From: Acetobacteraceae bacterium
Lineage (GTDB): Bacteria; Pseudomonadota; Alphaproteobacteria; Acetobacterales; Acetobacteraceae
Assembly (NCBI GenBank): GCA_025360065.1
Contig: JANYCX010000082.1
Coordinates: 1 to 32,334 of the forward strand
Direction of reading: 5' to 3'
Length of the DNA stretch: 32,334 bases
The position numbers and the translations under genes were made by a program. The notes beneath the pieces were generated by a model. That model had not been told where the DNA came from and made no database searches. It saw nothing but the letters and a program-made list of their open reading frames with translations. Positions 1 to 32,334 of this stretch are shown in pieces (within the stretch, counting starts at the first letter, position 1; every line of letters starts with the position of its first letter).

Positions 1-426
1 GAGCACGATAAGCAGCGGCAGCAGGGGGAGCGCGATCATGCCATCGGTGAAGCGCATCAACACGGCATCAATCTTGCCGCCGAAATAACCTGCGGTAATG
101 CCGATCAGCAAGCCAAAGGCGCCACCGATGGCAGTCCCGAGCACGCCAACGAGGAGCGAAATCTGCCCACCGACCATCAGGCGCAACAGCACGTCGCGTC
201 CGGCTTCATCACGGCCCAGCAGGTGGCCGGGGCCGGGTGGATCGAAGCGCGCGAACAGATCAGTGGCGTCCGCATTCATCCCGCCGAGCATCTGCATCGG
301 GATTGCCGTCAGCACGAACAACACCAGCGCCAGCAACACCAGCAGGCTCGCCATGCCAGCGCGATTGCGACGAAACCGCCGCCAGCGCAAGGTCCAAGGG
401 CCGATGGCGGCTTCCGTGCGGCTCAT
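1..426 (-). CDS. Opp/Dpp ABC transporter permease, DppC type (partial, C-terminus beyond window)
   Basis: This is the N-terminal 142 codons of an inner-membrane permease of a peptide/nickel-type ABC importer; the rest lies beyond base 1. The start ATG at 426 overlaps the stop of the upstream DppB-type gene in an ATGA junction, which fixes the start. The translation opens MSRTEAAIGPWTLRWRRFRR, a basic cytoplasmic leader. It is followed by a first membrane segment, the DppC-type motif PPGPGHLLGRDEAGRDVLLR near residues 63-82, and a second hydrophobic stretch starting about residue 85. The GTDxxGRDxxSR-like motif (here GRDEAGRDVLLR) is characteristic of the C permease of this family. It is the fifth gene of the import operon that begins with the binding protein starting at 4940. 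Substrate is unknown. Confidence 0.9.
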   Translation of the reverse strand, partial: MSRTEAAIGPWTLRWRRFRRNRAGMASLLVLLALVLFVLTAIPMQMLGGMNADATDLFARFDPPGPGHLLGRDEAGRDVLLRLMVGGQISLLVGVLGTAIGGAFGLLIGITAGYFGGKIDAVLMRFTDGMIALPLLPLLIVL

Positions 427-1376
427 TGGAGGGTGATCCGCGGGTCGAGCCAACCATAGGCGAGGTCGGCGGCAAGGTTGGATAAAAGCGTGACGCCGGT
501 CGCGAACAGCAGCCCGGTCAGCGCCAGGTTGAAGTCGTTACCGAGAATTGAATCGTAAATCATTTTCCCCATGCCAGGTTGGGCGAACATGGTTTCGGTC
601 AGCAACGCGCCGTTGAACAGCGTGCCGAAGCTTAGCGCCATAATGGTGACCACCGGGATCAACGCGTTGCGAAAGGCGTGGATCAACACAACCCTGCCCT
701 CGCCTGCACCCTTTGCGCGGGCGGTGCGGATATGGTCCATGCGCAGAACCTCAATCATGCTGGCGCGCACGTAGCGGATGAAGCCGCCCGTCGTTGCAAA
801 CCCGAGGGTCACGACCGGCATGATCAGATGCACGAGATGGTCACGCAGGCTGCCATCGCCGACATTGGAAATCCCGCTCGCCGGGAGCCAGTGCAAATTG
901 ACCGCGAAAATCAGGATCATCATCAGCGCGAGCCAGAATACTGGCACCGAAATCCCGGCAAAGGCAATCAGCCCGATCAGGCCATCGACCAGCCCGCCCG
1001 GCCGGCGCGCGGCGATGATGCCAAGGGTGAAGGCGACAGCGACGCTGAAGGTGAAACTGCTCAGCATCAGCTTACAGCTTTGCAGCAAAGCCGGCGCCAG
1101 CACTTCCAGCACCGGGGCCGAATGCACCCGCGAATAGCCGAGATCGCCCGACAGCGCTGCGCTGAGCCAATGCCAGTAGCGCAGCAGCAAAGGCTGATCG
1201 AGCCCGTAGAGCGCACGCAGATTGGCAACCATTTCCGGGGTCGCGTTCGGGTTTGAGGCGATCATGATATCGATCGGATCGCCCGGCATCAGCCCGATCA
1301 GCCCGTAAATCACCACCGACATCACCAGCATCACCAGCAACGCCTGGCCGAGGCGGCGGAACACATAGCTGGTCAT
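423..1376 (-). CDS. Opp/Dpp ABC transporter permease, DppB type
   Basis: This 317-residue inner-membrane permease would form the translocation pore with the DppC-type protein encoded immediately downstream. The N-terminus (SYVFRRLGQALLVMLVMSVV) is the usual single membrane helix with a basic start. A periplasmic segment with LMPGDP and GLDQPLLLRYWHWL follows, then several helices. The cytoplasmic coupling loop near residues 208-240 contains FIRYVRASMIEVLRMDHIRT and ARAKG, the EAA-like loop that contacts the ATPases. The C-terminus AYGWLDPRITLQ is the family's standard ending. Length is normal. It overlaps the neighbouring genes on both sides by 4 bp, so it is probably translationally coupled to them. 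Confidence 0.95.
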   Translation of the reverse strand: MTSYVFRRLGQALLVMLVMSVVIYGLIGLMPGDPIDIMIASNPNATPEMVANLRALYGLDQPLLLRYWHWLSAALSGDLGYSRVHSAPVLEVLAPALLQSCKLMLSSFTFSVAVAFTLGIIAARRPGGLVDGLIGLIAFAGISVPVFWLALMMILIFAVNLHWLPASGISNVGDGSLRDHLVHLIMPVVTLGFATTGGFIRYVRASMIEVLRMDHIRTARAKGAGEGRVVLIHAFRNALIPVVTIMALSFGTLFNGALLTETMFAQPGMGKMIYDSILGNDFNLALTGLLFATGVTLLSNLAADLAYGWLDPRITLQ

Positions 1377-2317
1377 GGCGGGGCATCCCGGAAATGGCAG
1401 GCGGCATCGCCGGCGCGGGCGGCAAGCGGGGCAAGCGGCGGGACTTCACTGCGGCAAATGTTTTGCACCATCGGGCAACGCGGATGGAACACGCAACCCG
1501 GCGGCGGCGCCAGCGGGCTGGGCATTTCGCCGGTGATGGCCCGCCCCCGGCTGCGCCTTGTGCCGATGCGCGGCACGCTGGCAAGCAGTGCGCGCGTGTA
1601 GGGATGGGCGGGGGAAGCAAATAATTCCGCGCGCGGACCAACTTCGACAAGGCGGCCGAGATACAACACCGCCACCCGGTCCACCAGATGATTGACCACC
1701 GCCAGATCGTGGCTGATGAACAAATAGGACAGCCCGTTCGCCTCCTGCAAATCCTTCATCAGATTGAGGATCTGGCTTTGGATGGAGACATCGAGTGCCG
1801 AAAGCGGTTCGTCAGCCACAATCAGTTGCGGGCGCGGGGCGAGCGCGCGGGCAATGGCGATGCGCTGGCGCTGGCCGCCGGAAAACTCGTGCGGGTAACG
1901 GTTCAGCGCATCGACCGGCAGCCCGACCTGCTCAATCAGTTCCGCTGATCGCGCGGCGCGCTGGGCGGCATTGGCGGTGCCCTGGATGCGCAACGGTTCG
2001 GCGATGATGTCGGAGACCGGCATGCGCGGGTCGAGCGCGCTGAACGGGTCCTGGAACACCATCTGGATGGCGCGGCGGGCGGCGGGCCAGGTGGTGCGGT
2101 CGAGCAGGGCGCCGCGAAACCGCATGCTGCCGGAATTTGGCGCTTGCAGGCCGGTGACGACGTTGCCGATGGTGGACTTGCCGCTGCCGCTTTCGCCAAC
2201 CAGCGCCAGGGTCTCGCCTTCCGCAATCGCCAGACTGACCTGATCGACCGCCAACAGCCGCTTGCGACCGACCTTGAACTGCACTGAAACATTATCGAGG
2301 GCGTATAACTCGGTCAT
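1373..2317 (-). CDS. Opp/Dpp ABC transporter ATP-binding protein, DppF/OppF type
   Basis: This 314-residue cytoplasmic ATPase would power the importer. Walker A GESGSGKST lies at residues 41-49, the Q-loop at FQDPFSALDP (88-97), the ABC signature FSGGQRQR at 145-152, Walker B LIVADEP at 165-171 and the H-loop ISHDLAVV at about 201-208. The C-terminal oligopeptide-transporter extension begins at PPPGC and carries three cysteines (C-x5-C-x6-C) plus a fourth in ACHF near the end. That pattern has been linked to an iron-sulfur cluster in some Opp ATPases. It overlaps the DppD-type gene upstream and the permease downstream by 4 bp each. In this operon the two ATPase genes precede the permeases, unlike the second importer at 16330-21597. 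Confidence 0.95.
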   Translation of the reverse strand: MTELYALDNVSVQFKVGRKRLLAVDQVSLAIAEGETLALVGESGSGKSTIGNVVTGLQAPNSGSMRFRGALLDRTTWPAARRAIQMVFQDPFSALDPRMPVSDIIAEPLRIQGTANAAQRAARSAELIEQVGLPVDALNRYPHEFSGGQRQRIAIARALAPRPQLIVADEPLSALDVSIQSQILNLMKDLQEANGLSYLFISHDLAVVNHLVDRVAVLYLGRLVEVGPRAELFASPAHPYTRALLASVPRIGTRRSRGRAITGEMPSPLAPPPGCVFHPRCPMVQNICRSEVPPLAPLAARAGDAACHFRDAPP

Positions 2318-3279
2318 GCCAGCGCCTTGAAGCAGGCGACATCATGGCCCGGCCCAACAATCGTCGCGCCCGGCTCGGTATGGCGACAATCGGCGTCGGC
2401 CAACGGACAACGATCGGCGAAGCGGCAGCCACGCGCGGCCTCGTCGAGGTCGGGGACGCCGCCTGCAATCACCGGCAGGCGATCGAGGCGATGGCCGGGA
2501 TCGGGCAGGGTTGCGATCAGGCCCCGTGTGTAGGGATGGCGCGGATTGGCGAACAGCGCATCCGCCGGCGCCCGTTCGACGATACGGCCAGCGTACATCA
2601 CGATGATGTCATGCGCGACCTCGCTCACCACCGCCAGATTATGGCTGATGAACTGGATCGCCATGCCGATGCGGTCTTGCAGATCGAGCATCAGATCGAG
2701 GATTTGCGCCTGGATGGTGACATCGAGCGCGGTGGTCGGTTCGTCGGCGATCAGCAGCGCCGGTTCGCAGGCCAGCGCCATCGCGATCATCGCGCGCTGG
2801 CGCATGCCGCCGGAGAGTTGGTGCGGGAACGCCACCGCACGTTCCTTCGGCGAATTGATCCCGACGGCTTCGAGCTTGCCAACCGCAAGCCCCTCGGCCT
2901 CGCGCCAGGAAATTCCCTTGTGCAGCACCAGCACTTCGGCGATCTGATGCCCGACCCGCATCACCGGGTTTAACGCTGTCATCGGCTCCTGAAAAATCAT
3001 CGCCACGCGTTCGCCGCGCAAATGGCGCCAGTCAGCAGCGGATTGGCCGATCAGTTCACGTCCAGCGAAATGGATGCTGCCGGTCACATGACCTGGGCTT
3101 GGTATTAGCCCCATCAACGCGAGTGCCGTCATTGACTTGCCGCAACCGCTTTCGCCGACCACACCCAGGGTGCGACCGGCGTCGATGGTGTAGCCGATCC
3201 CGGCCACCACCCGGCGTTCGCCCTCGCCGCGTGGAAAGGCGACGCTGAGCCTTTCCACGCTGAGCAAGGGCGTCGGCAT
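2314..3279 (-). CDS. Opp/Dpp ABC transporter ATP-binding protein, DppD/OppD type
   Basis: This is the partner ATPase of the heterodimeric motor, 321 residues from the chosen start. An in-frame extension exists to 3354. The ATG at 3279 overlaps the TAA stop of the binding-protein gene (TAATG), and MPTPLLSVERLSVAF is a normal family N-terminus, so this start is preferred. Walker [10 protein letters not shown] is at 42-50, the Q-loop FQEPMTALNP at about 96-105, the signature LSGGMRQR at 155-162, Walker B LLIADEP at 175-181, and the H-loop reads ISHNLAVV, with Asn where Asp is usual after the His. The C-terminal Cys-containing extension (GCRFADRCPLADADC ... ACF) is present. It is fused by overlap to both neighbours, so stoichiometric expression is likely. 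Confidence 0.94.
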   Translation of the reverse strand: MPTPLLSVERLSVAFPRGEGERRVVAGIGYTIDAGRTLGVVGESGCGKSMTALALMGLIPSPGHVTGSIHFAGRELIGQSAADWRHLRGERVAMIFQEPMTALNPVMRVGHQIAEVLVLHKGISWREAEGLAVGKLEAVGINSPKERAVAFPHQLSGGMRQRAMIAMALACEPALLIADEPTTALDVTIQAQILDLMLDLQDRIGMAIQFISHNLAVVSEVAHDIIVMYAGRIVERAPADALFANPRHPYTRGLIATLPDPGHRLDRLPVIAGGVPDLDEAARGCRFADRCPLADADCRHTEPGATIVGPGHDVACFKALA

Positions 3280-4940
3280 TACTGCGACTTCCAGTTCTCC
3301 GCCCACAGGATGCTCATGTCGCCATGGCCGGTCGGGGTATAGCCAAGCAGCCATTTCGGCACGACATGCGGGTCAGCGCGATAGAAGAGCGGCAGCACAT
3401 GCAGTTTGTCCACGTAGATTTTCTGCATTTCCGCCCAGACCGCCAATTGCTTGGCGGGGTCAAGTTCAGACTCCGCCTGATCGATCAGCGTGTCCATGCG
3501 GGGATCGTTGAAGGCGATGGCGTTGGACCCGGTGTAATTATTGGCCTCGGTCGGGATTTGCGCCGAATGCAACGTCCGGCGCGGGGATGAGCCGACGCCC
3601 GACGACCATGCATACATCGCCAGGCCGTTGAACAGGCGCTTCTTGATGGTTTCGCCAAAGAAGGTGCGCGGCGGCTCGTTCTTCAACGTCACGTCAATGC
3701 AGGCGGCCTTGAGTTGGTCTTGCAGCACCTGCTGAACCAGTTCGCGTAGCCGGTTGCCGGCGGTGGTGCCGAATTCAACCGACAGGCGGGCATTGTCCTT
3801 GTTGGTGCAAATGCCGTCCTTGCCAGGGGTCCAGCCGGCCTCGGTCAGCAGGGCTTTGGCCTTCGCGCGGTCGAAGTCAAAATTGGTCACGTTCTTGGTA
3901 TAGTTCGGGTCAAGCGGATTAACCCAGCTTTGCGCCACTGGCTGCATGCCGCCGAACAGCTTATCGACCAGGGTTTTGCGGTCGAGCGCGTAGAGCATCG
4001 CGCGACGCACCCGGACATCGGCCAAAATCGGGTTTTCGACCTTGAGATCGATATGCTCGTAGGTCAGGCTCGGCTTGAAGACATAGGTGAATTTGTCGGG
4101 ATAGGCGTCGCGCAGCTTGATGACCTGATCGATTGTAAGGCCGACGCCCTCACCGGCGACCATATCAATGTCACCCGACAGGAGATTGGCCTGCAAGGCT
4201 GCGGTGTTTTCGATCAGCTTGATGACAATGCGCTTGAAGCCGGGCTTGGCGCCGGGCCAGAACGGGTTCGGCGTCAGCACCACCTGCACGCCCGATTTGT
4301 AGTCGGAGATCATGTAGGGACCGTTGCCGAGGCCCGGAGTGGTTGGCGCGCGGTTGAACACGGTCTGCTTGAGGTAGTCGGCCGCCTTGTTGCCGGCCTT
4401 TTCATAAACCGGGCCTTCGATATGGGCAGGCAGCAGCGAATCCCAGGTGTTGTATTGATAGGTGACGGCCGACAAATGCAGCACTGCGGTGCTGGAATTA
4501 ATCACCTCGATCGAGGTGATGTCCGACCACGGATGCCCATTGGTGAAGCCTGATGCCGGGTCCTTGCCCACATTCCAGGTGAACACCAGATCGTCGGTGG
4601 TCAGCGCTTTGCCGTCGCTCCATTTCAGATCGGTGCGCAACTTGATGGTGACCGCCATGCCCTTCTTGCCGCCAATGTCTTCGAGCTTGGCGAGGCCGTT
4701 GGCCAAGGTTGGCAATTCGCTGCACAGCAGGCAGGAATTTTTCCAGTCCTTGTCATAGGCCGTGATCGGGCGGGTGGTGAAGCCGAGCACGTAGCTTTTG
4801 ATCACTTCGGCATCGACCGCCGGATGCAGGCTTGACGGGAACTGCGCCACGCCGATGACCAGATCGTCCTTGGCGGAAGCGGGCTGGGCGAGCCAGGGCA
4901 AGGCCGCCAGGGCAAAGGCTGCAAGCGTGCGGATTTTCAT
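3279..4940 (-). CDS. Extracytoplasmic peptide/nickel-type solute-binding protein (family 5)
   Basis: This 553-residue periplasmic substrate receptor belongs to the importer encoded just downstream. The start at 4940 is chosen because it gives a clean Sec signal peptide (MKIRTLAAFALAALPWLAQP then ASA-KDD) and a GGAG sequence sits before it; a 12-residue longer form lacks this logic. SBP_bac_5 features are visible: LVIGVAQFPSSLHP at the mature N-terminus, LRTDLKWSDGKALTTDDLVF, GNGPYMISDYKSG, and VRVRRAMLYALDRKTLVDKLFGG split by the usual spacing. It also has a DGICTNKDN loop and ends in WAENWKSQ. Ligand cannot be predicted from sequence alone. A 216-bp gap separates it from the upstream cyclase gene, enough for a separate promoter. 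Confidence 0.94.
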   Translation of the reverse strand: MKIRTLAAFALAALPWLAQPASAKDDLVIGVAQFPSSLHPAVDAEVIKSYVLGFTTRPITAYDKDWKNSCLLCSELPTLANGLAKLEDIGGKKGMAVTIKLRTDLKWSDGKALTTDDLVFTWNVGKDPASGFTNGHPWSDITSIEVINSSTAVLHLSAVTYQYNTWDSLLPAHIEGPVYEKAGNKAADYLKQTVFNRAPTTPGLGNGPYMISDYKSGVQVVLTPNPFWPGAKPGFKRIVIKLIENTAALQANLLSGDIDMVAGEGVGLTIDQVIKLRDAYPDKFTYVFKPSLTYEHIDLKVENPILADVRVRRAMLYALDRKTLVDKLFGGMQPVAQSWVNPLDPNYTKNVTNFDFDRAKAKALLTEAGWTPGKDGICTNKDNARLSVEFGTTAGNRLRELVQQVLQDQLKAACIDVTLKNEPPRTFFGETIKKRLFNGLAMYAWSSGVGSSPRRTLHSAQIPTEANNYTGSNAIAFNDPRMDTLIDQAESELDPAKQLAVWAEMQKIYVDKLHVLPLFYRADPHVVPKWLLGYTPTGHGDMSILWAENWKSQ

Positions 4941-5010
4941 CTGCGGGCTCCGGAATGAGGTTGCGGCGATAGTCAAACAGGACCGGCGGGGTGGCTGTCA
5001 ATGCGTGATC

Positions 5011-5160
5011 ATGCGTTTGGTCCGTCAGCATGCCCACATTGCCGGGGAGATCGACAGCACCCTGGAGGCAGCGCGCGAGACCGGAATGGATCGGGAGGTT
5101 TTTCCGGTGGTTGGTCCTTGGCGGTTTGAGCAGATCATGGACCAGGGTTTCTGGCCCTAA
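5011..5160 (+). pseudogene. Possible 3' remnant or 49-codon small ORF, unrecognised
   Basis: This plus-strand stretch in the gap between the binding protein and the cyclase has coding-like codon choice and reads MRLVRQHAHIAGEIDS, then an amphipathic helix-like region, then FPVVGPWRFEQIMDQGFWP. Its stop TAA (5158-5160) overlaps the stop of the convergent cyclase gene (TAG, 5157-5159). Overlapping convergent stops are common for real genes. I do not recognise the family. The ordered sequence and abrupt N-terminus suggest either the surviving tail of a deleted gene or a small protein. No convincing ribosome-binding site precedes the ATG. The same frame is open back to 4798, but that part is antisense to the binding-protein gene and looks like a shadow. 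Confidence 0.3.
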
Positions 5161-6206
5161 ACCGTCGCCACCGGTGTTGCCGGTGACCCGACCGCTCCCG
5201 GCAACCGCAACGGCGGCGCGGTCAGCAGGAAGCGGTTGCGACCGGCCGCGCGCAGCCAGTCGGCGAGTTCGGTCAGGTACCACATTTCGCCCAGGTAACA
5301 GCCCAGCTTGAACAGGCAATGCGCGTGCAGCGGCAACTGGGCGCAGAAATCATCCATGCAGGGCTTGGCCGGCGTGCTTTCAACACCGTAATTATCGGCG
5401 AGCAACGCCACCGCGCCACTATCGGTGATCCAGTTGAGCAGGCGCTGATCGCGGCCATCGAGCGCGCAGGTGCTGGCGAACAGCTTGGGCACGTCGGGCT
5501 GCTTTTTCATGTCGAGCAGCATTTGCGCGAAGCCGGTGCGCAGGCACACCAGATCGCCCTGTTCGACAACGACCTTGTCCTTGTCGAGCACCATCATCAA
5601 CTCGTCATAGCCAACCACCTGGCCGGAGCGCCCGAAATGGGCTTCGAGGTCGATCATCACGCCGCGGCCCTGCACGCAGGTCACCGCCATGTTTTCCACC
5701 CCGAGCTTATGGGCGCCGGTGGCGACGGTGTTTTTGGTTTCGGTGAGGCCGTTATAGACCACCGGTCCGGCGATATCGGTGCCGGCACGGTAGCCATTGT
5801 AGAACACGTCTTCGGGTTTTCCGTCGCCATCGACATCGAACATCTGCCCGACATGGGCGAGGGTGTCCCACTGAGTCGAATATTGCAGCGTCATCAGCAC
5901 CCGGTCATCACAGACCACATCCAGCGCCGTCGGGTCGTAGCAGCGCAGCGGCACCGCCATGTTGGCGCGGCCGTCGCGCTGGGTCGGCATCAGTTCCGGC
6001 GGGTGGCGGCGCGGATTAAGCACCGCGCCGCCGGGGTAATCGAGCGGCAGCGACAGGCAGAAATTGCGACCGGTCTTCACCTCGGCAATGCCTTGCAGGA
6101 CCTTGTGCGGGGTGAGCAGGTTGAGCCGGCCAAGCTGGTCATCCGGCCCCCAATCGCCCCAGGTTGAGCCTTCAGGGCGGCGGGTCCAGCGGGGATTGAT
6201 GTCCAT
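5157..6206 (-). CDS. Cyclase family protein (kynurenine formamidase/isatin hydrolase-like fold, long form)
   Basis: This 349-residue putative metal-dependent hydrolase of the cyclase superfamily (PF04199) includes enzymes that open amides and lactams. It starts MDINPRWTRRPEGSTWGDWG, typical of the long bacterial subfamily. The metal-binding region, canonically HxGTHxDxxxH, appears as STQWDTLAHVG at residues 110-120. Asp114 and His118 are kept, and Gln112 stands where the middle His normally is. Downstream blocks include VTCVQGRGVMIDLEAHFG, GDLVCLRTGFAQ and DNYGVES. A GAGGAG Shine-Dalgarno lies 6 bp before the ATG, overlapping the end of the dioxygenase gene 10 bp away, so it belongs to that operon. 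Substrate is unknown; ring opening of a product of the neighbouring oxygenase is a possibility. Confidence 0.85.
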   Translation of the reverse strand: MDINPRWTRRPEGSTWGDWGPDDQLGRLNLLTPHKVLQGIAEVKTGRNFCLSLPLDYPGGAVLNPRRHPPELMPTQRDGRANMAVPLRCYDPTALDVVCDDRVLMTLQYSTQWDTLAHVGQMFDVDGDGKPEDVFYNGYRAGTDIAGPVVYNGLTETKNTVATGAHKLGVENMAVTCVQGRGVMIDLEAHFGRSGQVVGYDELMMVLDKDKVVVEQGDLVCLRTGFAQMLLDMKKQPDVPKLFASTCALDGRDQRLLNWITDSGAVALLADNYGVESTPAKPCMDDFCAQLPLHAHCLFKLGCYLGEMWYLTELADWLRAAGRNRFLLTAPPLRLPGAVGSPATPVATV

Positions 6207-6216
6207 TTGTGGCTCC

Positions 6217-7101
6217 TCAGGCGGCTTGTTGCAGGGTCGGGGCTTCGTCGGCGACGGTGGTGCGGCGCATGTCGCGCATTTCGTCGGCGGGGAACGGGCG
6301 GGCGCGGTGCATGGTGATGCGGTTATCCCAGATCACCAAATCGTTCTGTTGCCAGACATGGGCGTGGGTGCGTGCGGGGGCTGTTGCGTGCTCGGTCAGA
6401 TCGCGCAGCAAGGCGCGGGCTTCAGGCGTCGGCATATCCTCAATCTCGCCGATATGGGCGGAGAGATACAGCGACAGGCGGCCGGTTTCGGCGTGGCGAC
6501 GCACCAGGCGCTGGCGCACTGGTACCCAGCGTTCGCGGTCGGCATCGGTGAAGGCAAACCCGAGGACTTCGCGGCTGTAGAGTTGGCTATGATGGGTCAC
6601 CAGATGGCGGATTTCGGACTGCGTGGCACGATCCAGCGTGTCCCAGGCAGCGCGCATGTCGGCGAATTCGGTGTTGCCGCCGGTGGCCGGAACGGTGCGC
6701 GCCGAGAGCAGGGAAAAACGCGCGGGGATTTCCTTGAACGAACTGTCGGAATGCCACAGCCGGTTGCCGAGGCCGAACAGGCGGGCGCGATCATCGCGGG
6801 CGCGGATGCGGCCATCGCGATCGAGGTTGGAGATGTCGTTCAACGCCATTGGCAGCCGGCGCGCCTCGCCTTGCACCAGATCGCCGGTGGCATCTTCCAG
6901 CGGGCCGAAATAGCGGCTGAAGGCAATCTGCTGATCGTCGGTCAAGGGCTGGTTGCGCAAGATTAGCACGGCAAAGCGCGCCATGCCGGCCTCGATCGCG
7001 GAAATTTGCTGTGGCGCGAGCGGCCGGGTGGGGTCAATGCCGGACAACTCGCCGACGAAATTGGGGGCCGCCGGGTTGGCCGGGGCAATGACGAGCTTCA
7101 T
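6217..7101 (-). CDS. TauD/TfdA family Fe(II)/2-oxoglutarate-dependent dioxygenase, TfdA-like
   Basis: This is a 294-residue cytoplasmic non-haem iron oxygenase that would hydroxylate or cleave a small substrate, converting 2-oxoglutarate to succinate. The iron ligands fit the family: His117 and Asp119 in LWHSDSS, and His265 in TMHRARPF. Arg276, eleven residues on, is the expected 2-oxoglutarate carboxylate ligand, and Thr144 in GGNTEFADMR is the usual partner. Blocks FSLLSARTVPATGGNTEF, LYLSAHIGEI and DMRRTTV resemble 2,4-D dioxygenase (TfdA)-type enzymes, where they act on aryloxyalkanoates, more than taurine dioxygenase. The start at 7101 has GGAGG nine bases upstream; the ATG at 7110 abuts that Shine-Dalgarno and is rejected. 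The true substrate is unknown. Confidence 0.92.
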   Translation of the reverse strand: MKLVIAPANPAAPNFVGELSGIDPTRPLAPQQISAIEAGMARFAVLILRNQPLTDDQQIAFSRYFGPLEDATGDLVQGEARRLPMALNDISNLDRDGRIRARDDRARLFGLGNRLWHSDSSFKEIPARFSLLSARTVPATGGNTEFADMRAAWDTLDRATQSEIRHLVTHHSQLYSREVLGFAFTDADRERWVPVRQRLVRRHAETGRLSLYLSAHIGEIEDMPTPEARALLRDLTEHATAPARTHAHVWQQNDLVIWDNRITMHRARPFPADEMRDMRRTTVADEAPTLQQAA

Positions 7102-7139
7102 GAATGACATCCTCCAAGGCGGAAGGATAAAGCGGTTGC

Positions 7140-8279
7140 TCAGCCGCGCAAGGCCAGTTCCACCCGATCGGCGAGGGCGTGATAGTCGGCGATGTCGTTA
7201 TAGGCATGGGCGGACAGGCGCAGCCAGGATTGGCCGGCGAGTGCCGAGACCGGGGCATCGGTGCCGGCTGCAAGCAGGGCATCGCGCAGCGCCATCGCGC
7301 GGTCAGCTGATGCGGGCAGCCGCACCAGGGCCATGGCGCCGGCAGCGGCGTTGCCCGACGCGGTTTCGGTGCCGAGGCGGCCGGCGAGCACAGCGGCAGC
7401 CTCGGCGGCGAGGTCTGCGTTACGGGTGCGCAAAGCGGCGCCACCGAGTTCGGCGTGGAAATCGAGCGCGGCTGTTACTGACAGATAGGCGCTGGGGTCG
7501 AAGGTGCCGGTCCAGTCGAACTCGGCAACAAAACCCTGGCCGTAGCCGTGGGAAATTACCGTTGGGTGCAACCCGTGCTGGCGGTCGCGGCGCGCCCAGA
7601 TGAAGGCGCAGCCCTTTGCCGCCATCAGCCATTTATGGCAGTTGCCGACATAGTAATCCGCGTCGAGCGCGGTGAGATCGATATCGATATGGCCGGGGCC
7701 GTGCGCGCCATCAACCAGGATCGGCACCCCGGCGGCGTGGCACGCGGCGATGATCGCCGGCAGCGGCAGTACCATCGCCGATGACGAGGTGATGTGGTCG
7801 ATCACCGCGAGCCGGGTTCGCGCGGTGAAGGCGGCGGTGAGCGAGGCAATCAGTTCGCCTTCATCGAGGCGCGGGAACGACATTTTCGCTTCGACCAGTT
7901 TGGCGCCGAAGCGGTCGCAGACATACTGGATGGTGTTGCGCACCGCGCCATAGACATGGCCGAGCACGACAATTTCGTCCCCCGGCTTCAACACCAGCGA
8001 CCGCAGTACCGCGTTGCACCCCTCCGTCGCGTTGGAGACAAAAGCGAGGTCCTGGGCGTCGGCGCCGAGAAATTCCGCCAGCCTTCCCGCCGCATGGCGC
8101 AACGCCTGCGGCAATTCGGCGCGCATAAAGCGGCTGGGCTGGGCTTCCATCTGACGGCGCCAGCGATCCTGGGCGGCGAGCACGCGCTTGGGAGTGGCAC
8201 CGTAGGAGCCGTGGTTGACGGTGATGAAATCGGGGTCGAGGTGGAATTCACTGCGGAGGGCGTGACCTAGGGTTGGCAT
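7140..8279 (-). CDS. Class V PLP-dependent aminotransferase (isopenicillin-N epimerase/cysteine desulfurase-like)
   Basis: This is a 379-residue fold-type I PLP enzyme. The PLP lysine is Lys216 in GNCHKWLMAAKG and the ring-nitrogen Asp is Asp190 in ILVDGAHG. The N-terminal FITVNHGSYGATP block is diagnostic of the isopenicillin-N epimerase-like group rather than NifS. LAFVSNATEGCNAVLRS and ISHGYGQGF are further group signatures. The start at 8279 is chosen for GGAG eight bases upstream; a 9-residue longer form begins at 8306. Members of this group act as epimerases, lyases or desulfurases on amino-acid-like substrates, so the exact reaction is open. It sits between the GMC block and the dioxygenase, with 91 and 38 bp spacers. 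Confidence 0.9.
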   Translation of the reverse strand: MPTLGHALRSEFHLDPDFITVNHGSYGATPKRVLAAQDRWRRQMEAQPSRFMRAELPQALRHAAGRLAEFLGADAQDLAFVSNATEGCNAVLRSLVLKPGDEIVVLGHVYGAVRNTIQYVCDRFGAKLVEAKMSFPRLDEGELIASLTAAFTARTRLAVIDHITSSSAMVLPLPAIIAACHAAGVPILVDGAHGPGHIDIDLTALDADYYVGNCHKWLMAAKGCAFIWARRDRQHGLHPTVISHGYGQGFVAEFDWTGTFDPSAYLSVTAALDFHAELGGAALRTRNADLAAEAAAVLAGRLGTETASGNAAAGAMALVRLPASADRAMALRDALLAAGTDAPVSALAGQSWLRLSAHAYNDIADYHALADRVELALRG

Positions 8280-8370
8280 ATCGCAGGCTCCAAGCAAGAT
8301 GTTCATTTAGCGAACAAAAAACGTCAATGCCCAGCTTTGTCACGCGGCATCGTTGCGGGTGATCGGCGCC

Positions 8371-8844
8371 CTATACCTCGCGCCATATCTTGCCGCGCTT
8401 GCGCACCGGATCGAGCAGCGCCCAGTCGCCCTGCGGCAGGGTATGGCCCTTGGGAAAGGGTGGGCGCGGCTCCATGCCCAGCGAGATCATCACCCGGTCA
8501 TCGCGGTAGTAGCATTGCAGGATGATGCGCCCGAGCGCAGTGAGGTCTGCGCCACCCTCGGCGCGCAGTGTGGCGCAGGATTCTTCCTGTTTTTCGATGT
8601 CGAGGTCAGCAAGACTGCCGCCTGAGATGCGCTCAAGCTGCGCGAGCGCGCGGTGCACGGCAGCCGCGTCACGGTCCAGGCTTTTGGCGATATCGGCCTG
8701 AATCAGCGCATCATCGGCGCCGGGGACCTTGAATTCGGCGCTCGCCGGGATCATCCGGGCGCACAACGCGGCCAGGCTGCGCTTTTCGGCGTCGGACAGG
8801 ATGGGATCGCCCCAGGCGGGCAAGGGTGCGGCGGCTTTGGACAT
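8371..8844 (-). CDS. Gluconate 2-dehydrogenase subunit 3-like small subunit
   Basis: This 157-residue protein resembles the Gluconate_2-dh3 family (PF13618), the small subunit that accompanies GMC-type FAD dehydrogenases. The pattern ILSDAEKRSLAALCARMIPA near residues 15-34 matches the family opening (L...E...L..L.d.iiPa), and a helical middle leads to RIILQCYYRDDRVMISLG and a C-terminal GKIWREV. The ATG at 8844 has GAGG nine bases upstream; a TTG five codons earlier overlaps the GMC stop and is less likely. Family members usually carry a twin-arginine signal that exports the complex; none is visible here. It lies 11 bp behind the third GMC gene, strongly suggesting it serves one or all three. 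Confidence 0.8.
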   Translation of the reverse strand: MSKAAAPLPAWGDPILSDAEKRSLAALCARMIPASAEFKVPGADDALIQADIAKSLDRDAAAVHRALAQLERISGGSLADLDIEKQEESCATLRAEGGADLTALGRIILQCYYRDDRVMISLGMEPRPPFPKGHTLPQGDWALLDPVRKRGKIWREV

Positions 8845-8855
8845 GGCGGAGATCC

Positions 8856-10466
8856 TCAATCGAACAATGTGGCCAGGCGCTGCTTCATCTGGTCGGCGAT
8901 GTAGAGTGCGAGGGCCTGGATGGTGGAGGTCGGGTTGACGCCGCCCGAGGTGGTGAAGATCGAGCCATCGACGATGAACAAATTCTTCACGTCATGGCTG
9001 CGGCCCCAGTCATTGACCACCGACCGCGTCGGGTCGCTGCCCATGCGGGCGGTGCCCAGCAAATGCCAGCCGCCGTTCCGGATGGGTTTTTCCACCCCGA
9101 TATCCCAGGCGCCGGCTTCGCGCAGGGCCTCGGTGGCGCGCGCGATGGCGTGGTCGAGCATGCGGTTGGAGTTTTCCGACAGCGTGTAGTCGATCTTGGG
9201 CGCAGGGATGCCGTTTGCGTCTTTCAGCACCGGGTCCAGGGTGACGCGGTTATGTTCCTCGGGCAGGTCCTCGCAGATCGCGGCGATGTTCATCCGGTGA
9301 TTGTGCAGCTTGCGATAGACCGCATGATGCTCGGCCCCCCACGGCAGGCGGCCGGAGGCGAAGCTCTGCTGGGCTTCCATAATGGCGCCAACGCCACGGC
9401 CGAACTGCCAGGAATAGCCGCGCACGAAGCCGCGCGACTGATCGGATTCGTAGAATTCGTGGCTCCACAGCGATAGCGGCGGGCCGCGATTGCCGTCGGT
9501 TTCCTCGTTAAAATAGCCCCAGACGCTGGCGTAGGGATGAAACATCAGGTTCTTGCCGACCAGACCTGACGAATTGGCCAGCCCGTTCGGGAAGCGCTCC
9601 GATTTCGAGTTCAGCAACAGCCTTGGGGTGCCGATGCCATTGGCGGCCACGACCACGACATGGGCAGGCTGGAACTGCTCGACCCCATCGCGATCATAGT
9701 AAATCACGCCATTGGCCATGCCGGTGGCGTTGTCGATGGTGATCTCGCGCACCCGTGCCCTGGTGCGCAATTCCACCCCGGCGCGGATGGCGGCCGGCCA
9801 ATAGGTGATGTCGGTGCTGGCCTTGGCGCCCTGGGCACAGCCGGCGATGCAGTGGCCGAGATTGATGCAGGGCGCGCGGCCTTCATACTCGCGGGTGGTC
9901 ACCGCGCAGTCACTCGGCCACCAGTGCCAGCCCAGGCGGTTCATCGCCTCGCCCAATATGCGGCCCGAGCGCCCCATTGGCAGCGGCTCCATCGGCGAGG
10001 TTTTCTGCGGCGGATAGGCGGGGTCCCCGGCCAGGCCGGAAACCCCGGTCATGCGGTCATTCTCGGCGAAGAACGGCTCCAATTGGTGATAGTCGATCGG
10101 CCAGTCATCGGCCACGCCATCGAGTGATTTCACCTTGAAATCGGACGGGTGCAGGCGCGGGTAATGCGCGGCGTAGAGAATGGTGCTGCCGCCGACAGCA
10201 TTGAAGTTCAGCACCTTGATCGGCGAATTATCGTCATTGACCGGATAATCCGACCAGAGCTGGCGGCGGTTCGGGGACGTCGCCATGTCGTTGAACTGGC
10301 GCGCCTCCCAATCGCGGCCATTGGACGGATAATCGGTGGGGTTTTGCCAATCTCCCTGTTCAAGACACAGGATTTTCATCTTGGTATCGGCCAGGCTCCA
10401 GGCCACGGCGGCACCGGAGGCACCCGAGCCGATGATGAGCACGTCAACAGGTTCGTGACTGGGCAT
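8856..10466 (-). CDS. GMC-family FAD-dependent oxidoreductase, copy 1
   Basis: This 536-residue flavoprotein dehydrogenase belongs to the gluconate/sorbitol dehydrogenase-like branch and would oxidise an alcohol or aldose-type hydroxyl. The FAD dinucleotide motif GSGASGAA is at residues 13-20. The active-site pair is His468 in HLLGTARMG and Asn511 in GGVNPTSTIQ. Cysteines 200, 206 and 210 (C-x5-C-x3-C in GRAPCINLGHCIAGCAQG) resemble the [3Fe-4S]-binding loop of bacterial FAD-glucose dehydrogenase; that reading is inference. No signal peptide is seen. It lies last of three tandem paralogues and is 14 bp from copy 2, followed by the small subunit. Substrate unknown. Confidence 0.93.
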   Translation of the reverse strand: MPSHEPVDVLIIGSGASGAAVAWSLADTKMKILCLEQGDWQNPTDYPSNGRDWEARQFNDMATSPNRRQLWSDYPVNDDNSPIKVLNFNAVGGSTILYAAHYPRLHPSDFKVKSLDGVADDWPIDYHQLEPFFAENDRMTGVSGLAGDPAYPPQKTSPMEPLPMGRSGRILGEAMNRLGWHWWPSDCAVTTREYEGRAPCINLGHCIAGCAQGAKASTDITYWPAAIRAGVELRTRARVREITIDNATGMANGVIYYDRDGVEQFQPAHVVVVAANGIGTPRLLLNSKSERFPNGLANSSGLVGKNLMFHPYASVWGYFNEETDGNRGPPLSLWSHEFYESDQSRGFVRGYSWQFGRGVGAIMEAQQSFASGRLPWGAEHHAVYRKLHNHRMNIAAICEDLPEEHNRVTLDPVLKDANGIPAPKIDYTLSENSNRMLDHAIARATEALREAGAWDIGVEKPIRNGGWHLLGTARMGSDPTRSVVNDWGRSHDVKNLFIVDGSIFTTSGGVNPTSTIQALALYIADQMKQRLATLFD

Positions 10467-10480
10467 GCGCCTGGGGTTCC

Positions 10481-12079
10481 CTATTCGAACAGCGTGTCGA
10501 GCCGCTGTTTCATCTGATCGGCAATATAGAGCGCGATGGCTTGGATGGTCGAGGTCGGGTTCAAACCGCCGCCAGTGACGAAGACCGAGCCGTCGATGAC
10601 AAACAGGTTCTTCACATCGTGGCTGCGGCCCCAGGCATTGACCACCGAGCGTGCGGGGTCGGTGCCCATGCGCGCGGTGCCCAGAAGATGGCCGGGATAG
10701 TTCAGCACGTCACGCGAACAAGCGATGGTGTGGGCGCCGGCCGCGCGCATGATCTCGGTGGCGCGCGCAATGCCGTGTTCCATCATACGGGCGGTGTTGT
10801 CCGACATTGTGTAGTCGATGCGCGGGGCGGGAATGCCGTGCGCGTCCTTCAGCACCGGGTCGAGGGTGATCCGGTTATGCGCCTCCGGCAGATCGTCGCA
10901 GGCCACCCCGACATGGAAGCGATGGTTGGCAAACCGGCGCATCGCGGCGTGGTGGCCCGCCCCCCATGGGATGCGTCCAGCTTCCACGCCCGACATCGCC
11001 TCGCCCACCGGGCCGGCGCCGCGGCCGAATTGCAACATGTAGCCGCGCACGAAGTCGCGGGCGGGGTCGGTTTCGTAGAATTGCTTACTCCAGATCGAGA
11101 CAAGGGGGCCGCGCTGGCCGTCCATCTCGTCATCGAACCAACCGTGGATGATCGGCCAGGGATGCAGCATCAGGTTGCGCCCGACAAGACCTGAGGAATT
11201 GGCCAGTCCGTTTGGAAAACAATCTGATTTCGAGTTCAGTAACAGCCTTGGAGTGCCGATGCCGTTGGCCGCCATGACAACCACATGCGCGGGCTGGAAC
11301 ACTTCGCGCCCGTCACGATCATAGTAGATCGCGCCCGTGGCCATGCCGTCCGGGCCGATTGTGATTTCGCGCACCCGGCAGTTGGTCCGCAATTCCACCC
11401 CGGCGCGGATTGCCACTGGCCAATAGGTGATGTCGGTGCTGCCCTTGGCGCCCTGGGCGCAGCCGGGCAGGCAATGGCCGAGATTGATGCAGGGCGCGCG
11501 GCCATCATGCTCGACCGTGGCGATCGCGGCGCCCGACGGCCACCAATGCCAGCCCAGCCGGTTCATTGTCTCGCCAGCCCTGGTGCCGGACCGGCCGAGC
11601 GGGACTGGCGGCATTGGCATTGTGTGGGGCGGAAAGCCCGGGTCACCCGCCAGCCCGGCCACGCCCATCATTTGGTCGTTCTGGGCAAAGAACGGCTCCA
11701 GCACGGCGTAATCGATCGGCCAGTCATCGGCGACGCCATCGAGCGATTTCACCCGGAAATCGCTGGGATGCAGGCGCGGGAAATGGGCCGCGTAATGCAC
11801 CGTGCCACCCCCGACGGCGTTAAAATTGGCGATCTTCACGATCGAATTGGCATCGTTGATCGGATAATCGGCTGGAAGCTGACGCCGGTTGGCCATGATG
11901 TCGGCATCGCCGTAGCGCCGCGCCTCCCAATCCCGGCCATTGGCGGGATAGTCGGTGGGCTTCACCCAGTCACCTTGTTCGAGGCAGACGATGCGCATCT
12001 TGGTGTCCGCCATCGACCACGCGAAAGCTGCCCCCGACGCGCCGGAACCGATGATCAGGATGTCGACGGGATCGGTCAT
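10481..12079 (-). CDS. GMC-family FAD-dependent oxidoreductase, copy 2
   Basis: This 532-residue protein is co-linear with copies 1 and 3 over its whole length. The FAD motif GSGASGAA is at 11-18, the Cys triad at 197, 203 and 207, catalytic-type His464 in GHLLGTARMG, and Asn507 in GGLNPTSTIQ. Differences from copy 1 cluster in segments likely to line the substrate pocket, such as residues 59-90, 145-170 and 325-385. This suggests divergence of specificity rather than recent duplication. The gene starts 5 bp after the copy 3 stop with no clear Shine-Dalgarno, so it probably depends on ribosomes leaving copy 3. No export signal. Confidence 0.93.
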   Translation of the reverse strand: MTDPVDILIIGSGASGAAFAWSMADTKMRIVCLEQGDWVKPTDYPANGRDWEARRYGDADIMANRRQLPADYPINDANSIVKIANFNAVGGGTVHYAAHFPRLHPSDFRVKSLDGVADDWPIDYAVLEPFFAQNDQMMGVAGLAGDPGFPPHTMPMPPVPLGRSGTRAGETMNRLGWHWWPSGAAIATVEHDGRAPCINLGHCLPGCAQGAKGSTDITYWPVAIRAGVELRTNCRVREITIGPDGMATGAIYYDRDGREVFQPAHVVVMAANGIGTPRLLLNSKSDCFPNGLANSSGLVGRNLMLHPWPIIHGWFDDEMDGQRGPLVSIWSKQFYETDPARDFVRGYMLQFGRGAGPVGEAMSGVEAGRIPWGAGHHAAMRRFANHRFHVGVACDDLPEAHNRITLDPVLKDAHGIPAPRIDYTMSDNTARMMEHGIARATEIMRAAGAHTIACSRDVLNYPGHLLGTARMGTDPARSVVNAWGRSHDVKNLFVIDGSVFVTGGGLNPTSTIQAIALYIADQMKQRLDTLFE

Positions 12080-12084
12080 GGCGC

Positions 12085-13689
12085 CTACTCGAACAATGTG
12101 GCCAAACGCTGCTTCATCTGATCGGCGATGTAGAGCGCGAGGGCTTGAATGGTGGAGGTCGGGTTAACCCCGCCGGCGGTGACGAACAGGCTGCCATCGA
12201 CAACGAACAGGTTCTTCACATCATGGGCGCGGCCCCATTCATTGACCACCGAATTCGTGGGGTCGGCGCCCATGCGGGCGGTGCCGAGATTGTGAAAGCC
12301 GGACAGCGGGATCGGGTCAACCACCGAAATGTCATGCGCGCCGGCGGTGGCGAGCAGCAGGCGCGCCTTGTCGATCGCGTGGTGGATCATACGGCGGCTG
12401 TTGTCGCCGATGGTGTAGTCGATTTTCGGCGCCGCGATGCCGTGGCTGTCGGTCAGCACTGGATCGAGGGTGACGCGGTTATGCGCCTCCGGCAGGTCGT
12501 CCACCACGATCGACAGATTGAGGCGGCGATAATGCAGGCGGCGGAACACCGCGTGATGCGCACCGCCCCAGGGCAGGCGGCCATGTTCGAAGCTGGTGGT
12601 CGCCTCCACCACCGGGCCGGCACCGCGGGCGATCTGGAAGATGTAGCCGCGCTTGAAATCGCGTGCCGGGTCGGTCTCGTAAAATTCATGGCTCCACAGC
12701 GACAGCGGCGGGCCGCGATTGCCGTCTACCTCCTGATCGACATAGCCGTAGACCGAAACATAGGGGTGCAGCATCAGGTTGCGGCCAAGCTGGTCGGACG
12801 AATTGGCCAGCCCATTGGGGTGGCGGGCGCTGGCCGAGGCCAGCAGCAGGCGGGGCGTGCCGATGCCGTTGCAGGCGACGACGACGACATGGGCGGCCTG
12901 GAAGCAAAGCTCGCCGGTGGCGTCGTAATACTCGGCCCCGGTCGCCATACCGTCATCGCCGGTGGTGATGCGGCGCACCCGGCAATGGGTGCGCAGTTCC
13001 ACCCCGGCGCGGATGGCGCGCGGCCAGTAGGTGATGTCCACGCTCGCCTTGGCGCCCTGGGCACAGCCGGGGGTGCAGTGGGCGAGGTTGATGCATTTCG
13101 CCCGGCCGTCATATGCTTCGGTGGCGGCGGTGTTGTCCGATGGCCACCAGTGCCAACCCAACTGGTTGAAGGCCTTGCCCCACACCGCGCCAGAGCGGCC
13201 GAGGGCGTGCGGCGGCATTTGCGGGATTTTGCCGGGGGGATAGGCCGGGTCTCCGGCGAGGCCCGAGACCCCCATCATGCGGTCATTGAGATCGTAGAAC
13301 GGGGCAAGCTGGGCGTAGCTGACCGGCCAGTCCTGGCCAACACCATCGAGCGTGCGGGTGCGGAAGTCGCTGGGATGCAGGCGCGGCCAGTGGGCGGTGT
13401 ACATGATGGTGCCACCGCCAACGCCGTTAAAGTTCAGGATCTTGATCGGCGAGGCATCATCGTTGACCGGGTAATCTTCGGGGCGGCCACGGCGGTTGGG
13501 GCTGGGCGAAAAGTCGCCAGTGGCGCGGGCTTCCCAGTCGCGGTCATTGGCGGGGTAGTCAGTGGGTTTCATCCAGCCGCCCTGTTCGAGGCAGACGATG
13601 CGCATTTTGGTGTCGGCGAGCGACCATGCCATCGCCGCCCCCGATGCGCCGGCGCCGATGATCAGGATGTCGACGATGCTATCGGTCAT
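12085..13689 (-). CDS. GMC-family FAD-dependent oxidoreductase, copy 3 (first in operon)
   Basis: This 534-residue protein is the promoter-proximal member of the GMC tandem array. The FAD motif reads GAGASGAA at 12-19, the Cys triad is 199, 205 and 209 in KCINLAHCTPGC, the active-site His466 lies in FHNLGTARMG, and Asn509 in GGVNPTSTIQ. It ends IADQMKQRLATLFE like its paralogues. Its ATG overlaps, as ATGA, the stop of a short upstream frame whose last residues resemble the GMC C-terminus, which supports loss of a fourth copy. Substrate is unknown; the absence of a visible signal peptide suggests a cytoplasmic location or export in complex with another subunit. Confidence 0.93.
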   Translation of the reverse strand: MTDSIVDILIIGAGASGAAMAWSLADTKMRIVCLEQGGWMKPTDYPANDRDWEARATGDFSPSPNRRGRPEDYPVNDDASPIKILNFNGVGGGTIMYTAHWPRLHPSDFRTRTLDGVGQDWPVSYAQLAPFYDLNDRMMGVSGLAGDPAYPPGKIPQMPPHALGRSGAVWGKAFNQLGWHWWPSDNTAATEAYDGRAKCINLAHCTPGCAQGAKASVDITYWPRAIRAGVELRTHCRVRRITTGDDGMATGAEYYDATGELCFQAAHVVVVACNGIGTPRLLLASASARHPNGLANSSDQLGRNLMLHPYVSVYGYVDQEVDGNRGPPLSLWSHEFYETDPARDFKRGYIFQIARGAGPVVEATTSFEHGRLPWGGAHHAVFRRLHYRRLNLSIVVDDLPEAHNRVTLDPVLTDSHGIAAPKIDYTIGDNSRRMIHHAIDKARLLLATAGAHDISVVDPIPLSGFHNLGTARMGADPTNSVVNEWGRAHDVKNLFVVDGSLFVTAGGVNPTSTIQALALYIADQMKQRLATLFE

Positions 13690-13748
13690 GGCGCGCGATC
13701 TAACACGATGTCCGGGTGCTGCTCCACCTGATCGGCGATGGACAGTGT
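13686..13748 (-). pseudogene. Relic of a fourth GMC oxidoreductase (C-terminal tail)
   Basis: Read on the minus strand this gives TLSIADQVEQHPDIVLDRAP then a stop. Compare the C-termini of the three intact GMC proteins, ALYIADQMKQRLATLFE. The DNA shows the same relation: the bases encoding IADQ and the following GCAGC are shared, and the block sits directly before the ATG of copy 3, just as each copy precedes the next. The final codons have drifted, the stop has moved so that it overlaps the next start (ATGA), and nothing GMC-like is visible upstream. The frame remains open to 13871 (61 codons) but that upstream part is unlike any GMC protein. The match is short. Confidence 0.55.
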
Positions 13749-13987
13749 GTTCGCCCGGGAGTCCCCCCGATGAGCGGCCACACTGGCCGTCACCCTGCCA
13801 CGATAGCCATCAAACCGGACCCACTGCAACGCCATGCCCGATGACGGCTGGCGCGACGGTCGGCAACTCAATCGTCGGCAAACAGCGCAAAACCCGGCAA
13901 AGTTGATTGACAGCCCCAGCCTGCTCCATCACGGTCAGCCTCGGTAAGATTGCGATCCCCATAAGACCCTCGCCCAGGAGACGCGAC
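13749..13987. other. Divergent intergenic region between GMC operon and orphan binding protein
   Basis: About 240 bp separate the GMC relic from the plus-strand binding-protein start. It should contain the promoters for both transcription units. A TTGACA occurs at 13907-13912 on the plus strand, but no good -10 hexamer follows at 16-18 bp, so I do not call a promoter. The only firm signal is the AGGAG seven bases before the ATG at 13988. No operator-like palindrome stood out by eye and no regulator gene lies in the window beside it. Confidence 0.4.
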
Positions 13988-15589
13988 ATGAAGCGCCGCC
14001 AACTTCTTTCCGCCGCCACCGCCGGTACCGCCCTGTCGGCGCTGCCGCAATTGGCAAGACCCGCCTTGGCCCAAGGTGGCAGCAACCCACGGGTGTTGCG
14101 CTTTGTGCCGCATGCCGATCTGGCCAACCCCGATCCCATCTGGTCCACCACGACGGTTGCCGCGATGCACGGCTTTATGGTGTGGGACTGGCTTTATGGC
14201 CTGGACGAAAAATTCCTGCCGCATCCGCAGATGGTCGGACGCGAGGAAATCACCGATGACGGCCTGACCTGGACGCTGACCCTGCGTGAGGGGCTGGTGC
14301 ATCATGACGGCGAAAAGGTGCGCGCCACTGACGCCGTCGCCTCCATCGGACGCGCCGCGCGCCGCCAGCCGCTGGTGGAAACCCTGATGAACGCGACCAA
14401 CGAGTTGGCAGCGCTCGACGACAACCGGCTGCGCTTCCGGTTGAAGAAGAAATTTTCATTGCTGCCTTATGCTCTTGCCGGCATCCCGATCATGCCCGAG
14501 CGGATCGCCAAGACCGATGCCTTCACCCAGATCAGCGAGTATGTCGGCAGCGGGCCGTACAAATTCGTGCGCGACGAATGGAAGGCCGGCGCCGGGGCGG
14601 TCTATGCCCGCCACGACAAATATGTGCCGCGCGCCGAGCCGATCAGCATGTGGGCCGGCGGCAAAACCACGTTCTTCGATCGCGTCGAATGGACAACGAT
14701 GCCCGATCCGTCCACCGCCGCGGCAGCCTTGCAGCGTGGTGAAATCGACTGGCTGGACGGCCCGCTGATTGATCTGGTGCCGCAGTTGCGCAAGGCCAAC
14801 GGGGTGAAGGTTGAACTGTTCGACCAGCTTGGTAACTTGATGTCGTTGTTCTTCAACCATTATCAGCCACCCTTCGACAATGTGAAATTGCGCCGCGCGG
14901 TGATCGCGGCGATCAGCCAGCAGGACTTTGTGGACGCGGTGTTGGGCGACCAGCAGAAGGACCTCGGCGGGATCAATGTCGGGGTGTTCCCACCGGCCTC
15001 GCCCTATGCGAGCAAAGCCGGGCTGGAGGTGCTGACCGGACCGCGCGACCTGGCCGCCGCGCGCAAGATGGTGGCCGAGAGCGGTTACAAGGGCGAGCTG
15101 ATTGTGCTGATGTCGCCCACCGAAATCGCCTCGATCCGGCAATCTTCGCTGGTCGCGGAATCGGTGCTGAAATCGCTCGGGCTGAACGTGCAACTGGCCA
15201 GCATGGATTGGGGCACCATGATCCAGCGGCGCAATAGCCGCGAGCCGGTCGAAAAGGGCGGATGGAGCTGCTACACCACGTCGTGGACTGGGCTGTCGAT
15301 CAACACCCCGGCGACCCATCTGCCGCTGCGCGCCAATGGTGCGGCCGCTGGCGCATGGTGGCGCCCGACCGATCCGGAGCTGGAAAGACTGCGCGACACC
15401 TGGTTCGACGCGCCCGATCTGGCGGCACAGAAGCGCATCGCCGAAGATATTCAGCGCCGCGCACTGAACGAGGCCGCGTTCGTGCCGCTTGGCCTGCAAT
15501 TCCAGCCAACCGCGTTCCGCAACACCCTGACCGGCTTCGCACGGTCCGGCTTCGCGGTGTTCTGGGGCGTGCGCAAGGTGAGCGCCTGA
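13988..15589 (+). CDS. Orphan peptide/nickel-type solute-binding protein (family 5) with Tat-like signal
   Basis: This 533-residue periplasmic receptor of the SBP_bac_5 family is the only large plus-strand gene in the left half. The start at 13988 has AGGAG seven bases upstream and begins MKRRQLLSAATAGTALSALP, with a twin-arginine-like n-region and a hydrophobic core ending ALAQG. A frame extension to 13907 has no support. Conserved blocks include HPQMVGREEITDDGLTWTLT, LREGLVHHDGEKVRATD, VGSGPYKFVRDEW and KLRRAVIAAISQQDFVDAVL. No permease or ATPase follows it. It may feed either of the two complete importers nearby. It is divergent from the GMC operon, which suggests shared control. Confidence 0.93.
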   Translation: MKRRQLLSAATAGTALSALPQLARPALAQGGSNPRVLRFVPHADLANPDPIWSTTTVAAMHGFMVWDWLYGLDEKFLPHPQMVGREEITDDGLTWTLTLREGLVHHDGEKVRATDAVASIGRAARRQPLVETLMNATNELAALDDNRLRFRLKKKFSLLPYALAGIPIMPERIAKTDAFTQISEYVGSGPYKFVRDEWKAGAGAVYARHDKYVPRAEPISMWAGGKTTFFDRVEWTTMPDPSTAAAALQRGEIDWLDGPLIDLVPQLRKANGVKVELFDQLGNLMSLFFNHYQPPFDNVKLRRAVIAAISQQDFVDAVLGDQQKDLGGINVGVFPPASPYASKAGLEVLTGPRDLAAARKMVAESGYKGELIVLMSPTEIASIRQSSLVAESVLKSLGLNVQLASMDWGTMIQRRNSREPVEKGGWSCYTTSWTGLSINTPATHLPLRANGAAAGAWWRPTDPELERLRDTWFDAPDLAAQKRIAEDIQRRALNEAAFVPLGLQFQPTAFRNTLTGFARSGFAVFWGVRKVSA

Positions 15590-15645
15590 TACCGACCCGC
15601 TTAAGTGTTGACCCATGAAGAATGGGTCAATGCGGGTCGGTATCA
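15587..15645. repeat. Palindromic element 1 (interrupted hairpin)
   Basis: Outer arms TGATACCGACCCGC (15587-15600) and GCGGGTCGGTATCA (15632-15645) are exact reverse complements. Nested inside are TTGACCCAT (15608-15616) and ATGGGTCAA (15622-15630) around a 5-base loop. The left arm begins with the TGA stop codon of the binding-protein gene, so the element starts at the very end of the reading frame. It lies in a convergent intergenic region and could act as a transcription terminator for the plus-strand gene, though there is no long T-run after it. Confidence 0.8.
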
Positions 15646-15686
15646 GTCTTTGTTTGGCGCGCCGCCGCCGGCCAACCCGGCGCGCA

Positions 15687-15737
15687 ATACCAACCCGCCT
15701 TGACGATGGAAGAAGCATCGTCAAGGCGGGTTGGTAT
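15687..15737. repeat. Palindromic element 2 (perfect 22-bp stem)
   Basis: The left arm 15687-15708 and right arm 15716-15737 are perfect reverse complements of 22 bp around the 7-base loop GAAGAAG. The arms open ATACCAACCCGC and close GCGGGTTGGTAT, closely matching the ATACCGACCCGC ends of element 1, so the two are members of one repeat family rather than independent terminators. It lies between convergent genes and would fold into a strong hairpin in transcripts from either direction. Confidence 0.85.
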
Positions 15738-15745
15738 GATAACCA

Positions 15746-15787
15746 TAGTTGGGGCTTGTCGCGTGACCGCGGCAAGCCCGGTTGCTA
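15746..15787. repeat. Palindromic element 3
   Basis: GGGCTTGTCGCG (15752-15763) and CGCGGCAAGCCC (15768-15779) pair over 12 bp with one G-T wobble around the loop TGAC. Flanking ATAG (15746-15749) and CTAT (15784-15787) extend the symmetry after a mismatched stretch. It is the third palindrome in under 200 bp and sits 20 bp from the stop of the convergent nitroreductase gene, so it may help terminate that minus-strand operon. Confidence 0.65.
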
Positions 15788-15806
15788 TGAAGGTGCCTCC
15801 GCTCGA

Positions 15807-16271
15807 TCAGGCAAGCGGATCGAGCACCACCACGGGGATTTCCCGGTCAACCGCCTTTTTCTGATAATCCGCAAAAGGCGGCCAGATCACCACCGCTTTT
15901 TCCCACAGCGCCGCCCGTTCCGCGCCGGTCGCGGTGCGGGCGACAGCGTGCATCTTCTTGGTGCCGACCTGGATTTCGACGGCGGAATTGCCGAGAATAT
16001 TGCGATACCAGCCCGGATGCTCCGGCGCGCCACCCTTGGATGCAATGATGAAATAGCTGCCGCCGGTTTCGCCGTAAAACAGCGGGAACAGATATTTCTG
16101 GCCGGATTTGCGGCCGGTTGTGGTCAGCAGCAGCGACGGCACCGCCATCTCCGGCAGGTTCGGCGACTTGATTGTATACATATGGCCGTCGGTGCCGCCG
16201 CTGTGCTGATAGCGCGCGACATGATCCACCATCCATTGCGGCAAATTGGGGGCGAGAATGGCGTCGGTCAT
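15807..16271 (-). CDS. Nitroreductase/deazaflavin-dependent oxidoreductase (DDN-like) family protein
   Basis: This 154-residue protein has the split-barrel flavin/F420-binding fold of the DDN family (PF04075). Family hallmarks are the LLLTTTGRKSGQKYLFPLFY block near residues 46-65, IIASKGGAPEHPGWYRNILG, the VEIQVG strand, and a C-terminus REIPVVVLDPLA. In actinobacteria such proteins use F420; in proteobacteria the cofactor is less certain and may be FMN or haem. The ATG at 16271 is chosen because the frame upstream is antisense-like and Arg-rich. It is the last gene of the second importer operon, 58 bp behind the ATPase, with no obvious functional link to transport. Confidence 0.85.
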   Translation of the reverse strand: MTDAILAPNLPQWMVDHVARYQHSGGTDGHMYTIKSPNLPEMAVPSLLLTTTGRKSGQKYLFPLFYGETGGSYFIIASKGGAPEHPGWYRNILGNSAVEIQVGTKKMHAVARTATGAERAALWEKAVVIWPPFADYQKKAVDREIPVVVLDPLA

Positions 16272-16329
16272 GATGGGGCATCCTGAAGTTGCAGCGATTA
16301 TCCCCGATGCGGGCAGTTTCGTCCAGCGA

Positions 16330-17277
16330 TCACGCCAGGTGGCAGGCGACCATCGCGGCACCAACCGACCGCAACGCCGGAACATCGACCGCGCAGCGCG
16401 CCACTGCCACTGGGCAGCGCGTGTGAAACCGGCAGCCTGGCGGCGGATTGGCCGGGCTGGGGATTTCGCCGACCAACGGCACCGACACCCTGGCACGCTG
16501 CACCGCCGGATCGGGATCGGGCACTGCCGCGATCAGCGCCCGGGTATAGGGATGGCGCGGGGACGCGAACAGCGCATCGCGCGGGGCGATTTCGGCAAGC
16601 TGGCCAAGATACATCACCGCCACCCGGTCGCAGACATGGCGCACCACGGCAAGGTCGTGGCTGACAAACAACATCGCCATGCCATATCGCGCCTGCAACG
16701 CCACCAACAGATTGAGGATTTGCGCGCGCACCGAGACATCCAGCGCCGACACAGCCTCGTCACACACCAGCAACGCGGGTCGTAGCGCCAACGCCCGCGC
16801 GATCACGACGCGCTGGCGTTGCCCGCCACTGAATTGATGCGGGTAGCGGTCGGCGTGGTCCGGGCGCAAGCCAACCTCCTGGAGCAATTCTCCAACCCTT
16901 GCGCGCAACGCCGCACCCGCGGCCCGGCCACGCACCAGCAATGATTCCCCGATCGCGGTGCCGATGGTCATGCGCGGGTTTAGCGAGGTGATCGGGTCCT
17001 GGAACACCATCTGCACCTGGGCCCGAACCTCGCGCAGAAGCCGTGGTGAGGCACCGACAATATCTGTCCCGGCCACCACCACTCGCCCGCTGGTCGGCGC
17101 CAGCAACCCGACAGCGGCATTGGCGATGGTGGATTTGCCGCAGCCGGACTCACCGACCAGCCCCAAGGTTTCGCCCGGCGCGATATGCAACGACACCCCG
17201 TCCACCGCGCGCACCGGCGCGCCACCCCGACCGGGGAAATGCACACAAAGATCGGTGATCTCGAGAATGGTTTCCAT
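16330..17277 (-). CDS. Opp/Dpp ABC transporter ATP-binding protein, DppF type (importer 2)
   Basis: This is a 315-residue cytoplasmic ATPase. The ATG at 17277 overlaps the TGA of the upstream ATPase gene (TGATG), which decides against a start at 17301. Walker [10 protein letters not shown] is at 42-50, the Q-loop reads FQDPITSLNP, the signature FSGGQRQR precedes VVIARALALRP, Walker B is LLVCDEAVSALD, and the H-loop is VSHDLAVV. In Walker B the usual DEPxSALD is DEAVSALD, a change tolerated in this family. The C-terminal region PPPGCRFHTRCPVAVARC ... ACHLA has the Cys pattern of Opp ATPases. It is the last transporter gene of importer 2. Confidence 0.94.
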   Translation of the reverse strand: METILEITDLCVHFPGRGGAPVRAVDGVSLHIAPGETLGLVGESGCGKSTIANAAVGLLAPTSGRVVVAGTDIVGASPRLLREVRAQVQMVFQDPITSLNPRMTIGTAIGESLLVRGRAAGAALRARVGELLQEVGLRPDHADRYPHQFSGGQRQRVVIARALALRPALLVCDEAVSALDVSVRAQILNLLVALQARYGMAMLFVSHDLAVVRHVCDRVAVMYLGQLAEIAPRDALFASPRHPYTRALIAAVPDPDPAVQRARVSVPLVGEIPSPANPPPGCRFHTRCPVAVARCAVDVPALRSVGAAMVACHLA

Positions 17278-18221
17278 CAGCCACCAACCGGATGGAAACA
17301 AGCCACCAGCCGACCGTCGGCCACCGGGCGCAGCGCCGGGGTTTCGGCCACGCAGCGCCGATCCGCGCGCGGGCAGCGCCCGGCAAACCGGCAGCCAGCG
17401 CCATAATCGGCGGGCTGCGGCACCTGCCCGTCAATCACCGCCAGCGCCGATTTCGGCACGTCGGACAGGCGCGGGATCGAGGCCAGCAGCAGCGCGGTAT
17501 AGGGATGCGCGGGTGTGGCAAACACCGCAGCCGTCGGCCCGGTTTCCGCCACCCGCCCGGCATACATCACCGCGACCCGGTCGGCGATGTCGGCCACCAC
17601 CCCCATGTCGTGGGTAATCAACACCACCGCGGTTTGGCGTTCCGCCGCGAGACGGCGCAGCAGCGCCAGGATTTGCGCCTGGATGGTAACGTCGAGGGCG
17701 GTCGTCGGCTCATCGGCGATCAGCACTGCCGGGCGCGCAATCAGCGCAATGGCGATCATCACCCGCTGGCACATCCCGCCAGAAAGCTCGAACGGGTGCT
17801 GATCGATGCGGCGATCGGGGTCCGATATCCCGACCTCGACCAGCATCTGGCGCACCTCGGCGCGCACCTTGGCCAATGGTTGGCGCAATGCCTCGGCAAT
17901 CTGGTTGCCGACGGTGGCGAGCGGATCGAGCGCCGATTGCGGCTCCTGGAAAATCATCGCGATTTGCCGACCGCGCAGGTCGCGCATCGCGCGCGCGGGC
18001 AGGTTCGACAGCGACGTCGCGCCAAGGGTTATTTCGCCCCCGGTCTGACGGATCGCCGCTGGCAGCAGCCGCATGATCGCCTGGGCGGTGACTGACTTGC
18101 CGCAGCCGCTTTCGCCGACCAGAGCCAAAACCTCGCCGGGCGCGACATCGAAGCTGATGGCATCGACGATGTTGGTGCGCCCGATCGCGAGCGACAAGTC
18201 ACGCACTGAAAGGGCGATCAT
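17277..18221 (-). CDS. Opp/Dpp ABC transporter ATP-binding protein, DppD type (importer 2)
   Basis: This is a 314-residue ATPase. Walker [10 protein letters not shown] lies at 36-44, the Q-loop [10 protein letters not shown] follows, the signature is LSGGMCQR (Cys where Arg or Gln is usual), Walker B is [12 protein letters not shown] and the H-loop ITHDMGVV. The C-terminal extension holds [15 protein letters not shown] and ACFHPVGG. It overlaps the permease upstream by 4 bp and the second ATPase by 1 bp. The pair forms the motor for the permeases at 18218-19965. By eye it is no closer to the DppD of importer 1 than expected for paralogous subfamilies, arguing against a recent operon duplication. 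Confidence 0.94.
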
Positions 18222-19048
18222 CTTCCTTGCGACCTCGGGTCAACCCGGTCACGCAGCCAGTCGCCGAACAGGTTCACGCACAGCACCACCCCGAACAAAC
18301 ACGCGCCCGGAAACGCGGTCAGCCACCAGGCGCGCACAACATATTGCCGCCCCGCGCTCATGATCGAGCCCCAGGACGGATAGGGTGGCTGGATGCCGAG
18401 GCCAAGAAACGACAGGCTCGCCTCGAACAGGATCATCAGGCCGAATTCGCTGGTGGCCACCACCATCAACGGTCCGGCAATATTGGGCAACACATGGCGC
18501 AACAAAATGCGCCCCGGTCCGCACCCGGCCATTTCGGCGGCGCGCACATAGGGCAAGGCCGCCACCTGCAAGGTCTGCGCATAGGCGACGCGGGTATAGC
18601 GCGGCCAGCGCGTCAGCCCGAGCACCAGCACCAGATTGAAAAATCCTGGCCCCAGGACGGCCACTGTCAGCACCGCGAGCAGGATCGCCGGAATGCTCAG
18701 CATCGTATCGACCGCGCGCATCGCCACGATCGATACCCAGCCGCCAAACCAGCCCGCCATCAACCCGAGCGTGACGCCGACCAGCAACGACACCGAAACC
18801 GACAGCGCGGCCACCATCAGCGACGCCCGCGCGCCATATAAAATCCGCGCCAGCAAATCGCGGCCCAGATCATCGGTACCCAGCGGGAAATACGCCGTCG
18901 CCGTGGCCGTGCCCGGCGGGCGCAGCCGCAACAATAGCGACTGCCGCAGCGGATCGTTGCTGGCGAACACATCAGCACCGATAGCTGCCACAATAAAGGC
19001 CAGCAACCCCGCGAAGATTAACGCCGTGCCCAATGAGATCCGTCGCAT
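18218..19048 (-). CDS. Opp/Dpp ABC transporter permease, DppC type (importer 2)
   Basis: This 276-residue inner-membrane permease starts MRRISLGTALIFAGLLAFIV with one helix near the N-terminus. The DppC hallmark FPLGTDDLGRDLLARILYGA lies at about residues 54-73. A coupling loop with YTRVAYAQTLQVAALPYVRA (the EAA motif) and the LSFLGLGIQPPYPSWGSIMS block are typical, as is the ending [16 protein letters not shown]. The ATG overlaps the DppB stop by one base (TGATG), and its own stop overlaps the ATPase start by 4 bp. It is slightly shorter than most DppC proteins because the N-terminal cytoplasmic leader is brief. Confidence 0.95.
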   Translation of the reverse strand: MRRISLGTALIFAGLLAFIVAAIGADVFASNDPLRQSLLLRLRPPGTATATAYFPLGTDDLGRDLLARILYGARASLMVAALSVSVSLLVGVTLGLMAGWFGGWVSIVAMRAVDTMLSIPAILLAVLTVAVLGPGFFNLVLVLGLTRWPRYTRVAYAQTLQVAALPYVRAAEMAGCGPGRILLRHVLPNIAGPLMVVATSEFGLMILFEASLSFLGLGIQPPYPSWGSIMSAGRQYVVRAWWLTAFPGACLFGVVLCVNLFGDWLRDRVDPRSQGR

Positions 19049-19965
19049 CAGCGGTCCCGCCGGATGCGCGGATCAATCACCCCGTACGCGAGATCGGCCA
19101 ACAAATTCATCGAGATATAAACCATCGAAACAAACAGCACGATGGTTTGCACCACCAGAAAATCCCGTGACGCAATCGACTGGATCGCCAATTGGCCGAT
19201 GCCGGGCCAGGCGAAAACGGTTTCCACAATCACCGCCCCAGCGAGCAGATTGCCGACCTCGAGCGCCGCAATCGTTACCACCGGGATGGCGGCATTGCGC
19301 AGCACGTGGCGCAGGATCACCGCGCCATAGGACAGGCCGCGCGCCCGCCCGGCGGCAACGTAGTCGCGCGATAATTCATCGAGCACCGCAATCCGCGTCA
19401 TGCGGGCGAAACTCGACATGGTGATCGCGCCCAGCGCGACCGATGGCATCACCAGTGACGCCAGATCGTCCGAGCCCGATGTTGGCAGCCAGCCGAGATA
19501 AACTCCGAAAAACAGGATCATCAGCAGCCCGGACCAGAAGGTCGGCAGGCTTTGGCCAGCCAGCACAAACCCCGCCAGTGCGCGTTCGAGCCAGGTGCCA
19601 CGCCACACCGCCATTGCGAGACCCGCCGGCAAACCCACCCCCAACGCCACCAGCAGCGCGCCGCCGGCGAGCGCCATGGTGTAGGGAATGCGTTCCGCAA
19701 CAATGCCAGCGACCGGGGCGTGCTGCACCAGCGATTGCCCGAGATCGAGCCGGGCCAGATCCAACAGATAGGCGCCATATTGCACCAGCAGCGGCCGGTC
19801 GAAGCCCAGCACATGGCGCAAAGCGGCGATCTGTTCCGCAGTCGCGCCGTCCGGCACCAGCAGCAAGGTCGGGTCGCCGGACAGACGCATGATGAAGAAC
19901 ACGATGGTCAGCACGCCGAAGATCGCGATCAGGGCTTGGAGCAGGCGGGATTTTAATTCAGGCAT
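19048..19965 (-). CDS. Opp/Dpp ABC transporter permease, DppB type (importer 2)
   Basis: This 305-residue inner-membrane permease begins MPELKSRLLQALIAIFGVLT, followed by the periplasmic RLSGDPTLLLVPDGA and a GFDRPLLVQYGAYLLDLA block, all standard for DppB. The EAA-like coupling loop is at MTRIAVLDELSRDYVAAGRARG (residues about 195-216). The C-terminus LLADLAYGVIDPRIRRDR is the family ending. It starts 144 bp after the binding-protein stop, the largest gap inside this importer operon, so an internal promoter or processing site may exist there, though none is obvious. Confidence 0.95.
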   Translation of the reverse strand: MPELKSRLLQALIAIFGVLTIVFFIMRLSGDPTLLLVPDGATAEQIAALRHVLGFDRPLLVQYGAYLLDLARLDLGQSLVQHAPVAGIVAERIPYTMALAGGALLVALGVGLPAGLAMAVWRGTWLERALAGFVLAGQSLPTFWSGLLMILFFGVYLGWLPTSGSDDLASLVMPSVALGAITMSSFARMTRIAVLDELSRDYVAAGRARGLSYGAVILRHVLRNAAIPVVTIAALEVGNLLAGAVIVETVFAWPGIGQLAIQSIASRDFLVVQTIVLFVSMVYISMNLLADLAYGVIDPRIRRDR

Positions 19966-20109
19966 GCGAAGCGTGTTCCGTCCGGCAGGCCGTTATTGCA
20001 AGCCCAAGCGACGCAATGACGGGATTGGGCTGCGGCGATCAATGGGCTGCAACCCACCCGCCATCACATATCCGGGAACGGGGCGCCAACCAACAAAAAA
20101 GACCTTCCT

Positions 20110-21597
20110 TCACTTCTGCCAAGTCATCTCAGTGACAAAAAACGCCTCATTGGCCGTCGGAATCCATTTCAACTCCTTGCGCGCCAGATAAATCGCATTG
20201 TCCTGGAACAACCCGACCCCCGGCACTTCCTCACGCAGGATTTCAAAAGCGCGGCGGTAATGCACCAGACGCTGGGTGGCATCGAGGATGGTGCGCGCCG
20301 CATCGACCTCGGCGTCAAACGCCGGGTTGTTGAATTTCGACCAGATGCTGCCCGACCGGAACAGCGGGAAGATCACCCCATCGGCATCCTGGCAGGCGCA
20401 GGACCAACGGCCCTGGCTGAGCGCGCCGGCTTCTTCCGGGCTGCCTTGGCGGCGGCGCAGGAAGCTTGGCTGGTCGGTCATGGTGATGGTGACCTTGAGG
20501 CCGATTTCACCGAGCATTTGCTGGATCGCCTCATTCAGCCTTCGGTCATAGGCCGGTGAGGTCAGCAATTCGACCGTGGCCCCTTCGGCGCCGGCCTGTT
20601 TCACCAGGGCGCGCGCGGCGACCGGATCGAATTTCCAGCCGGGGATATCGGCGATATAGCCAAAATTCGCCGGGGTCAGCACCACATTCACCGGCTTGGC
20701 GTAGCCCTGTTGCAGGGCGGTGATGATGGTGTCGCGATCCACCCCCATCGCTATCGCCTGGCGCACCCGCTTGTCCTTGGTCGGGCCAGCCAACGCATTG
20801 ATGAACATATACGCGACGCGCTCGGTCGCCACCGGCATCACTTGCAGCGATTTATCGCCCTTCAATGCCTCGGCATCGTCAGGCGTCAGGCCACGGGTGA
20901 TGTCGGCGCGCCCGGTGCGCAGATCGGCGATCCGGGTGGGGATGTCGGGCACGGCGCGGAAGGTGACGTGGGCGAAAGGCGGCTTCACCCGCCAGTAGCT
21001 GTCGTTGCTGTCAAGAACTGACTGCACGCCGCGCTGCCAGGTGCGCAGTTTGTAGGGGCCGCTGCCAATCGGCTCCTGATTGAATTTCTGATCGCCGATT
21101 TTCTCGACATAGGCCTTGGGTACGATCGACAGCTTAACCAGCTGCGCCATCAGCGCCGGATACGGCGTCTTGGTGCGTAAAGTGACCTGCGCCGGCCCGG
21201 TGACATCGGCACTGATGATCTGGTCGAACTGGGAAAGCTGCGGGCTTTTCAGCGCGGGGTTGATGATGCGCCGAACACTGAAGGCGACGTCCTCGGCGGT
21301 CAGCTTGCTGCCGTCTTGGAACAGAATATCGCTGCGTAGATCGAAAACGATGGTGGTGTTGTCGGTATAGCGCCACCCGGTCGCCACCTGCGGCACAATC
21401 TTGCCCGAGACGTCGCGGGTGACGAGGTTGTCGAAGATGTTGCGATAGACCGTGTAGCTTTCAGTATCCCACTGCAAATGCGGGTCCATCGTCGCGACAT
21501 CGCCGGGCAAATCGACAATCAGCGTGTCCTTGGGCTGGGCGAACGCCACGCCAGCGGCCAGCAGCATGGCAGGAAACGAAAACGCGAGTGCGCGCAT
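20110..21597 (-). CDS. Peptide/nickel-type solute-binding protein (family 5), importer 2
   Basis: This 495-residue periplasmic receptor has a Sec signal peptide MRALAFSFPAMLLAAGVAFA cleaved before QPKDTL. GAGGAG lies seven bases upstream of the ATG. Family blocks are VDLPGDVATMDPHLQWDTES, LRSDILFQDGSKLTAEDVAF, GSGPYKLRTWQRG, and DKRVRQAIAMGVDRDTIITA. It is followed by its permeases and ATPases in the order B-C-D-F. Its closeness to the DauA-like oxidoreductase upstream (96 bp) suggests amino-acid-derived or peptide ligands, but the ligand cannot be read directly. Confidence 0.94.
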   Translation of the reverse strand: MRALAFSFPAMLLAAGVAFAQPKDTLIVDLPGDVATMDPHLQWDTESYTVYRNIFDNLVTRDVSGKIVPQVATGWRYTDNTTIVFDLRSDILFQDGSKLTAEDVAFSVRRIINPALKSPQLSQFDQIISADVTGPAQVTLRTKTPYPALMAQLVKLSIVPKAYVEKIGDQKFNQEPIGSGPYKLRTWQRGVQSVLDSNDSYWRVKPPFAHVTFRAVPDIPTRIADLRTGRADITRGLTPDDAEALKGDKSLQVMPVATERVAYMFINALAGPTKDKRVRQAIAMGVDRDTIITALQQGYAKPVNVVLTPANFGYIADIPGWKFDPVAARALVKQAGAEGATVELLTSPAYDRRLNEAIQQMLGEIGLKVTITMTDQPSFLRRRQGSPEEAGALSQGRWSCACQDADGVIFPLFRSGSIWSKFNNPAFDAEVDAARTILDATQRLVHYRRAFEILREEVPGVGLFQDNAIYLARKELKWIPTANEAFFVTEMTWQK

Positions 21598-21693
21598 GAC
21601 AATGCTCCTCAGAATTGAACCCTATCGTGCCGTCGGTTTCATCTGCATGGCAATGGGCAGAAGCCGGCGAAAGCGCGAAATTCCAGGCCGTGG

Positions 21694-22797
21694 TCAGACA
21701 AATCTGCCTGGGTCCACCATCGCCAGCACCTCGGGCGAATACCCTGTGTTGGTGCCCATCACCAGCGCCGCGACCAACGCACCCACCGCCGGCGAGGTCT
21801 GGATGCCGTAACCGCCCTGCCCCAGGCAGCAGAAATAGCCATCCCCGGCTTTGCCCAATGCCAGGCTACCATCCGGGGTAAAAGTGCGTAAGCCGGCCCA
21901 ACTGCGTTCGACCCGCGTGACCGCGATATCAAGCGCGGTGGTCATGTGGTCGATGGCAACCGCGACATCGAATTCATCGGGCTGGATATCCTGCGGCGGC
22001 ACCGGGGTCGCGTCGGCTGGCGACACCATCAGCCGGGTGCGGGCTTCCGGCCGGCAATACCAGCCGCCATCGGCAGCCATCACGAACGGCCAGTCGGCGA
22101 CCTGCCACGGCGCGGGATCGATGATGACGCCAGTGCGGCGCTTGGGCACCAGCCCGAGCAGTGCCATCCCGGCCTGGGCCGCAACCGCATCCCCCCAGGC
22201 GCCGGCGGCGTTAACCAGAATGGGGGCGGCGAAACTTGCGCCACCGGTGACCTCGACATGCCACAGCCCGGCGCGACGTTCGATGCGCATCGAACGGCTT
22301 CGCAGCGCCAAGGTGCCGCCATTGCGCCGCGCCTGCCGCAGAAATCCCTGGTGCAGGACTGCAACATCAATGTCGAACACATCGGCTTCCACCGCTGCGC
22401 GAATTGCGTAGCCATCGCGCAAGGCGGGAACCAGGGCTTTGGTTTCGGCGATAGAGATTTCGCGGATGCCGACGCCATCTGCGAGCATCGCATCAAGCTC
22501 GCTAACCTGATCGGCGGGCGCGAGATAGACATTCATCCGTCGCCGCAGGATCGGCGTTTCGGTGAAGCCGGCGGGCGGGTTTTCCAGGAAATCGCGCGAA
22601 GCCCCGGTCAGCGCGCGGACATCCGGCGGGCCGTAATTGAGAATCCAACTCGCCGCCGACCGGCCGGTTGAATGATAGCCGGCAGCTTCCTCGGCTTCGA
22701 TCAGCGCAATGCGGTGGGTGGGGGCAAGGGCTGCGGCGACAGTCGCGCCCGCGATGCCGGCGCCGATGACGATGGCGTCAATTTTTACGGTGTCCAT
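21694..22797 (-). CDS. DAO-family FAD-dependent oxidoreductase, D-arginine dehydrogenase (DauA)-like
   Basis: This 367-residue flavoenzyme is predicted to oxidise a D-amino acid or similar amine to an imino acid that hydrolyses to a keto acid and ammonia. The FAD motif GAGIAGA is at 12-18. The stretch GYHSTGRSAA (40-49), DIDVAVLHQGFLRQARRNGG, LVNAAGAWGDAVA, GLVPKRRTGVII, SWAGLRTF and GQGGYGIQT closely follow Pseudomonas D-arginine dehydrogenase as I remember it. His42, Arg221 and Arg304 match its substrate-carboxylate and active-site positions. The acidic residue that gives preference for cationic arginine is not evident; the region reads ILRRRMNVYL. The gene starts 3 bp after DctM, implying that the TRAP system imports its substrate. 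Confidence 0.88.
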   Translation of the reverse strand: MDTVKIDAIVIGAGIAGATVAAALAPTHRIALIEAEEAAGYHSTGRSAASWILNYGPPDVRALTGASRDFLENPPAGFTETPILRRRMNVYLAPADQVSELDAMLADGVGIREISIAETKALVPALRDGYAIRAAVEADVFDIDVAVLHQGFLRQARRNGGTLALRSRSMRIERRAGLWHVEVTGGASFAAPILVNAAGAWGDAVAAQAGMALLGLVPKRRTGVIIDPAPWQVADWPFVMAADGGWYCRPEARTRLMVSPADATPVPPQDIQPDEFDVAVAIDHMTTALDIAVTRVERSWAGLRTFTPDGSLALGKAGDGYFCCLGQGGYGIQTSPAVGALVAALVMGTNTGYSPEVLAMVDPGRFV

Positions 22798-22800
22798 CGG

Positions 22801-24144
22801 TCATTTGTAGACCATATGCGGCAGCCACATGGCAATATCGGGCACGATGGTCAGGATCACCACGGCCAACGTCATTAGCAGCACGAAGGGCAGCGTGCCC
22901 CAGATAATCGCGCCCAGGCCGATATCCGGCGCCACCCGGTTGATGACGAAAATATTCAGCCCGACCGGCGGATGGATTAGGCCCATTTCCATTACCACCA
23001 CCATCACCACCCCGAACCAGATCAGATCGAAGCCTGCCGCCCGCAGCGGTGGCAGGATGATCGGCGCGGTCATCAGGATGATCGACACCGGTGGCAGGAA
23101 GAATCCCAACACCACCACCAGCAGCAAGATCGCAGTCAAAAGCAGATATTTTGACAAATGCAGGCCGACGATCCAGCCAGCGGCGGCCTGGCTGATATGG
23201 AGGTAGCTCATCACGTAGCTATACAGCAGGCTCATCCCGATGATCATCAGCAGCATGCCCGACTCGCCGAGCGTGCCGTTGAAGATCGGGATGATGTCGG
23301 CGGGCTTGTAGGCACCGTACACCACCGCGACCAGCGCCAGCGCCATGATCGCGCCGAGGCCGGCGGTTTCGCTCGGGGTCGCAATGCCGCCGTAAAGTGC
23401 CACCATCACCCCGGTCAGCAGGATCAGGAATGGCAATACCCGGGGCAGCGCAGACCAGCGCTCGGCTTGGGTGTATTTTTCGTCGAACAGGATCGGGCTG
23501 ACCTCGCCCCCGGCATCGCGCACAGCTTCGGCGCGGCGATATTCGTAACGCCAACGATAAGCGGCGTAAACCGCGAAGAGCGCGATCAGCAGCAGCCCTG
23601 GGCCAAGCCCTGCCAGGAATAATTGCCCGAGCGATAACTCGGCGCGCACCGCGTAGAGAATAAGCACAATCGACGGCGGCAGCAGGATGCCCAGCGTGCC
23701 GCCCGCCGCAACCAGCCCGGCCGCAAACCCTGGCGAATAGCCGCGCTTGCGCATTTCCGGAATGCCGGATGACCCGATGGCCGAACAGGTTGCCGGCGAC
23801 GATCCCGCCATCGCGGCGAACAGACCGCAGGCAAACACCACCGCCACCCCCAAGCCCCCAGGCACCTTATGCAGCCAGACATGCAGCGCGTCGTACAAAT
23901 CCTTGCCGGCGCGCGACTTGCCGATCGCCGCCCCTTTGAGGATGAACAGCGGAATTGTCAGCAAGGTAATACTGGCGAGTTCTTCATAGACATTTTGCGC
24001 AATGGTATCGACCGACGCCGCCGGCATGAAGATCATCATGAACACCGTCGCCACGCCGCCGAGCGCGAAGGCGATCGGCATGCCGGAAAACAGCATCACC
24101 ACGGTGGCGAGCCCGTATAAAACGCCAATGAGCCCCGTGCTCAT
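22801..24144 (-). CDS. TRAP transporter large permease, DctM type
   Basis: This 447-residue inner-membrane protein with about twelve hydrophobic segments is the sodium- or proton-driven pore of a TRAP importer. Signatures include VFACGLFAAMAGSSPATCSA, GTLGILLPPSIVLILYAVRA and the late HPPVGLNIFVINRVAP. A hydrophilic loop around residues 200-240 (YRWRYEYRRAEAVRDAGGEV) separates the halves and is longer than in many DctM proteins. It overlaps DctQ by 4 bp (ATGA) and is followed 3 bp later by the DauA-like gene. Confidence 0.94.
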   Translation of the reverse strand: MSTGLIGVLYGLATVVMLFSGMPIAFALGGVATVFMMIFMPAASVDTIAQNVYEELASITLLTIPLFILKGAAIGKSRAGKDLYDALHVWLHKVPGGLGVAVVFACGLFAAMAGSSPATCSAIGSSGIPEMRKRGYSPGFAAGLVAAGGTLGILLPPSIVLILYAVRAELSLGQLFLAGLGPGLLLIALFAVYAAYRWRYEYRRAEAVRDAGGEVSPILFDEKYTQAERWSALPRVLPFLILLTGVMVALYGGIATPSETAGLGAIMALALVAVVYGAYKPADIIPIFNGTLGESGMLLMIIGMSLLYSYVMSYLHISQAAAGWIVGLHLSKYLLLTAILLLVVVLGFFLPPVSIILMTAPIILPPLRAAGFDLIWFGVVMVVVMEMGLIHPPVGLNIFVINRVAPDIGLGAIIWGTLPFVLLMTLAVVILTIVPDIAMWLPHMVYK

Positions 24145-24629
24145 GGCCGCTTGCCGAACACCTGCACGCCAAGCTGCACGGTGAGCAGCCCCATGCCCAA
24201 GGTCATGCAGCCATACGGCACAAACAGCGGCGCGCCCCAGGACGATGGCGTTGTATGCCCCTCGGTCCAGGTTTCATGCAGCATTTGCCAACATTTGAAG
24301 GTGAAATAGCCGCAAAACACCGCCGACAGCAGATCGGCCAGCACCCGCCGTACCCGATCCACCGACACCGGCAGGATTTCGCGCAGCGCATCAATGCCGA
24401 CATGGCCACGCCGCGCCTGGGTCCAGGCGGCGGAGGCAAACGTCGCCCCGATCAGCAGGAACGTTGACAGTTCGTCCTGCCAGTCGCTCGGGATGGCGAG
24501 GAAATAGCGCCCGATCACTTCCCAGGTCAGCACCAACCCGGCGGCAGCGATGGCGAGCGATGACCCGAACGCCATCACCGTGTTCAACCGATCGAGCAGC
24601 GCCTGGATTGGTGCAATGACGGCGTTCAA
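24141..24629 (-). CDS. TRAP transporter small permease, DctQ type (TTG start proposed)
   Basis: This is a small inner-membrane subunit of about 162 residues with four hydrophobic segments, working with DctM. The helix FGSSLAIAAAGLVLTWEVIGRYF, the amphipathic WQDELSTFLLIGATFASAA and the C-terminal CMTLGMGLLTVQLGVQVFG are typical of DctQ. No ATG precedes the first helix closely except one giving 144 residues (24575). A TTG at 24629 overlaps the DctP stop as TTGA and restores a normal N-terminus (LNAVIAPIQALLDRLN), so it is preferred. The same frame is open to 24725, but that part overlaps DctP and looks non-coding. Confidence in the family is high, in the start moderate. Confidence 0.85.
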   Translation of the reverse strand: MNAVIAPIQALLDRLNTVMAFGSSLAIAAAGLVLTWEVIGRYFLAIPSDWQDELSTFLLIGATFASAAWTQARRGHVGIDALREILPVSVDRVRRVLADLLSAVFCGYFTFKCWQMLHETWTEGHTTPSSWGAPLFVPYGCMTLGMGLLTVQLGVQVFGKRP

Positions 24630-25654
24630 GCCGGCACGCTTTCGGCCAGTTTCAGCAAAGCGGCGCAGGCGGCATTGCGCCCGGCATAGTCGGTCCAAGC
24701 GGCTTTTTCGGCTACCACCCGCCATTTGGCCAGTGCATCGGGGTTGAAATCCTGCACCTTCACCCCGGCTTTGGCATAGATTGCGGCCAAGGCATCGTCA
24801 TCGGCTTTGGCCTGCGCCAAGCCGAACGCTTCGAGCGAGAGGCCAATTTCGGACACTGCTTTTTGCTGATCCGGGGTCAGCGCGTCATAAATCGCCTTCG
24901 ACATGATCAGCGGTTCAAGCATGAACCAGAAACTGCCGCCGCGCCCGCTGGTGACGTTCTTGGCGATCTCGTTCAGTCGGAAACTAATCAGGCTGGTCGA
25001 TGAGGTGATGGCGGCATCCAGCGACCCGGTTTGCATCGCGGCGTAGATTTCATCGGATGGCACCGACGAAATAATCCCGCCCGCTGCTTTCAGCATCAAA
25101 TCCATCTCCCGCGAGCCACCACGGATTTTCAGCCCCTTCACGTCATCGGGGGTTACCACCGCGCCGGCGCGCGAGGCGCAACCGCCGGCCTGCCAAACCC
25201 AGGTGATAATCTTGACCCCACGCTTGTCGAGCAGGGCTTCGATTTCGCGCCCGATCGCCGAGGTTTTCCACGCCATACCTTGCGCGTAGCTGGTCACCAG
25301 GCTCGGCATCAGGCCGATATTGACCTCCGGTATTTCACCGCCGGCATAAGCGAGGGGGTAGAGCGACATATCGAGCGCGCCACGGCGGACGGCGGAAAAC
25401 TGCGCCACCGTCTTCATCAACGATGAACCGGGATAGATTTCAAAGCGCAGCTCGCCCTTGGTGCGGGCTTCTACCTCGGCGGCAAAGCGACGCACCAGGC
25501 GGTCACGGAAATCACCCTGCTCGAGCGTGCCGCCGGGGAATTGGTGGCTGATCTTCAGGACTTTGGCATCAGCGCGGGCGATATTCGGGCGGAGCACGGC
25601 AGGCGCTGCCAGGGCTGCACCGAGTGCCAGGGTGTTTCGGCGTGATATGAGCAT
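24626..25654 (-). CDS. TRAP transporter solute-binding protein, DctP type
   Basis: This 342-residue periplasmic receptor starts at 25654, with GGAGG eight bases upstream. The signal is MLISRRNTLALGAALAAPAV, twin-arginine-like (SRRNTLAL), as is common for TRAP receptors. The DctP domain follows: KVLKISHQFPGG, KGELRFEIYPGSSLMKTV, and GLKIRGGSREMD around the ligand-binding arginine that clamps a carboxylate. Later come AAMQTGSLDAAITSS and the hinge region. The ligand is therefore likely an organic or amino acid. A 54-bp spacer separates it from the upstream malonyl-CoA decarboxylase gene. Confidence 0.94.
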   Translation of the reverse strand: MLISRRNTLALGAALAAPAVLRPNIARADAKVLKISHQFPGGTLEQGDFRDRLVRRFAAEVEARTKGELRFEIYPGSSLMKTVAQFSAVRRGALDMSLYPLAYAGGEIPEVNIGLMPSLVTSYAQGMAWKTSAIGREIEALLDKRGVKIITWVWQAGGCASRAGAVVTPDDVKGLKIRGGSREMDLMLKAAGGIISSVPSDEIYAAMQTGSLDAAITSSTSLISFRLNEIAKNVTSGRGGSFWFMLEPLIMSKAIYDALTPDQQKAVSEIGLSLEAFGLAQAKADDDALAAIYAKAGVKVQDFNPDALAKWRVVAEKAAWTDYAGRNAACAALLKLAESVPA

Positions 25655-25708
25655 CGATTTTTCCTCCCGATGTTGCCTCATCAGCAATTTCGTTCAAAAG
25701 CACAAGGG

Positions 25709-26968
25709 CTAGCTGGCGGAGGGCGGCAACAAAGCGGCCACCGCGGCCGAGCGGACCACAACGCCGCCGCGTGCGTAAGCCTCGTGATTTTTTTCGATCG
25801 TGTCGGGGTCATAAAGATAATTGACCATCACCCCGTAGGATTCCTGCACGCCGCGTGGCGCCGGATTGCCCATCCAGTTGATCCGTTCGAGCCGCGCGCC
25901 GTTGCCGAGATGAAAACGCGCCACCGGATCTGCCGCATTTGGCCCCGGATTGGTCAGGTACTGCGCGGCCAAGGCAATTGTTGCGGCTTCGGCGTGCGCC
26001 GGATCGGCGGGCACGTCGTCCCGCCGTTCCAGCCAACGTCGGAAGCCCGGCATCGGTGACAAAGTCGAGAACACCCGCAATTGTGGCAATTCCTGCTGCA
26101 ATTCCTCGACCACCTGCTTGATCAGAAAAGCGCCGAAGGAAATCCCGCGCAACCCGCCCTGGCAGTTGGAAATCGAGTAGAAAATCGCGGTGTCGGCCGC
26201 TTCCGGCGCCCCAAGGTCCGGTGCCAGCAGCGGCGCAATGGCACCGGCGAGGCCCTGCACGAGGGCGACTTCGACGAAGATCAGCGGATCACCCGGCAAG
26301 GCAGGATGGAAAAATCCGAAGCAGCGCCGATCAGGGGCGAGGCGACGGCGCAAATCATCCCAGCCCTGGATTTCGTGCACCGCTTCATATTGGATCAGCT
26401 TTTCCAGAACTGATGCCGGGGTGTTCCAGTCAATCCGGCGCAATTCGAGGAAGCCGCGATTGAACCAGGAGGCGAAAAGATGGCGCAAATCGGTGTCGAG
26501 TGGCGCCAAGGCTGGCTCGGCGCGCAACACCCCGAGAATTTCCTGGCGCAAGGCCACCAGCGCCGCGGTGCCGCGCGGCGCCTGGTTCATCCGACGCAAC
26601 AATTCCTGCCGGGGCGGTTCAGCGGCTTCGGCGAGCGCACTTGCCCGCGCGGGTGTCGGGTCCGCGAGATAAGCCTCCGCTGCCGCGCGCAACTGCACCG
26701 GGTCGGGGAGATACCCGTCCGCGAGATGGCGGCAGAACGCCATGCGGGCAGGCGCATCCAGCCCCTGCAGCACATCGAGCAAGGCCCTGGCCCGCGCCGC
26801 ACCTGATGCCTCGCCGCGTCCGGATAGCAGGTCCCGCGCCAGGAGAATTGCCCGCTCACCAGGGGCCACGCTATCGGCGGGCACCTCGGCATAGGCGCGG
26901 CCGCGATCGGCGATTGACGACCAGAGCCGGTCAAGCCAGTTGCGTGGACGGCGGTCGGTGGTGGACAT
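25709..26968 (-). CDS. Malonyl-CoA decarboxylase
   Basis: This 419-residue cytoplasmic enzyme converts malonyl-CoA to acetyl-CoA and carbon dioxide. The start at 26968 has GGAG ten bases upstream and gives MSTTDRRPRNWLDRLW; a longer frame lacks support. The N-terminal helical domain (1-170) precedes the acyltransferase-like catalytic domain. HPALPGDPLIFVEVAL (221-236), FYSISNCQGGLRGISFG (263-279), LSPMPGFRRWL and FHLGNGARLERINWMGN are hallmark blocks. Ser265 and His353 correspond to the catalytic Ser-His of the family. Elsewhere this gene often sits beside malonyl-CoA synthetase and a malonate carrier. No synthetase is present here. Confidence 0.93.
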   Translation of the reverse strand: MSTTDRRPRNWLDRLWSSIADRGRAYAEVPADSVAPGERAILLARDLLSGRGEASGAARARALLDVLQGLDAPARMAFCRHLADGYLPDPVQLRAAAEAYLADPTPARASALAEAAEPPRQELLRRMNQAPRGTAALVALRQEILGVLRAEPALAPLDTDLRHLFASWFNRGFLELRRIDWNTPASVLEKLIQYEAVHEIQGWDDLRRRLAPDRRCFGFFHPALPGDPLIFVEVALVQGLAGAIAPLLAPDLGAPEAADTAIFYSISNCQGGLRGISFGAFLIKQVVEELQQELPQLRVFSTLSPMPGFRRWLERRDDVPADPAHAEAATIALAAQYLTNPGPNAADPVARFHLGNGARLERINWMGNPAPRGVQESYGVMVNYLYDPDTIEKNHEAYARGGVVVRSAAVAALLPPSAS

Positions 26969-26994
26969 TGTCGCGATGCTCCGGCGGATGGCGT

Positions 26995-28320
26995 TCAGAA
27001 CTGATCGGGAAAATACCCGGCCCAGGCAAACCAATAGGCAATATGGCCGGGCAGGCGCGCCAGGGTTCTGCCGTTCGGGCCGCGCAACGCGGTCTCCTCG
27101 ATCTGCCACACCGCCCCGCCCGCGGTCAGGTGGCCGATGCCCGTGGCAGTGAAATCCTCCCCATCGCTTGCATAGGCACGAACCTCCTCGCGCGCGGCGT
27201 CGCCGATGAGCACCACGTTCTGCAAGCCGACCCGATCATTGATCACCGCGCCACCGGCGAAGCGGGTCAGCGGATAGGCTTTCACCCCGCCTTGCAGCCG
27301 CAACCCGAAAACCTTGTCCTTGGCGGCCAGCCGCCGATCGGTGAAAGCGGCGGGAAAGGCGATATCCGGACTGGCAAAATAGCTGCGATAGGCGACACCT
27401 GGTGCATAATCGCGGACAGCCCCGGTGGCGAGCGACAGCACCGTGGTGGTGGGGTGCGCCGCCTTCCAGGCCTGCCAGGTTGTTGTCACCAGCGCCAGCG
27501 GGGCCAGTTGCACCTCCGACCCAACCAGCGCGCCGATCACCGGTCGGCCGGTGAACTGGTTCCATAAACTATTGGTCTCGCGGTCGTACATCAGCTTGTT
27601 GGATCGAAACAACAGCCCCGATGAACCGAACCGAAACGGCTGGTTCCGCCCCTGCACCCGACCATCATACAAAATTGCCGACCCGCACAGGGTGCAATAG
27701 GCCAGCGAAACTGGCACACCCCCCAGCACATCGTTGACCATTTCATGCCAGGCGATGATCCGCATCGGCCAGGCCCGCGCCTGCCCGCCGATCACCGCGC
27801 CGAACACCACATCGTCGGGGTTGAGGTAGGTGGCGGCGGCTGCCGTCAGCACCGCAGGATCGTCAAGCGCGGGGATGCCATCGACCTTCACCCCGCCCCA
27901 GGTGATTTCTTCCAACCGGATCGTATGGGCGATGCCGACCCGCAGGAACCGCGAAAATTGCGGGTCTAGCCCGGTATAAAGATCGGCCAGCAGCACATCG
28001 AAGCCGATATGGGGAAGGTATTCGGGGTGATCCTGCTGCCAGACCATCCAGTCGAACCAGTCAGGGCCGGGTGACGCGCCGGTGACTTTGGTCAGAACAG
28101 CGACAATGTCGGGATAGATCGGGTCTTCGAGCCAGAACAGCATCGCAATCAAACCCGGCACCGCGCTGGGGATGGCGAGGTCGCGCAAGGCTGCGCGCTG
28201 GGCATCAACCTCCCCGGCCAACATCCGGCGCAGCGCGATATTAATGGCGGCACCATCAGCCCGTGCGCCGCTTGCAACCAACACGGCTGCCGCACTCAGC
28301 AGCATTCCGCGTCGGCGCAT
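26995..28320 (-). CDS. DUF3179 domain-containing exported protein
   Basis: This 441-residue protein of unknown function has an N-terminal signal-like stretch MRRRGMLLSAAAVLVASGAR ending near ARA-DG. The DUF3179 core is recognised by WPMRIIAWHEMVNDVLGG (184-201) followed by VSLAYCTLCGSAILYD, with paired Cys209 and Cys212, then NKLMYDRETNSLWNQFTG and DYAPGVAYRSYFASPDI. An N-terminal helical region (residues 25-130) precedes the core. The CxxC pair and exported location suggest a metal or redox role, but nothing has been established. It lies 5 bp behind the M20 gene and 26 bp before malonyl-CoA decarboxylase, so co-transcription is likely. Confidence 0.88.
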   Translation of the reverse strand: MRRRGMLLSAAAVLVASGARADGAAINIALRRMLAGEVDAQRAALRDLAIPSAVPGLIAMLFWLEDPIYPDIVAVLTKVTGASPGPDWFDWMVWQQDHPEYLPHIGFDVLLADLYTGLDPQFSRFLRVGIAHTIRLEEITWGGVKVDGIPALDDPAVLTAAAATYLNPDDVVFGAVIGGQARAWPMRIIAWHEMVNDVLGGVPVSLAYCTLCGSAILYDGRVQGRNQPFRFGSSGLLFRSNKLMYDRETNSLWNQFTGRPVIGALVGSEVQLAPLALVTTTWQAWKAAHPTTTVLSLATGAVRDYAPGVAYRSYFASPDIAFPAAFTDRRLAAKDKVFGLRLQGGVKAYPLTRFAGGAVINDRVGLQNVVLIGDAAREEVRAYASDGEDFTATGIGHLTAGGAVWQIEETALRGPNGRTLARLPGHIAYWFAWAGYFPDQF

Positions 28321-28325
28321 CGCGA

Positions 28326-29471
28326 TCAGCCTTTCAACGCGTGCCGGGCAACCCCTGCCAGGAACCCCGATGCTTGCGGAAGAATGGCGTCATTGAAATT
28401 ATAGGCGTCATTATGCAACCCGCGCCCATCGCCTTCCGGCCCGTTGCCGATCCAGACAAAGGCGCCGGGCTTTTCGTGCAGGAACCAGGAAAAATCTTCT
28501 CCGGTCATCGCCGGGCGCATGTCGGTGCGCGACGTGATCCCGTATTCGGCGCAGGCCGCAACCGCGGCGAGGCTGCCGGCTGCATGGTTCACCGTGGGGC
28601 CGATGCCGATCTGGGCGTCAACCCGCGCGGTCAGGCCGAAGGTTGCAGCGATGCCGTGGGAAATCCGGGCAATGCCATCGATCAACAGATCACGGACTTC
28701 GTTGCGGTAAAAGCGATAGGTGCCGCGCATGGTCACGCTTGACGGGATTTGGTTGGATGCCTTGCCGCCTTCGATGCTGCCAATGGTAATGACCGACGGA
28801 TCGAGCGGGTCGACGTTGCGCGATACCAATGATTGCAGCGCCACCAGCAAATGCCCCGCCGCCAGCATCGGGTCGCGGGTCAGATGCGGCAGTGCCGCGT
28901 GCCCTGCGAGACCGTCCATGATGATCTCGATCCGGCCGCCGCCGGCCATCACCGGGCCGTTATGGACCATGACGGTGCCGGCTGCGAGGCCGGGCCAATT
29001 ATGGTAGCCAAAAATCTGTTCCATCGGGAAGCGGTTGAACAACCCGTCATTGATCATCGACTGCGCCCCGCCGCCGCCTTCTTCGGCGGGCTGGAACACC
29101 AGATGCACGGTGCCGGTCCAGCTCGGGTCGGCCCGCAGCAATTCGGCCGCGCCCAGCAGGCTCACCGTATGTCCATCATGCCCGCAGGCGTGCATGACGC
29201 CGGGGGTTTTGGACGCATAGGCCAACCCGGTGGTTTCGGTGAACGGCAGCGCATCCATGTCGGCGCGCAAGCCCACCGCCCGGTTGGAATGACCACGCGA
29301 AATCGTGGCCACAACACCGTGTCCGCCAACGCCGGACGTGAACGGGATGCCCATCTCGGCCAGGCGCGCGCAGACGAAGGCGGCGGTGTTGGCTTCGTGG
29401 AGGGAGAGTTCGGGGTTGGCGTGCAAATGCTGGCGCCAGCCAACCAGTTTTTCGTGTAGCGAATTTTCCAT
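28326..29471 (-). CDS. M20 family amidohydrolase (hippurate hydrolase/N-acyl-amino acid deacylase-like)
   Basis: This 381-residue cytoplasmic metallohydrolase is predicted to release amino acids from N-acyl or aryl-acyl conjugates. Metal and catalytic positions are seen in MHACGHDGHT (Cys96, His98), the AEEGG block (Glu130, Glu131), HNWP (His157), and a C-terminal region with MTGEDFSWFLHEKPGAF and HNDAYNFND. The N-terminal WRQHLHANPELSLHE is the M20D opening. The start at 29471 follows GGAAGGTGCGCC; the frame upstream to 29516 is rejected. It is the first gene of the long minus-strand run, divergent from otsA with a 151-bp gap. Confidence 0.93.
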   Translation of the reverse strand: MENSLHEKLVGWRQHLHANPELSLHEANTAAFVCARLAEMGIPFTSGVGGHGVVATISRGHSNRAVGLRADMDALPFTETTGLAYASKTPGVMHACGHDGHTVSLLGAAELLRADPSWTGTVHLVFQPAEEGGGGAQSMINDGLFNRFPMEQIFGYHNWPGLAAGTVMVHNGPVMAGGGRIEIIMDGLAGHAALPHLTRDPMLAAGHLLVALQSLVSRNVDPLDPSVITIGSIEGGKASNQIPSSVTMRGTYRFYRNEVRDLLIDGIARISHGIAATFGLTARVDAQIGIGPTVNHAAGSLAAVAACAEYGITSRTDMRPAMTGEDFSWFLHEKPGAFVWIGNGPEGDGRGLHNDAYNFNDAILPQASGFLAGVARHALKG

Positions 29472-29622
29472 GGCGCACCTTCCCATCCTCGCAGAAAAAA
29501 TGCCAGGGGGTTTCATTAGGGCTGAAATAAGGCGGCAATACCCGATTTCCTGCCTCTATCTCGCCATGACTGTCCGGCATACATAGGTTGGTGCAATGTG
29601 CGCCTGCGTGTCCGGAGGTCCC
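29472..29622. other. Divergent intergenic region between M20 gene and otsA
   Basis: This 151-bp gap must hold the promoter of otsA (plus strand) and of the long minus-strand run from the M20 gene. GGAGG lies 4 bases before the otsA ATG. I could not pick out a convincing -35/-10 pair on either strand, and no clear inverted repeat is present. Confidence 0.4.
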
Positions 29623-31110
29623 ATGAACCGCCTTGTTGTTGTCTCCAACCGGGTGCCCTTGCCATCTGCCGGTGCCCGCGCCGGCGGGCTTGCGGTGGCG
29701 CTTGATGGGCTGATGGAAAAGCGCGGCGGGCTGTGGTTCGGCTGGTCAGGCCGGATTGCCGCCAACGTTGCCGGCGGGCAACCGGCCTTGTCGGGCATCG
29801 AGCAGGCGGCAGGGATCGACTACGCCACCATCGACCTCACCCAGGACGAGCACGACCGCTACTATAATAATTTTTCCAACGGCGTGTTGTGGCCGCTTCT
29901 GCATACGATGCCCGAACTGATGAAGTTCGATCGGCGCGATGCGAAAGTGTACCGCGAGGTCAATTACCGGCTCGCGGTATCCTTGCAGCCTTTGCTGCGC
30001 CCGTCCGATGTCATCTGGGTGCATGATTATCATCTGATGCCGCTCGCGGCCGCCTTGCGCGAACGGGGGGTGAAAAATCCGATCGGGTTCTTCCTGCATA
30101 TCCCCTTCGCCGCCCCCGATGTGCTGGCAGCAGCACCGGAAGTCGCCGCCCTGGTGCGCGATCTGCTGGCCGCCGATCTGCTCGGGTTCCAGACCGATAA
30201 CGACGTCGCCAATTTCGCCGCCGCCGCGCAATCGCTCGCAGGGGCGACGCGGCTGTCAGGCCAGGCGCTGCAATTCGGAGGCAGGCGGGTCAAGCTCGGC
30301 GTGTTTCCGGTGGAAATCGAGGCGCAGAAATTCGCCATGATGGCCGGGCGCAATGCGTTTGGAACCACTGGCGAGCGGCTGAGGCGCAGTCTGGATGGGC
30401 AGAAGCTGATCCTCGGGGTGGATCGGCTTGACCCGACCAAGGGCCTGCTGCAACGCCTCGACGGGCTGGAATGCCTGTTTGAAAAGCATCCCGATTGGAT
30501 CAGGCGCGCGACCGTGCTGCAAATCGCCGCCGAAAGCCGCAAGGATGTTGGCAGCTACCAGCAATTGCGTGCGGCATTGGATGCCAAGGCCGGCAGCATG
30601 AACGCCGATCTCGGCGAACCCGATTGGCAGCCACTGCGCATGGTGAGCCGCAACGTCGATCGTGCCGAGGTTGCCGGCTATATGCGGCTGGCGGCGGTTG
30701 GGTTGGTAACACCGTTGCGCGACGGGATGAATTTGGTCGCCAAGGAATTTGTCGCAGCCCAGGAACCGGACGATCCCGGGGTGCTGGTGCTGTCGCGCTT
30801 CGCAGGGGCCGCGCGCCAGCTGGACGCGGCGTTGCTGGTCAATCCGCATGACCCGGATGCGATGGCGGATGCAATCGACACCGCCTTGCGCATGGACCTC
30901 GCCGATCGCCGCGCCCGCTGGCGCAGCCTGTGGGATGCGATCGCCGACCGAACTCCGGCCTTGTGGGGGCGGTCATTCCTGGCGTCGCTGATGCGGGCGA
31001 GCCAGCCGGTGGTCAACAAGCCCGCCAAGCCGGCCGAAGCGGCGCCGACCAGCCCGCCACGGTTGACGTTGGTCGAGCCGACTGCGGCGGTGGGGGGACG
31101 GCGGGGTTAG
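29623..31110 (+). CDS. otsA: Trehalose-6-phosphate synthase
   Basis: This 495-residue cytoplasmic GT20 glycosyltransferase joins UDP-glucose and glucose-6-phosphate to make trehalose-6-phosphate, used for osmotic and desiccation protection. The sequence tracks E. coli OtsA: RLVVVSNRVPLP (3-14), GGLWFGWSG (35-43), WVHDYHLMP (132-140), IGFFLHIPF (154-162), LLGFQTDND (186-194), VDRLDPTKG (266-274, with Arg267 and Lys273 for the nucleotide-sugar phosphates), and LVTPLRDGMNLVAKEFVAAQ. The start at 29623 follows GGAGG. A Pro/Ala-rich tail (about residues 462-495) extends past the usual end. No otsB phosphatase is adjacent. Confidence 0.96.
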   Translation: MNRLVVVSNRVPLPSAGARAGGLAVALDGLMEKRGGLWFGWSGRIAANVAGGQPALSGIEQAAGIDYATIDLTQDEHDRYYNNFSNGVLWPLLHTMPELMKFDRRDAKVYREVNYRLAVSLQPLLRPSDVIWVHDYHLMPLAAALRERGVKNPIGFFLHIPFAAPDVLAAAPEVAALVRDLLAADLLGFQTDNDVANFAAAAQSLAGATRLSGQALQFGGRRVKLGVFPVEIEAQKFAMMAGRNAFGTTGERLRRSLDGQKLILGVDRLDPTKGLLQRLDGLECLFEKHPDWIRRATVLQIAAESRKDVGSYQQLRAALDAKAGSMNADLGEPDWQPLRMVSRNVDRAEVAGYMRLAAVGLVTPLRDGMNLVAKEFVAAQEPDDPGVLVLSRFAGAARQLDAALLVNPHDPDAMADAIDTALRMDLADRRARWRSLWDAIADRTPALWGRSFLASLMRASQPVVNKPAKPAEAAPTSPPRLTLVEPTAAVGGRRG

Positions 31111-31173
31111 GCATTGCATTTTTGGTGCGGTTTTGCTTGGATCGGTTAACGCATAGAACCAGAGGAACTTGCC

Positions 31174-31758
31174 ATGGCCGAGGTTGAACGCACGATCTAC
31201 GACTATGCGGGCTTCTGGCGGCGCGTGCTGGCATTTCTGATCGACGGCATCGTCGTGGCCTTCGTGGCCCAAGGGGTAATAGGCATCCTGGAACCGCTGA
31301 TTGGCGGCACCGATCATGTAATGTTTATGAACTTCGACGGCGGGACACGAACAATGGAGTACGGACCAGTCGGCGTTCTTAAACATTACAGTAACAACGG
31401 GCCGAAATTTGAGGCGAATTTTGGGTTCCGCTCTTGGGCCTCGTTCGCGATCTTCCTCGCAGTCAGCTGGCTCTATGAAGCCGGCCTGCAAAGTTCAAAA
31501 CTTCAGGCAACGCTTGGCAAGCTTGCTCTCGGAATGCGTGTGGTTGATACAAAAGGTCGGCGTATTGGTTTTGCCCAAGCGACCGGGCGGTTTTTCGCCT
31601 CACTTCTGTCGTGGCTGCTAGGTTGCATCGGCTACTTAATGGTCGCATGGAGCGCCCATAAGCAGGCGCTCCATGACCGCATGGCCGGGACCTTGGTTGT
31701 GCGCCGTGTGTCGGCGCCATCCGTTGAACTGCCGCTGCCGGGTCCGCTGCCGGAGTGA
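31174..31758 (+). CDS. RDD family membrane protein
   Basis: This 194-residue inner-membrane protein has the RDD pattern: YAGFWRRVLAFLIDGIVVAF at residues 9-28 with conserved Arg and Asp, a longish central loop (residues 45-85), a helix with FAIFLAVSWLYEA, then QATLGKLALGMRVVD and the closing HKQALHDRMAGTLVV. GAGGAA lies six bases before the ATG. Function in this family is mostly unknown. The centre of the gene is noticeably richer in A and T than the rest of the window. Its stop is 6 bp from the convergent small gene. Confidence 0.9.
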   Translation: MAEVERTIYDYAGFWRRVLAFLIDGIVVAFVAQGVIGILEPLIGGTDHVMFMNFDGGTRTMEYGPVGVLKHYSNNGPKFEANFGFRSWASFAIFLAVSWLYEAGLQSSKLQATLGKLALGMRVVDTKGRRIGFAQATGRFFASLLSWLLGCIGYLMVAWSAHKQALHDRMAGTLVVRRVSAPSVELPLPGPLPE

Positions 31759-31764
31759 TGCCGT

Positions 31765-32061
31765 TCAGTTCATGATGCCGAGCTTGCCGGCTACGTAAGG
31801 AAAATTTCGGTCCGACCGATCAAGCTGCCAGCCATCGGTCAATTGCCGGCGCATGTATTGGCCGTTGTAGAGAAATATCTCGATGAGATGAAAAAACAAA
31901 AAAGTGATTGAAGATAAGATAAAGTGGAATAATCCAACCGCCACTTCGCCGCGAATAATTGGTACAAACGGCCCGAAGAACATATAAGTCCAGCTAAAAC
32001 CAACATACCCGATTTTGGTCATCCCCGAAATGGGATGAATGAGGCGAACAGGAGTGGCCAT
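31765..32061 (-). CDS. Small conserved membrane protein, unknown function
   Basis: This 98-residue protein has two hydrophobic segments (about 20-36 and 41-64). The pattern GFSWTYMFFGPFVPIIRGE, then FLYNGQYMRRQLTDGW, matches a widespread but uncharacterised family of short membrane proteins where a YN.xY...L...G motif follows the second helix. The ATG at 32061 is preferred over a TTG at 32079; a GGGAG lies 11 bases upstream, slightly far. Its DNA is clearly AT-richer than neighbours. It is convergent with the RDD gene. No role can be assigned. Confidence 0.7.
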   Translation of the reverse strand: MATPVRLIHPISGMTKIGYVGFSWTYMFFGPFVPIIRGEVAVGLFHFILSSITFLFFHLIEIFLYNGQYMRRQLTDGWQLDRSDRNFPYVAGKLGIMN

Positions 32062-32080
32062 GGCACGATGAACTCCCAAC

Positions 32081-32103
32081 GGCCGCCGCCAACGGCAGCG
32101 GCC
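32081..32103. repeat. Small GC-rich inverted repeat
   Basis: GGCCGCCGCC and GGCAGCGGCC form arms with one mismatch around a 3-base AAC. It lies between the end of the amidohydrolase gene and the small membrane protein start on the minus strand. It could weakly terminate or attenuate transcription, but there is no T-run. Confidence 0.35.
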
Positions 32104-32183
32104 TGGTGTGATGATCTGGCAGCGAATTCAGACAGAGCGCGAGGTCAAGCGCTGGGGTGAAAAGGCGGCACGAAGCACCGCGC

Positions 32184-32334
32184 CTACAACTCCAGCCGAT
32201 AGAAGCGCGCTGCCGTGCCGCGGAACAGATCGTCCTTCTCGGCTTCGGTCATCCCGGCCGCCAGCAATTTGCAGGCGTTCCAGAACACCTGATAGCTGTA
32301 GCTGCCCTTATCGACCGGGAAGTTGCTTTCGAAC
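32184..32334 (-). CDS. Amidohydrolase family protein (C-terminal fragment, cut by window edge)
   Basis: The last 49 codons and the stop of a minus-strand gene are present. The translation includes ESNFPVDKGSYSYQVFWNAC and ends with TAARFYRLEL. This matches the end of amidohydrolase_2-type TIM-barrel hydrolases (PF04909), in which FGSNFPV-like sequence holds an active-site region and a GTAxRFYRL helix closes the protein. The remainder, including metal ligands, is outside the window. Reaction and substrate are unknown. Confidence 0.8.
   Translation of the reverse strand, partial: FESNFPVDKGSYSYQVFWNACKLLAAGMTEAEKDDLFRGTAARFYRLEL

Follow-up and report, generated by a model that had tools for sequence, protein, structure and literature searches.

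The GMC dehydrogenase locus described here is best read as a shortened tandem array from a Tat-less, Fe-S-containing GMC branch, in which a single small subunit is likely the common partner of all three dehydrogenases; we put the probability of this reading at about 0.55. The finding is real and is part of a larger pattern. In the window, that is the whole stretch of 32,334 nucleotides of Acetobacteraceae DNA that was analysed, the locus comprises the following features, where the array positions d, e and f belong to a labelling a-f of our own, counted from the far end of the array:

12085..13689, minus strand: GMC dehydrogenase G1, 534 aa, Pfam GMC_N/GMC_C, in the clade of array position d (SH-aLRT 100); by alignment, 3Fe-4S Cys199/205/209 and His466/Asn509
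10481..12079, minus strand: GMC dehydrogenase G2, 532 aa, Pfam GMC_N/GMC_C, array position e by the tree; His95 aligns with the FAD-linking His105 of B. cepacia FAD-GDH
8856..10466, minus strand: GMC dehydrogenase G3, 536 aa, assigned by Pfam, array position f, adjoining the small-subunit gene
8371..8844, minus strand: Tat-less small subunit, 157 aa, at best a distant relative of PF13618 (gluconate 2-dehydrogenase subunit 3)
13690..13740, minus strand: probably the degenerate 3' end of one more GMC copy, immediately upstream of G1

The open reading frames and the Pfam matches agree with the layout given in the preliminary description, namely three full-length GMC genes lying head to tail with gaps of 5 bp (G1 to G2) and 14 bp (G2 to G3), and a small-subunit gene whose ATG at 8844 follows G3 after 11 bp. 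GMC_oxred_N and GMC_oxred_C both exceed the Pfam cut-offs in G1, G2 and G3, and the pairwise identity of the three proteins is 66.7-70.5%. An alternative TTG start of the small subunit at 8859 would overlap the G3 stop by 4 bp; we favour the ATG because in the relative L006, where the small-subunit ORF is in register with the GMC stop, this ORF begins with an ATG 12 bp past that stop.

The window is contig C4 of a draft genome of 3.72 Mb (252 contigs, 91.8% complete), in which nine GMC_oxred_C matches were found and G1-G3 are the only GMC proteins of this type detected. The earlier statement that one small subunit stands for three GMC proteins is true of the locus and not of the genome: contig C35 starts inside a second small-subunit gene, of which it carries the final 20 codons, and over its first 2 kb it matches, at 88%, the final part of a GMC and small-subunit pair of genome G002 together with what lies downstream of that pair. 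Apart from this gene end, a dedicated small subunit for each GMC was not found elsewhere in the 91.8% complete draft. ETF genes are also present in this genome; nothing ties them to the array. In the window's genus, a GMC of this type occurs in five of five genomes, with at least two in a row in three of them. Family-wide, 43 of 299 genomes gave a match at E<=1e-150, seven of the 43 having matches of only 50-56% or otherwise partial ones; this survey scored four candidates per genome, so that its copy numbers are lower bounds.

Export signals and cytochromes

The preliminary description saw no Tat or Sec signal on any of the four proteins, and examination by pattern, hydropathy and eye bears this out. 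None of the four has an RR among its first 40 residues, and in each GMC protein the FAD-binding strand starts no more than about 7 residues after the start. A Tat signal on a corrected start is ruled out, as no in-frame ATG, GTG or TTG lies farther upstream of the called starts. The adjacent binding protein, read from 13988(+), offers a contrast and begins MKRRQLLSAATAGTALSALPQLARPALAQ.

The absence had been taken as a peculiarity of the tandem; it is real, but it extends to the whole subfamily. A contig scan with the small subunit as query provided 194 relatives, of which the best 80 loci were kept, and starts could be assigned for 74 of these best 80, at most about 25 residues ahead of the first conserved helix. 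The pattern RR.[FLVIMT] was present in the first 40 residues of two of the 74 related small subunits, both times inside this helix. When the whole stop-to-stop frame was considered, 18 of the best 80 (of 194) matched; the other 16 of these matches lie upstream of the start codon, in frames mostly crossing the preceding gene. A stricter twin-arginine pattern matched 2 of the same best 80. As controls we used the 30 best canonical PF13618 small-subunit loci of the same family, from a search that matched 69 of 120 genomes; a GMC-like motif follows the small subunit in 23 of the 30. Judged from these sequences, none of the 74 related small subunits for which a start was assigned carries a Tat signal, whereas 29 of the 30 controls match RR.[FLVIMT], with a hydrophobic stretch after it in most of them (by eye). 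The window locus belongs to a Tat-less, probably cytosolic branch that retains the three 3Fe-4S cysteines.

That the window holds no cytochrome had also been noted, and indeed not even one CXXCH occurs in any of its stop-to-stop frames of at least 100 residues. No frame with three CXXCH motifs was found in loci L084-L088. Among the best 80 loci of the 194 relatives, 11 have such a frame somewhere, and in three of these (L032, L048 and L057) it is close to a second GMC that is just 28% identical. All of the five control loci considered have one.

Arrays among relatives and their history

The order of three GMC genes and a small-subunit gene recurs in L095, with three copies as in the window, but the pattern is larger than had been claimed, since sister genomes have up to six GMC genes with one small subunit. 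A GMC of the window's type is present in all of the best 80 loci (of 194), a sample picked by the small subunit, which cannot show that every GMC has one. At least two such genes lie upstream of the small subunit on the same strand in 12 of these 80 loci; ten of the 12 come from the window's own lineage and the remaining two are L030 and L082. Most other loci, among them those of Bradyrhizobium, pair a single GMC with a single small subunit, the two often being separated by 7-8 bp, and some relatives have the reversed order, with the small subunit first. L084, L085, L086 and L087 each have, on a single contig, six consecutive GMC genes with one small subunit, and L088 has five with one. The G006 array is split over two contigs, which share 137 bp at 100% at their broken ends and so give six GMC genes. 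The arrays of G004 and G005 are likewise on two contigs, with ends overlapping by 646 and 282 bp at 96%; six GMC genes are likely in each, and a further near-identical copy is possible. Shorter forms were observed in L096, with two copies (d and f), and in L013, with one (f) and the small subunit.

In a tree of 89 GMC rows (quick method, SH-aLRT support only, midpoint root), SH-aLRT is 100 for each of the clades of positions a, b, d, e and f and likewise for c and d taken together, c alone not being resolved. Position e branches among GMC proteins of other Acetobacteraceae, c/d group with L018 and L031 (support 99), and f/a/b group with L014, L098 and L099 (support 93). The array branches attach at different places in the GMC family, so the copies are old. 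With their positional orthologues the window copies share 80-99% identity, and with other positions roughly 60-72% (75-80% between c and d), position f being the most conserved with 90-99% to its orthologues. The dN/dS values against L095 are 0.047 for d, 0.067 for e and 0.036 for f, and against L096 0.052 for d and 0.025 for f. By this tree and these ratios, the paralogues are old, orthologous by position, separately conserved and under purifying selection.

The 51 bp at 13690-13740 are in register with GMC 3' ends. Their best two scores, 48 and 42 against shuffle maxima of 24 and 29, were obtained with position-c copies; the scores with other copies are weaker, several at shuffle level. A stretch matching them recurs in L095 and L096. 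This remnant, together with the six-gene arrays of sister genomes, argues for a loss of upstream copies rather than for a three-copy ancestor, and the window is probably a shortened array that descended from a longer one in this way.

Over 32 loci, only the GMC and small-subunit genes (and frames across them) are present in all, the next cluster being found in 8 of the 32, so the substrate is not readable from gene context. An aldo/keto-reductase-like gene is situated at the far end of the array in seven loci reaching past copy a (six by clustering and L084 by eye, the Pfam scan covering the L093 protein only). L005 encodes a LacI regulator and a xylose-isomerase-like protein between the small subunit and the aminotransferase. 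Of the 21 sources compared, L004 and L005 alone also have the downstream genes of the window (aminotransferase, TauD and cyclase). These neighbours hint at sugars or glycosides, no more.

Cofactor sites and the small-subunit family

Residues were compared in an alignment of the 89 GMC rows with B. cepacia FAD-GDH, whose numbering is used for the sites. The Fe-S ligands of FAD-GDH are named in the available part of PMC6719666, according to which these cysteines sit beside the small subunit. The three ligand positions (Cys212/218/222) are Cys in 89 of 89 rows, and a 3Fe-4S cluster is predicted from these residues. The catalytic His and Asn are each kept in 88 of the 89 rows, with a gap in the remaining one; by alignment, the pair is H466/N509 in G1, H464/N507 in G2 and H468/N511 in G3. 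Cys213, which takes part in a disulfide in FAD-GDH, is Cys in none of the 89 rows, which is what a reducing compartment would allow. At the site of the FAD-linking His105, histidine is confined to position e (G2 and 9 of 9 relatives); positions a, b and f have Leu, and c and d have Met.

The alignment over positions a-f has 527 columns, of which 203 are universal and 16 position-specific. The latter include 105, 107, 219, 333 and 336 as well as 477, 515 and 522 near the catalytic pair. They cover 4 of the 18 residues of the small-subunit and Fe-S face that are named in the available part of PMC6719666, with a hypergeometric P of 0.001 that is only indicative, the 18 sites having been pooled post hoc; for the 11 contact residues named there, taken by themselves, the count is 2 (P 0.04). 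In segment 168-180, one of 13 columns is universal over a-f. The same 11 contact residues are identical in G1, G2 and G3 at five sites, as compared with 310 of 532 over the whole protein; contact-residue conservation is no better than average and lends the shared-partner reading no support.

The small subunit of the window matches PF13618 with 18.4-18.5 bits (E about 0.003), below the gathering cut-off of 23.4 bits. When 50 members of its family, the window's included, were scanned with this profile, 16 matched at E<=0.01 (best 4e-5), and hhalign against the canonical PF13618 gave a probability of 7% (E 0.005). In the window's own genome the PF13618 profile gave no match at E<=1. The small subunit is a distant PF13618 relative at best, the homology resting on weak scores. 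Across the 50 rows there is little or no variation in LQCYYRDDRV and in much of the C-terminal PPFPKG..GDW. A structure model of the small subunit has a mean pLDDT of 84.3, with confident helices and about 51 for residues 131-140. Foldseek with this model gave no match at E<=0.001, and the best Z in a second look with VIA was 3.1, families unlisted there remaining possible; a PDB profile search with the small-subunit alignment gave weak matches only, to unrelated names (best E 0.078). The array-type small subunits form, with those of L013 and L014, a clade of 13 (support 100/99) on a long stem (length 0.85), suggesting that they changed considerably before or during array formation.

Known relatives and the use of the small subunit

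By sequence, the solved proteins nearest to the window's GMC enzymes are FAD glucose dehydrogenase (alpha subunit) and fructose dehydrogenase (large subunit). With B. cepacia FAD-GDH (alpha/gamma/beta; PDB 6a2u, 8grj) the array shares a full-length GMC match of about 210 bits, the Fe-S triad, the His476/Asn519 pair and a partner small-subunit gene. It differs from this enzyme in that its small subunit is without Tat signal, no triheme cytochrome gene is nearby, Cys213 is missing and the FAD-linking His is present only at position e. The fructose dehydrogenase large subunit (PDB 7w2j) is also matched over its full length, with 194 bits for G3 and 163 bits for G1, a likeness by overall match only; unlike this system, the array is without Tat signal and cytochrome. 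The available part of PMC4650693 describes FAD-GO glycoside oxidoreductases from Rhizobium sp. GIN611 and relatives, in which a GMC gene is closely followed by that of a chaperone-like small subunit, and reports that one co-expressed small subunit raised the soluble expression of GMC enzymes of other species. This GMC with a partner that helps foreign GMC proteins resembles the array, by description only; unlike the window's small subunit, the FAD-GO partner carries a Tat annotation in that paper. The defining activity of the FAD-GO glycoside 3-oxidoreductases is to oxidise a glycoside at its C3 hydroxyl. In the accessible text of PMC8630023, a GMC large and a small subunit are thought to be exported by Tat, and in that of PMC6719666 the small subunit of known biosensor-enzyme relatives is described as an export hitchhiker. 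No description of a Tat-less branch or of such arrays was found in the open-licence literature, although one may exist elsewhere.

We propose that the array represents a probably cytosolic FAD/3Fe-4S GMC branch, kin to the FAD glucose dehydrogenase alpha and fructose dehydrogenase large subunits. Each GMC protein would act on an alcohol group of a substrate of its own, possibly a sugar or a glycoside, oxidising that group by means of FAD and the His/Asn pair, and the electrons may then leave via the surface 3Fe-4S cluster to an acceptor. The single small subunit would be a common folding and Fe-S-covering partner of G1-G3, not an export hitchhiker, and the three-gene array probably arose from a longer one whose upstream copies were lost. 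The more general picture, a cytosolic and cytochrome-free branch in which one small subunit serves up to six non-redundant GMC proteins with fixed flavin- and Fe-S-side residues and a soluble acceptor, is advanced tentatively, as somewhat short of an even chance.

Shared use appears the likeliest reading on the basis of gene counts and phylogeny. It fits because in four genomes a single small subunit accompanies six GMC genes, and because lone relatives of the array branches have a small subunit of their own: L018 on the c/d side, L016, L019 and L022 on the e side, and L014 on the f side (support 93). The preliminary description had considered three interchangeable partners of one small subunit; the common partner agrees with the comparative evidence, but interchangeability does not, the copies being old, positional and separately conserved. 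A dedication of the small subunit to the adjacent G3 (position f) alone, with the remaining copies past needing one, is rather unlikely. The array small subunit does group with that of L014, whose lone GMC is on the f side, in the clade of 13; L013 retains just f and the small subunit; f is the most conserved copy; and G014 has two GMC genes of this type (on C39 and C69) without a detected small subunit nearby, so that binding may not be obligatory. However, where GMC genes related to the d and e branches stand singly, a small subunit adjoins them, and every aligned copy keeps the Fe-S cysteines, whose place in FAD-GDH is next to the small subunit.

Two further explanations carry less weight. 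The tight tandem spacing and the identity of 67-70% could be those of redundant dosage duplicates, mutually interchangeable, but this is improbable given the much closer identity to positional orthologues (80-99% against roughly 60-72% to other positions), the strong purifying selection and the fixed residue differences. Even less probable is one mixed hetero-oligomer with a single small subunit; co-linear, tightly spaced genes would suit it, but a fixed complex is hard to reconcile with the one, two, three, five or six copies of related genomes, and modelling gave no usable complex, the read-through model of G3 and small subunit from L006 having a mean pLDDT of 55.7.

In a branch without an export signal, the retention of the small subunit would separate its role in export from those in folding and Fe-S protection. 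The natural 6:1 array would also be a ready set of paralogues for the residues that decide partner binding, flavin attachment and substrate.

A second small-subunit locus, and a possible gene order in genus g55

The genome of the window contains a second small-subunit gene, of which the last codons form the start of another contig, C35 (positions 1-2008, locus L097). When we compared this contig with contig C56 of genome G002, we observed 88% identity over 2 kb, and on C56 a GMC gene precedes the small-subunit gene that matches the start of C35.

In genome G158 of genus g55 (C152:5004-8640), we observed that two GMC genes are separated by about 460 bp, with a similar situation in G213, G300 and G276. 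Since this gap fits the size of a small subunit, the order on G158 C152 is possibly GMC-small subunit-GMC.

Genes neighbouring the array

Three SBP_bac_5 genes are present in the window, including the binding-protein gene listed first below.

13988-15589, + strand: binding-protein gene, divergent, with a Tat-like start MKRRQLLSAATAG...
21694-29516, - strand: nearby gene cluster encoding a DAO-type oxidoreductase, a TRAP transporter (DctM/DctQ/DctP), malonyl-CoA decarboxylase, a DUF3179 protein and an M20 peptidase

Spacers and record titles in relatives

Metagenome-assembled records titled 'Asaia bogorensis' (loci L005, L010, L012, L013, L015, L017 and L041) diverge strongly among themselves across the GMC/small-subunit region; these titles are probably wrong.

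In several sister genomes, palindromic spacers of 112-145 bp made of CGCCAAG repeats lie between GMC copies (loci L086, L087, L089 and L091, and also L090 and L092), and 151-bp spacers carrying a different palindrome are found at L093 and L094. The CGCCAAG repeat was not found in the window by a search allowing one mismatch. The CGCCAAG spacers look as if a single element had been inserted into successive gaps between GMC copies.
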